Source: Gammaproteobacteria bacterium
Lineage (GTDB): Bacteria; Pseudomonadota; Gammaproteobacteria; JABABF01; JAHRAO01
Direction: 5' to 3'
Assembly (NCBI GenBank): GCA_020027215.1
Contig: JAHRAO010000029.1
Coordinates: 1 to 48,913 of the forward strand
Length of the DNA: 48,913 nt
Shown: piece after piece, positions 1-48,913 of the stretch
How the letters are laid out: every line of letters starts with the position of its first letter
Position numbering within the stretch: position 1 is the stretch's first letter
The notes under the pieces: generated by a model
The model's input: the letters and a program-made list of their open reading frames with translations, nothing else
Told to the model about the DNA's origin: nothing
The model's database searches: none
Made by a program: the position numbers and the translations under genes

Positions 1-127
1 GCTTTTAATAAATGATGGTTGTTGCTTAAGGGAATAACACATTGTGTTTGAATATGTGCCCCAAAATTGCCGTGATAATGCCATGCGCTGATTTCGTATA
101 CGATGGCGTAATTGTTGAATATGGGCA
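1..127. other. Window edge, no recognisable gene
   Basis: I see no recognisable gene here. On the minus strand a frame is open from an ATG at 84 to the window edge (28 codons), but its product resembles nothing I know. In Enterobacteria the gene after ssrS encodes 5-formyltetrahydrofolate cyclo-ligase, and the visible residues do not support that call. Confidence 0.3.
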
Positions 128-271
128 ATGTTTATTGGAGGCGGAATGTCCGTGACACCGTTAGGTGTTGTATACTTGAACTCTTTGTTCAAGAGGGAAA
201 CTGCGGCATGGGCAGAACTTCTCCCTTTTAAGTTAAGGGCACTCGTAAAAGACCCGCGCACTTAGTTTCCA
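128..271 (-). ncRNA. ssrS: Probable 6S RNA (ssrS), boundaries approximate
   Basis: 6S RNA binds the sigma70 RNA polymerase holoenzyme and mimics an open promoter. The gene lies directly downstream of zapA, its usual place in Gammaproteobacteria. On the minus strand there is a hairpin CTTGAACAAAGAGTTCAAG (193-175) nearly identical to the conserved CCTTGAACC-AAGGGTTCAAG arm of E. coli 6S. A GCGGGTC element near the 5' end (257-251) can pair with GAC...CCGC near the 3' end, as in the closing stem. A TATAAT at 280-275 fits a -10 element. The arm between these elements is about 45 nt shorter than in E. coli, so ends and fold are uncertain. Confidence 0.6.
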
Positions 272-342
272 TATATTATAAATTTATCAGCTCAAGGATA
301 CTCAACACCTTTCACAAATGTCACAGACATTTATATTATAAG

Positions 343-711
343 CTATTTATCGTGCAATGCTATTGCTATCTTTTTATTAAGGCGTTCAATAGTTGTTTGT
401 GTGTTTTGTGCACTGTCACTTTGGTCGTTTGTTATTGTTTGCGCGGGCTGATTGGAAGGTTTTTTTGTCGTTTTGCGGCGGCGAGGTTGACGAGATGTGT
501 CCGCTAATACTTCACGGATGGCGTTTAATGCACTTAAAATGATGGTATTCTCTGTCTCTCGCTGATTGCGCTCGTCGTATTGCATTTTTGTGATTTGTTG
601 ATTGAGATAACCGGTTGCCTTATGTAATATGGGCACGCTCTCTTCATCGCATTCAATACAAAAATCTCTATTGAGGATGTGTATTGTTTCCTGCACGACT
701 TTATTCGTCAT
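343..711 (-). CDS. zapA: Cell division protein ZapA
   Basis: ZapA is a small cytoplasmic protein that cross-links FtsZ filaments at the Z-ring. The 122-residue product has the family's N-terminal globular part, with an ILNRDF segment matching the ILGRxY pattern, followed by a helix rich in charged residues that would form the coiled-coil dimer. The C-terminal 45 residues are a basic then low-complexity tail (RRRKTTKK followed by Gln/Thr-rich sequence), longer than in E. coli ZapA. Its start codon overlaps the stop of the upstream coiled-coil gene by 4 bases, so the two are probably co-translated. The 6S RNA candidate follows it. Confidence 0.85.
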   Translation of the reverse strand: MTNKVVQETIHILNRDFCIECDEESVPILHKATGYLNQQITKMQYDERNQRETENTIILSALNAIREVLADTSRQPRRRKTTKKPSNQPAQTITNDQSDSAQNTQTTIERLNKKIAIALHDK

Positions 712-917
712 AAATCTTTTTCCAGCATATTAATATTACTAATTAATTTTTTCAACTTGTAAGATGCTTGCTCTACCCGCTTGTTGAGTTCATCGTAATT
801 CTGGCGCAACTGCTGGACATCTTGAGTTAAAGTCTGATTTTCATTTTTAATTTGCTGATAATTCTTTAATAAAAGATCAATTTGTTTCTCTATATGCTGT
901 ATGTTGTTGGTATCCAT
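708..917 (-). CDS. Small coiled-coil protein, ZapB-like (TIGR02449 type)
   Basis: This 69-residue product is almost entirely a heptad-patterned alpha helix with no hydrophobic segment, so a cytoplasmic coiled coil is expected. Short coiled-coil proteins of this size are regularly encoded immediately before zapA in non-enteric Gammaproteobacteria and are annotated as ZapB-like or TIGR02449 proteins. The ATGA overlap with zapA supports a shared role in Z-ring assembly. That role is inferred from context and shape, since coiled coils carry little family-specific signal. Confidence 0.7.
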   Translation of the reverse strand: MDTNNIQHIEKQIDLLLKNYQQIKNENQTLTQDVQQLRQNYDELNKRVEQASYKLKKLISNINMLEKDL

Positions 918-1040
918 TATGGAGCGAAATAGTGACTACTTTATGCAACATTATATACATTCTCATCGTCAGTTTCACTGCCTTTATTGAAATGTGGGTA
1001 CAGTTTAGTCACGGCTTATTTTCTTACCATGTGAATGATG

Positions 1041-1112
1041 TATAATGTCATAGCGGATCTCCCTCCCTTCTTATCAGGTTGCACTTCCATTGTAGAGAAT
1101 TGGTAATGGAGG
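1041..1112 (+). promoter_or_regulatory. Possible -10 element and leader hairpin before rpsU
   Basis: A perfect TATAAT lies at 1041-1046, without a good -35 hexamer at the usual distance. About 40 bases downstream, CTTCCATT (1084-1091) can pair with AATGGAGG (1105-1112), followed by GCGCCTTTT. This could be an attenuator-like stem in the leader of the rpsU-yqeY-dnaG cluster, which is about 140 nt long. The evidence is pattern only. Confidence 0.35.
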
Positions 1113-1189
1113 GCGCCTTTTATTAGTTGAATAATTTATAACGCAGATCTACTCTTTTTGAGTGCACTGCAAAGGAGTATAATATAAAT

Positions 1190-1405
1190 ATGCCGAATAT
1201 GACAGTTAATGAAAATGATAGTTTAGACAATGTTTTGAGACATTTCCGCCGTTTGTGCGAAAGGTTAGGTACTGTGGCTGAGGCAAAACATCGTAAGTAC
1301 TATGAAAAACCGACTTCGGTGCGTAAGCGTAAACTGACTTCTGCAGTGCGCCGCCAACAACGTAAAGTAGTGCGTGAACGTAGCCGCCGCACGCGTTTAT
1401 ATTGA
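1190..1405 (+). CDS. rpsU: 30S ribosomal protein bS21
   Basis: bS21 is a small basic protein of the 30S subunit that helps mRNA base-pair with the anti-Shine-Dalgarno region. The 71-residue product has the family pattern: a NENDSLDNVLRHFRR segment near the N-terminus, then YYEKPTSVRKRK, then a very Arg-rich tail. An AAGGAG lies 12 bases before the ATG at 1190, which is why this start is preferred over the ATG at 1199. It heads the macromolecular-synthesis gene cluster, followed by yqeY and dnaG. Confidence 0.96.
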   Translation: MPNMTVNENDSLDNVLRHFRRLCERLGTVAEAKHRKYYEKPTSVRKRKLTSAVRRQQRKVVRERSRRTRLY

Positions 1406-1425
1406 TGATCTTTCTTCTATTGTGA

Positions 1426-1893
1426 ATGACTGATTCGGACGAGGGAAATCTATCATCACGCTTGCGGGGCGCTTTGACTAATGCGATGCGGCAACATAAT
1501 AAAATCTGCGTCTCTACTATACGCATGGCTCTCGCTGAATTACAGCGTGCGCAATTAGATAAACAATCAGCATTAAATGAGGATGAAATGATCGCCGTAT
1601 TGGGCAAAATGATCAAACAGCGCACCGAATCCATTAAGCAATACCGCCAAGCCAATAGAAATGATTTAGCCGATAACGAAGAGTCAGAAATTCAAATCAT
1701 ACGCCAATTTATTCCGACAATTGATTTGAGCCAAATGACTCAACTCATCGATGATGCGATTCAGCAGACCGCCGCTGTTTCCATAAAAGATATGGGGAAA
1801 GTGATGCAACATCTTAAATCGGCTGCTCGCGGACATGTTGATATGTCGGCAGTGAGTATGGCCGTTAAGGAAAAACTCTCGTTGAGGCAATGA
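1426..1893 (+). CDS. GatB/YqeY domain protein
   Basis: This 155-residue protein matches the YqeY family, related to the C-terminal tRNA-binding domain of the amidotransferase subunit GatB. Typical features are the STIRMALAEL segment at about residues 30-39 and a helical C-terminal half ending in a MGKVMQHLK motif. Its biochemical role is not settled; a tRNA-linked function is proposed for the family. It lies between rpsU and dnaG, as in many Gammaproteobacteria outside the Enterobacteria. The ATG at 1426 is the first start after an in-frame stop; there is no clear Shine-Dalgarno sequence, so coupling to rpsU is possible. Confidence 0.9.
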   Translation: MTDSDEGNLSSRLRGALTNAMRQHNKICVSTIRMALAELQRAQLDKQSALNEDEMIAVLGKMIKQRTESIKQYRQANRNDLADNEESEIQIIRQFIPTIDLSQMTQLIDDAIQQTAAVSIKDMGKVMQHLKSAARGHVDMSAVSMAVKEKLSLRQ

Positions 1894-1909
1894 ATAACAT
1901 GTGCTTACT

Positions 1910-3637
1910 ATGACAGGGAAAATAGATCCGACATTTATAGAAGAGTTAACTGATCGGGCGAATATCGTGCATGTTATTCATCCTTATGTGGCATTAAAGA
2001 AAAGCGGTAATTCCCATAAAGGGTTGTGCCCTTTCCATAAAGAAAAAACCCCTTCCTTCAACGTATCTGAACAACAAAATTTCTATTATTGTTTTGGCTG
2101 TAAAGCGGCTGGAGATACGATCGGTTTTTTAATGAGTTATTTGAAAATAGATTTTGTTCAAGCAATAAATACCCTTGCTCGCGATATGGGCGTGGAGGTG
2201 GTTTATACCGATAAACAGACGGCAGCCCAAGAGCAGGATCGCCAGTCGTTGTATAAAATGATGGATCAAGTAGCGCAGTTTTACCGCGAACAGCTCAACT
2301 GCTTTCCAGAAAGTGTGCGTTATCTTCACCAACGCGGTATTAACGATGAGATGATCCAACGATTTGAAATTGGATATGCCCCTCGTGGAAGAGATCATTT
2401 ACTCAAAGCGCTCGGGAGAACCGATGACATAAAGGACACTATGATAAAAGCGGGTCTACTCATTGATAAAAAAGACAGCCCTTTGCGTGATCGTTTTTAT
2501 AAACGGATTATATTTCCCATTCGCGATGAACGGGGGCGAATTATTACTTTTAGCGGGAGGGCGATAGAGAGCGATACCGCACAGGGTCCAAAGTATTTGC
2601 ATGGACCGGAAACGAGCATATTCTCTAAAAGTAGAGCGTGGTATGGATTGTATCACGCGCGACAGGCACATCGTCAGTGTTCGCGGTTACTTGTCGTGGA
2701 AGGATATACGGATGTCATTGCTTTAGCACAATGTGGTATTGATTATGCAGTTGCGTCTATGGGAACGGCGGTATCGGCTCAACAGGTGCAACAATTATTG
2801 CGAGTGGCACCGGAAGTGGTTTTTTGTTTTGACGGCGACGTTGCTGGACGTCAAGCAACGCATGGTCTGTTGGACACTATCGCTGGCATTATGCGTGATG
2901 GTTGGGTGTGCCGTTTTGCATTGCTACCAGAAGATGAAGATCCAGATAGCCTATTGCGCAAAGAACATGCCGAAGGTTTTGAAAAGGTTTTGACGCAGGC
3001 AAGTGTTTTTTCAGAATTCTTTTTTACAGTCAAAATGGATGGATTAAATATGGATATTGCAGAAGATAGGGCAAAATTGGCACGCATTGCGTATCCGATA
3101 TTGCGTAAAATTCCTGGACAAGTTCTCCGAGAAAATATGCTCAATGCTTTAGCTTTGCATTGTCAGACTGTGCGTGAAAAATTAGATGATATTGTCCCCA
3201 CCACTGTCAACCACACTGCTTCTCGCCCGCAATCCCCTAAAAATCAATACATTACCGTGGAGTGTCGGGTCATGCGTAACTTGCTCAGCGCCCCGCAAAT
3301 AGTGACCTCACTATTGAGCCAGTATGATTGGCTCGAGCAATTATGTCAATCCTTGATGCAATCCGAACAGTGCGAAAAAAAATTATTGGCGACTGTTTTA
3401 TTGCACTTAAAAGAAGGGAATAAAGTAGGGCTACTATTAAATAATTATCCGCCCGATACACATGAATATCAAATATTAACCGAAATGATGATACCGTTTC
3501 CCTGTACCCCAGAAAATATGGAAAAGGAATGTAGTTCATCGCTGGAACTCTTATGGAATCAACACCAAGAAACGCAAGTAAAGTCGAATCTTAAACAATA
3601 TGTGACTTATTGCCAAATGTTACCCCAACATCATTAG
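1910..3637 (+). CDS. dnaG: DNA primase DnaG
   Basis: DnaG makes the RNA primers used at the replication fork. From the ATG at 1910 the product has 575 residues, close to the usual 580. The zinc-binding ligands fall at C40, H43, C61 and C64, the same numbers as in E. coli, which supports this start over the GTG at 1901. The Toprim catalytic core follows, with VVEGYTDVIAL and the acidic FDGDVAGRQA motif. The C-terminal part, which binds the DnaB helicase, is poorly conserved, as is common. The next gene is ridA and not rpoD. Confidence 0.97.
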   Translation: MTGKIDPTFIEELTDRANIVHVIHPYVALKKSGNSHKGLCPFHKEKTPSFNVSEQQNFYYCFGCKAAGDTIGFLMSYLKIDFVQAINTLARDMGVEVVYTDKQTAAQEQDRQSLYKMMDQVAQFYREQLNCFPESVRYLHQRGINDEMIQRFEIGYAPRGRDHLLKALGRTDDIKDTMIKAGLLIDKKDSPLRDRFYKRIIFPIRDERGRIITFSGRAIESDTAQGPKYLHGPETSIFSKSRAWYGLYHARQAHRQCSRLLVVEGYTDVIALAQCGIDYAVASMGTAVSAQQVQQLLRVAPEVVFCFDGDVAGRQATHGLLDTIAGIMRDGWVCRFALLPEDEDPDSLLRKEHAEGFEKVLTQASVFSEFFFTVKMDGLNMDIAEDRAKLARIAYPILRKIPGQVLRENMLNALALHCQTVREKLDDIVPTTVNHTASRPQSPKNQYITVECRVMRNLLSAPQIVTSLLSQYDWLEQLCQSLMQSEQCEKKLLATVLLHLKEGNKVGLLLNNYPPDTHEYQILTEMMIPFPCTPENMEKECSSSLELLWNQHQETQVKSNLKQYVTYCQMLPQHH

Positions 3638-3650
3638 AGGAGTATGATAC

Positions 3651-4031
3651 ATGGTTAAACCGATCAAAACCGATAAAGCACCCCACGCCATAGGCCCGTA
3701 TTCGCAAGCGGTTGTTGTTGATAAAACGGTCTATATTTCTGGACAAATTCCGCTCAACCCGCAGACAATGGAAATGGTAGAAGGCGGCATGAGTGAGCAA
3801 ACGAAACAGGTATTTGATAATCTGACTCACATGACCCAAGCAGCAGGTGGTGATTTAAGCAATATTGTGCGGGTGAATATTATGCTTGCTGATATGGCAG
3901 ATTTTGCGACGGTTAACGAATTGATGGCGCAATATTTTAGTCCTCCCTATCCGGCGCGAAGCTGCATCGGCGGACTAGCGCTCCCCAAAGGATCCCGCGT
4001 GGAAATAGAAGCAATTATGATACTGCCTTGA
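3651..4031 (+). CDS. ridA: RidA family enamine/imine deaminase
   Basis: RidA hydrolyses reactive enamine and imine intermediates released by PLP enzymes such as threonine dehydratase. The 126-residue length is standard. The substrate-binding Arg is present in the YPARSCIGG segment, and the C-terminus carries the typical VEIEAIMI strand. AGAGGAG lies just before the ATG, and the gene begins 14 bases after dnaG. RidA is usually found with amino-acid or nucleotide genes, so its place in the dnaG cluster is unusual. Confidence 0.93.
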   Translation: MVKPIKTDKAPHAIGPYSQAVVVDKTVYISGQIPLNPQTMEMVEGGMSEQTKQVFDNLTHMTQAAGGDLSNIVRVNIMLADMADFATVNELMAQYFSPPYPARSCIGGLALPKGSRVEIEAIMILP

Positions 4032-4043
4032 CACCCCCGTGTG

Positions 4044-4064
4044 CCTGCCCGAATGTTAGGCAGG
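4044..4064. terminator. Hairpin between convergent ridA and methyltransferase genes
   Basis: CCTGCC (4044-4049) can pair with GGCAGG (4059-4064) around a 9-base loop. The stop codon of the minus-strand methyltransferase (4056-4058) lies in that loop. There is no clear T-run on either strand, so this may be a weak or Rho-assisted terminator shared by the convergent genes. Confidence 0.4.
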
Positions 4065-4757
4065 TGTGGAGTAAACTTTGCGGATAAATGGACGTTCTAT
4101 TGCAAAGTAAAAGACATAAATGCTGATATGGCAAAAGAAGGCAAATAATAAGCCGGCAAGAGATTCCGCCATAATTGCTGGACAATAAGCATGAAAATTG
4201 CCTGCACCATACATCGGATTGGATAACCAGCGATAAGGTCCTTTCCGTTCAAAAGGCTTACCCGGTTTTTCTAAAAACAAATCTTTGAAGAAGTAGCTAT
4301 CTTCCCCGACAACCCATGTTGCCCAGTATTTGACGCCAAATCCAAATACAAATAGTATCCCAGCAGAAATGAAATTGACAAGAGTCCATTTCCATTCACC
4401 AGAAGAATCAATGAATGACGCTGCTGTAATACCTAACCCAATGTTAAAGAACATGGCACCGCATAGGATCTCAAAGATTTTATAAGAGCGGTGCTCGCCT
4501 AATTTTTCTATGAGTAGGCGATTGATGCCGAAAATAAATATACAGCTGAGCCCGACATAATAAAAAACCCAGCTCACTAAAACATACTCTATTACATGGG
4601 GAGTTTGTATGAAATAACTATACAACCAACAATAGACACCGATTAAAGGTATCCATATATAAAGTGATTTTTTAGAGTCTAAACGCAGGCTATTGACTGC
4701 GGTAAATATCATCACAGATTTATATAGGTATTGGGTCAATGGCTGTCTTGTTTTCAC
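4056..4757 (-). CDS. Membrane methyltransferase, PEMT/isoprenylcysteine methyltransferase type
   Basis: The 233-residue product has about five hydrophobic segments. Near residues 170-190 it carries KGPYRWLSNPMYG, the AdoMet-binding signature shared by phospholipid N-methyltransferases and isoprenylcysteine carboxyl methyltransferase-like proteins, with a later AIERPF element. It therefore probably methylates a lipid or lipid-linked substrate at the inner membrane; the substrate cannot be told. Its start overlaps the stop of the AlkD-like gene by 4 bases, suggesting one transcript. Both genes look more AT-rich than their neighbours by eye. Confidence 0.7.
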   Translation of the reverse strand: MKTRQPLTQYLYKSVMIFTAVNSLRLDSKKSLYIWIPLIGVYCWLYSYFIQTPHVIEYVLVSWVFYYVGLSCIFIFGINRLLIEKLGEHRSYKIFEILCGAMFFNIGLGITAASFIDSSGEWKWTLVNFISAGILFVFGFGVKYWATWVVGEDSYFFKDLFLEKPGKPFERKGPYRWLSNPMYGAGNFHAYCPAIMAESLAGLLFAFFCHISIYVFYFAIERPFIRKVYSTPA

Positions 4758-5512
4758 GTGAATACTTCTCGTTGTATTATGTTCTTTCTATTTTTATCAA
4801 AGTATTTTATTGCATTTGCCAGACTTTCTTTTGAAAAATGAAGGCGATTTTCTTGAATAAATGCGGCAACGGTGTGTTGATCAGTTTTGGATACTTCCCG
4901 CAGAGTCCATCCCACCGCCGTTTTGGCAAAACGTTCGTGCCTCGCAATTAACTTTTTATTCGAATCCAATAAAAGGCGGATATATTTCTTTTCTGTGGCT
5001 AAGTTGGCAAATGCCACAACCGAACATCTCGCTTGCCAAACATTTTTTGCGGTATTCCACTTTGCAATTGCTCGTGCGCATGGCAAACCATTTTTTTGTA
5101 TGAGTGCTCTTAAGACTTTTACACAAAACCAGTCGCAAATATTCCAATCAGTGATATATTTTTTCTTGAAAATGGCGGCAAATTGGAGGAGCAAGAATTG
5201 ATAATCAAATTTATCGCCCAGATAAATTTGTAACAATAAAATTCCAGCGAGCTTATCTTCTGCATATTTTTCTGCAATAAAAGATAGCGCTAATTCCAAC
5301 TGCTGATTAATGGGTAATTGATCGAGGCTATTCTTGGTGTACCATTGTTTCATTTCTTCGCGAATCTGCGGCATTCCAACCCCACGAAAACACGAGTCAT
5401 GCTTAACATAATTTTCCCACCACGCTTTCTTTTTGTGATCAGACAATTGATGCAGTTGGAATTGAAGATCTTGTTTCAAATGTTCGTGGGATAGCATAAC
5501 TATTGATGGCAT
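4754..5512 (-). CDS. AlkD-like DNA alkylation repair protein
   Basis: This 252-residue all-helical protein matches the DNA alkylation repair (AlkD, HEAT-like repeat) family, which excises N3- and N7-alkylated purines. Supporting motifs are FRGVGMPQIR near residue 42, TDWNICDWFCVKVL in the middle (with a W-x3-D spacing like the W109/D113 pair of Bacillus AlkD), and RFAKTAVGWTLREVS towards the C-terminus. No membrane segment is present. It is followed, with a 4-base overlap, by the membrane methyltransferase. The functional link between the two is unclear. Confidence 0.85.
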   Translation of the reverse strand: MPSIVMLSHEHLKQDLQFQLHQLSDHKKKAWWENYVKHDSCFRGVGMPQIREEMKQWYTKNSLDQLPINQQLELALSFIAEKYAEDKLAGILLLQIYLGDKFDYQFLLLQFAAIFKKKYITDWNICDWFCVKVLRALIQKNGLPCARAIAKWNTAKNVWQARCSVVAFANLATEKKYIRLLLDSNKKLIARHERFAKTAVGWTLREVSKTDQHTVAAFIQENRLHFSKESLANAIKYFDKNRKNIIQREVFT

Positions 5513-5546
5513 TGAAAATTATTGACCCTATCCAAGATATTCTATG

Positions 5547-5635
5547 TGGCGGAGAGAGAGGGATTCGAACCCTCGGTGCCTATTAGGCACAACGGTTTTC
5601 GAGACCGCCCTGTTCAACCACTCCAGCATCTCTCC
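5547..5635 (-). tRNA. tRNA-Ser (CGA anticodon)
   Basis: The minus strand folds as a class II tRNA with acceptor GGAGAGA/TCTCTCC, discriminator G and an encoded CCA. The anticodon loop is CTCGAAA, giving anticodon CGA (serine codon UCG). A long variable arm, TGCCTAATAGGCA, and a standard T-loop, TTCGAAT, are present. Confidence 0.95.
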
Positions 5636-5670
5636 TGATAATGTTCATGGCGAGAAGAAAAATTATTGTA

Positions 5671-6402
5671 TTACCCGCCTTCTTCTATATGCGGAAAATT
5701 AATGCCTAATCGACGCCCAGCCACTTCGTAGGATTCAATGACCTGTCCAAGATTTTGGCGAAAGCGATCTTTATCCAATTTTTCGCGACTTTTGCTGTCC
5801 CATAATCGGCAACCGTCTGGAGTAAATTCATCCCCTAAAAATAGTTCGCCATTACTGCGTCCAAATTCTAATTTATAGTCCACTAATAAAATATTTGCCT
5901 CTAGAAATAATGGTTGTAAGATTGTGTTGACTTGGAAAGTGAGTTCACGACAACGAATAATTTCTTCACGAGCCCCCCAATTAAATGTGGTGACATAATC
6001 CTCATTGATGAGTGGATCCCCGAGTGAATCGTTTTTGAGGAATAATTCAAATAACGGTGGGCGCAGCGTCATACCTTCTTTGATACCGATACGTTTGCAT
6101 AAACTACCCGCACTGATATTGCGCACCACAAACTCTATGGGCAGCATGTCCAATTTGCGGACAACCGATTCGGTATGCGACAATAGAGCCTTAAAGTGTG
6201 TCGGAATATGCGCTTGCGATAATTTTTCCATAATAAAAGCATTGAAATAATTATTGATCATGCCTTTATTATTCAATTGAGCAAATTTTTTTCCGTCAAA
6301 ACTAGTCGTATCATTGCGAAATTCTATGATGAGATCGTCTTCATGATCGGTGCTGAATAGAGATTTGGTTTTCCCAGAATTGATATGCGTATCTTTTTTC
6401 AT
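5671..6402 (-). CDS. purC: SAICAR synthetase (phosphoribosylaminoimidazole-succinocarboxamide synthase)
   Basis: PurC joins CAIR and aspartate, with ATP, in purine synthesis. The 243-residue length is typical. Recognisable motifs are GKTKSLFSTD at the nucleotide-binding N-terminus, PIEFVVRNISAGSLCKR in the middle, and the LVDYKLEFGR and GDEFTPDGCRLW segments. It follows bamC by 10 bases, so dapA-bamC-purC reads as an operon, the same order as in E. coli. Confidence 0.97.
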   Translation of the reverse strand: MKKDTHINSGKTKSLFSTDHEDDLIIEFRNDTTSFDGKKFAQLNNKGMINNYFNAFIMEKLSQAHIPTHFKALLSHTESVVRKLDMLPIEFVVRNISAGSLCKRIGIKEGMTLRPPLFELFLKNDSLGDPLINEDYVTTFNWGAREEIIRCRELTFQVNTILQPLFLEANILLVDYKLEFGRSNGELFLGDEFTPDGCRLWDSKSREKLDKDRFRQNLGQVIESYEVAGRRLGINFPHIEEGG

Positions 6403-6412
6403 ATTTGAATTG

Positions 6413-7435
6413 TTATGACATATTGTTAATAATATTTTGCAAAATTGCCCTTTTCTCGTGTAGATTTAATGAGGCATGCTTGACGATAATAAATAGTTTC
6501 TTTTCGTCATTTCTCTCAATAATAATGGAGATTTCATCTGCGTTCACTTCTTCCGTTCTTGCTTCTTTTTCTTGATCCTCTTTATTGTGGTCGTAGGTAA
6601 TATAGTAAATGCCCAAATCGTAGCGGCGATCCACCACTTTGTAGTCTGTTTTTTTCAGTGCTAATCCTAATGCGCCCCACGCGCGTTCGTAATCCAACAG
6701 TAATCGAATGGCGGGAGCACCTTCCGTATGTTGTACTAAAGTCATTTTGAAAGCCCGATCAATTTTATTATGTGCAAATAAAGAAATCCCTGTTGTTTGC
6801 GGCGTATCAATAAATTCCTGCGCTATTGCTTGCAAAATAGTCACCGCAGTGGGATCGTCTGTTTGTTCATCTGACGAAGGTTGGGGAGCGGTGCTTTGCG
6901 TGCCTTTCGCCGCCATTCTATTGATATGGAGCTCGGTAGAATTGCGTTGTAATCCAGTTTGAATGGTGAGGCGATAATGTATCGTTTCTTCCTCAGTGGT
7001 GCGCACAGTAATTTCAAGGGTGCCATAGGTATCAATTTTATTGAGGACAATTTTAGAATGCGAAGCAATAAAATCCCTCAAACGAGGCCACACTTGATTG
7101 GGGGGGCGACCAATGAGTAACCACTGTTGCCCTTTTAATTTTTGGATACGTAATGTTGCACTATTGATGGGTAATTTTTGCGGTCGTGAGAGCTCAAACT
7201 GTTTAGGTAAAGCAACATATTGATCTGTATCCGGTATAGTGTAGCGATCTGCGGAGGCTGTCATTTGCATGTCTTCAGGTACTGCTAATGGCATAGTCTC
7301 TTCGGGATCGTGCTGAAGATACTGCTCCGCAATATTGGGGAAAATCCCATCTTGACCAAAGAAATAATTGCATCCGTATAGCAGAGGGAGAGCAAAAGAG
7401 CACGCAATAATGTAGCAAAATCGATTGACCATCAT
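6413..7435 (-). CDS. bamC: Outer membrane assembly lipoprotein BamC (NlpB/DapX)
   Basis: BamC is a lipoprotein of the BAM complex that inserts beta-barrel proteins into the outer membrane. A signal peptide ends in the lipobox LLYGC, with the lipidated Cys at about residue 22. The following region, which in BamC is extended and contacts BamD, contains YTIPDTDQYVALPKQFELSRP. Two folded domains make up the rest, with WLLIGRPPNQVWPRLRDF starting the first. The start ATG directly follows the dapA stop codon (TAAATG), so the genes are translationally linked. The identification rests on this layout and on dapA/purC synteny. Confidence 0.9.
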   Translation of the reverse strand: MMVNRFCYIIACSFALPLLYGCNYFFGQDGIFPNIAEQYLQHDPEETMPLAVPEDMQMTASADRYTIPDTDQYVALPKQFELSRPQKLPINSATLRIQKLKGQQWLLIGRPPNQVWPRLRDFIASHSKIVLNKIDTYGTLEITVRTTEEETIHYRLTIQTGLQRNSTELHINRMAAKGTQSTAPQPSSDEQTDDPTAVTILQAIAQEFIDTPQTTGISLFAHNKIDRAFKMTLVQHTEGAPAIRLLLDYERAWGALGLALKKTDYKVVDRRYDLGIYYITYDHNKEDQEKEARTEEVNADEISIIIERNDEKKLFIIVKHASLNLHEKRAILQNIINNMS

Positions 7436-8341
7436 TTAGTTCGTTATGTCAATTCCAGCAATAGATAATGCCGCTTGCATCTGTGAATGATATTGTGTTT
7501 GTAATGGGGTGAGCGGTAGGCGGATCCCAGTTGGGATACGCGACATTTGAGATAAAGCCCATTTTACCGGAATAGGATTTGCTTCCACATTGAGTCCGTT
7601 ATAGAGCGGGACTAAGGTATCATTGAATTGATTCGCTTGTTCCTTGTTGCCGTTTATTGCACTCTCGCACAATTGTGAAGAAGTTGCTGGCACTATATTG
7701 GCAACCACCGATATTGTTCCGCGGGCACCGACGAGCATTGCTGCCATTGCCGTTGCATCATCGCCGGAATACAATGTAAATGGGGGTGGTGTGTGCTGCA
7801 TAATGGCTTGGGCAAATTCTATATCGCCAGAAGATTCTTTGATGCCAACAATATTATCAATTTGTGCGAGTTGTACAATAGTATCCAACTCTAAACTGAC
7901 GATGGTCCGTGAAGGGACATTATAAAGTATTTGCGGTACATTGACTTCATGTGCAATCATGCGAAAATGTTCATACAAGCCGTTTTGCGATGGGCGATTG
8001 TAATAAGGCACTACTAATAGGCAGGCATCGACTCCAGATCGCTGTGCTTGTTGTGTTAAGCGAACAGTCTCTGTAGTGGAATTAGAGCCAGTGCCCCCGA
8101 TGACCGGCACGCGCCCCTTTACCATTTCCACACCGCGGACGAATAATTCTATGTGTTCGTCTGTTAGCAGGGTATTCGCTTCACCAGTCGTGCCGCCAAT
8201 GACGAAAGCATGTGTTCCCTCGGTAATGTGCCAATCAATGAGCGATTGTAAAGTTTCCCAGTCAATATTGCCATCGGCATGCATAGGAGTCACCAATGCA
8301 ACGATGCTACCGTGTAAATTGAGTGATTTCTCTGCAACCAT
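7436..8341 (-). CDS. dapA: 4-hydroxy-tetrahydrodipicolinate synthase
   Basis: DapA condenses pyruvate with aspartate semialdehyde in the first committed step to diaminopimelate and lysine. The TIM-barrel signature is clear: GGTTGEANTL near the N-terminus, the YNVPSRT segment with the catalytic Tyr, and IVGIKESSG with the Schiff-base Lys. I use the ATG at 8341 (MVAEKSL), giving 301 residues; an ATG seven codons upstream at 8362 is possible but adds an unlikely hydrophobic start. It heads the dapA-bamC-purC operon. Confidence 0.96.
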   Translation of the reverse strand: MVAEKSLNLHGSIVALVTPMHADGNIDWETLQSLIDWHITEGTHAFVIGGTTGEANTLLTDEHIELFVRGVEMVKGRVPVIGGTGSNSTTETVRLTQQAQRSGVDACLLVVPYYNRPSQNGLYEHFRMIAHEVNVPQILYNVPSRTIVSLELDTIVQLAQIDNIVGIKESSGDIEFAQAIMQHTPPPFTLYSGDDATAMAAMLVGARGTISVVANIVPATSSQLCESAINGNKEQANQFNDTLVPLYNGLNVEANPIPVKWALSQMSRIPTGIRLPLTPLQTQYHSQMQAALSIAGIDITN

Positions 8342-8421
8342 GAATATGTAATAGTATAGCAAATTGTGCTACAAATACAGATATTTGAGAGATGAGAGCA
8401 CCAGGATCCGTATAAAATCTC

Positions 8422-8444
8422 CCCCCACAAAAAAGATGTGCGGG
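8422..8444. promoter_or_regulatory. Hairpin upstream of dapA
   Basis: CCCCCACA (8422-8429) pairs with TGTGCGGG (8437-8444) with one mismatch. It lies about 80 bases before the dapA start, in the dapA leader or in the divergent spacer. On the plus strand a run of seven T follows 17 bases later, too far for a classical terminator. Its role is unknown. Confidence 0.3.
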
Positions 8445-8474
8445 CTGACAGACCGGTGCGTTTTTTTATAGAGC

Positions 8475-8717
8475 GTGCCTCATTTTGTGAATAGCCGAAC
8501 TTTACAGGAATATTTTGATAACAATGTTGTTGGTGGTACGGTACTTCCTACTGATGAGGCTAAGTTTTTCCGCCCGATTAAAGGCTATGATAAGGTCATG
8601 GACAATCATAGCATGGCTGAGTTTGTGAATGGGATGGCTTCTACAAATGGGATAGCTTCTACAAATGGGATAGAAAGTGTAATCAAAAGAAGGGCGGAAA
8701 ATGAGCAAGCAAAGTGA
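8475..8717 (+). CDS. Hypothetical protein with hexapeptide repeats
   Basis: This 80-residue ORF opens with GTG and has no clear Shine-Dalgarno sequence. I do not recognise it. Its notable feature is an in-frame 18-base tandem repeat (8631-8648, 8649-8666, then 6 more bases) encoding NGMAST-NGIAST-NGI. The rest is hydrophilic, with no membrane segment or signal peptide. It lies alone between dapA (opposite strand) and a gene-poor stretch. It may be a real small protein or a chance ORF. Confidence 0.3.
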   Translation: MPHFVNSRTLQEYFDNNVVGGTVLPTDEAKFFRPIKGYDKVMDNHSMAEFVNGMASTNGIASTNGIESVIKRRAENEQAK

Positions 8718-8760
8718 TACTGACGCCAAATAATAGAGGTCAGTAAAGGGATAAATTGTC

Positions 8761-8791
8761 AAAAAAACCACCCGCGTACCTATAACGTGGG
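8761..8791 (-). terminator. Rho-independent terminator on the minus strand
   Basis: Read on the minus strand, CCCACGT (8791-8785) pairs with ACGCGGG (8777-8771) around a 7-base loop and is followed by TGG and seven T (8767-8761). No protein gene lies upstream of it on that strand within this spacer. Confidence 0.6.
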
Positions 8792-9015
8792 GTATCTATA
8801 ATGGTTTCATGAATGTATGATATGCTATTGATATTCAAACACGAGATCTATGCATGCATATCATTTACGCATCACATCCCCCGTTAGGCGCAGGTATCTC
8901 ACAGATGCATTTTCACCTTTATCATCATCATAAGATGGCGATAAGGCCGTTGCGCCCTATGGTTTCTTCTCTCATCTCAACATAAGGCGATTGGCAGCTG
9001 TTAAAGAAGTCAATA
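8761..9015 (-). ncRNA. Candidate structured small RNA (unrecognised)
   Basis: The 320-base spacer 8718-9036 has no protein gene. On the minus strand it offers a promoter-like pair, TTGCCC, 17 bases, TATAAA (about 9052-9024), and a terminator at 8791-8761. Between them is a compact branched fold: an outer stem of 8885-8892 with 8951-8959 (one bulge), a second stem of 8916-8923 with 8940-8946, and a small hairpin at 8894-8908. I recognise no known family such as 4.5S RNA, RNase P RNA, tmRNA or a common riboswitch. Read on the plus strand, the outer-stem half 8951-8959 could instead pair with CATAAGGCG (8981-8989), so it might also be a yqaA leader. Confidence 0.3.
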
Positions 9016-9036
9016 TTTACCCTTTTATATAATCGT

Positions 9037-9588
9037 ATGCTTTTGTGGGCAAAGCATCGTTTTGCCCCTTGGTGTTTAGGGATCGTGAGTTTTGCCGAAT
9101 CTTCATTTTTTCCTATCCCGCCCGATGTAATGTTGATGCCGATGGTATTAGCACGCCCGCCATATTGGTTGCGCTTTGCTACTATTACGACTGTGACATC
9201 TGTTTTGGGCGGTGCATTGGGATATGCGATTGGATATTGGGGTTTGGAAGCGATTATTGATTGGCTGTCACCGCATAACCGTCAGACATTAGAGACGGCT
9301 CAGCGTTGGTTTGCCGAATGGGGTGTGTGGACAATTTTTATAGCGGGTTTTTCGCCCATTCCCTATAAATTGTTTACCATTGCTGGTGGAGTCATGCACA
9401 TGGCATTCCTCCCTTTCCTCGTGGCATCGTTAGTCGGTCGTGGGAGCCGTTTTTTTTTGGTGGCGGCAATTGTGCGTTTTGCCAGCCCGCATTTAGAACC
9501 AATACTGCGCCGCTATATTGAGCATATTGGGTGGGCACTTACTGGGCTATTATTGCTCGCCATCATCGTATCCCTCTTTGTGTCATAA
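9037..9588 (+). CDS. YqaA family membrane protein (DedA/SNARE-associated superfamily)
   Basis: The 183-residue product has about four hydrophobic segments and the DedA-superfamily pattern: an acidic ESSFFPIPPDVMLMP motif near residue 21, a Gly-rich GGALGYAIGYWG segment, and FIAGFSPIPYKLFTIAGG later. DedA relatives are proposed to move lipids or use the proton gradient; the role of the YqaA branch is not established. In many relatives it neighbours nlpD or surE; here it stands alone. A second, more typical DedA gene lies at 30937. Confidence 0.8.
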   Translation: MLLWAKHRFAPWCLGIVSFAESSFFPIPPDVMLMPMVLARPPYWLRFATITTVTSVLGGALGYAIGYWGLEAIIDWLSPHNRQTLETAQRWFAEWGVWTIFIAGFSPIPYKLFTIAGGVMHMAFLPFLVASLVGRGSRFFLVAAIVRFASPHLEPILRRYIEHIGWALTGLLLLAIIVSLFVS

Positions 9589-9667
9589 TTGCACCCCGCA
9601 CCCCATATATTGTGGTGACGGGATAATACGATTGGCACGCCATTATATGTTATGATGACTGACCATA

Positions 9668-9787
9668 ATGGATGAAGATCAACGCCCCACTAAAACCTCT
9701 GCGGACAGTCGTGCCGATGCAGTGATTGTGGTGTGTTTGATTCTTTTATCGTGTTCGATGGTCATCGTTTGGTTAAATGGGCTGTGA
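9668..9787 (+). CDS. Small single-pass membrane protein, 39 residues
   Basis: An ATG at 9668 opens a 39-codon ORF ending in TGA at 9785-9787. The N-terminal half is charged (DEDQRPTKTSADSRADA) and the rest is one hydrophobic helix (VIVVCLILLSCSMVIVWL). The layout suits a bitopic inner-membrane protein. I do not recognise it, and its short length makes it uncertain. It lies 36 bases before the pseudopilin gene on the same strand. Confidence 0.4.
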   Translation: MDEDQRPTKTSADSRADAVIVVCLILLSCSMVIVWLNGL

Positions 9788-9823
9788 ATTATTGTATGAA
9801 TAGGAGTCAAAGGAATTGGTTGC

Positions 9824-10387
9824 ATGGCGTTGCGTTTTTTTAGTGCTAAGTTAGTCGGACTGTTTTTTTTATCCCCTTTATTGCTCTTTTTTGTGTTGTC
9901 CCTGTTTTTCGTGTTGATTATTGCTGGGACAGCGGGAGTCGGAATGGCACAGCATATTCGTTCTAATAGTCAATTGCTTCCATTTGCCGAACGGCTGTTG
10001 AACGAAATACGTATTGCTCGTCAATTTGCGCAACATTTGCGTGAAAAAGTCACCTTTTGCTTGCATAATGGGGACAACCGTTGTACAAATGTTGGAACGC
10101 AGACAATCGTGTTTATTGATCGCGATCGAGACCGTATGTTCCGCGATAATGATGTATTGTTGAGCCGTGGGCAGAGTACAGATAATAGGCGCGCAGTGCT
10201 GAGCGCTTCCCGCCGAGCGTATCTTCGCTTTCATCCAAACGGTCATGCACTAGAGTTTGGTAATATTATTTTCTGCGCCGCATTGTCGGGTGCTGTTGCT
10301 TCCCGTAAAATTGTTATTCGTCGCGATGGGTATCACTATATTCGCCCCGTTGATACTAATTCCACAGGCATGATCAGTTGTGAATGA
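9824..10387 (+). CDS. Degenerate GspH/FimT-like minor pseudopilin
   Basis: This 187-residue protein has a long N-terminal hydrophobic helix and then a soluble part resembling the GspH/FimT domain: a helix with IRIARQFAQ, a Cys pair (VTFCLHNGDNRC), VFIDRDRDRMF, an FCAALSGAVASRKIVIRR strand and a C-terminal Cys. FimT-type pseudopilins start type IV pili or bind DNA. The processing site is degraded: Gly12 is followed by LFFLSP where GFTLIE is expected, so Glu+5 is replaced by Ser. AGGAATTG precedes the start. The gene ends 3 bases before pyk. Confidence 0.6.
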   Translation: MALRFFSAKLVGLFFLSPLLLFFVLSLFFVLIIAGTAGVGMAQHIRSNSQLLPFAERLLNEIRIARQFAQHLREKVTFCLHNGDNRCTNVGTQTIVFIDRDRDRMFRDNDVLLSRGQSTDNRRAVLSASRRAYLRFHPNGHALEFGNIIFCAALSGAVASRKIVIRRDGYHYIRPVDTNSTGMISCE

Positions 10388-10390
10388 AGA

Positions 10391-11830
10391 ATGATGCGCC
10401 GCACTAAAATTATTTCCACTTTAGGCCCTGCCGTTGCAGATGAGAAAACAATCGAAGAAATACTTATTGCGGGCACAGATTTATTTCGTCTAAATTTTTC
10501 ACACGGCGATCATGCCAATCATTGTCGTTATGCTGAAATGGCACGCAGTGTCGCCAATAAGATAGGAAAACACATAGCGTTGATCGGCGATTTGCAAGGT
10601 CCTAAAATCCGTATTGGCGCTTTTATTGATGGAAAAATTGAGTTAAAAGAAGGTGATACTTTTATTCTGGATATGAATTTGCCTTTGGATCAGGGCGATC
10701 AACACAGGGTAGGAGTTACTTACGTCAATTTAGCAAAAGAATGCACAATTGGGCAATTATTGGTCTTAAATGACGGGAGCATTGAGTTGGAAATTGTTGA
10801 GGCGGATGAACACAGCCTCAACACTCGGGTTATAGTTGGCGGGATACTACAATCCAATAAGGGTATTAATTTACGGAATGGTGGTTTGTCTGCACCTGCT
10901 TTGACCGATAAAGATCGTAAAGATATGGAAGCCATTGCTCAAATGCGCTTAGATTATATTGCGTTGTCTTTCCCTGCTAAAGCAGACGATATAAAAGCTG
11001 CGCGCCAATCTATGCAGGATAATGGCATCCATGATGCCCATTTAATTGCTAAAATTGAACGGGCAGAAGCAGTCGCTGATGATAATCGTTTAGATGAATT
11101 AATTGAACTTTCTGATTCGGTGATGGTCGCGCGCGGCGATTTAGGAGTGGAAATCGGCGATGCAGAGTTGATTGGAACGCAAAAGAATATTATCTCGCGT
11201 GCCCGCAATATGGATCGTACAGTGATTACCGCAACCCAAATGATGGAATCGATGATTGAAAAACCTTTACCGACCCGTGCAGAAGTTTTTGATGTCGCCA
11301 ATGCGGTTTTGGATGGTGCCGATGCGTTGATGTTGTCGGCTGAAACTGCATTAGGGCAGTTTCCGGTCAAAGTTGTCGAGTCAATGCATCGTATTATTGT
11401 CGGTGCAGAAAAAAACCCGATTGCACAAAAATCATTACATCGCATTGATCAGAAATTTCGCCGTACCGATGAGTCAATTGCTATGGCGACTATGTATACG
11501 GCAAATCATTTGGACTCCATTAAGTGCGTATTGTGCTTAACCGAATCGGGCTATACGCCATTGGCGATGTCACGTATTCGCTCACACATTCCGGTATACG
11601 CCCTTTCGGTACATGAACATGTTTTGAATCGCGTCTGCCTTTATCGTGGAGTGACGCCATTTTTGAATGAGTGGCGCGATGCACAGCCTATGTTAGTGGT
11701 GGAAAACACAATTGCTAAACTCAAAAAAAATAATGTCTTGCACCAGAATGATTTGGTGTTGTGCGTTTTTGGTGATTTTGTTGGACATCAGGGAATGACC
11801 AATACTCTTAAAATTGTGACTACACCCTAA
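10391..11830 (+). CDS. pyk: Pyruvate kinase
   Basis: Pyruvate kinase converts phosphoenolpyruvate and ADP to pyruvate and ATP. The 479-residue length is standard. Motifs include RRTKIISTLGPA at the N-terminus, DLQGPKIRIG in the first barrel strands, the signature LIAKIERAEAV with the catalytic Lys, MVARGDLGVEIG, and LSAETALGQFPVKVV. The C-terminal regulatory domain is complete. It starts 3 bases after the pseudopilin stop, with ATG codons at 10391 and 10394. Confidence 0.97.
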   Translation: MMRRTKIISTLGPAVADEKTIEEILIAGTDLFRLNFSHGDHANHCRYAEMARSVANKIGKHIALIGDLQGPKIRIGAFIDGKIELKEGDTFILDMNLPLDQGDQHRVGVTYVNLAKECTIGQLLVLNDGSIELEIVEADEHSLNTRVIVGGILQSNKGINLRNGGLSAPALTDKDRKDMEAIAQMRLDYIALSFPAKADDIKAARQSMQDNGIHDAHLIAKIERAEAVADDNRLDELIELSDSVMVARGDLGVEIGDAELIGTQKNIISRARNMDRTVITATQMMESMIEKPLPTRAEVFDVANAVLDGADALMLSAETALGQFPVKVVESMHRIIVGAEKNPIAQKSLHRIDQKFRRTDESIAMATMYTANHLDSIKCVLCLTESGYTPLAMSRIRSHIPVYALSVHEHVLNRVCLYRGVTPFLNEWRDAQPMLVVENTIAKLKKNNVLHQNDLVLCVFGDFVGHQGMTNTLKIVTTP

Positions 11831-11886
11831 TCCCAATACAAAAGAATCAGTGTGAAAATTATATATAATGCACCCCAATAAAAAAG

Positions 11887-11962
11887 TGGTGGGTCGTACA
11901 GGGATCGAACCTGTGACCAATTGGTTAAAAGCCAACTGCTCTACCATCTGAGCTAACGACCC
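11887..11962 (-). tRNA. tRNA-Lys (TTT anticodon)
   Basis: The minus strand folds with acceptor GGGTCGT/ACGACCC, discriminator A and an encoded CCA (76 nt). The anticodon loop is CTTTTAA, giving TTT (lysine). The D-arm region (TAGCTCAGATGGTAGAGC) and the T-loop (TTCGATC) are canonical. Confidence 0.97.
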
Positions 11963-12012
11963 GCTTGCTCTAATGAATAATACTACTAAGAAGATAGAAT
12001 GTATATAATGCT

Positions 12013-12081
12013 TATGATACCATCAATTGATAGGGTATGGTGTGTTATGCTTTATCCTCATAGATTTTGTATGGTATCATA
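12013..12081. promoter_or_regulatory. 11-bp perfect inverted repeat upstream of trxA
   Basis: TATGATACCAT (12013-12023) and ATGGTATCATA (12071-12081) are perfect reverse complements, 47 bases apart. A further TATGG copy lies between them. They occupy the spacer between tRNA-Lys (minus) and trxA (plus), about 60 bases before the trxA start. They could be paired operator half-sites or a long-loop hairpin. No regulator is visible nearby. Confidence 0.45.
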
Positions 12082-12140
12082 GAGTGCAAAAGCATATCCC
12101 CACCATTGAATTATATACATTTGCATAGGAGACGAATAGC

Positions 12141-12470
12141 ATGTCCAACAGTGAAATTCTACATGTGACAGATAATGATTTTAACTCGGTTGTTTTGGAG
12201 TCCGCTTTGCCGGTATTGGTTGACTACTGGGCGGAGTGGTGCGCTCCTTGCAAAATGATTGCCCCAGTGTTAGAGGAACTTGCGGGCGATTATGCCGGTA
12301 GATTACAAGTGTGTAAATTAGATGTTGAAGCAAATCCTTCATCGCCGGGCAAATATGGCGTCCGCGGTATACCGACCTTAATTATGTTTAAGGACGGTGA
12401 GCGCATCGGCACTAAAGTAGGCGCCTTATCAAAAAAACAATTAATTCAATTCATTGATGAAAATATTTAA
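12141..12470 (+). CDS. trxA: Thioredoxin 1
   Basis: Thioredoxin reduces protein disulfides in the cytoplasm using electrons from thioredoxin reductase. The 109-residue product has the thioredoxin fold with active site WCAPC at residues 33-37 and the cis-proline motif RGIPT. The usual bacterial thioredoxin 1 site is WCGPC, so Gly is replaced by Ala. AGGAG precedes the ATG. It lies upstream of rho, as in E. coli. Confidence 0.95.
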   Translation: MSNSEILHVTDNDFNSVVLESALPVLVDYWAEWCAPCKMIAPVLEELAGDYAGRLQVCKLDVEANPSSPGKYGVRGIPTLIMFKDGERIGTKVGALSKKQLIQFIDENI

Positions 12471-12663
12471 TTGATGCCTGTTGATTATTTGTGTGTGTTA
12501 GTATAAAGTTTGTTGTGAGAGAACTTATAGAATAGGTTGTCTTTAATATTCTAATCTCCCTGTCAAACAATAAGTTGAGCAATTGCCGTTAATTCATTGG
12601 ATACAGGGGCATCATAATACAAACAATAATGATTATCACAATATAAAAATTTGAAATACGAGA
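12471..12663 (+). promoter_or_regulatory. rho leader region
   Basis: This 193-base gap before rho probably holds the rho promoter and leader; rho is autoregulated by attenuation in its leader in E. coli. A TATAAA lies at 12502-12507 with TTGATT 15 bases upstream, a short spacing. I see no strong terminator or other gene. Confidence 0.35.
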
Positions 12664-13941
12664 ATGTCTGCTATTAATCTACTTGACTTTAAAAGTAAAA
12701 ATACCGAAGAACTTATGTCTATCGCTAAAGACTATAATTTAAATATTAATCGGGCGAAGAAGGAAGATATTATTTTTAATGTCCTCAAAGCAGAGGCGCA
12801 CAATGGCACAGATATATATAGTAACGGCGTGTTAGAAGTATTATCTGAAGGGTTTGGCTTTCTGCGCTATAGCGATTGTTCTTATACGGCGGGACCGGAT
12901 GATGTTTACGTGTCCCCCAATCAAATTCGCCGTTTTAGTATGCGTACTGGCGACTCAATTAGCGGTAAAATCCGCCCACCTAAATCGGGAGAGCGTTATT
13001 TTGCCCTGCTCAAGATAGATGAAATTAATAATGTTTCTGTTGAGGAGGCGCGGCATAAGATTCTCTTTGAAAATATGACGCCCATTTTTCCCGACACCAT
13101 GCTCGCTTTGGAGATGGGTAATGGCACAAGTGAGGATCTATCGGGTAGAATCATTGACCTCGTCGCCCCTATCGGTAAGGGACAACGCGGTCTCATTGTG
13201 TCACCACCGAAAGCGGGTAAAACACTTATCTTGCAACACACTGCTAAAGCCATAATCCACAATAACCCTTCTTGTAATGTCATTATATTGTTGATCGATG
13301 AGCGCCCCGAAGAAGTGACCGATATGGAGCGTTCAGTACGGGAAGCAGAAGTAGTTGCGAGTACTTTTGATGAACCCCACGCACGCCATGTGCAGGTGGC
13401 AGAGATTGTCATTGAAAAAGCAAAACGAATGGCAGAGAATAAAAAGGATGTCGTCATTTTGTTGGACTCCATCACGCGCTTGGCACGCGCCTATAACACG
13501 GTGCAACCTTCTTCGGGCAAGGTGCTCACTGGAGGAGTAGATTCGAACGCTTTGGAACGCCCTAAACGTTTCTTTGGTGCCGCCCGCAATATTGAGTACG
13601 GCGGAAGCTTGACGATTATTGCGACCGCACTCATTGATACGGGATCCAAGATGGATGAGGTCATTTATGAAGAATTTAAGGGAACGGGGAATATGGAATT
13701 GCATTTAGATCGGCGCCTTGCCGAAAAACGTGTGTATCCAGCAATTAACATCCGCCGTTCGGGGACACGGCGAGAAGAAAGGTTAGTCAACGACCATGCT
13801 CTACAACATGTTTGGCTCCTGCGAAAGGTTCTCAACGATATGGATGATGTGCCCGCCACTGAAATGTTGATAGAGAGATTAAAAGCATTTAAGAGCAACG
13901 AGGAATTTTTTAAATCATTCAAAAATGGCAACAGCAAATAA
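12664..13941 (+). CDS. rho: Transcription termination factor Rho
   Basis: Rho is a hexameric RNA-dependent ATPase that terminates transcription. The 425-residue product has the N-terminal Rho-N and RNA-binding cold-shock-like domains ([12 protein letters not shown] near residue 68), then the ATPase core with the Walker A SPPKAGKT, Walker [17 protein letters not shown], the Q-loop region [10 protein letters not shown] and the R-loop [11 protein letters not shown]. There is no insertion in the N-terminal domain. The last 17 bases overlap purE in another frame. Confidence 0.98.
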
Positions 13942-14419
13942 ATCTACTTTTATTGCGGTATTGATGGGATCCCGATCCGATCAACCCGTCGTTAATAAGG
14001 CAATTGAAGTGCTCACTTCTTTGGAAATTCCGCATGAGGTGCGTGTCATTTCTGCGCATCGGAGTCCGCAATTGTTGGATAAATATGTGCACACCGCCGA
14101 AAAAAATGGATGCGAAGTGTTTATTGCTGCCGCAGGTATGGCGGCACATTTAGCGGGAGCAATTGCGGCGCGCACAGTTAAGCCAGTCATTGGCATTCCG
14201 GTGGATTCCACTTTGAATGGTTGGGATGCCTTGCTCTCCACCGTGCAGATGCCTCCGGGTGTCCCAGTGGCGACTGTCTCCATTGGAGTGGCAGGAAGTC
14301 AAAATGCGGCTCACTTAGCGGCACAAATTATCGCTTTGAAAGATAGTGCACTCAATAAAAGACTCAATGATTTACGACGCGAAACAGCAGAACGTTTGAG
14401 CGCACAATCTGCTCTGTAA
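13925..14419 (+). CDS. purE: N5-carboxyaminoimidazole ribonucleotide mutase
   Basis: Class I PurE converts N5-CAIR to CAIR in purine synthesis. The 164-residue product has MGSRSDQPV at the N-terminus, the catalytic VISAHRSP motif, and [11 protein letters not shown] and GIPV segments. It starts 17 bases inside the end of rho, which couples the two. PurE usually works with PurK, which makes N5-CAIR; no purK is adjacent or elsewhere in this window. Confidence 0.97.
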
Positions 14420-14434
14420 TGCATTGACTGACCA

Positions 14435-14986
14435 GTGTCGCCGCTCGGATATGCTACTGATGTTTTGAGCAATGGGGGGATTATCGCGTGCCCCACCGAA
14501 TCGATATGGGGTCTCAGCTGTGACCCCGATAATGATGGTGCTATTCGCCGCTTATTAGAACTGAAAAATCGCCCGCTATCTTATGGATTTATTTTAGTGG
14601 CGGCAGATATTAGTCAATTCTCCCACTATATGCACGCTCTATCCCCAGCGTTAAGACAAAAACTTCGCCGCAGTTGGCCCGGTCCACGCACTTGGCTCAT
14701 TCCCCACAATGGGCTCGCCTCGCAATTGATATGCGGTGATCACTCCACTCTTGCCTTGCGCGTGACAAACCACCCACTCTTACGCAGTGTATGTGAATAT
14801 TTTGGTGGTCCTATCATTTCTACTTCGGCAAATATCAATAAAAAGCCTCCCTGCCGCTCTTATTTTCAGGTGTATACCAATTTTCATTCACGGATTGATT
14901 ATATTGTTCCTGGTCGTTGTGGGTTGCGCCGCAACCCGACCCCAATTTGTGATGCCGAAAACAACCACCTCATCCGCTCCCAATAA
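14435..14986 (+). CDS. tsaC: L-threonylcarbamoyladenylate synthase TsaC (YrdC)
   Basis: TsaC makes threonylcarbamoyl-AMP for the t6A modification of tRNAs that read ANN codons. The 183-residue YrdC-fold product has the active-site pattern ACPTESIWGLSCDP, LELKNRPLSYGFIL with the binding Lys and Arg, and ISTSANI near residue 130. The start is a GTG at 14435. The C-terminus overlaps the predicted hemF start by 35 bases. The tsaC-hemF-aroE order matches Pseudomonas. Confidence 0.93.
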   Translation: MSPLGYATDVLSNGGIIACPTESIWGLSCDPDNDGAIRRLLELKNRPLSYGFILVAADISQFSHYMHALSPALRQKLRRSWPGPRTWLIPHNGLASQLICGDHSTLALRVTNHPLLRSVCEYFGGPIISTSANINKKPPCRSYFQVYTNFHSRIDYIVPGRCGLRRNPTPICDAENNHLIRSQ

Positions 14987-15890
14987 TGCTGCCGTTGATA
15001 TTACCGCGGTAGAGCAATATTTATTGCAATGGCAACAAAGAATAGAGGATGATATTCTCCGTTTAGATGGTGGCACAGTAGAGTTTGTCCATGATAATTG
15101 GCATCGCGAATCGGCGTGTGGCAGTGCGAAAATTATTGCCGAAGGTGAGGTCATTGAAAAAGGGGGAGTCAATTATTCATCTGTATCAGGGCAAAAGCTT
15201 CCGTCCACCGCGTCCGAACGATACCCCGATTTAGCGCAACAACCATTCCGTGTTCTCGGGGTGTCTGTGGTAATGCATCCGCGTAACCCATATTGTCCGA
15301 CATCGCATGCTAATTTGCGATTTTTTTTGGTCGGCGACAATCACTGGTGGTTTGGTGGAGGGTATGACTTAACGCCGTATTATGGCTTTGCGGAGGATTG
15401 CCGCCATTGGCATAGCACTGCACAAGAAGCATGTGCGCCATTTGCTCCCGACCTTTATCCGCGCCTTAAAAAATGGTGTGACCAATATTTTTACTTACCG
15501 CATCGTAGAGAACCGCGTGGCATAGGCGGTATTTTTTTTGACGATTTTAACGAATGGGATTGGTCGCGGTGTTTTGATTTTTGGAAAAAAGTGGGTGACA
15601 GTTATCTTGCCGCGTACGTGCCGATTCTGCAACGGCGCAGAAATATGGCGTATGGTCAGCGCGAACGTGATTTTCAATTGTATCGCCGCGGGCGTTATGT
15701 AGAATTTAACCTCTTACATGACCGGGGAACACGCTTTGGTTTGCAATCGCAAGGACGCATTGAATCGATTTTAATGTCTCTCCCGCCGCTGGCGCGCTGG
15801 CAGTATAATTGGTGTCCTGAAGACGGTAGCCCAGAAAGTCAATTATATAGCCATTTCCTCCCTCCACGCAATTGGCTCACCGATGTCTGA
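14952..15890 (+). CDS. hemF: Oxygen-dependent coproporphyrinogen III oxidase
   Basis: HemF decarboxylates coproporphyrinogen III to protoporphyrinogen IX using oxygen. From the ATG at 14952 it has 312 residues, close to the family's 300. Motifs include NPYCPTSHANLRFF, WWFGGGYDLTPYYGF, RGIGGIFFDDFNEWD, and YRRGRYVEFNLLHDRGT. The frame stays open upstream to 14787, but that part encodes a hydrophobic stretch read through tsaC and is unlikely to be translated. It overlaps aroE by 8 bases. Its presence implies aerobic or microaerobic growth. Confidence 0.96.
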   Translation: MPKTTTSSAPNNAAVDITAVEQYLLQWQQRIEDDILRLDGGTVEFVHDNWHRESACGSAKIIAEGEVIEKGGVNYSSVSGQKLPSTASERYPDLAQQPFRVLGVSVVMHPRNPYCPTSHANLRFFLVGDNHWWFGGGYDLTPYYGFAEDCRHWHSTAQEACAPFAPDLYPRLKKWCDQYFYLPHRREPRGIGGIFFDDFNEWDWSRCFDFWKKVGDSYLAAYVPILQRRRNMAYGQRERDFQLYRRGRYVEFNLLHDRGTRFGLQSQGRIESILMSLPPLARWQYNWCPEDGSPESQLYSHFLPPRNWLTDV

Positions 15891-16701
15891 TCGTTATGTC
15901 GTATGGGGCAACCCCATTGCTCATAGCTTATCACCCGACATCCATCGTGCTTTTGCCGCCCAAACGGGCGAGGAAATAATCTATAGTGCACAAGAAGTAG
16001 CATTGAATCGTTTTGCGCATATTGCCGATAGTTTTTTTTCAGCAGATGGGAAAGGCGCTAATGTGACACAGCCTTTCAAGCATGATGCCTACACTTATGC
16101 CGATCATTTAACAGAAGAGGCACAAAATTTGGGTACAGTGAATACTTTAGAGCGTCAAGCAGACGGCACAATAAAGGGTTGGAATACAGACGGCATCGGT
16201 TTATGTCGCGACTTGTCGAACAATTTGAAGTGGTCTATTTCCAACGCTACAGTGCTTGTTTTAGGAGCGGGGGGCGCCGCGCGTGGTATTGTGCCCTATT
16301 TACACTCACTCTCCCCTCACAGCATTACACTCGCTAACCGAACTCTACAACGGGCAATTGATATTCAGCGCACAGTACGCTTTCCGCTCAAAGTTTGTCC
16401 ATGGCATTCATTAAATTGCCCATTTGATGTGATTATCTATGCGGTGAGCCCAACCAAACCGCTTAATTTACCTAAAGCAATACTCCATCCACAGACTCGC
16501 TGTTACGATATGAATTATGGACTGCGCGCACAGAAAGGGTTTTTGTCGTGGATCAAACAACACGGAGTATATGAGACTTCCGATGGTTTAGGTATGTTAG
16601 TGGAACAAGCGGCAGAAAGTTTTTACCATTGGCGAGGCATATGCCCGCACACTCAACCTGTTATCCAACAAATGCGCCAATTGTTATTGTCGGCAAAGTG
16701 A
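15883..16701 (+). CDS. aroE: Shikimate dehydrogenase
   Basis: AroE reduces 3-dehydroshikimate to shikimate with NADPH on the path to aromatic amino acids. The 272-residue product has the substrate motif NPIAHSLSPDIH, the catalytic Lys in NVTQPFK, the catalytic Asp in NTDGIG, and the nucleotide-binding VLGAGGAARG. It begins inside the last codons of hemF and its TGA stop overlaps the GTG start of rppH. Confidence 0.96.
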   Translation: MSDRYVVWGNPIAHSLSPDIHRAFAAQTGEEIIYSAQEVALNRFAHIADSFFSADGKGANVTQPFKHDAYTYADHLTEEAQNLGTVNTLERQADGTIKGWNTDGIGLCRDLSNNLKWSISNATVLVLGAGGAARGIVPYLHSLSPHSITLANRTLQRAIDIQRTVRFPLKVCPWHSLNCPFDVIIYAVSPTKPLNLPKAILHPQTRCYDMNYGLRAQKGFLSWIKQHGVYETSDGLGMLVEQAAESFYHWRGICPHTQPVIQQMRQLLLSAK

Positions 16702-17174
16702 GTATCATGCATAGCGGTTACAGACCGAATGTCGGCATATTGCTTGCACATAAGGGTCAACTGTTTTGGGGACACCGCATTGATGGTAAAGGTTGGCAAC
16801 TGCCTCAAGGAGGTATTCATTCACGCGAGGAACCGCGACAGGCAATGTATCGCGAACTGCATGAGGAAGTGGGCTTACAGCCTGAACAAGTGCATTTGTT
16901 AGGAGAAATGGATAATTGGTTAGAATACCGCATTCCTGAAAGCCGTCGCGTGGCGCACGATATAGTTGGCCAACGACAAAAATGGTTTTTGTTGCAATTA
17001 AAATCGCCCCACGATCTCCCCCAATTGGATATGCACAATAGCCCAGAATTTGATCAATGGCAATGGGTGAGTTACTGGTACCCGCTGGGTCAAGTTGTTC
17101 CATTTAAGCGTGCGGTGTATAGGGCATGTCTCAATTATTTCGCTGCGCGCCAGAAAGATTTGTTGTATGACTGA
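16698..17174 (+). CDS. rppH: RNA pyrophosphohydrolase RppH
   Basis: RppH removes pyrophosphate from mRNA 5' ends and so triggers decay. The Nudix box is complete (GGIHSREEPRQAMYRELHEE followed by VGL). The family signature GYRPNVGI lies at the N-terminus, and WFLLQL, PEFDQWQWVSYWYP and VPFKRAVY follow in the C-terminal half. I use the GTG at 16698, whose bases overlap the aroE stop (GTGA); the ATG at 16707 is an alternative. It overlaps the next gene by 8 bases. Confidence 0.95.
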   Translation: MSIMHSGYRPNVGILLAHKGQLFWGHRIDGKGWQLPQGGIHSREEPRQAMYRELHEEVGLQPEQVHLLGEMDNWLEYRIPESRRVAHDIVGQRQKWFLLQLKSPHDLPQLDMHNSPEFDQWQWVSYWYPLGQVVPFKRAVYRACLNYFAARQKDLLYD

Positions 17175-17967
17175 ACTGAGCCTGTTCTTATTTGTTTTAT
17201 ATGGACTATCGGGCATTTTTATTGGTTTTATAGCCGGTTTTTTTGGTATTGGTGGCGGTTCGCTTATAGTCCCCCTATTAATTTTCTCTTTTGCATGGCA
17301 ACAATTTTCTCCGCATATCGCAGTGCATTTAGCGATTGGCACTTCATTAGCGTGTATTGTCGTGACAGCATTGAGTGCAACTCGCACCCATCACCGTGCG
17401 GGAGGAGTGCGGTGGGAATGTATGGCTCGCCTGACCCCCGGTTTAATTGTGGGCGCTGTTTTAGGTGCTTGGGTGGTGAATGACATTAGCGGTGAATTGC
17501 TGAAACAACTATTTGCTGTGTTTTTGTTATTAGTGGCATTACAATTAGTGATTGACTGGCGCCCACAGATGATAAGACAGCACTTAGTGAATAGGGGGAT
17601 GTTGGGATTTGGTGCGCTGGCTGGTTGTATATCGGCATTTTTTGGTATAGGTGGCGGCGTATTGATTGCTCCTTATCTGATGTGGTGTGGGTTAAATGCT
17701 CGACAGGCAATTGGCACGGCGGCAAGTTGCGGCTTTCCCATTGCTGTATTTGGGAGTGTGACCTATATGATCGTTGGGTGGGGAAACGCTCATTTACCGC
17801 AGTGGAGTAGCGGTTATATTTACTGGCCGGCTGTCGGCGGGATTGCCGTAGGGAGTATTATTACTTCTCATTTTGGTGCACAATGGGTATATCGAATGCA
17901 TGATAAGACATTAAAAATATTGTTTGCTTTGTTACTAGTTGCTGTGGGGATATATTTGTTATGGTGA
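17167..17967 (+). CDS. TSUP family permease (TauE/SafE)
   Basis: The 266-residue product has about eight hydrophobic segments and two copies of the TauE/SafE signature: GFFGIGGGSLIVPLL near the N-terminus and AFFGIGGGVLIAPYL in the second half. The family exports or imports sulfite, sulfoacetate and related organic anions; the substrate here is unknown. The ATG at 17167 is preferred over an upstream TTG because it places the first helix at the N-terminus. The same gene sits before lgt in Pseudomonas. Confidence 0.88.
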   Translation: MTELSLFLFVLYGLSGIFIGFIAGFFGIGGGSLIVPLLIFSFAWQQFSPHIAVHLAIGTSLACIVVTALSATRTHHRAGGVRWECMARLTPGLIVGAVLGAWVVNDISGELLKQLFAVFLLLVALQLVIDWRPQMIRQHLVNRGMLGFGALAGCISAFFGIGGGVLIAPYLMWCGLNARQAIGTAASCGFPIAVFGSVTYMIVGWGNAHLPQWSSGYIYWPAVGGIAVGSIITSHFGAQWVYRMHDKTLKILFALLLVAVGIYLLW

Positions 17968-18773
17968 GTTATCCAGTTATTGATCCAATTGCATTGCAAT
18001 TAGGGCCATTGGCTATACGCTGGTATGGTGTGATGTATTTTGTGGGCATTTTTGTGGGGTGGTGGTTGTTGGTTCGGCGTGCAAAATCCGACATTTCTGT
18101 TATGACGCGTCCGCAAGTAGATGATTTAGTATTTTATATGACTTTGGGCATTATTCTCGGTGCGCGTATTGGCTATGTATTTTTTTATAACTTGGAATAC
18201 TTGGCTACAGATCCATTGTGGCTATTTCGCGTTTGGGAAGGCGGCATGTCATTTCATGGTGGCTTATTGGGGACTATAGTGGCCATCTGGATCTTTACAC
18301 GCCGCTACAATATACATATTGCCGATGTGATGGATTTTGCAGCCCCTGTCGTCCCCATTGGTTTAGGGGCAGGGCGGATTGGCAATTTTATTGGGCAAGA
18401 GTTATGGGGGCGCCCCACTGATCTGCCTTGGGCGATGGTTTTTCCCGCTGATGTACTGCAATTACCGCGCCATCCTTCACAATTATATGAGATGTTGCTT
18501 GAGGGCGTCGTACTCTTTATTATTTTATTTGTGTGGTTATCAAGGCGTCCCCGCCCACGGTGGATGATTTGTGGGTCATTTATCTTTTTGTATGGCGTAT
18601 TCCGCTTTCTGGTGGAATTTGCTCGCGAACCGGATAGTCATATTGGATTTGATATTATTGGTGTGATTACTCGCGGTCAGTTATTGTGCTTGCCCATGAT
18701 CATTATCGGTGCCGTTGCCTTGTTCTACGCGTGGCGTAATCCGACCTACGCTCCAGCGTCACGATCGCGATAA
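17961..18773 (+). CDS. lgt: Prolipoprotein diacylglyceryl transferase
   Basis: Lgt attaches diacylglycerol from phosphatidylglycerol to the Cys of prolipoproteins in the inner membrane. The 270-residue, multi-pass product has WYGVMYFVG, the WEGGMSFHGG motif with the key His, the Lgt signature GRIGNFIGQELWG, and HPSQLYE. The signature keeps the essential Arg, Asn and Glu, but the second Asn of the E. coli GNFINGE is Gly. It overlaps the TSUP gene by 7 bases. BamC in this window is one likely client. Confidence 0.96.
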   Translation: MVSYPVIDPIALQLGPLAIRWYGVMYFVGIFVGWWLLVRRAKSDISVMTRPQVDDLVFYMTLGIILGARIGYVFFYNLEYLATDPLWLFRVWEGGMSFHGGLLGTIVAIWIFTRRYNIHIADVMDFAAPVVPIGLGAGRIGNFIGQELWGRPTDLPWAMVFPADVLQLPRHPSQLYEMLLEGVVLFIILFVWLSRRPRPRWMICGSFIFLYGVFRFLVEFAREPDSHIGFDIIGVITRGQLLCLPMIIIGAVALFYAWRNPTYAPASRSR

Positions 18774-18779
18774 GTGCCG

Positions 18780-19571
18780 ATGCATAATTATTTGGATTTG
18801 ATCCAAACAGCGCGCAATAAAGGCGTATTCAAAAAAGATCGTACTGGGGTAGGGTGTTACAGTTTATTTGGCTATCAACTCCGTTTTGATTTGGCAAAAG
18901 GATTTCCACTACTAACCACGAAGAAACTCCATTGGCAATCCATTGTTTATGAATTATTGTGGTTTATTCGCGGCGATACGAATGTGCGCTACCTACAAGA
19001 TCATGGGGTGAGCATTTGGAACCATTGGGCAGATGCCCATGGGGATTTAGGTCCCATTTACGGTCACCAATGGCGTTCATGGCCCAGCGATAATGGGGCA
19101 ATTGATCAACTGAAGCAAGTGATTGCATCCATCCAAAACAATCCCCATTCAAGGAGGTTGATTGTCTCGAGTTGGAATGTGAGTCAACTTTCGCAAATGG
19201 CGCTACCACCCTGTCACTTATTATTTCAATTTTATGTTGCCGAAGATAAGTTATCTTGCCAGTTGTATCAACGGAGTGCTGATCTATTTTTGGGTGTTCC
19301 ATTCAATATCGCGTCTTACGCACTGCTGACCATGATGGTTGCCCAAGTGACGGGACTTAAATTAGGAGAGTTCATCCATTCTTTTGGCGATGTGCATTTG
19401 TATACCAATCACCTCCCTCAAGTGGCTATACAGCTCGCCCGCACCCCGCGCGGTTTGCCACAAGTGTCGCTTAACCCCCAAATCACCAATATAGATGACT
19501 TTCAATACGAAGATTGTGTTTTACATCATTATGATCCATTTCCGCATATCAAAGCGCAGGTAGCGGTGTAG
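18780..19571 (+). CDS. thyA: Thymidylate synthase
   Basis: ThyA methylates dUMP to dTMP with methylene-tetrahydrofolate. From the ATG at 18780 the product has 263 residues, matching the usual 264, with the catalytic Cys in [11 protein letters not shown] (C145), the folate/dUMP residues in [17 protein letters not shown], and GDVHLY. A GTG two codons upstream at 18774 directly follows the lgt stop and is possible. folA follows 4 bases later. Confidence 0.97.
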
Positions 19572-19575
19572 TCCT

Positions 19576-20070
19576 ATGGCACAATTGGCACTCATTGCTG
19601 CGATGGCGTCCAATGGAGTGATTGGACGCAACGGTCAATTGCCGTGGCATCTTCCTGCCGATTTGGCTCATTTTAAGCGCACCACTATGGGGAAAACAAT
19701 GGTGATGGGGCGGATCACTTGGGAATCTTTGGGTGCGGCTTTGCCGAACAGAAAGAATGTAGTGCTGACGGCTCACCCAGATAAAGTCGCATCGCCGGCG
19801 ATTGCATTGCCCAGCTTAGATGTCGCCATAGCGTTGACGAGTGCAGAAGAAGAAATCATGGTGATCGGTGGGGCGCATGTTTACCAAACGGCAATTGAAC
19901 AAGCAGACCGCCTTTATATAACGCATGTCCATGCCAATGTGGAAGGGGATACTCATTTCCCGCCAGTGAAATGGGCTGAATGGGAGAAATATGCCCAGCA
20001 CGATCGTGCGGCGGATGATCGCCATCAATTTGCTTGTAGTTTTTGTATGTATCGGCGTATAATAAATTGA
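19576..20070 (+). CDS. folA: Dihydrofolate reductase
   Basis: DHFR regenerates tetrahydrofolate after the ThyA reaction. The 164-residue product has the NGVIGRNGQLPWHLPADL segment with the catalytic acidic residue D29, the NADPH-binding VMGRITWESLG, and the VIGGAHVY motif. thyA-folA adjacency links the two folate steps. Its 3' end lies 30 bases before the peroxiredoxin start. Confidence 0.96.
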   Translation: MAQLALIAAMASNGVIGRNGQLPWHLPADLAHFKRTTMGKTMVMGRITWESLGAALPNRKNVVLTAHPDKVASPAIALPSLDVAIALTSAEEEIMVIGGAHVYQTAIEQADRLYITHVHANVEGDTHFPPVKWAEWEKYAQHDRAADDRHQFACSFCMYRRIIN

Positions 20071-20099
20071 TACCCCCTTTCAATATTATGGAGCACAAA

Positions 20100-20582
20100 A
20101 TGACGATAAAAATTGGCGATAAAATTCCCACAGTAAACTTAAAAGTAATGCGTTCACACAACACCCCAATAGACATAACAACCACAGAAATTTTTTCTGA
20201 AAAGCGAGTGGTGCTTGTTGCCGTGCCCGGTGCGTTTACTCCAGGGTGTTCATTGACCCATTTACCCGGCTATGTCGTGCATTACGATGCCTTCAAAGCA
20301 AAGGGTATTGATACAGTGGCATGTGTTTCGGTGAATGATGTGTATGTGATGGACGCGTGGATGAAGGAACAAAATGCAGAGAATATCCTCATGCTCGCCG
20401 ATGGGAGTGCCGATTTGACAAAAGCGATGGGAGTCACTTTAGATTTGAACGCTGCCGGCTTAGGCATTCGTTCACGGCGTTATTCGTTGGTTGCACAAGA
20501 TGGAGTCGTTGAGATTCTCAATGCGGAAAAGGGCGGTGAAATTGAAGTCAGTACCGCAGAAAAACTGCTTGCCCAGCTATAA
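20100..20582 (+). CDS. Peroxiredoxin, Prx5 type
   Basis: This 160-residue thioredoxin-fold protein reduces peroxides using a catalytic Cys. The peroxidatic motif is PGAFTPGCSLTHLPGYV, typical of the Prx5 branch (TPxCS). A second Cys lies in VACVSVND; whether it acts as resolving Cys is not clear. The ATG at 20100 has GGAG just upstream and is preferred over the open frame extending to 20043 through the end of folA. It is glutathione- or thioredoxin-dependent by family analogy. Confidence 0.92.
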   Translation: MTIKIGDKIPTVNLKVMRSHNTPIDITTTEIFSEKRVVLVAVPGAFTPGCSLTHLPGYVVHYDAFKAKGIDTVACVSVNDVYVMDAWMKEQNAENILMLADGSADLTKAMGVTLDLNAAGLGIRSRRYSLVAQDGVVEILNAEKGGEIEVSTAEKLLAQL

Positions 20583-20689
20583 TTGGTTTAAATCGTTTAT
20601 AAAGGCGTAGCCATTCCATTTTTTGCCCCGCTATTGTGCCTCCATCGGCAATAAAAGTGCGGTGCGAATCCCACGCAGGGTGATATTAG

Positions 20690-21277
20690 ATGTGGCATAA
20701 GCTCAAATTAACGCTTCCTGTAGCGACGGTGGTCGCCTTGAGCGTATACGCATCTTTATTTGCCGATATGGCGTTGTGGGTATATTGGCGCGAAAAAATA
20801 GCGGTGGGGGAATGGTGGCGGCTGTTCAGTGGGCATACAGTGCATTTTGATGTATGGCATCTCGTCCTCAATATAGTTGCACTCATTATTATATGGTTGT
20901 ATGTAGAGCGCTTATGGGATTGGTATGAATGGATCATAATTTTATTGTTTTGCTCGTTGGGTGTATCTGTTGGATTATGGTGGGGGAATGACGAATTGAT
21001 AAAATACGGCGGATTATCAGGCGTTCTTCACGGTATACTAACCCTTGCTTGCGTGCAGCGTCTTTGGGTAAAAGATATTTTATCGGCAGGAGCATTGGTT
21101 GTCATAGTGGTTAAAATAGCATGGGAACAAACACAAGGCGGCATCCAAGATAATTTTCTCAGCGTTCCGACCGCGGTGGATGCACATCTTTATGGTGTGA
21201 TCAGCGGAGCATTATGGGGATTATTACTCGTGATGTGGAATCAATCCTGCACACTGTTGCGTAGGTCACGACAGTAA
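20690..21277 (+). CDS. Rhombosortase-like rhomboid protease
   Basis: The 195-residue product has about six hydrophobic segments. The rhomboid serine motif is GLSGVLHG and the catalytic His lies in AHLYGVISG, with the early WRLFSGHTVHFDVWHLVLN loop typical of the rhombosortase branch. Rhombosortases cleave GlyGly-CTERM tails and so release or anchor exported proteins. I see no GlyGly-CTERM protein in this window. Its stop shares a base with the MFS gene start (TAATG). Confidence 0.85.
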   Translation: MWHKLKLTLPVATVVALSVYASLFADMALWVYWREKIAVGEWWRLFSGHTVHFDVWHLVLNIVALIIIWLYVERLWDWYEWIIILLFCSLGVSVGLWWGNDELIKYGGLSGVLHGILTLACVQRLWVKDILSAGALVVIVVKIAWEQTQGGIQDNFLSVPTAVDAHLYGVISGALWGLLLVMWNQSCTLLRRSRQ

Positions 21278-22488
21278 TGTCCTATTTATCGCCTTTCTTG
21301 GCTCATCACACCGATTCGTCTCGGCGCATTCTTTGGCTGCTCTTTGTTGCCGCTATAGCGGTCAACGCAGGACAATCAGTATTTTACGGCATTATGCCGA
21401 TATTGGGGCGGGAGTTAGGCTTTGCCGAAGTGCAAGTGACGACGCTCATTTCTTTATCGGCACTCACATTCTTTATTGCCACCTCCCGCTGGGGGCGATA
21501 TAGTGATGCAATCGGTCGCTATACTGTCATATTGATCGGTAGCGGGGGGTATGTTCTTGGCGCCATCGTTTTTGCCTTCATCGCACAGATGGGACTATTT
21601 GGATGGTTGAGCGGCGGTGTGCTCTATGCTGTGCTGTTGTTGTATCGTATCGGGCATAGCGCACTCATATCGGCAACTTACCCAGCTTCTATTGCATATA
21701 TTGCCGACATCACCACCCACGATAATCGCACGCGCGGCATGAGCCTCTTAACTGCAGGAATTGCATGTGGACTCGTGCTCGGACCTGCATTGATTTACAC
21801 CTCTTACTTTGGATTTTTAGTACCGGTGTATATCGCGTTTTCATTAGCAGCGGCTATTGTCATCATAGTATGGCTCTATTTGCCCGATTTACCGCCACTC
21901 TCGCTCCAACCAGTCATGCTCCGTTTTACCGATCGTCGCTATTGCGATATCGTATTGATTGGTTTGACTATGTTTTGTATGGTGGGCATGGCTTTGGCGA
22001 CAATTAGTTTTTATTTCCAAGATGTATTACAGTTAGAGGGTGTTGCCACTATGCAACATGTTGCCGCCGCTATGATCATATCGGCATTGATGATGATGGT
22101 ATCCCAACTATTCATCCACCGTTGGCGCAGGCTAGAAAAAAATTTATTGGTGCTGGGCTTGCCGCTGATGGCACTGAGTTATATTATGCTCGCTTTATCG
22201 ACGAGTCAGGTGGGACTGATGGGAGCAATGCTCTTATTCGGTTTTGGTTTTGGCTTCGCAAAAACAGGATTTACCACCAGCATGAGTTTGAAAGTGCCTC
22301 CCACTGAACAAGGTGCGGCTGCTGGACTATCGGCATCCATCGCGTGTTTGGGTTTCGTTATAGGACCATTCCTGGCAGGCATTGCATATACTATTCATTT
22401 CACTATCCCTTACTGGACAGCTGCATTGGTGATCACACTCTTGAGTATCTATACTTTACTTTGGATGTACCGCAATGACAAGCAATAG
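21277..22488 (+). CDS. MFS transporter
   Basis: This 403-residue protein has 12 hydrophobic segments and the MFS motif A between helices 2 and 3 (RWGRYSDAIGRY). It looks like the drug/H+ antiporter part of the superfamily; the substrate cannot be told. Its ATG overlaps the rhombosortase stop, so they are co-translated. The gene is convergent with the porin gene, with a GAGTGCTC/GAGCACTC inverted repeat (22488-22495 and 22532-22539) across the 3' ends. Confidence 0.88.
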   Translation: MSYLSPFLAHHTDSSRRILWLLFVAAIAVNAGQSVFYGIMPILGRELGFAEVQVTTLISLSALTFFIATSRWGRYSDAIGRYTVILIGSGGYVLGAIVFAFIAQMGLFGWLSGGVLYAVLLLYRIGHSALISATYPASIAYIADITTHDNRTRGMSLLTAGIACGLVLGPALIYTSYFGFLVPVYIAFSLAAAIVIIVWLYLPDLPPLSLQPVMLRFTDRRYCDIVLIGLTMFCMVGMALATISFYFQDVLQLEGVATMQHVAAAMIISALMMMVSQLFIHRWRRLEKNLLVLGLPLMALSYIMLALSTSQVGLMGAMLLFGFGFGFAKTGFTTSMSLKVPPTEQGAAAGLSASIACLGFVIGPFLAGIAYTIHFTIPYWTAALVITLLSIYTLLWMYRNDKQ

Positions 22489-22539
22489 AGTGCTCGGTTT
22501 TCTCAAAACGCATATTGGATGCGCATGGAGAGAGCACTC
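22488..22539. terminator. Inverted repeat between convergent MFS and porin genes
   Basis: GAGTGCTC (22488-22495) and GAGCACTC (22532-22539) are perfect reverse complements, with a smaller CGCAT/ATGCG hairpin nested inside. Together they could form a bidirectional terminator, but the stem runs into the 3' end of the porin gene and no long T-run is seen. Confidence 0.4.
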
Positions 22540-23732
22540 CCGTCTTGTTCGACTTGGCTCGGTAGATTAAAATTATCGGTAGACGCGTTCAATAAATTGG
22601 CAGAAAAACGCATATTCTTGTTGATATACCAATTAACACCGAGAGTCGTAATGGAGTAACTTTGCGCGGTAGCAAAGATTGTCGCCTGCTGTGCGGTATG
22701 CTTTAATTCTCCATTTTCTACTTTCAATATCAATTCCCATGTATTGTGTGCGTCTGCGATTTTATCTGGGGTACCTTTTTTGTAGGTTCGTGATTCACCG
22801 GTTAAGGTGTAGGTGAGCAAGACATAGTTGCCGCTCACATCGACACTCATGGTATTGCTTGTCCCTTCCAAGCCAGCCATGTCGTTCGTCCCTTGCATCC
22901 ACTCCATTTGCAGTGAAAAAGGTCCATACAAATAGGCAAATTCTAAACCGATTTGGTTGTATTCACTGGCGTAATTGCCGGCAAGGTCTTCTGTATCAAA
23001 TATCTCGTGCCGTGTTCCAGCATGGGTGCCAATTGTGTGCACCCCCAGCCTTGTCCGATAGCGTGAGCGCACTGCTCCATCACCGCTATCTCCACTGAGT
23101 GCCGCGATGCCGAGATGGAGCCAATGCGTTTTTTCATAGAATGGCAAAAAAGTGAACCGCCCCCCGATATCATACTTAATCGCCCCATTATTGTCACGGT
23201 GCCCTTGATATAAGCCTGCTGTCCAAGTGTATGCTTGCTGATATTGCTCGACTTGAATATTCAAATTGTAGCGACTGATGCGCAACCAACCCAATATTTC
23301 ACTGCGTTCAATGCTCGGTATATGTTTAGAAGAAATTAATTCTTCTAAACTAAAAGGCAATTTATACTTGCCGATTTTGACGCCGATGGATCCATCGTAG
23401 AGGATATAGGCATCTTTCAGATCCGAAGCGCCATCGACATCAAAGTCGTATTGCAACTTGTATTTCCACTTACGCTCTACCGTTCCGCCAACGGTAATGC
23501 GCCCCCGCCGTAATTCGGTATCGCTTCCAGTTTTGCCGGCATTATAAACACCTTGAAAGTGATCGTAATCCCACTGCAACCGTCCAGCGATATTAAACTG
23601 AAATTCTTTATCGCCGACCGTTATTTTGATATTGCCGCGACTATCGACATCCATATCATCTTCTATAGCGAATGCGGTGTGCCCGTTGATGAACGTAATA
23701 CAAAAAAAAGCGATTAAGTAGAGATACCCCAT
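22503..23732 (-). CDS. Phosphate-selective porin, OprP/OprO type
   Basis: The product is an outer-membrane beta-barrel of the porin O/P family. From the ATG at 23732 it has a signal peptide (MGYLYLIAFFCITFINGHTA followed by FA), then strands beginning FQFNIAGRLQWDYDHFQG and LRRGRITVGGTVERKWKYKL, and a family-typical KIGKYKLPFSLEEL segment. The C-terminus ends in Phe (IQYAF), as BAM clients usually do. A Pho box lies upstream, so phosphate or polyphosphate uptake under phosphate starvation is the likely role. Confidence 0.88.
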   Translation of the reverse strand: MGYLYLIAFFCITFINGHTAFAIEDDMDVDSRGNIKITVGDKEFQFNIAGRLQWDYDHFQGVYNAGKTGSDTELRRGRITVGGTVERKWKYKLQYDFDVDGASDLKDAYILYDGSIGVKIGKYKLPFSLEELISSKHIPSIERSEILGWLRISRYNLNIQVEQYQQAYTWTAGLYQGHRDNNGAIKYDIGGRFTFLPFYEKTHWLHLGIAALSGDSGDGAVRSRYRTRLGVHTIGTHAGTRHEIFDTEDLAGNYASEYNQIGLEFAYLYGPFSLQMEWMQGTNDMAGLEGTSNTMSVDVSGNYVLLTYTLTGESRTYKKGTPDKIADAHNTWELILKVENGELKHTAQQATIFATAQSYSITTLGVNWYINKNMRFSANLLNASTDNFNLPSQVEQDGSALSMRIQYAF

Positions 23733-23783
23733 AATATTCCTCGACAAATGATAAAAAGTAATGAGCGATGCAATTACCACCGT

Positions 23784-23817
23784 ATTCTAAATGGACATTG
23801 TGCCAAAATTATGACAA
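23784..23817 (-). promoter_or_regulatory. Pho box and -10 element of the porin promoter
   Basis: On the minus strand TTGTCAT-AATT-TTGGCAC (23817-23800) matches the PhoB-binding consensus CTGTCAT-N4-CTGTCAY at most positions. TAGAAT (23789-23784), one base from the -10 consensus, follows after 10 bases, the arrangement seen in PhoB-activated promoters where the Pho box replaces the -35 element. The porin start is about 50 bases downstream. Confidence 0.75.
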
Positions 23818-23894
23818 AACGGCAGAGTTATTTAATCTGCTATACTATATGTGTTTTATAAACATAGCTTTATGATATCTATACATTGAGATGA

Positions 23895-23978
23895 GCCAGA
23901 GTGGTGAAATTGGCAGACACGATGGACTCAAAATCCATTGCCCGTAAGGGCGTGCCGGTTCGAGTCCGGCCTCTGGTA
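23895..23978 (+). tRNA. tRNA-Leu (CAA anticodon)
   Basis: A class II tRNA with acceptor GCCAGAG/CTCTGGT (G1-U72 pair), anticodon loop CTCAAAA (CAA, codon UUG), a long variable arm (TGCCCGTAAGGGCGT) and T-arm GCCGG-TTCGAGT-CCGGC. The 3' CCA is not encoded: the discriminator A is followed by TTT. Confidence 0.92.
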
Positions 23979-23994
23979 TTTTTCGGCAGTGATG

Positions 23995-24071
23995 GGCTAC
24001 GTAGCTCAGCAGGTTAGAGCACAGCATTCATAATGCTGGGGTCGGTGGTTCAAATCCACCCGTAGCTACCA
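23995..24071 (+). tRNA. tRNA-Met (CAT anticodon, elongator type)
   Basis: The acceptor is GGCTACG/CGTAGCT with a G1-U72 pair, discriminator A and encoded CCA. The anticodon loop TTCATAA gives CAT. The sequence resembles the E. coli elongator tRNA-Met (GGCTACGTAGCTCAG start). It is 16 bases after tRNA-Leu, so they are probably co-transcribed. Confidence 0.95.
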
Positions 24072-24162
24072 ATTTTCTCAAGGAGATAGTTGAGATGTAT
24101 TGTAGAAACAAATTGTATAAGGCAACCAAACCGATACCATTCTGCCCAATGGATAAAATGAC

Positions 24163-24711
24163 ATGAATGATGACATGAATAAAGGATCCACACCACCACC
24201 CGTATTGGTAGTCGATTTAGACGGCACGCTTATTCGCAATGACTTAATGTTGAGTAGTGGGTGGAAACTGTGCAAAAAAAATCCGTTGTATATTTTTCTT
24301 CTATATGGATGGTTGTGCAAGGGGCGCGCATGGACTAAAAATAAAATTGCCGAAAGAGTGCATCTAGATTGGCATTCTTTGTCTTATAATAAAAAATTCC
24401 TCGCGTGGTTGACTGAGCAAAAACGCAATGGACGCATCTTGGTCATGGCGACAGGGAGCTCTCATCTTTATGCGACCACATTAGCAAAGCACTTAAATTT
24501 ATTTGATCATGTGTTGGCAACGCAAAAAGAAAATCTTATCGGCAATTGTAAAGCGGCAGTCCTCACCGAAAAATACGGTAGAGGCGGATTTGATTATGCG
24601 GGCAATAGTCGGCAAGATATCGCGGTGTGGCGCTGTGCCCGTCACGCCATTGCTGTCAATTGTCGCCCCTATTTAGCCAATAAGGTTAGAGCAACATTAT
24701 ATTTTGAATAA
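24163..24711 (+). CDS. Stand-alone HAD-family hydrolase domain, UbiA-fusion type
   Basis: This 182-residue protein carries HAD motif I (VVDLDGTLIRNDL), a motif II Thr (VMATGSS) and a motif IV-like DYAGNSRQD. It matches the N-terminal HAD half of HAD-UbiA fusion proteins, including the AERVHLDWHSLSYN and GLFDHVLAT-like stretches. Those fusions continue into a UbiA prenyltransferase; here the protein ends about where the HAD half would, at 24711, and gpmI begins at 24722. Function is unknown. Codons and composition do not look foreign. Confidence 0.75.
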   Translation: MNDDMNKGSTPPPVLVVDLDGTLIRNDLMLSSGWKLCKKNPLYIFLLYGWLCKGRAWTKNKIAERVHLDWHSLSYNKKFLAWLTEQKRNGRILVMATGSSHLYATTLAKHLNLFDHVLATQKENLIGNCKAAVLTEKYGRGGFDYAGNSRQDIAVWRCARHAIAVNCRPYLANKVRATLYFE

Positions 24712-24721
24712 TCCCCACTCT

Positions 24722-26248
24722 ATGACCAAACCTTACCTTATTGTTATTTTAGACGGCTGGGGATATAGCGAGACACGCGACCATAATGCCATTGCCCATG
24801 CAACGACTCCCGTGTGGGATCACCTCTGGCAATCTGCCCCGCATACTTTAATATCGGCTGCGGGAGAATATGTGGGTCTCCCCCCCCAGCAAATGGGTAA
24901 TTCTGAAATTGGACATACGAATATCGGTGCTGGACGGGTTGTCGCGAATCGTCTTCAACGTATCAATAACGCAATTGACCGCGGGGAGTTGGCGACCAAC
25001 CCAACTTATATACAAGCCTTACAAGCGCTCCACCCCAGCAACACCCTCCATATAATGGGTTTGCTGTCACCGGGAGGGGTGCATAGTCATGAACAACATT
25101 TTTATGCCCTCCTCGATACATGCAAAATGCGCCCAGCAACACCTATTATACGCCTCCATGCATTTTTAGACGGTCGCGACACCCCGCCACGGAGTGCAGA
25201 GAAATCATTAAGGAAGATGCATGAATATTGTTGCCTGTTACCCGATGCGCGTATCGCATCCATTTGTGGACGCTATTATGCTATGGATCGCGATAACCGC
25301 TGGGAACGCACTGAGATGGCTTATCGTTTATTAACTCAAGGAATAGGCGAATATAGTGCCCCTGATCCAGTAGATGCACTCCAGCAGGCATATCAGCGCG
25401 GTGAAAATGATGAATTTGTCAAACCCACGCGCATTGGCGAGCCGGCGGCCATAGAAGACGGTGATTTAGTGATATTTATGAATTTTCGCGCCGACCGCGC
25501 CAAGCAGATCACGCGTGCTTTTATTGAAAATGATTTTTCTCCCTTTGTTCGCCCTCAATGCCCCAATTTAGCACAATTTTTGACTATGGGGGATTACGAT
25601 AAAAATTTTGATGTGCTCTGTGCTTTCCCCGATGAAACCATTCATAATTCACTCGGTGAATATATAGGCGCGTTGGGAAAAACGCAATTACGGATTGCAG
25701 AAACAGAAAAATATGCCCATGTAACCTTCTTTTTTAACGGCGGTAGCGAAGTGTTGTTTGCGGGTGAAGAGCGCAAACTCATCCCGTCACCCCGCGTAGC
25801 GACTTATGATCTACAGCCTGAAATGAGCGCCATTGCGGTGACCGATCATTTGGTTGAGGCAATTCGCGGCAAGCAATATGATCTCATTATTTGTAACTAC
25901 GCTAATGGTGATATGGTGGGGCACACAGGGAACATGGATGCGACAATAAAAGCGGTAGAAACTATAGATCATTGTTTAGGGCGTGTGGTGAGTGCATTGC
26001 GTGATAGCGGAGGGGATGCGATTATTACTGCTGATCATGGTAATTGCGAAAAGATGCTGGATGAAGATAACCAGCAACCGCATACTGCGCATACCTGCTC
26101 ACTTGTTCCGATGATTTATGTTGGCGACCGTTCCCTTTCTTTATCTGATGGGGGGCAGTTATCTGATTTAGCGCCATCTATACTAGCTTTGATGGAAATA
26201 AAGCAACCGGCAGAAATGACCGGACGTTCTTTGATTCGTTTGCCCTAA
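24722..26248 (+). CDS. gpmI: 2,3-bisphosphoglycerate-independent phosphoglycerate mutase
   Basis: GpmI interconverts 3- and 2-phosphoglycerate in glycolysis using two metal ions and a phosphoserine. From the ATG at 24722 (508 residues) the metal ligand D11 lies in VILDGWGYS and the nucleophile S61 in QMGNSEIGHTNIGAGR. Further motifs are HAFLDGRDTPP, CGRYYAMDRDNRWER, FMNFRADRAKQITRAF and TADHGNCEKM. gpmI followed by envC matches E. coli. Confidence 0.97.
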   Translation: MTKPYLIVILDGWGYSETRDHNAIAHATTPVWDHLWQSAPHTLISAAGEYVGLPPQQMGNSEIGHTNIGAGRVVANRLQRINNAIDRGELATNPTYIQALQALHPSNTLHIMGLLSPGGVHSHEQHFYALLDTCKMRPATPIIRLHAFLDGRDTPPRSAEKSLRKMHEYCCLLPDARIASICGRYYAMDRDNRWERTEMAYRLLTQGIGEYSAPDPVDALQQAYQRGENDEFVKPTRIGEPAAIEDGDLVIFMNFRADRAKQITRAFIENDFSPFVRPQCPNLAQFLTMGDYDKNFDVLCAFPDETIHNSLGEYIGALGKTQLRIAETEKYAHVTFFFNGGSEVLFAGEERKLIPSPRVATYDLQPEMSAIAVTDHLVEAIRGKQYDLIICNYANGDMVGHTGNMDATIKAVETIDHCLGRVVSALRDSGGDAIITADHGNCEKMLDEDNQQPHTAHTCSLVPMIYVGDRSLSLSDGGQLSDLAPSILALMEIKQPAEMTGRSLIRLP

Positions 26249-26254
26249 ACATCT

Positions 26255-27340
26255 ATGATGAATATGCGCTATGTGGGCGGCTGGTGTGTGTGCCTGCTGA
26301 GTGCGTGGGTGACTGCGGAAAATACGCAGCAAATAGAGGACAACATAAAGCAATTAGAGGCCGATATTGTCTACGACATGGATGTGCAAAATCGGGTTTA
26401 TCGGGATTTACAACAGATAGAGCTCAAAATTGCCAAGTTAGATCAACTCATACGGCGCCTTAAAAAACGAATTCGTCAAAATGCCCAACGTCTGAAGCAG
26501 GTTGAAAGCAAAAAACAATCGCTGCAACGACTCGTTCGCAACCAGCAACACAATATCGGTTACGCACTCCGCGATGCGTGGCGCATCGGGCGAGAAGGAA
26601 AAATTAAGCTACTCCTCAACCAACAGTCTATTAAAAGTGTCGGGCGACTATCGGTATATTACGATTATTTCAGTCGGGCGAGTCAAGAAAATATTGATCG
26701 CTATCGCAAACAAATTATGGTTTTACGACAATTAAAGATAGAAGCGGCACGTACTCTTCGCACACAACAGGAACGCCATCGCCAAGTGCATGATAATTAT
26801 GCTGCTATGGAGCAGAGTAAACGTGCACAAAGTGAATTATTGCGGGCATTGCGGCAAGAGACGGCAAGCAAACAAAATGCCTTAAGCGAATCGCGGCGAC
26901 GATTGCGGGAGATTTTACGCTCCAGCACGCCATCGGTGCGCATTGTGAATGTTCCGTCATTTTCCACACAGAAAGGCAAACTCAATTGGCCAACCCTAGG
27001 TCACCGCACGCATCATTATAACGATAACCGCTTGATTCGCGGAGTGACCATTATGGCAGATGAAGGAGCGGTTGTGCGAGCAGTGCATAGCGGGACAGTC
27101 ATCCTTGCCGACTGGTTAAAGTATTATGGGTTGCTACTGATTATTGACCACGGCGATGATTATTTCAGTTTATATGCCCACAACCAAGGCCTTTTGTTTG
27201 ATGAAGGGGCACAAGTTCAAGAGGGTGAGCCCATTGCGATCGTAGGTCGCACGGGTGGTCAAAACGATCCGCGGCTGTATTTAGAAATTCGTCACCGCCA
27301 CCGTATCCTAGATAGCCGCACTTGGTTTGCGCAACGGTAG
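26255..27340 (+). CDS. envC: Murein hydrolase activator EnvC
   Basis: EnvC is periplasmic and activates the amidases AmiA and AmiB at the division septum. A short signal peptide precedes about 200 residues of coiled coil, then a C-terminal LytM (M23) domain. That domain lacks the zinc ligands: the HxxxD position reads RGVTIMAD and the HxH position YLEI, as in E. coli EnvC, which is also inactive as an enzyme. Conserved HSGTVILADWLKYYGLL and SLYAHNQ segments support the call. Confidence 0.93.
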   Translation: MMNMRYVGGWCVCLLSAWVTAENTQQIEDNIKQLEADIVYDMDVQNRVYRDLQQIELKIAKLDQLIRRLKKRIRQNAQRLKQVESKKQSLQRLVRNQQHNIGYALRDAWRIGREGKIKLLLNQQSIKSVGRLSVYYDYFSRASQENIDRYRKQIMVLRQLKIEAARTLRTQQERHRQVHDNYAAMEQSKRAQSELLRALRQETASKQNALSESRRRLREILRSSTPSVRIVNVPSFSTQKGKLNWPTLGHRTHHYNDNRLIRGVTIMADEGAVVRAVHSGTVILADWLKYYGLLLIIDHGDDYFSLYAHNQGLLFDEGAQVQEGEPIAIVGRTGGQNDPRLYLEIRHRHRILDSRTWFAQR

Positions 27341-27492
27341 TTGTATTGATGTGTGCCGTGGTTCCATCAACGCAATTGCGCAACCATCGTGCACATTAAA
27401 ACTCAAAAAATTTCGCCCCGCCGTACACCGCAATAGCATGACGCCTTTTACAGTGGGTAATTTAATTTTTCGCATAGCGCTATCTGCCGCAG

Positions 27493-27569
27493 TGGTCGGA
27501 GTGAGAGGATTTGAACCTCCGCCCCCTGCCTCCCGAAGGCAGTGCTCTACCAAGCTGAGCTACACTCCG
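27493..27569 (-). tRNA. tRNA-Pro (CGG anticodon)
   Basis: The minus strand folds with acceptor CGGAGTG/CACTCCG-complement, discriminator A and encoded CCA (77 nt). The anticodon stem CTGCC/GGCAG encloses TTCGGGA, giving CGG (proline). The T-loop is TTCAAAT. The 150 bases between envC and this tRNA hold no gene I can support. Confidence 0.96.
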
Positions 27570-27689
27570 CACTATAATTAGTTCTTTTTGTATGGATCAA
27601 TCTGCGATAAAATAGAGGCAAATATGCCACTATGCAATATAACAAATACGCTTCCTTAAATCAAATATTCACCGCCGGATCATTCAATT

Positions 27690-28379
27690 ATGCTTTCTTT
27701 ACAAGTTTCTGTTTGTATCATTTGCAAAGCGGCAATTGATATCCATTCTCCCGATATTTGTGTCTCTTGTCAAAATGCACTGGCGACGATACCCAACCCA
27801 TGCCCGCGCTGTGGATTATCTTTACCTCAGGGTGTCATGGCGGAAAAGTGTGGGAATTGTCGCACAATGAATTGGCGAGTCGAGCGTTGTGTTGCGTTGT
27901 GTTGTTACGATAGAACGGTATCTTTACTCGTACAAAAGTTTAAGTATGCCGCTGGCTTGACGGAAGGATACCATTTGAGTCAGCTGTTAGCCCGCAAAAT
28001 CACCCATGCCTATCATCCTACTGAATTGCCACAAGCTATCATCCCTGTGCCATTGCATTGGCGCAGAAGTATAGAGCGCGGTTTTAATCAAAGTAATGAA
28101 ATTGCCCGCGTATTATCGCATCGCCTCAATATTACCTATGCTCCTCGCTTAGCGAAACGATTGCGGGCGACTTCCCCACAAGCGCAATTGAACATTCAGG
28201 CACGTCGGCGTAATGTCAAGGGAGCATTTGTCTGCCGCGCGCCACTTCCTCACAAAATAGCAATTGTGGACGATGTAGTGACCACAGGGTCCACCATATC
28301 GGCGTTGGCAAATTGTTTGGCGAACGGCGGTGCACAGCACATTCATTTGTGGTGCTTAGGACGGCGAGATGCTGTTTAG
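27690..28379 (+). CDS. comF: ComF family phosphoribosyltransferase-like protein
   Basis: ComF/GntX proteins act in DNA uptake in naturally competent bacteria. The N-terminus has four CxxC pairs (CIIC, CVSC, CPRC, CGNC) that would bind zinc, and the C-terminal half is a PRT domain with IPVPLHWRRSIERGFNQS and the PRPP-binding IAIVDDVVTTGST. Length (229 residues) is standard. The modA start overlaps its end by 11 bases. Confidence 0.92.
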   Translation: MLSLQVSVCIICKAAIDIHSPDICVSCQNALATIPNPCPRCGLSLPQGVMAEKCGNCRTMNWRVERCVALCCYDRTVSLLVQKFKYAAGLTEGYHLSQLLARKITHAYHPTELPQAIIPVPLHWRRSIERGFNQSNEIARVLSHRLNITYAPRLAKRLRATSPQAQLNIQARRRNVKGAFVCRAPLPHKIAIVDDVVTTGSTISALANCLANGGAQHIHLWCLGRRDAV

Positions 28380-29178
28380 ACTGTTTGTAATTGTATACAT
28401 TGCGTTGCTGGTTGCTGTGCCACATGCACTCGCTGTCACCAAAGATACGACGCACACAGCTTCCAATGCACCTCAAACGACAAATACTTCCCCCACTGAA
28501 AAGGTGCGTATCGCCGTGGCGAGTAATTTCAAACACACTTTAGAGAAAATTGCTCTTTTGTTTACGCGCAAACAAAAGAATGTGCAGGTGCGTGTGAGCA
28601 GTGCGGCAAGTGGTGCCTTGTTTGCTTATATTCTCAATGGAGCGCCGTTTGATATTTTTCTCTCGGCGGATAGTGTCTTTCCTCGCCGGCTGGAACAGCG
28701 GGGCATTGCGCTTGCGAATACGCGCGTGCGTTATGCCGAGGGGCAATTAGTGTTACTCTTCGCCCGCCATGTAGAAAAATTGGCGACCCCATTTGCTCCC
28801 CCTTTACTATTGCGCCCCGAAGTGAAACATATCGCTATAGCGAACCATCATTTGGCGCCATACGGTCGCGCTACATTGGAAACATTGCACGCATTAGGTA
28901 TTCAACATGCGGTGCAATCGAAAATTATTACCGGTAATAATATTGGTCAAGTCAATCATTTTATTGCCAGTGGCAATGCCCAAGCGGGATTTGTTTCAAT
29001 GGCGCAAATTTTACAGCAAGAAAAATTACCGCCTCATTGGCCTGTCGCCCCCGGTTTACATTCTCCCCTCCAACAGGAAATGGTCCGCTTAACTAAGCGC
29101 CCAATAGCAGTTGCATTTTGGGAGTTTATGCGTTCAGACGAGGTACGGAGTGTTATCTATAGTAGCGGCTATCGGTGA
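28369..29178 (+). CDS. modA: Molybdate-binding periplasmic protein ModA
   Basis: ModA delivers molybdate to the ModBC transporter. A signal peptide (MLFRLFVIVYIALLVAVPHA) precedes the mature protein. Ligand and fold motifs include VRIAVASNFKHTLEK, SSAASGALFAYILNG, PFDIFLSADS and VRYAEGQLVLLFA. The 269 residues match the family. It overlaps comF by 11 bases and modB by 4, so modABC is one operon. Confidence 0.93.
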   Translation: MLFRLFVIVYIALLVAVPHALAVTKDTTHTASNAPQTTNTSPTEKVRIAVASNFKHTLEKIALLFTRKQKNVQVRVSSAASGALFAYILNGAPFDIFLSADSVFPRRLEQRGIALANTRVRYAEGQLVLLFARHVEKLATPFAPPLLLRPEVKHIAIANHHLAPYGRATLETLHALGIQHAVQSKIITGNNIGQVNHFIASGNAQAGFVSMAQILQQEKLPPHWPVAPGLHSPLQQEMVRLTKRPIAVAFWEFMRSDEVRSVIYSSGYR

Positions 29179-29843
29179 ATATCTGGAGTGCGCTGATTTT
29201 AACGCTACAATTGGCGTCAGTTAGTACTTGTATCTTACTATTCATTAGCATACCATTAGCGTGGTGGCTTGCCCGATGTCAAACTGTTGTGTATCGGGGG
29301 ATCGTGGAAGCAGTGGTCGCCTTACCCTTAGTTTTACCGCCTACAGTCGTTGGTTTCTATTTATTAGTTATTTTTGCACCGACCACTCTCCTAGGGCAAA
29401 TGTGGTTGTCTGTGACGGGACACACTTTGGCATTTAGTTTTAGTGGCTTGGTTGTGGGATCGGTATTGTATTCCCTCCCATTTGTTGTGCAACCTATTCA
29501 AGCAGCATTTACACAATTTCCCAATAAATTACTTGACGCTGCTGCTGTTTTGGGGGCATCACCCACGCAACGTTTTTTCAACTTAGTGCTACCATCTGTA
29601 TGGCGCAGCGTTCTCGTTGCGGCAAGTTTAGGGTTTGCTCATACGATTGGAGAGTTTGGAATCGTGTTGATGATTGGCGGGAGTATCCCAGAAGAGACTA
29701 GAGTATTGTCTATTGCTTTATATGAATATGTTGAAATGACTGAATATGCACGGGCACATACGATAGCATCCATATTAGTTATTTTTTCATTTATATTGTT
29801 GTTTTGTATTTATGTTGCCCGCCAAAAAATTGACCGGCACTGA
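29175..29843 (+). CDS. modB: Molybdate ABC transporter permease ModB
   Basis: The 222-residue inner-membrane permease has six hydrophobic segments and the EAA loop that contacts ModC (DAAAVLGASPTQRFFNLVLP), as well as VALPLVLPPTVVGFYLL and LGFAHTIGEFG. The start is GTG, overlapping the modA stop (GTGA). Together with ModA and ModC it forms the molybdate importer. Confidence 0.94.
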   Translation: MNIWSALILTLQLASVSTCILLFISIPLAWWLARCQTVVYRGIVEAVVALPLVLPPTVVGFYLLVIFAPTTLLGQMWLSVTGHTLAFSFSGLVVGSVLYSLPFVVQPIQAAFTQFPNKLLDAAAVLGASPTQRFFNLVLPSVWRSVLVAASLGFAHTIGEFGIVLMIGGSIPEETRVLSIALYEYVEMTEYARAHTIASILVIFSFILLFCIYVARQKIDRH

Positions 29844-29868
29844 CCCTGCTCGCTTGGTTACCCGCGCA

Positions 29869-30933
29869 ATGTTGCCGAAAGTGTTGACCAATGTCAGTAC
29901 TTTTACGCTCAATTGTACCCTCAATATTAGAGGCGGTAAAACTGCTCTTTATGGCCCCTCGGGAGCGGGTAAAACTCTCTTTTTGCATTTTTTAGCCGGT
30001 TTGGAGCGCGGACAGCATGATAGCTATATTCGTTTTGATGGTGAGGTATGGCAAAATGATCAAGTGTTTGTCCCGCCGCATTTGCGTGGAGTGGGGTGTG
30101 TTTTTCAAGAATCACGCTTATTTCCGCATTTAACCGTGCAGGGTAATTTGCAGTATGCCAGTAGACGAAAAGTGTTGCCTATTCATCTGGATATAGAGGA
30201 AATTGCGTCATTAACGGGCATCCATCATTTGTTGTCGCGCTATCCCACACACCTCTCAGGCGGACAATGTCGCCGTGTTGCATTGGCGCGGACATTATTG
30301 CGCGCACCGCGCTTGTTGTTGCTTGATGAACCTTTAACGGGGTTAGATGGAGAATCCAAGTGGCAGTTACTATCGGTATTGGAAGAAATGCAACAAAGAT
30401 TGGCTATTCCTTTTTTATATATCAGTCATGATATTCGTGAGGTGATATTGTTTGCTGATGACTTAGCACTTATAAAAGAAGGTAAAATACTAGCATACGG
30501 CTCTTTAACCGAGATCACTACAGGAGGCGATATTGCCGCGCTGAATAGCGATGATCTTTTTTCTGTTTTATACGGCACTGTGTTGCGTTATGATGCACTC
30601 CACCAATTGAATGCAATTGAGTTAATCGATGGTTTCACTCTCTTTATTGCTGGCGCTTCTCTTCAATCGATGAAAAGAGTGCGTATTCCTGTACTGGCGC
30701 AAGAAGTACATATATCATTGGCGATGGTTCGACAGACGAGTTTTCTCAATACTTTCCCCACGACAATATCGGCGATGATTCCGCTTGCCACAATGGATAC
30801 ATTATTGATTCTGCAGTTAGGGAAACAAACTCTATTATCACGGGTGCCGAATAAAATTTGCCAGCAAATTCGCTTAAGCATAGGGCAAAGGGTATACGCT
30901 AGTTTGAAAAATTTGCAATTATTCCCGTTATAA
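29869..30933 (+). CDS. modC: Molybdate ABC transporter ATP-binding protein ModC
   Basis: ModC powers molybdate import. It has Walker A GPSGAGKT, the Q-loop VFQESRLFPH, the signature LSGGQCRRVALARTLL, Walker B LLLLDEPLTGLD and the H-loop YISHD. A C-terminal TOBE-like domain follows. I use the ATG at 29869 because it matches the short N-terminus of other ModC proteins; an ATG at 29812, inside modB, is also possible. Confidence 0.93.
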   Translation: MLPKVLTNVSTFTLNCTLNIRGGKTALYGPSGAGKTLFLHFLAGLERGQHDSYIRFDGEVWQNDQVFVPPHLRGVGCVFQESRLFPHLTVQGNLQYASRRKVLPIHLDIEEIASLTGIHHLLSRYPTHLSGGQCRRVALARTLLRAPRLLLLDEPLTGLDGESKWQLLSVLEEMQQRLAIPFLYISHDIREVILFADDLALIKEGKILAYGSLTEITTGGDIAALNSDDLFSVLYGTVLRYDALHQLNAIELIDGFTLFIAGASLQSMKRVRIPVLAQEVHISLAMVRQTSFLNTFPTTISAMIPLATMDTLLILQLGKQTLLSRVPNKICQQIRLSIGQRVYASLKNLQLFPL

Positions 30934-30936
30934 AAA

Positions 30937-31554
30937 ATGGATCCTGACATTATTCAGCAATCGTTGTTGTTTGCATGGCTGAACGAACATGCGGATTACA
31001 TTTTATGGGCGATCATTATCATGGCTTTCGCCGAATGTTTCGCCATTGTCGGTATTTTTATTCCGGGCGTGGTTCTGCTTACCATAGGGGGATTTGCCGC
31101 TGGTTTGTCGGAGATCAATATATGGTGGGTTCTCATTTGCACCTACGTCGGTGGAGGGCTAGGCAATGCTACGAGCTATTGGTTGGGGTATTATGTGCGC
31201 GGTGGGCGGTTTTTTCAGGCAATGCTGGATTGGGAGTGGGTGGTAAAAATGGAGAAATTTACGCGCAGCTATGGTTGGTTGGCAGTTTTTGCGGCGCGCT
31301 TTATTGGTCCATTGCGCCCTGTCGCACCATTTGTCGCTGGCACAATGGGGATGCGTTTAGGTCTATTTTTATTCGTCGATATGTTATCTGGATTCTTATG
31401 GGCGCCTATATATATTTTGCCGGGCTATTTTATCGGTAACTCAATGAATTACCCACAAATTCATTGGCAATGGATCGCTTTAGGGGGCGTCATCCTCATT
31501 TGTATCGGCATACTGTTGTATATCGTGCGGCATAGATTCTTTGTTCTCAAGTAA
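30937..31554 (+). CDS. DedA family membrane protein
   Basis: This 205-residue protein matches the DedA family, linked to lipid (undecaprenyl phosphate) flipping, membrane potential and envelope integrity. It has the acidic AECFAIVGIFIPGVVLL segment, GGLGNATSYWLGYY, and the family Arg motif FAARFIGPLRPVAPFVAG. It begins 3 bases after modC, so it may be transcribed with the mod genes, though no functional link is known. Confidence 0.9.
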   Translation: MDPDIIQQSLLFAWLNEHADYILWAIIIMAFAECFAIVGIFIPGVVLLTIGGFAAGLSEINIWWVLICTYVGGGLGNATSYWLGYYVRGGRFFQAMLDWEWVVKMEKFTRSYGWLAVFAARFIGPLRPVAPFVAGTMGMRLGLFLFVDMLSGFLWAPIYILPGYFIGNSMNYPQIHWQWIALGGVILICIGILLYIVRHRFFVLK

Positions 31555-31699
31555 AGCATTTATTGCCATTGAGTGCAGTACAATGGAATAATGAATAATG
31601 GATGCACAGGTTATGGAGAGTACATATTTCTGTGTCCAACTATTTCTTACCCCCAATCCATATATAATGAGTTGGCAAGAAAGTGAGTCAAAATACTAA

Positions 31700-32455
31700 A
31701 TGATAGGAAACAATAAAGCAAAATTTGTCGCTGGCAACTGGAAAATGAATGGTGATGCGGCACAATTGCGCACCTTAACCTCTGAGATCGTTGCCGATTT
31801 AGGGGAGTGTAATAATGTTGCTCTTTTTCCTCCCAACACTTATTTGTGGTTGGTGCGCGAAATCTTGCGTGAAAGCACTATGGGCTATGGCGCCCAAAAT
31901 GTTGCCCGTGCGGACAATGGAGCCCATACAGGCGAAATTTCTGCGAGTATGCTTGTGGATATGGGGTGTCGTTATGTCATTGTTGGTCATTCAGAACGGC
32001 GACATACCTACGGTGAAGATGACACACTCATTGCCGCTAAAATGCAATGTGCCATTTTATCTCACTTGTGTCCAATCTTGTGTGTGGGTGAAACGAAAAC
32101 TCAGCGAGAGAACGGTGATATTTTTGAAGTGATTACCCAGCAATTAACCGTGGGGTTGGCTCATATACCGTTCCCGCAACATATCATGATCGCTTATGAG
32201 CCAGTATGGGCAATTGGGAGTGGCAAGGCGGCGACCCCTAAACAAATTATGCAAATGCATGAAGTTATCCACAAGTGGTTAGCACAACAAGCCAATGAGT
32301 GTAAGATAGCCGTGCTGTATGGTGGGAGCGTCAATGCAGATAATGCCGATGCGATATTGTCCATTCCGCAAGTGGATGGGGTTTTAGTGGGCGGTAGCTC
32401 GCTCAAGAGCAGTGAATTTGTGGCGATTGCCAAAAGCGCGTGCGCACATTATTGA
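31700..32455 (+). CDS. tpiA: Triosephosphate isomerase
   Basis: TpiA interconverts dihydroxyacetone phosphate and glyceraldehyde 3-phosphate. The 251-residue TIM barrel has the active-site residues K15 (AGNWKMN), H97 (VIVGHSERR) and E167 (AYEPVWAIG), and the phosphate loop GGSVNADNA. A TATAAT at 31663-31668 lies about 30 bases upstream of the ATG, with a weak -35. secG follows 29 bases later. Confidence 0.97.
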   Translation: MIGNNKAKFVAGNWKMNGDAAQLRTLTSEIVADLGECNNVALFPPNTYLWLVREILRESTMGYGAQNVARADNGAHTGEISASMLVDMGCRYVIVGHSERRHTYGEDDTLIAAKMQCAILSHLCPILCVGETKTQRENGDIFEVITQQLTVGLAHIPFPQHIMIAYEPVWAIGSGKAATPKQIMQMHEVIHKWLAQQANECKIAVLYGGSVNADNADAILSIPQVDGVLVGGSSLKSSEFVAIAKSACAHY

Positions 32456-32484
32456 CCAGTTGAATAAAAAAAAATAGAGGTAAA

Positions 32485-32874
32485 ATGGAACAAATATTTA
32501 TTATCATATTCGTTTTGAGTGCCGTAACGGTGGTGGGGCTAATTTTGTTGCATCGCGGTAAGGGTGCAGATATAGGAGCGTCATTTGGTGGTGGTGGCTC
32601 ACAAGCCTTATTCGGTCCCGGCGGCGGTACCGATTTCCTCACCAAAGTGATTACCGCTTTAGTGATTATCATGTTTACCAGTTGTTTTATAATTGCCGTC
32701 TTAGCGGGCAACCGCTTTCGTGACGCGGGTTTGTTGGATATTGATATCCCCAGTGCCCCCGCCACTATGGATGCTGCACCTGCATCGGATATCCCGTTGA
32801 GCGATACTGAACTTGCTGACCCTGTGGGTGATGTTCCCGAATCACCGCAAAGCGACGATACTCAATCCAAATAA
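32485..32874 (+). CDS. secG: Protein translocase subunit SecG
   Basis: SecG is a small membrane subunit of the SecYEG translocon. The 129-residue product has two hydrophobic segments flanking the conserved HRGKGADIGASFGGGGSQ loop. The C-terminal tail is acidic and Pro/Ser-rich and is variable in the family. AGAGGTAAA precedes the start. It follows tpiA, and tRNA-Leu follows it, as in many Gammaproteobacteria. Confidence 0.95.
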   Translation: MEQIFIIIFVLSAVTVVGLILLHRGKGADIGASFGGGGSQALFGPGGGTDFLTKVITALVIIMFTSCFIIAVLAGNRFRDAGLLDIDIPSAPATMDAAPASDIPLSDTELADPVGDVPESPQSDDTQSK

Positions 32875-32887
32875 GTTTTTCTATTGA

Positions 32888-32972
32888 GCCGAAGTGGTGG
32901 AATTGGTAGACACGCTATCTTGAGGGGGTAGTGGCGCAAGCCGTGCCGGTTCAAGTCCGGCCTTCGGCACCA
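32888..32972 (+). tRNA. tRNA-Leu (GAG anticodon)
   Basis: Acceptor GCCGAAG/CTTCGGC, discriminator A and encoded CCA (85 nt). The anticodon loop TTGAGGG gives GAG (leucine codon CUC). The long variable arm and T-loop TTCAAGT are canonical. It lies 14 bases after secG. Confidence 0.96.
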
Positions 32973-33083
32973 CAATGATACAGAGCATTATTATGGGCTA
33001 TGTGGATGATGCGAAAGATGTTGGCGCAAAAATTGTGATATATTGTATGCTGGATAGCGAAAAAAATTTGCGCAACCCAGTGC

Positions 33084-35591
33084 TCAAAATAATTCTTTAA
33101 TCAGCTCGTCTTCTACATTGATGGCTTGTGTAGGAGATGGACGAGTAAGGCGCATATCGCTCAATTGCGGGCTATTTTCTTTACGGTAAATTTCAAAAAA
33201 ATCACTGATGTGACTCTCGGATGCAATGTGTCTTGAGGATGGAGTTTTGACCGATATCATACCGTCAGGAAATTTACGGGGAATGTCTGGCGTGCCATCA
33301 AAAACTGTCCCCATAAATTCTATCCAAATAGGCAGGGCAGTTTTCCCCCCGTATTCGGCATTTCCAAGCGGGCGATTATCATCAAAGCCAACCCAAGCAG
33401 TGGCGGTTATAGAGGAATTGTATCCGGTAAACCACGCATCGGTCGGTCCGTTAGTGGTGCCGGTTTTGCCAGCGAGTTCTCTTCTCTTCAATATACGTGC
33501 TTTTCGCCCCGTGCCTTTGCGGATGACATCTTGCAATATCGTATGCATAATGTAAGATTCTCGCTCATCTATAATGCGTTTTAGTGCATTATTATTATCT
33601 GCCGTAACGGGCTGATCGCCGCTGATAGGCGTTCTGTTAGCGATCAATGAAGCAGATTCGCTATCGGGAGTGGTGATTGTGGGCGCATTGGCAGGAATGT
33701 TTTTCACTGTGGGTTGGTAGATAACATCGCCATCTAAATTCTCTATGCGCAATAATAAGTGTGGTTGAACCAAATAACCCCCATTGGCAAACACAGTAAA
33801 AGACCGAGTGATTTTCATCGGGCTCATCGCATGTGAGCCTAACGCCAGAGAGAGATCGCGCGGAAATTTACTTGTATCAATTTCAAAACGTTTGGCGTAT
33901 TCGCTTACTTTACCAACAGTTAATTCTTTTAGGAGACGGATTGATGCTAGATTGCGTGAACGGTAGAGTGCTTGGCGCAAACGCAATTGACCAATAAAAT
34001 CACCGCTATCGTTTCGCGGACGCCAAGTGGATTCTATATTGTCATCCGCAAATACAATCGGCGCATCGGTCAGAATGCTGGCGGCGGTGAAATTGTTGGC
34101 GAGCGCAGTACCGTATAAAAGGGGCTTGAAAATAGAGCCCGTTTGTCGTTCGGCTTGGGTAATGCGGTTAAATTTGTTCTCTTTGAAATTAAATCCACCA
34201 ATGAGCCCCCTGATTGCACCATTATGGTTATCTAAGGCGACTAAAGCCGCTTGCACTTTGGGAAGTTGCGATAGTTGCCACAGTCCTTTTTCGTCTGCTA
34301 CTAAGCGAATAACATCACCTATGGTGATAAACTCAGATAAATGGCGGTATGGTGTACCAACTTGATTTTCGTTAATGTAGGGGCGTATTTTTTGCCATTC
34401 CGATTTTTTATCTACGATCGCCTCTGTGCCATTTTTCAAGAAAGCAGTGAATGAATCGTCATTTATTTTCGTGACGACCGCGACTTCCCAGATATTAATA
34501 TTGTGAAAATTGGCGAGTTGACTCAGCCAATGCTTTTTCTTTTCGTTCTCGGTATGTCCGGGGTCTGGTGGGGGAACATTTGCCTCCGCTCCCTGATATC
34601 CATGCCGCCGGTTGTAATCTTGTAACCCATTTAATACTGCTCGCTCCGCAGTTTTTTGTATTGTGCTCTCCACAGTGGTAAAAACGCGATAACCGTGGGT
34701 ATAAACTTCAGTGCCGAATAAACTGAGCAACTCAGCGCGCACCATTTCTGCAATATGTGGTGCATGTAAGTCTAATTGTGTTGTGTGTTGCCCTGCAGTC
34801 ATAGGTTGGGCGGCCGCAGAATCGTAAGCAATTCCATCAATGTATTTCAGGTCGTGCATGCGCCGCAAAATCCAGTTGCGCCGTTCTAAAGATCGGGAAG
34901 GTGCGGTGAGTGGATTGTATCGCGATGGTGCTTTCGGTAAGCCTGCTAACATGGCGAATTGAGCGAGGTTGAGATCGCTTAACGGTTTGCCATAATAGAT
35001 TTGTGCTGCGGAGGCTACACCATAAGCTCGCTTACCTAAATAAATTTTGTTGACATATAAATCTAAAATCTGTGACTTACTAAGGCTGCGTTCAATTTTC
35101 AAAGCGAGGTATATTTCATTTAATTTGCGCGCTAAAGTTTTCTCGCGCGATAAAAAATAGTTGCGCGCGACTTGCATAGTGATGGTACTCCCGCCGCTTT
35201 GAATCCTTCCACTTTGCAGAAATTCATGAAATGCACGAAATAATCCCCAAATATCTATACCGATATGTGATTGGAAGCGATTATCTTCAGCGGCGATAAT
35301 GGCTTGAATTAATAAAAGTGGTACATCTTTGTAGTTAATCGGTATGCGCCGCTTTTCACCAAATTCGCCAATCAATAAGCCGTCACGAGTGAAAATCTGT
35401 AGTGGCGTTTGCAACTGCATGTCGTTTAATACCGTAACACTGGGTAAAGTGGGGGCAATATATAGCCACGCACCAGCCAAAATGCATACGCTTCCTGCAA
35501 AGCCAGTCAGAAAACTTCTCCATATCCCAGCAATAAAAAAGCGCATGATATTCCATTTACGCGGGGATTTTTTAAAAAGCGTTTTAGCCAC
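33084..35591 (-). CDS. mrcA: Penicillin-binding protein 1A
   Basis: PBP1A is a bifunctional enzyme that polymerises and cross-links peptidoglycan. An N-terminal membrane anchor (about residues 20-45) precedes the GT51 glycosyltransferase domain, with the catalytic Glu in AAEDNRF and GGSTITMQVARN. The transpeptidase domain has SxxK (GSIFKPLLY), SxN (SRNLAS) and KTGTTNGPTDAWF. The 835-residue length is typical. The gene is convergent with secG/tRNA-Leu. Confidence 0.96.
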   Translation of the reverse strand: MAKTLFKKSPRKWNIMRFFIAGIWRSFLTGFAGSVCILAGAWLYIAPTLPSVTVLNDMQLQTPLQIFTRDGLLIGEFGEKRRIPINYKDVPLLLIQAIIAAEDNRFQSHIGIDIWGLFRAFHEFLQSGRIQSGGSTITMQVARNYFLSREKTLARKLNEIYLALKIERSLSKSQILDLYVNKIYLGKRAYGVASAAQIYYGKPLSDLNLAQFAMLAGLPKAPSRYNPLTAPSRSLERRNWILRRMHDLKYIDGIAYDSAAAQPMTAGQHTTQLDLHAPHIAEMVRAELLSLFGTEVYTHGYRVFTTVESTIQKTAERAVLNGLQDYNRRHGYQGAEANVPPPDPGHTENEKKKHWLSQLANFHNINIWEVAVVTKINDDSFTAFLKNGTEAIVDKKSEWQKIRPYINENQVGTPYRHLSEFITIGDVIRLVADEKGLWQLSQLPKVQAALVALDNHNGAIRGLIGGFNFKENKFNRITQAERQTGSIFKPLLYGTALANNFTAASILTDAPIVFADDNIESTWRPRNDSGDFIGQLRLRQALYRSRNLASIRLLKELTVGKVSEYAKRFEIDTSKFPRDLSLALGSHAMSPMKITRSFTVFANGGYLVQPHLLLRIENLDGDVIYQPTVKNIPANAPTITTPDSESASLIANRTPISGDQPVTADNNNALKRIIDERESYIMHTILQDVIRKGTGRKARILKRRELAGKTGTTNGPTDAWFTGYNSSITATAWVGFDDNRPLGNAEYGGKTALPIWIEFMGTVFDGTPDIPRKFPDGMISVKTPSSRHIASESHISDFFEIYRKENSPQLSDMRLTRPSPTQAINVEDELIKELF

Positions 35592-35672
35592 GACTATTAA
35601 GCAACGGTGATAAGTAAGCTAGAGTTATATTATATTGTATAGCGCATACAAACCAATAAAGCACCTCACAGA

Positions 35673-36245
35673 TCAAGGAGGCGAATCGGACTCATGTGAC
35701 GGAGAAATCAATTCGGTTAAATTGCATGGACGATAACGAGAGTCCAACTGCCAAGAAAGAATTTGATCCCACCCATCTTGGACGGCACTGGGTGATCCAG
35801 GCAGACAAAAAATAAAAGTGCCGTTAGCGAATCCCGCTGTGCTACGGGATTGTAAAGTAGACAAGCCGATTTTTCGGTAGCTCATTTGATGAAAAATTGT
35901 GGCAAACCCGTTCATTTTTTTCTCAAATAAGGGTTCAATTGCTTCGGGAGTTACATCTTGGGGGGCAAAGCCGGTGCCACCAGTCGTGATGATCGCTTCT
36001 ACTGCGGGTGCCTCAATCCACGCACACACAATATGCCGAATTTTCTCAATATTATCGGTGACGATTTGCCGATCTATCATCTGATGCCCTGCTTTCGTAA
36101 TACGAGCGGCCAGCAAATCTCCCGAGCGATCACTATTGTGATCACGCGTGTCCGATACGGTCAATAAAGCAATGCATACTGAGCGCAACGGCAAAGATGA
36201 ATCAATGCGTTGATCGTGTTGTAAAGTCATATGAAAGACCGCCAC
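35673..36245 (-). CDS. moaB: Molybdenum cofactor biosynthesis protein MoaB
   Basis: MoaB belongs to the MogA/MoaB family, which adenylylates molybdopterin or acts in related steps. The 190-residue product has LLTVSDTRDHNSDRSGDLLA at the N-terminus, the TTGGTGFAPQDVTPEA loop and FCLPGSPSAVQDGWD. It shares the molybdenum theme with modABC, 5 kb away on the other strand. Start codons at 36245 and 36230 are both possible. Confidence 0.92.
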   Translation of the reverse strand: MAVFHMTLQHDQRIDSSLPLRSVCIALLTVSDTRDHNSDRSGDLLAARITKAGHQMIDRQIVTDNIEKIRHIVCAWIEAPAVEAIITTGGTGFAPQDVTPEAIEPLFEKKMNGFATIFHQMSYRKIGLSTLQSRSTAGFANGTFIFCLPGSPSAVQDGWDQILSWQLDSRYRPCNLTELISPSHESDSPP

Positions 36246-36267
36246 ATAAAATTACGGATGCACCACT

Positions 36268-37458
36268 TTATTCGGGTTGGGTGTTGATGCGAATATATTC
36301 GGGCGATAGATTCCCTCCCCACACGGTAGCATTTGCTGTACCACGACCAAGGTGGATATGTAAATGTGGAGTCCGTGCTGCCCATTGGCTCTCTATTGCC
36401 ACAGGGTTATCCACCCGTGCTCCGTTGGTGAACACGGTGGTGGTGCCGATATCAATTTGCAGACGTGTGGGATCAAATCTGTGCGGCGCCACCTTCCCTA
36501 TCGCAGCTAATATTCGCCCCCACTCGGGAGTTGTGCTATAAAACGCGGCTTTCACCAATGGCGATTCAGCAACAGCATATGCAATTGTGCGGCATTCGGC
36601 GTGGTTTTTTCCGCCAGTTACAGCGATAGTGATGACGCGAGTAATCCCTTCACCGTCTGACATTATCTGCTGTGCTAATTCATTGCATACTTGATTGAGG
36701 GCTTCGGCAATGATAGTGCGTGGCGGTTGAATACCCGACTGCCCAGTAGCAATAAATACACAGCTATCATTAGTGGATGTATCGCCATCCACAGTGATAG
36801 CATTGAATGATGGAGCGACTGCATCTTGTAGTAAAGATTGGGTAAGAGATTGTGGGACGATTGCATCGGTGGCGATGAAAGCGAGCATGGTCGCCATATC
36901 TGGGCGGATCATTCCAGATCCTTTAGCGATACCGGTGATCGTTAGGACATGATCGTCGTGTTGGATGGGCATACTGACAATTTTTTTGTGCGTATCGGTG
37001 GTCATAATGGCTTGCGCTGCTTTGTCCCAGCTATTTGTCGTTGCATTATTGAGTGCGACGGGTAATTCGGCAATCAATTCAGTGCGAGGAAGTGGTATCC
37101 CTATTTTTCCTGTTGATAGTGGTAAGACGGCATGGGCAGGGATGTCAGTTAACTGGGCGAGCGCCGTGCAACAAGCAATGGTATCCTGTATTCCGTGCTC
37201 TCCAGTCGCGCAGTTAGCATTGCCACTATTTACCATAAGATAGCGCGGGGTCGTCAGCGCAAGATGTTTTTTGCCGACAATCACCGGCGCCGCAGGGCAG
37301 CGGTTTTGGGTAAACACTGCGGCAACGGTGGATCCCGAGACGATTTCAGATACGGCAAGATTGGGACGCTGTGCTGGTGGAATTGTTGCCACCCCCCAAG
37401 TGACACCACTGATTTTTCCCATTGGACGGGATGATTTAGGTCGGTGCTGTGCGACCAT
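36268..37458 (-). CDS. argJ: Bifunctional glutamate N-acetyltransferase / N-acetylglutamate synthase ArgJ
   Basis: ArgJ transfers the acetyl group of N-acetylornithine to glutamate in arginine synthesis. The self-cleavage site is the Thr in [14 protein letters not shown], and the oxyanion-hole region is [22 protein letters not shown] is also characteristic. I use the ATG at 37458, giving an N-terminus like that of Pseudomonas and a 23-base overlap with secA; ATGs at 37488 and 37422 are alternatives. secA-argJ order is common in Gammaproteobacteria. Confidence 0.94.
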
Positions 37459-40132
37459 GGCAATGTTTATATTTTTTACCAGATCCACAGGGGCAAGGAT
37501 CGTTGCGCCCTATTTTTTTTCCTACGCGTTGCGATGTCTGAGGTTTTGCTGAGCGCTCACTGTTTGATTCGGTGTATCCCGATGTGGATTGGTGCTGTAA
37601 TTGCATATTATTTTGTTCGTTTACTGACTTATTTTCTTGTTGCAATGCAGTGTCGGCGGATATGCGTATACGCATGAAAGCACGCACAAACTCGTATTTT
37701 ATGTCTTGCAACATCTGAGCAAAGAAAGAAAAGGATTCACGTTTATACTCTTGCATCGGATTGCGTTGCGCATATGCGCGCAGGTGAATGCTATGGCGCA
37801 AATGGTCAATACGATTGAGGTGAGTTTTCCAATGCATGTCTAAAACATTGAGCATAAGGTATTTCTCAAATTCACTTGCGGATTCTTGCAAAGGTGCTAT
37901 TTTTTCGTGCCAATATTGGGTTACTGCTGACTGAATCCGTTCATTCAATTGATCAGCATCAGGATATTCATCATCGGTGTTCGTCCATTGCTGGATAGGC
38001 AATTGTAAACCAAACTCACTGATCATACGTTTTTCCAATAATGGAATATCCCATTGTTCGGCTAATTCCGGTGGAATATATTGCGCAATCATTTGTGTGA
38101 TGACTTCGTGACGAATTGAGGCAACACTATCAGATAAGTTGTCTGCAAATAATAATTCATTGCGTTGTTGATAAATGACTTGACGCTGTTCGTTGGCGAC
38201 ATCATCGTATTCTAATAATCGTTTGCGGATATTAAAATTGCGATTTTCAATTTTTTTCTGTGCGCGCTCAATTGCGTTAGTCACCATGCGATGTTCGATG
38301 GGTTCATCTTTTTCCATGCCCAACCCCTGCATAAATCCTTTCACTCGTTCTGAGGCAAAAATGCGCATTAAATCATCCTCTAAGGAAATATAAAAACGGG
38401 TGGCTCCTGGATCACCTTGCCTCCCAGCGCGCCCACGTAATTGGTTATCAATACGCCGTGATTCATGTCTTTCTGTCCCTAAAATATGCAAACCGCCTGC
38501 AGCAATAACTCGGTCGTGTTGTTGCTGCCACTCTTGCCATGCCACTTCTTCTTTCTGTTTTCGCTGTGGGTCATCATGGTTAATCTTGGCTATTTCTAAG
38601 TTGGGATTTCCGCCTAAAATAATGTCTGTACCGCGCCCCGCCATGTTAGTGGCAATGGTGACAGTTTTGGGTATCCCAGCTTGGGCAATAATTTCTGCCT
38701 CTTGACGGTGGTATTTCGCATTGAGCACTTTATGGACAATTTTGTTTTTTTTAAGCAATGCGGATAAGAGTTCGGAAGTTTCAATGGATGCAGTGCCCAC
38801 TAAAACGGGAGCATCTGCGCTCATACATTCTTTAATGCTTTTAATGATGGCATCCATTTTTTCTTGTGTGGTCATATACACTAAATCATTGCGATCGGTG
38901 CGTTGAGTCGGTTTGTTCGGAGGAATAACGAGGACATCTAAATTGTATATTTGATGAAATTCTGCCGCTTCTGTATCCGCTGTGCCGGTCATGCCGGCTA
39001 GCTTGTCATATTGGCGAAAATAGTTCTGAAATGTAATCGAAGCGAGGGTTTGACTTTCATGTTGAACTGTAACGCGTTCTTTTGCTTCAATTGCTTGATG
39101 TAATCCTTCCGACAAACGTCTGCCCGGCATAGTCCGTCCAGTGTGTTCGTCAATCAAGACGACTTGGTCGGCTTGCACAATGTATTCTATGTCTTTATTA
39201 AATAATGTGTATGCGCGCAACGCAGACTGAACATGGTGGAGTAAATTGAGGTTACTTGGAGCGTATAAACTATCATTTTTTTGTAACAAATTTTGCTGGG
39301 TCAGCCAATTTTCTACTTTTTGATGTCCCTCTTCGGTGAGTTCGACTTGTCGTTGTTTTTCATCCACCGTAAAGATATTTTCCTTTGCATTACGGCGATA
39401 GAGATCTGTCGCTAACCGATCAATATGGCGGTATAAACGTGAACTATCTGCCGCCGCCCCAGAAATAATCAAAGGGGTGCGGGCTTCATCAATCAAGATG
39501 GAATCGACTTCATCAATAATGGCGTAATAGTGTCCGCGTTGTACTTTATCCGTGTGGCGGAATACCATATTGTCGCGTAAATAATCAAATCCAAATTCAT
39601 TGTTGGTTCCGTAGGTAATATCCGCTCGATATGCTGCTTCCCGCTCTTCGCGCGGCTGATCGGGCAAGATCACCCCTAAACTCAATCCTAAAAATTCATA
39701 CAATGGGCGCATCCATTGTGCATCGCGTTCTGCTAAATAGTGATTGACCGTTACTAAATGCACGCCTTGACCCATTAATGCATTCAAACTAATCGACAGA
39801 GTCGCCACTAATGTTTTTCCTTCGCCGGTGCCCATCTCGGCAATGTGCCCCTTATGTAAGGCAATACCGCCTAACAATTGCACATCATAATGCGTCATGT
39901 CGATGGTGCGCGTGGCGGCTTCACGCACTAAGGCAAATGTTTCGGGTAATAATGTCGTTAAAGATTCTCCAGATTGGGCACGTTCACGCAGTGCCGCACT
40001 CATCGTTTTTAATTGGTCATCTTTTTTATTGTGTAAAGGTGTTTTGTACTCATTGATTTGTTGTACTAACGGGCGTAAGCGCCGTAACTGTCGGTCATTA
40101 CGGTTGCCGAAGATTTGTCTGATTATACCCAT
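37436..40132 (-). CDS. secA: Preprotein translocase ATPase SecA
   Basis: SecA drives protein export through SecYEG. The 898-residue product has Walker [28 protein letters not shown], the [10 protein letters not shown] motif and the preprotein-binding and helical-scaffold regions. A zinc-binding C-terminus ([18 protein letters not shown]) that contacts SecB and phospholipids is intact. It lies between the M23 peptidase gene and argJ on the same strand. Confidence 0.98.
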
Positions 40133-40200
40133 GTTTATTGATATCCAATCAAGGCGATGGTGAATGGATCATTTAGCGCGATGGAATGCGCGTGACCGTG

Positions 40201-41127
40201 TTATTTCTGCTGTGCTTGTAAATAGTGCATAGGATTAACTGACCTGGAGCGGAAAGATCCTGTCCGTCGCACTTCAAAATGCAAGTGGGTTCCGGTGGAA
40301 CGCCCTGTATTACCCATACGGGCAATCGTTTGTCCTTTTTCAACAACATCGCCTTTGGCAACGATATTCTCACTATTATGTGCATAGCGGGTAATAAATC
40401 CATTACGGTGATCGACATCGATACATAAACCGTATCCTTTATATCGTTCAGCGCGAATAACAATACCCGATGCAATGGCGGTAATGGGCGACCCATACTG
40501 CCCCACAAAATCAACCCCATGATGCAGGCTACGTTGACTGCTGAAAGGGTCAATCCGATAACCGTAATGTGATGAAATCCAACCACTTTTGACCGGATAT
40601 CCATTGAGTGCAGTTGCCCGATTGTAGTGTGTATTGGTGAGAATACTACTGAGAATGCTAATTTGCGAGCGAGTTTGAATAATTTTGGCTTCTAATCTAT
40701 TGAGGAGAGCATCTATATCGGTAGAATCTTCAGTAAAGTGAGATGGTTGATTTCCACCGAGTGGCGGCGGTACGCTTAAATCAAATTTACCCTGAATGTC
40801 CGCAATCTTGGCAAGATGCTCTCCTAATGCATTCAGCCGGATAATCTGTGCATACAGATCCGCCATTTTTTGAATCATTGCGATGCGTGTCCGTTGGGTA
40901 TTTTCGAACAATTCTGCGATGACTTTTTCCTGCTTGGTTAAGTGCTTTTCTACAGTTTTCGCAACATCTTGATTGTGTGAAAGATTGAGCAAAGGCGTGT
41001 AGGATAAACCGATAGTGACTAACGCCAACACACTAATCCCTCCCACAGCCGCAAACCAATAATACAGCTGATGGTTTTTGATCTGCAGCAACAGCGATCC
41101 GTTATTTTTAAATAACATCAATTTCAT
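40201..41127 (-). CDS. M23 family metallopeptidase (membrane-anchored LytM)
   Basis: The 308-residue product has one N-terminal membrane segment (about residues 20-45), a coiled-coil stretch, and a C-terminal LytM domain. The zinc ligands are intact: HxxxD in HHGVDFVG and HxH in HLHFEVR, so it should be an active peptidoglycan endopeptidase, in contrast to EnvC at 26255. The position between lpxC and secA matches Pseudomonas and relatives. The precise role is not known. Confidence 0.9.
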   Translation of the reverse strand: MKLMLFKNNGSLLLQIKNHQLYYWFAAVGGISVLALVTIGLSYTPLLNLSHNQDVAKTVEKHLTKQEKVIAELFENTQRTRIAMIQKMADLYAQIIRLNALGEHLAKIADIQGKFDLSVPPPLGGNQPSHFTEDSTDIDALLNRLEAKIIQTRSQISILSSILTNTHYNRATALNGYPVKSGWISSHYGYRIDPFSSQRSLHHGVDFVGQYGSPITAIASGIVIRAERYKGYGLCIDVDHRNGFITRYAHNSENIVAKGDVVEKGQTIARMGNTGRSTGTHLHFEVRRTGSFRSRSVNPMHYLQAQQK

Positions 41128-41181
41128 AGCAAGTCAATATTATACAATAATTAAACGACTATAGTTCATTATAGTTAATAA

Positions 41182-42081
41182 CTATAATGGTGAATAAATA
41201 ATCGGTATATCTTTGTACGAATCGTAAGTGCGGATTTCCCAAGCATCCTCATGTTCCATCAATTTTAATAACAAATTGTTATTTAAGGCATGTCCAGATT
41301 TGTAAGCCTGATATTTACCAATGACTGTGCCGCCAAGCAAATATAGATCGCCGACGGCGTCTAATATTTTGTGCTTGACAAATTCATTCTTGTAACGCAT
41401 GATCTCTTTATTCACTATTTTGGTTGTATCTAATACTATGGAATTATCTATCGACCCGCCTTTGGCTAATCCTTGCCTTTTCAATTTATCGACATCCTTA
41501 AGAAAACCAAAAGTGCGCGCACGACAAATTTCTTTCACAAAAGAAATAGTAGAAAAATTGATATCAACGGAAAGCACTTCTTCGGTAAAAGCGGGATGAT
41601 CAAAATTAATGGTAAAGCTGATTTCTAAACGATTAGAGGGACAAAAACTGGCGTATTTATCGTCCTGTTGCACCGATATTGTTTTTGTAATACACATAAA
41701 TTTTTTGTTGGCGTTTTGTTCGCGTATGCCAGCGGATTGGATAAGGAAAATAAACGGCCACGCACTACCGTCCATAATGGGAATTTCTGAGTGATCTAAA
41801 TCTACATAAATATTATCTATCCCCATGCCGGCAAGGGCAGAAATTAAGTGCTCCACGGTGGAGACTGTACAACCGTCTTTGCCGAGCGTTGTAGACATCA
41901 TGGTATTGGTAACATTTTTTGCCATTGCCGGAATACTCACTACGGGATCGACATCAATGCGGCGAAATACAATACCGTTATTGGGTGGTGCGGGTAAGAG
42001 GCGCATGAAAACATGTTCGCCACTATGCAGACCGACACCGGTTGCACTAATGGAATTGTGTATAGTTCGCTGTTTAATCAT
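41182..42081 (-). CDS. lpxC: UDP-3-O-acyl-N-acetylglucosamine deacetylase LpxC
   Basis: LpxC catalyses the committed step of lipid A synthesis. Zinc and catalytic residues lie in STVEHLISALAGMGIDN and HKILDAVGDLYLLGG, and the EIPIMDGSA motif is present. The 299-residue length is standard. In E. coli LpxC level is set by FtsH proteolysis; the sequence here does not show whether that applies. A hairpin-forming palindrome lies about 50 to 75 bases upstream. Confidence 0.97.
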   Translation of the reverse strand: MIKQRTIHNSISATGVGLHSGEHVFMRLLPAPPNNGIVFRRIDVDPVVSIPAMAKNVTNTMMSTTLGKDGCTVSTVEHLISALAGMGIDNIYVDLDHSEIPIMDGSAWPFIFLIQSAGIREQNANKKFMCITKTISVQQDDKYASFCPSNRLEISFTINFDHPAFTEEVLSVDINFSTISFVKEICRARTFGFLKDVDKLKRQGLAKGGSIDNSIVLDTTKIVNKEIMRYKNEFVKHKILDAVGDLYLLGGTVIGKYQAYKSGHALNNNLLLKLMEHEDAWEIRTYDSYKDIPIIYSPL

Positions 42082-42129
42082 GTTTTGTCTTGCTATCAGA
42101 TTTTTGTTCGGTATAAGTGAGGCACAGCG

Positions 42130-42155
42130 TATTGGGTCAATGATCTAACCCAATA
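42130..42155. promoter_or_regulatory. Perfect 8-bp palindrome in the proS-lpxC spacer
   Basis: TATTGGGT (42130-42137) and ACCCAATA (42148-42155) are perfect reverse complements around a 10-base spacer. They lie in the 135-base gap before lpxC and are not followed by a T-run on either strand. An operator or an RNA hairpin in the lpxC leader are both possible. Confidence 0.45.
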
Positions 42156-42216
42156 ATTATTTATTGTAGCATATTGTGCGGGCTGATTCGGCGGCAGGGT
42201 AGGCTTGGATGCAATA

Positions 42217-43485
42217 CTATTGGAGCTGATCGAGTAAGTATTGGGTAATGTCGCTCAGCGGAATTTTCTGTACTTTTCCCGTTAGCGATTGGTACTCCAC
42301 TACGCCCTTATCCATTGTCCGTCGACTGATAATGACCCTATGGGGGATGCCGATGAGTTCCATGTTTGCGAACTTGACGCCGGGACGCTCTTCACTATCA
42401 TCTAATAAGATGCTGGTATGAGGGAGCAATTGGTGGTAAATATCTTCAACTGCTTTTTTGACTTGTGCCTCACGATGTATATCTAACGCAATGAGGGTCA
42501 CCGAGAACGGTGCTATAGCCTCTGGCCATGAAATGCGTTCACCGTCAGATAATTGTTCAATTGCTGCGGCGAGGATCCGACTAATTCCAATACCGTAACA
42601 TCCCATCCACAAGAATTGTTTTTTTCCGTCGGCATCCTGCACAGCCGCGTTCATGGACGCACTGTATTTTTGCCCTAATTGAAAAATATGCCCGACTTCT
42701 ATGCCGCGACTGATAGACAATGTGCCCTGACCATCGGGGCTAGGCGCACCATCGACGATCGGTGTTGGACTGTCGCGGAATAAATCGACATTCACTGCAT
42801 AATCACTGCTGTCGCTATACGCGATGCGATCTTCTCCCGTCTTGGCGAGGATATGAAATTCGTGCGAGAAATTGCCACCAATGTTCCCACCGGCTGCCCG
42901 CACAACGCGATATTGAAGCCCAATGCGTTGGAAAATTTTAGAGTAAGCCCCATGCATGTCCCAATATGTCTTCTCTAAATCAGCAGTGCTGAGATGAAAA
43001 GAATATGCATCCTTCATGAGAAATTCGCGCGAGCGCATAATACCAAAACGTGGACGCACTTCATCGCGCAATTTGGTTTGGATCTGGTATAACGTTAATG
43101 GTAGCTGCCTATAGCTATCAATGTTGCGCCGAATGAAGTCGGTGATAATTTCTTCATGTGTTGGCCCCAAGCAAAATTCGCGCCCATGACGGTCATTGAG
43201 CCGAAATAATTCGGCACCATATTCATCCCAACGCTTGGATTCGCGCCATAATTCACCCGGTTGTATGACCGGCATCATTATTTCAACTGCCCCTATCGCC
43301 TCCATTTCTTCGCGCACGATTTTTTCTATTTTGCGCACTGCGCGCAACCCCAAGGGCAACCAGTTATAAATCCCCGAAGCCACTTGGCGAATTAACCCCG
43401 CACGGAGCATTAAGCGATGGCTGATGAGTTCCGCCTCAGCAGGAATGTGGCGGGTTGTGGGGATAAAGAATTGACGGATGCGCAT
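42217..43485 (-). CDS. proS: Prolyl-tRNA synthetase, short form lacking the INS editing domain
   Basis: ProRS charges tRNA-Pro. The 422-residue product has the class II motifs: motif 2 region TKLRDEVRPRFGIMRSREF and motif 3 MGCYGIGISR, with the anticodon-binding domain ending GVKFANMELIGIPHRVI. The E. coli enzyme has 572 residues with a roughly 180-residue INS domain between motifs 2 and 3; here that place holds only about 25 residues (around VDLFRDSPTPIVDGAPS). Motifs otherwise look like the bacterial type. Its ATG overlaps the eno stop by one base. Confidence 0.95.
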   Translation of the reverse strand: MRIRQFFIPTTRHIPAEAELISHRLMLRAGLIRQVASGIYNWLPLGLRAVRKIEKIVREEMEAIGAVEIMMPVIQPGELWRESKRWDEYGAELFRLNDRHGREFCLGPTHEEIITDFIRRNIDSYRQLPLTLYQIQTKLRDEVRPRFGIMRSREFLMKDAYSFHLSTADLEKTYWDMHGAYSKIFQRIGLQYRVVRAAGGNIGGNFSHEFHILAKTGEDRIAYSDSSDYAVNVDLFRDSPTPIVDGAPSPDGQGTLSISRGIEVGHIFQLGQKYSASMNAAVQDADGKKQFLWMGCYGIGISRILAAAIEQLSDGERISWPEAIAPFSVTLIALDIHREAQVKKAVEDIYHQLLPHTSILLDDSEERPGVKFANMELIGIPHRVIISRRTMDKGVVEYQSLTGKVQKIPLSDITQYLLDQLQ

Positions 43486-44774
43486 TAACGCTTTAGTGCC
43501 GATTGCCCGATATATCGACTTTGATCGCCCAGTTCATTTTCAATGACTAATAACCGATTATATTTAGCGACTCTTTCAGAACGGCATGGAGCACCAGTTT
43601 TAATCTGCCCCGCACATAACCCCACTGCTAAATCGGCAATCGTCACATCTTCGGTCTCGCCCGAACGATGCGAAATAATAGTGTTGTAACGCGCCGTGCG
43701 CGCCAGCCGGATCGTGTCTAAAGTTTCGCTCACTGTGCCGATTTGATTGAGTTTGATAAGAATGCTATTGGCAATATGTTCGTCAATACCCTGTTGCAAT
43801 TCTGTAGCATTCGTTACAAATAAATCATCACCGACTATCTGTATTTTATCGTTCAACCGCTCACTCATCAGCGCCCATCCCTCGCGATCATTTTCATCCA
43901 TTCCATCCTCAATCGACAGGATGGGGTAATCGGCGCATAATTTTTGCAAATACTCCACAAATTGTAATGAATCAAAGCGCTGCTTTTCAGCGTTGATGAT
44001 GTATGCGCCCTCGTGATACATTTCTGAAGCCGCACAATCTAAAGCCAGTCCAATTTCTTTTCCCGTTTGAAAACCGGCATATTCAATAGCATGTATTAAA
44101 ATGTCTAATGCGGCTTGGTTAGAGGGTAAATCGGGGGCAACTCCTCCTTCATCACCGACCGTGGTCGCTAAACCTTTTTGTTGAAGCAAGCTTTTTAAGG
44201 CGTGGAATACTTCCGCTCCGTGACGCACCGCTTCCGCAAAATTGGGTGCGGTGAGGGGCAAAACCATGAATTCTTGGATATCTATATTATTGTTGGCGTG
44301 GGCACCGCCATTGAGTATATTCATCATGGGCAACGGTAAATCAAAAGGGGGTGTGGTCCCACTCAATGTCGCAATGGTGCGGTATACCGGCTCGGATTGC
44401 GCTGCAGCCGCTGCGTGCAATACGCTCAATGAGGCGGCGAGAATGGCATTGGCACCGAGTCGTGATTTGTCTGTGCTCCCATCAATTTCGCATAATAAAT
44501 GATCAATGCTGCGTTGATCACTTGCATCACGTCCGACGAGTTGGTCGCGTATGGTGCCGTTGATGGCTTCTACTGCTTGTCGCACCCCTTGACCTAAATA
44601 GCGCTGTGTATCATTGTCCCGCAATTCTACTGCTTCTCGTTCCCCTGTTGATGCACCGGATGGGACGCACGCTGATCCCGATACATTGTCGGCGAGGCGG
44701 GTGGTTGCCATAACAGTCGGCTTGCCACGCGAATCGAGAATTTCTAATGCGGTAATATCTGTAATAGTGGTCAT
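43485..44774 (-). CDS. eno: Enolase
   Basis: Enolase converts 2-phosphoglycerate to phosphoenolpyruvate and scaffolds the RNA degradosome in some species. The 429-residue product has PSGASTGEREAVELRD at the N-terminus, metal ligands in LALDCAASEMY, SIEDGMDENDREGW and VGDDLFVTN, the catalytic Lys in SILIKLNQIGT and ISHRSGETED. The family RGNPT reads RGKPT here. The expected ftsB/ispD genes do not follow; proS does. Confidence 0.97.
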   Translation of the reverse strand: MTTITDITALEILDSRGKPTVMATTRLADNVSGSACVPSGASTGEREAVELRDNDTQRYLGQGVRQAVEAINGTIRDQLVGRDASDQRSIDHLLCEIDGSTDKSRLGANAILAASLSVLHAAAAAQSEPVYRTIATLSGTTPPFDLPLPMMNILNGGAHANNNIDIQEFMVLPLTAPNFAEAVRHGAEVFHALKSLLQQKGLATTVGDEGGVAPDLPSNQAALDILIHAIEYAGFQTGKEIGLALDCAASEMYHEGAYIINAEKQRFDSLQFVEYLQKLCADYPILSIEDGMDENDREGWALMSERLNDKIQIVGDDLFVTNATELQQGIDEHIANSILIKLNQIGTVSETLDTIRLARTARYNTIISHRSGETEDVTIADLAVGLCAGQIKTGAPCRSERVAKYNRLLVIENELGDQSRYIGQSALKR

Positions 44775-44777
44775 CGT

Positions 44778-45617
44778 TTAATGGATCTCTATATTGGATG
44801 ATGATTTGACTAAATCGTCTAGTGTTTTCAATTCATGGAGCACTGGATGTAATAAATGCAAAGGCAAGGCGCAGGGACCATCACATAACGCTTGTTCGGG
44901 CTGTGGGTGTGCTTCTAAAAATAAACCGGCAATTTTCTGGGCGATTCCAGCGCGGGCTAAAGAGAGCAGTTGCTGACGGCGACCGGCTGACACACCGCTT
45001 TCTCCACCAGGTTTTTGCAACGCATGGGTCACATCAAAAATAACTGGGTAATGTGTTTGTTTCATAATATCAAAACCGAGCATATCCACCACGAGATTAT
45101 TGTATCCAAAACAGGTGCCTCTTTCACACAGCATGATGCGTTCATTGCCTGCTTGAGCACATTTAGTGGCAGCCCATTTGATGTCATTGGGGGACATAAA
45201 CTGCGCTTTTTTGATGTTGATGACTGCTGAAGTATTGGCTGCAGCAATAATGAGGTCGGTTTGGCGGGATAAAAAAGCAGGAATTTGTAATACATCCGCA
45301 ACTTCGGCAACCCGTGTTGCTTGATCGGGTTGATGGATATCTGTCAGGATAGGGACGCCAAAAGATGTTTTGATGTCGCGTAAAATCTCTAAGCCCTTTT
45401 CTAATCCCAGCCCACGAAAACTATCTACCGATGAGCGGTTGGCTTTGTCAAAAGAGGCTTTAAATATGTAGGGAATATTGAGACGAGCACATACGGTCGC
45501 AAAATGCTCTGCGACTTTGAGGGCTAAATCACGTGATTCTAATACGTTGAGCCCCCCACATAAAATCATAGGTTGCGTATTGGATACCGCAATCGTATCA
45601 ATGTTTATAGTTTTCAT
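44778..45617 (-). CDS. kdsA: 3-deoxy-D-manno-octulosonate 8-phosphate synthase
   Basis: KdsA makes KDO-8-phosphate for the lipopolysaccharide core. The 279-residue barrel has IFKASFDKANRSSVDSFRG, GVPILTDIHQPDQA, IPAFLSRQTDLI, MLCERGTCFGYNNLVVDM and PVIFDVTHALQKPGG. It starts inside the last codon of pyrG (4-base overlap) and ends 3 bases before eno, giving the classical pyrG-kdsA-eno operon. Confidence 0.97.
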   Translation of the reverse strand: MKTINIDTIAVSNTQPMILCGGLNVLESRDLALKVAEHFATVCARLNIPYIFKASFDKANRSSVDSFRGLGLEKGLEILRDIKTSFGVPILTDIHQPDQATRVAEVADVLQIPAFLSRQTDLIIAAANTSAVINIKKAQFMSPNDIKWAATKCAQAGNERIMLCERGTCFGYNNLVVDMLGFDIMKQTHYPVIFDVTHALQKPGGESGVSAGRRQQLLSLARAGIAQKIAGLFLEAHPQPEQALCDGPCALPLHLLHPVLHELKTLDDLVKSSSNIEIH

Positions 45618-47245
45618 TGTCCGTTGCGTGCTTCTATGGCCGCATTAACAAATCCATTAAATAATGGGTGTCCTCGTTGCACAGTGGAGGTAAATTCAGG
45701 ATGAAACTGGCAGCCGATAAACCATTGGTGGTCGGTGATTTCTATGACTTCGGCTAAAGATTCCTCGTCATCAGACCAGCCGCTAAATTGTAACCCTGAT
45801 TCGGTTAATTGCTCCACATAGCGATTGTTGACTTCGTAGCGGTGACGATGGCGCTCATTAATCATCTCGCGATTGTAGATACTTTGAATTTTGCTTCCGT
45901 GCTTCAAATGACAAGCTTGTTCTCCTAAACGCATGGTACCGCCGACCGGAGTGCGATCGGTGCGTTGTTGCATCTTTCCGTCCATATCCCGCCATTCTTC
46001 TAATAAAGCGATAACGGGGTATTGACTATCTGGGGCAAATTCGGTGCTCGCTGCCTGCGTCAATCCCACCACATTGCGTGCGAATTCAATAACGGCAATT
46101 TGCATCCCTAAACATATCCCTAAGAATGGCAGGTTGTTTTCGCGAGCGTAATGCACAGCAACAATTTTTCCTTCAACCCCGCGCTCACCAAAACCGCCCG
46201 GAATAAGAATAGCATTCATAGATTGCAGTAATGATACCCCTTGTTGTTCAATGACTTCCGCTTCAATATGGTGTATGCGCACGCGTACCGCACTGTGGAT
46301 GCCGGCATGCTGTAGGGCTTGATTGACCGAGATATATGCGTCAACTAAATCAGTGTATTTGCCAATCAAAGCGATATCTACTGTTGAAGTGGGTTCTTTG
46401 ATAAGAGCAACCGTTTTTTGCCATTGTTGCATATCGGCTTGCGGCAGCGAAAGGTCAAATTGTGTGGCAATGAATGTGCTGACGTCTTGCTTGTGCAATT
46501 GGAGGGGAATGGAATAAATATTGTCGGCATCGGGTAAAGAAAAGACCGCCTGTTCATCTACATTGGTAAATAAGGCAATTTTGCGCCGTGTTTCTATATT
46601 AATTTCGTTTTGTGAACGACAAATCAATATATCGGGCTGCAAGCCGATGGAACGCATTTCTTTCACCGAATGTTGGGATGGTTTGGTTTTCAATTCATTC
46701 GCTGGCGTGATGAAGGGCACAAAAGTGACATGAGCAAAGAGGGTGTGTGCGCTCCCCTTTCTAATCCGTAATTGCCGTATCGCCTCTAAAAAAGGGAGCG
46801 ATTCAATATCGCCAATTGTGCCGCCGATCTCAACGATAGTGATGTCGCTGTTATTATCGTCTTGGACAATACGCGCACATATTTCATCGGTGACGTGCGG
46901 AATGACCTGCACGGTCTTGCCTTGATAGTATCCGTCTCGCTCCTTTTGCAATACAGTTTCGTAGATTTGTCCAGCTGTGCAACTGTTATTGCGGGTAAGG
47001 CTAATGCCTAAAAAGCGTTCGTAATGCCCAATATCTAAATCAGTTTCTGCGCCATCGCGAGTCACAAATACCTCACCGTGTTGATAGGGATTCATGGTCC
47101 CAGGATCTATATTTAAGTAAGGGTCTAGTTTGATCGCATTGACTGTTAATCCATGCGTTTTAAGCAGGGCGCCCAACGCTGCCGAAAAGATACCCTTGCC
47201 AATAGAGGAAACAACGCCGCCAGTAACGAATATATAACGGCTCAC
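45614..47245 (-). CDS. pyrG: CTP synthase
   Basis: PyrG aminates UTP to CTP using glutamine. The N-terminal synthetase domain starts TGGVVSSIGKGIFSAALG (nucleotide-binding loop) and the C-terminal class I glutaminase has the nucleophile in LGICLGMQIA and the His-Glu pair in GCQFHPEFTS. The 543-residue length is typical. A promoter with a TTGACA -35 lies about 250 bases upstream. It heads the pyrG-kdsA-eno-proS transcription unit. Confidence 0.98.
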   Translation of the reverse strand: MSRYIFVTGGVVSSIGKGIFSAALGALLKTHGLTVNAIKLDPYLNIDPGTMNPYQHGEVFVTRDGAETDLDIGHYERFLGISLTRNNSCTAGQIYETVLQKERDGYYQGKTVQVIPHVTDEICARIVQDDNNSDITIVEIGGTIGDIESLPFLEAIRQLRIRKGSAHTLFAHVTFVPFITPANELKTKPSQHSVKEMRSIGLQPDILICRSQNEINIETRRKIALFTNVDEQAVFSLPDADNIYSIPLQLHKQDVSTFIATQFDLSLPQADMQQWQKTVALIKEPTSTVDIALIGKYTDLVDAYISVNQALQHAGIHSAVRVRIHHIEAEVIEQQGVSLLQSMNAILIPGGFGERGVEGKIVAVHYARENNLPFLGICLGMQIAVIEFARNVVGLTQAASTEFAPDSQYPVIALLEEWRDMDGKMQQRTDRTPVGGTMRLGEQACHLKHGSKIQSIYNREMINERHRHRYEVNNRYVEQLTESGLQFSGWSDDEESLAEVIEITDHQWFIGCQFHPEFTSTVQRGHPLFNGFVNAAIEARNGQ

Positions 47246-47728
47246 AAGGGTGATTGCAGCGAGGAAGGCATAAAAAATCTTACCATGTCTATCGTGACGC
47301 GCTTTATGGCTATGAGCAGGTGGGGGTGCTTCCCGCTGAGCGTTAACCAGTTCAAAAAGCAGTATGTCATCACCATATTTTCTGATCCGTATGAGTTCTA
47401 TATTCCCTTGCTAAAAATTTTATTCCCAAACATCCTCCATATTGCTTTCTACCAACTTCTGTAATTCTCTTTCCCATGTGAAATATGAGATTCTTATTCA
47501 CTACAAGTGGGTTTTGTCAATTTGAAACGGTTTATGTCTCCCGTGTTTGGTATAGAATCCGCGTAATATCGATTCATTTTTTATTAGGGAATTATATACT
47601 TAATTAGACAAGGGTATGTGAAAAACGGTAGTGTAGAGGGGTACGGGTAGAATTTGAACATCAACCGTGAGCGATGGTTCGACTAGACTTTTCGCGTTAT
47701 GGATGCGGAATGAGATTTGCAGCCACCT
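47246..47728. other. Gene-poor junction
   Basis: I support no gene in this 483-base stretch. It holds the probable pyrG promoter on the minus strand and AT-rich sequence. A plus-strand frame across 47153-47464 is open but runs antisense through the pyrG start and resembles nothing known. This marks the boundary between the housekeeping block and an accessory region. Confidence 0.5.
47491..47520 (-). promoter_or_regulatory. Probable sigma70 promoter of pyrG
   Basis: On the minus strand TTGACA (47520-47515) is followed after 18 bases by TAAGAA (47496-47491). The predicted start leaves a leader of about 240 bases before pyrG. No transcription evidence is available. Confidence 0.5.
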
Positions 47729-47833
47729 ATGCAAGACGCAATTAAGGTATTTGATGGCTCTGGTTTGCGTTTAATCTGTGCCAACCGATTTTGTATTTTC
47801 CATCTCTGCCCCTAGCCAAGAGTACCGTTTATC

Positions 47834-48043
47834 GTGCTGGCGGTATTACATATTGTTGATGTTGCATCTGGTTGGTTTGTTATTAATGTCCTTGATTTAG
47901 GTTTATTTGAAGGTAACCCACGCTATGCAACCGCAATGGGAAAATTTAATGTAACGCAATCCTTATTGGGGACAGTATTACTTCTCCTTATATTCGCTAT
48001 TGTATATTTTATAGCTATGAAAGCCCATCGCCCAAATACCTAA
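47834..48043 (+). CDS. Hypothetical two-helix membrane protein, possibly a remnant
   Basis: The 69-residue ORF opens with GTG and has two hydrophobic segments joined by a loop (LGLFEGNPRYATAMG). The pattern AVLHIVDVASGWFVIN plus EGNP weakly recalls DUF5658-type small membrane proteins; this is a guess. The same reading frame continues upstream (ATG at 47729, interrupted by TAG at 47813) and downstream (after TAA at 48041), so it may be part of a decayed gene. No Shine-Dalgarno sequence is evident. Confidence 0.35.
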   Translation: MLAVLHIVDVASGWFVINVLDLGLFEGNPRYATAMGKFNVTQSLLGTVLLLLIFAIVYFIAMKAHRPNT

Positions 48044-48160
48044 GATTGTTCTTCATTTTCGCAGATTGAAAAGAAATCAAAATTATTATCATATGCCTTA
48101 GCGGGCATTTTGGGTTTCTTGGGTGCCAAGATACACCTAAATTTCACTAGTACGGATTAA
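48044..48160 (+). pseudogene. TM2-domain-like fragment
   Basis: Directly after the preceding stop and in the same frame, an open stretch ends at TAA (48158-48160). Its product contains KKSKLLSYALAGILGFLGA, which resembles the start of TM2-domain proteins. The HRFYLG segment that normally follows is missing, and there is no start codon of its own. I read it as a gene fragment. Confidence 0.3.
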
Positions 48161-48180
48161 TCAAAGTGAGGGTTTTTGGA

Positions 48181-48913
48181 TTAAGGTGTGGTTTGATATT
48201 TTTCTAATATTTCAGGTCTAGATATTAAGGTGTCTATAACCCTGTCTCTTATTTCTTGTTTTTTAAAGATCTCATATAGTTTTTTACTAATATATAAGGT
48301 TTTAATATTTTCCTTGGTATACATCTTCTCGAGTTCATCTTTTTTGTTAGATTTGGTGTTATCCGAAAGTAAAACACTTTTAAACTTGTCGTCATTTACT
48401 AAATCTTTTATAAGTTTTTCAGCACCCTCTTCTGCTCCATCAGGTACTTTTCCATAAAATTCATTAATCGCTTGAAGTATTACTGATAAAAGTTCATTTT
48501 CTTCTTCGTCTTTTACTTTTCCACCGCCTGGGTTGTTTGGATCAAGAACTGTATTTTCTTCTTCTAATGAGATACTTACTTTACCTTTAACATCAAGATT
48601 TAATGATTCAAGATCTACCAAGTCTGATACATCAATTCTTTCAACCCCATCAGGTGGGAATTTTTTCTTTAAATACTCAAAGAATAAATAATGTCTACAA
48701 AGTTCTATCTTATTCAACGGATTAATCATCGATAAATAACTGAATAATTTACAGTAACTTCTAATCTGAGATTTAGATAGATCTTTATCATCATCCTCTG
48801 GAAGATTTCTCCATCTTTCAATAACAGAATTTAATATGGGTTGAAGGTGTGAATCATCTCTGTTTTCTTGAACAAAGATATCACTCCATTCATTAATTTC
48901 TTCATTTGTAATT
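48181..48913 (-). CDS. hsdR: Type I restriction enzyme R subunit-like protein, C-terminal part
   Basis: The frame is open from the window edge to TAA at 48181, giving about 243 residues; the 5' part lies outside. The visible sequence resembles the C-terminal region of HsdR: a helical part with WRNLPED and INPLNKIELCRHYLFFEYL, then DLESLNLDVKGKVSISLEEE, an acidic DPNNPGGGKVKDEEENEL linker and a helical tail. The motor and nuclease domains are not in view. It is visibly more AT-rich than its neighbours, which suggests transfer. The partner genes hsdM and hsdS would be expected outside the window. Confidence 0.7.
   Translation of the reverse strand, partial: ITNEEINEWSDIFVQENRDDSHLQPILNSVIERWRNLPEDDDKDLSKSQIRSYCKLFSYLSMINPLNKIELCRHYLFFEYLKKKFPPDGVERIDVSDLVDLESLNLDVKGKVSISLEEENTVLDPNNPGGGKVKDEEENELLSVILQAINEFYGKVPDGAEEGAEKLIKDLVNDDKFKSVLLSDNTKSNKKDELEKMYTKENIKTLYISKKLYEIFKKQEIRDRVIDTLISRPEILEKYQTTP

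Follow-up and report, generated by a model that had tools for sequence, protein, structure and literature searches.

A stand-alone HAD phosphatase related to HAD-UbiA fusions in a reduced gammaproteobacterial genome: a candidate phosphatidylglycerophosphate phosphatase

What does the phosphatase half of a HAD-UbiA fusion protein do when its prenyltransferase half is gone? This question is raised by a gene at positions 24163 to 24711 (+ strand) of the window, by which we mean the whole 48,913-nucleotide stretch of gammaproteobacterial DNA analyzed here (contig JAHRAO010000029.1; genome G000 in our set). Most known relatives of its product form half of an enzyme for the synthesis of a lipid-linked ribose. 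In the HAD-UbiA protein ORF15 of C. youngae, according to the portion of the published account on which we draw, the UbiA half transfers ribose-5-phosphate from PRPP onto polyprenyl phosphate; the product, polyprenyl-phospho-ribose-5-phosphate, then loses its 5'-phosphate through the HAD half (PMC11127046). The same portion reports that membranes with the ORF15 D18A mutant yield farnesylP-Ribf-5-P, with some residual dephosphorylation remaining, and that in mycobacteria the same 5'-phosphate step is ascribed to a phosphatase with no relationship to HADs (PMC11127046). What the fused HAD has been shown to do requires the product made by the prenyltransferase half. A HAD that stands alone and intact, with its partner absent and with sequence constraint in one pair of genomes (G225 and G109), clearly exemplifies a domain set free from a fusion, and such a domain has probably been given other work.

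The open reading frame encodes a protein of 182 amino acids between an ATG start and a TAA stop. Its best NCBIfam model is NF006088/PRK08238, the model of HAD-UbiA fusions (E 1.6e-49, 168.9 bits), matched across profile positions 8-177 of 482; the score falls under the family cut-off of 351, as expected, because the UbiA half is missing. Pfam places the protein in PF12710 (HAD; 35 bits versus a cut-off of 27), the general HAD-IB models TIGR01490 and TIGR01488 score 21.3 and 19.3 bits on it, and neither TIGR00338 (SerB) nor any PgpC-named model is among its NCBIfam matches at E up to 1. The fold and motifs of the window HAD recur in SerB and other HAD-IB phosphatases, but the sequence models of these proteins reach only about 20 bits, and an ordinary SerB-like HAD was rejected on this contrast. 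The sequence-only reading had identified the protein as the HAD half of HAD-UbiA fusions, and the model scores agree; the closer match to SerB-like or CicA-like hydrolases that it had named as contrary evidence was looked for and not seen in the NCBIfam comparison. The window HAD retains the HAD half of the fusions, including conserved residues and cap, at up to 45% identity over its full length.

Four residues, D18, D20, K130, and D152, are invariant in all 99 aligned rows. The first two form the D-x-D of motif I (24214..24222, + strand), where we take them, from general knowledge of HADs, to serve as nucleophile and acid/base; the nucleophile of ORF15 is likewise numbered D18. Thr97 (24451..24453), nearly invariant in the alignment, is presumably HAD motif II, Lys130 (24550..24552) motif III, and the stretch from Asn148 to Asp152 (24604..24618) motif IV, all on the + strand. 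Among 103 rows labelled as UbiA-fused, motif IV has the GN form in 74, GD in 21, and GG in 1, with the pattern not found in 7; we therefore rejected Asn148 as a mark of inactivation or decay, GN being the commonest form among the fused proteins themselves. The alignment behind the AlphaFold model and the family profile took in 98 of the 118 relatives, 19 having been removed by manual thinning and one because of a stop. The model has a mean pLDDT of 94.8 and displays a HAD core with a three-helix cap at residues 28-65 (24244..24357, + strand; helices 28-39, 43-53, and 55-65), and the cap consensus of the HAD alignment carries the family pattern PLxxFxxPxWLxxGKAxLK. No sequence relative was found in the PDB at E up to 1. 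Structure searches with the predicted model returned general HAD matches, the best in the PDB being SerB proteins, 3fvv (of unknown function), and MtnX, and PgpC was not among the matches listed, which carries no weight against a relationship. The E value and the conserved catalytic columns exclude a chance match. From open reading frame, Pfam, NCBIfam, and AlphaFold together, the gene is a stand-alone homologue of the NF006088 HAD half, and its product belongs, as a complete HAD phosphatase, to the phosphoribosyl-phosphatase (PRP) type, with catalysis predicted.

Where the UbiA half would sit, another gene begins. The ATG of gpmI (24722..26248, + strand; iPGM domains in Pfam) lies 10 bases past the HAD stop codon, and a possible TTG start at 24704 is also offered for the gpmI frame, so there is no space for a UbiA half. 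Upstream are tRNA-Leu (23895-23978) and tRNA-Met (23995..24071, + strand), and a gene that we read from its translation as EnvC-like is near. A tblastn search of the window with two fusion UbiA halves found no significant remnant; its best match, near 15.7-15.9 kb, had an E value of only 0.033 and was rejected as such. The prenyltransferase half is thus absent beside the HAD gene, just as had been claimed from the sequence.

It had also been suggested that the UbiA gene might lie elsewhere in the genome, which the evidence does not support. The genome (1,528,806 bases, 46 contigs, 97% complete) contains two UbiA-family genes by PF01040 search, one of which is CyoE (TIGR01473, 315 bits versus a cut-off of 210) and the other the 4-hydroxybenzoate UbiA (TIGR01474, 326 bits versus a cut-off of 275); with both so classed, we rejected a fusion-type partner elsewhere in this 97%-complete assembly. 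Searching the same genome with NF006088 gave three matches, the best of which is the window HAD itself (3.6e-49). A DprE1-like query taken from G016 likewise had no match in G000, while the same query recovered hits in the fusion-bearing genomes G016 (2.5e-304, the query source), G046 (1.1e-111), and G013 (2.7e-78); the co-occurrence of DprE1 with the fusion is seen in these three and may not be universal. Unlike the HAD-UbiA systems typified by ORF15, then, the window HAD has no UbiA half, no DprE1 match in its genome, and no adjoining pathway genes.

The window HAD is not a solitary case. A scan of 369 sampled genomes of the class with NF006088 placed 44 above the cut-off, a few of them through the UbiA half or a shortened fusion. 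Counting the stronger matches listed, with at most four candidates scored per genome, HAD-only genes occur in at least six of the 369 genomes (G000, G165, G324, G225, G109, and G254), which represent four families and are all about 1.7 Mb or less; G001, the only other genome compared from the window's order, is without the HAD gene. The neighborhoods, as we read them from translations, are not the same: in G165 the HAD gene is near rlmJ and pyrG, in the family of G324, G225, and G109 it is near uvrC and an ABC-F gene, and in G254 it is near a bacterioferritin-like gene.

The origin of such genes is most clearly displayed by G165 and by G016, which carries the same genus code. At its rlmJ locus, G016 has a 340-residue fusion that ends inside UbiA; by tblastn, its UbiA half extends for only the initial 90 residues or so, and the NF006088 match reaches position 353 of 482, across a stop. 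In three trees of the HAD domain, a phylogeny that the sequence-only reading had proposed as a check, the G165 HAD-only gene and the truncated G016 fusion are sisters with high support (99*, 99*, and 100/99*). No other evidence speaks as strongly as this pair for an origin of HAD-only genes from fusions. The number of such origins, one or several, is undecided: the three trees need 4, 3, and 3 changes to the HAD-only state, with starred branches forcing at least two, and the AU tests do not reject a single clade of HAD-only and truncated rows (p 0.744 in the second tree set, where the one-clade tree is better than the free tree by 26 log units, and p 0.248 in the 62-row set). These trees are to be read with their sampling. 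L037 was dropped from the first and left out of the later ones, the long-branched L046 of G254 was left out of the second and third trees and of the AU tests, and the third tree and its AU test used 62 of 119 rows, hand-chosen and without L047, with bootstrap values that had not converged.

In the one pair for which dN/dS was computed, G225 versus G109, the HAD-only gene has a value of 0.11, beside 0.096 for the adjoining ABC-F gene and 0.055 for uvrC; the HAD-only gene is therefore maintained in these two genomes. The proposal that a fusion lost its second half and that the HAD part was kept for its own use accordingly stands in part. It is favored by the truncation pair, by the recurrence of HAD-only genes, and by this low ratio, and for G000 itself the loss is something that we infer.

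UbiA is not the only partner of this HAD. Among the best 80 loci in a scan of named genomes, HAD and UbiA share one frame in 71 and HAD and Lnt in 9 (L082, L083, L084, L085, L094, L098, L107, L129, and L132). The nine HAD-Lnt frames are 742-826 residues long, all match apolipoprotein N-acyltransferase (TIGR00546, 271-291 bits, cut-off 133), and they belong to Verrucomicrobiota wherever the record gives a group. Their HAD is of the same family (NF006088 E 2e-60 or better), carries the GN form of motif IV in all nine, as does the window HAD, and is up to 52% identical to it in the best segment; it differs in being joined to apolipoprotein N-acyltransferase. As a module, the HAD family is therefore found attached to membrane enzymes of two kinds.

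Our preferred reading, to which we give a probability of roughly 0.35, is that the window HAD is a fusion-type phosphatase freed from HAD-UbiA and reused as a phosphatidylglycerophosphate (PGP) phosphatase. The protein would descend from, or be close kin of, the part of the HAD-UbiA polyprenyl-phosphate phosphoribosyltransferases that forms their N-terminal half. Two components of the lipid-linked pentose pathway, the fusion-type UbiA and DprE1, were not found in the reduced genome; the HAD would have been retained and would hydrolyze a different phosphate ester without a partner, probably at the surface of the membrane. PGP made by the PgsA of G000 would be the likeliest substrate, with the HAD replacing the missing PgpA and PgpB. 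We infer the fusion origin of this gene, its activity, its action at the membrane, and its PGP substrate alike. If the reading is true, a candidate gene is named for an essential lipid step, the last in phosphatidylglycerol synthesis.

The distribution of the known PGP phosphatases bears on this reading. PgpA (PF04608), one of the usual PGP phosphatases, has no match in any of the six HAD-only genomes or in G016, and it is present in 295 of the 369 class genomes, including G001, which belongs to the window's order and is without the HAD. Its absence from all six has a hypergeometric p of 5.5e-5 (369 genomes, the six representing four families). Among class genomes of 1.7 Mb or less, 29 of 61 are without PgpA, by hand-compiled lists that include incomplete genomes, and p for six of six is then about 0.009; the association is weaker still because the six genomes represent only four families. 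G007, in which a HAD fragment at a contig end cannot be assigned to a class, has PgpA. Conversely, 68 of the 74 PgpA-less genomes, including G350 with the family code of G254, have no HAD-only gene among the matches listed, and other solutions must therefore be common. PAP2 (PF01569, which includes PgpB) has no match in G000, G324, G254, or G001 and is present in G016, G165, G225, and G109. These last four may therefore need no new PGP phosphatase, and since G001 also is without PAP2, its absence from G000 is not special. G000 does have PgsA (TIGR00560, 170 bits versus a cut-off of 109) and should therefore make PGP. Besides the window HAD, PF12710 matches three HADs in G000: SerB and ThrH, which exceed their cut-offs, and a MupP/phosphoglycolate-phosphatase-like protein, which does not. 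Elimination within the families searched (PF04608, PF01569, and PF12710) leaves the window HAD as a good candidate for the PGP phosphatase.

The comparison with PgpC is more equivocal. E. coli PgpC is likewise a small HAD-like protein, and the profile alignment pairs the cap element PL...GKA of the family with its PL...KGRA, but its cap is longer and the profile similarity is weak: by hhalign the family profile matches PgpC at 86% (E 4.9e-6), SerB at 94.8% (E 5.3e-8), and a HolPase-like HAD at 78%. The PgpC match is no better than that of SerB, and sequence therefore does not decide the substrate. PgpC is described, in the part of the report drawn on here, as Mg-dependent and PGP-specific, and the combined loss of PgpA, PgpB, and PgpC in E. 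coli as lethal (PMC8027125). The consulted portion of the Candidatus Berkiella genome paper reports pgpA, pgpB, and pgpC all missing (PMC9803151). The JCVI-syn3A paper, in the part drawn on, names a pgpA. The literature on HAD-type PGP phosphatases, HAD-Lnt fusions, and PRP domains yielded nothing further of relevance. We advance only tentatively, and as rather doubtful, the wider proposition that a phosphatase derived from the fusion, and recurring among reduced gammaproteobacterial genomes, was recruited as a new class of PGP phosphatase, filling in some of them a step without a recognized gene.

Other work can be envisioned for a freed HAD. It may be a housekeeping phosphatase unconnected with lipids, acting on a soluble metabolite from, for example, the pathways of cofactors, nucleotides, or sugars. 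HADs switch substrate easily, small genomes need few but broad phosphatases, and the predicted fold is that of a general HAD, with SerB proteins, 3fvv, and MtnX as its nearest structures; the cap, however, retains the hydrophobic pattern of the family, and the fusion partners among the best 80 loci, UbiA and Lnt alike, are membrane enzymes. We regard this explanation as possible without thinking it probable. An unchanged activity is less plausible, and on balance unlikely: the HAD would still dephosphorylate a ribose-5-phosphate group, attached now by a different phosphoribosyltransferase, for instance a glycan phosphoribosyltransferase (gPRT), with the partner alone having changed. The window HAD retains the family's conserved residues, and PRP domains also pair with gPRT domains in the part of the published account drawn on here (PMC11127046), but neither a fusion-type UbiA nor DprE1 was found in G000, and the neighbors of the gene read as tRNAs, gpmI, and an EnvC-like gene rather than as glycan genes.

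The same missing partners, together with the position of the HAD gene alone between tRNAs and gpmI, would suit a functionless remnant of a lost fusion. The frame is open, however, with every conserved catalytic residue intact, and HAD-only forms occur in four families with a dN/dS well below one in the pair G225/G109, so that we hold a remnant to be quite improbable. Reuse as a PGP phosphatase remains our working explanation for the window HAD.

The fusions and HAD-only genes surveyed vary in ways that merit record. G016 has two loci, L006:1012-2034 and L051:5950-7440, one an intact HAD-UbiA and the other a fusion cut inside UbiA; downstream of the intact fusion are genes that score 414 bits with the DprE1 model and 172 bits with the DprE2 model, in each case short of the cut-off (500 and 250, respectively). 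In G046 (L010:577-2046), HAD (198 amino acids) and UbiA (270 amino acids) are separate open reading frames and the fusion match contains a TAG, so that this fusion is split or interrupted; a DprE1-like gene lies close to it. G109 has two UbiA-family matches beyond the usual two (C1:693377-694072 and 1415938-1416336). The HAD-only proteins of G225 and G109 (L047:5972-6607 and L048:5804-6439) carry roughly 29 extra residues ahead of the LFD motif, an insert that is absent in G324 of the same family code.
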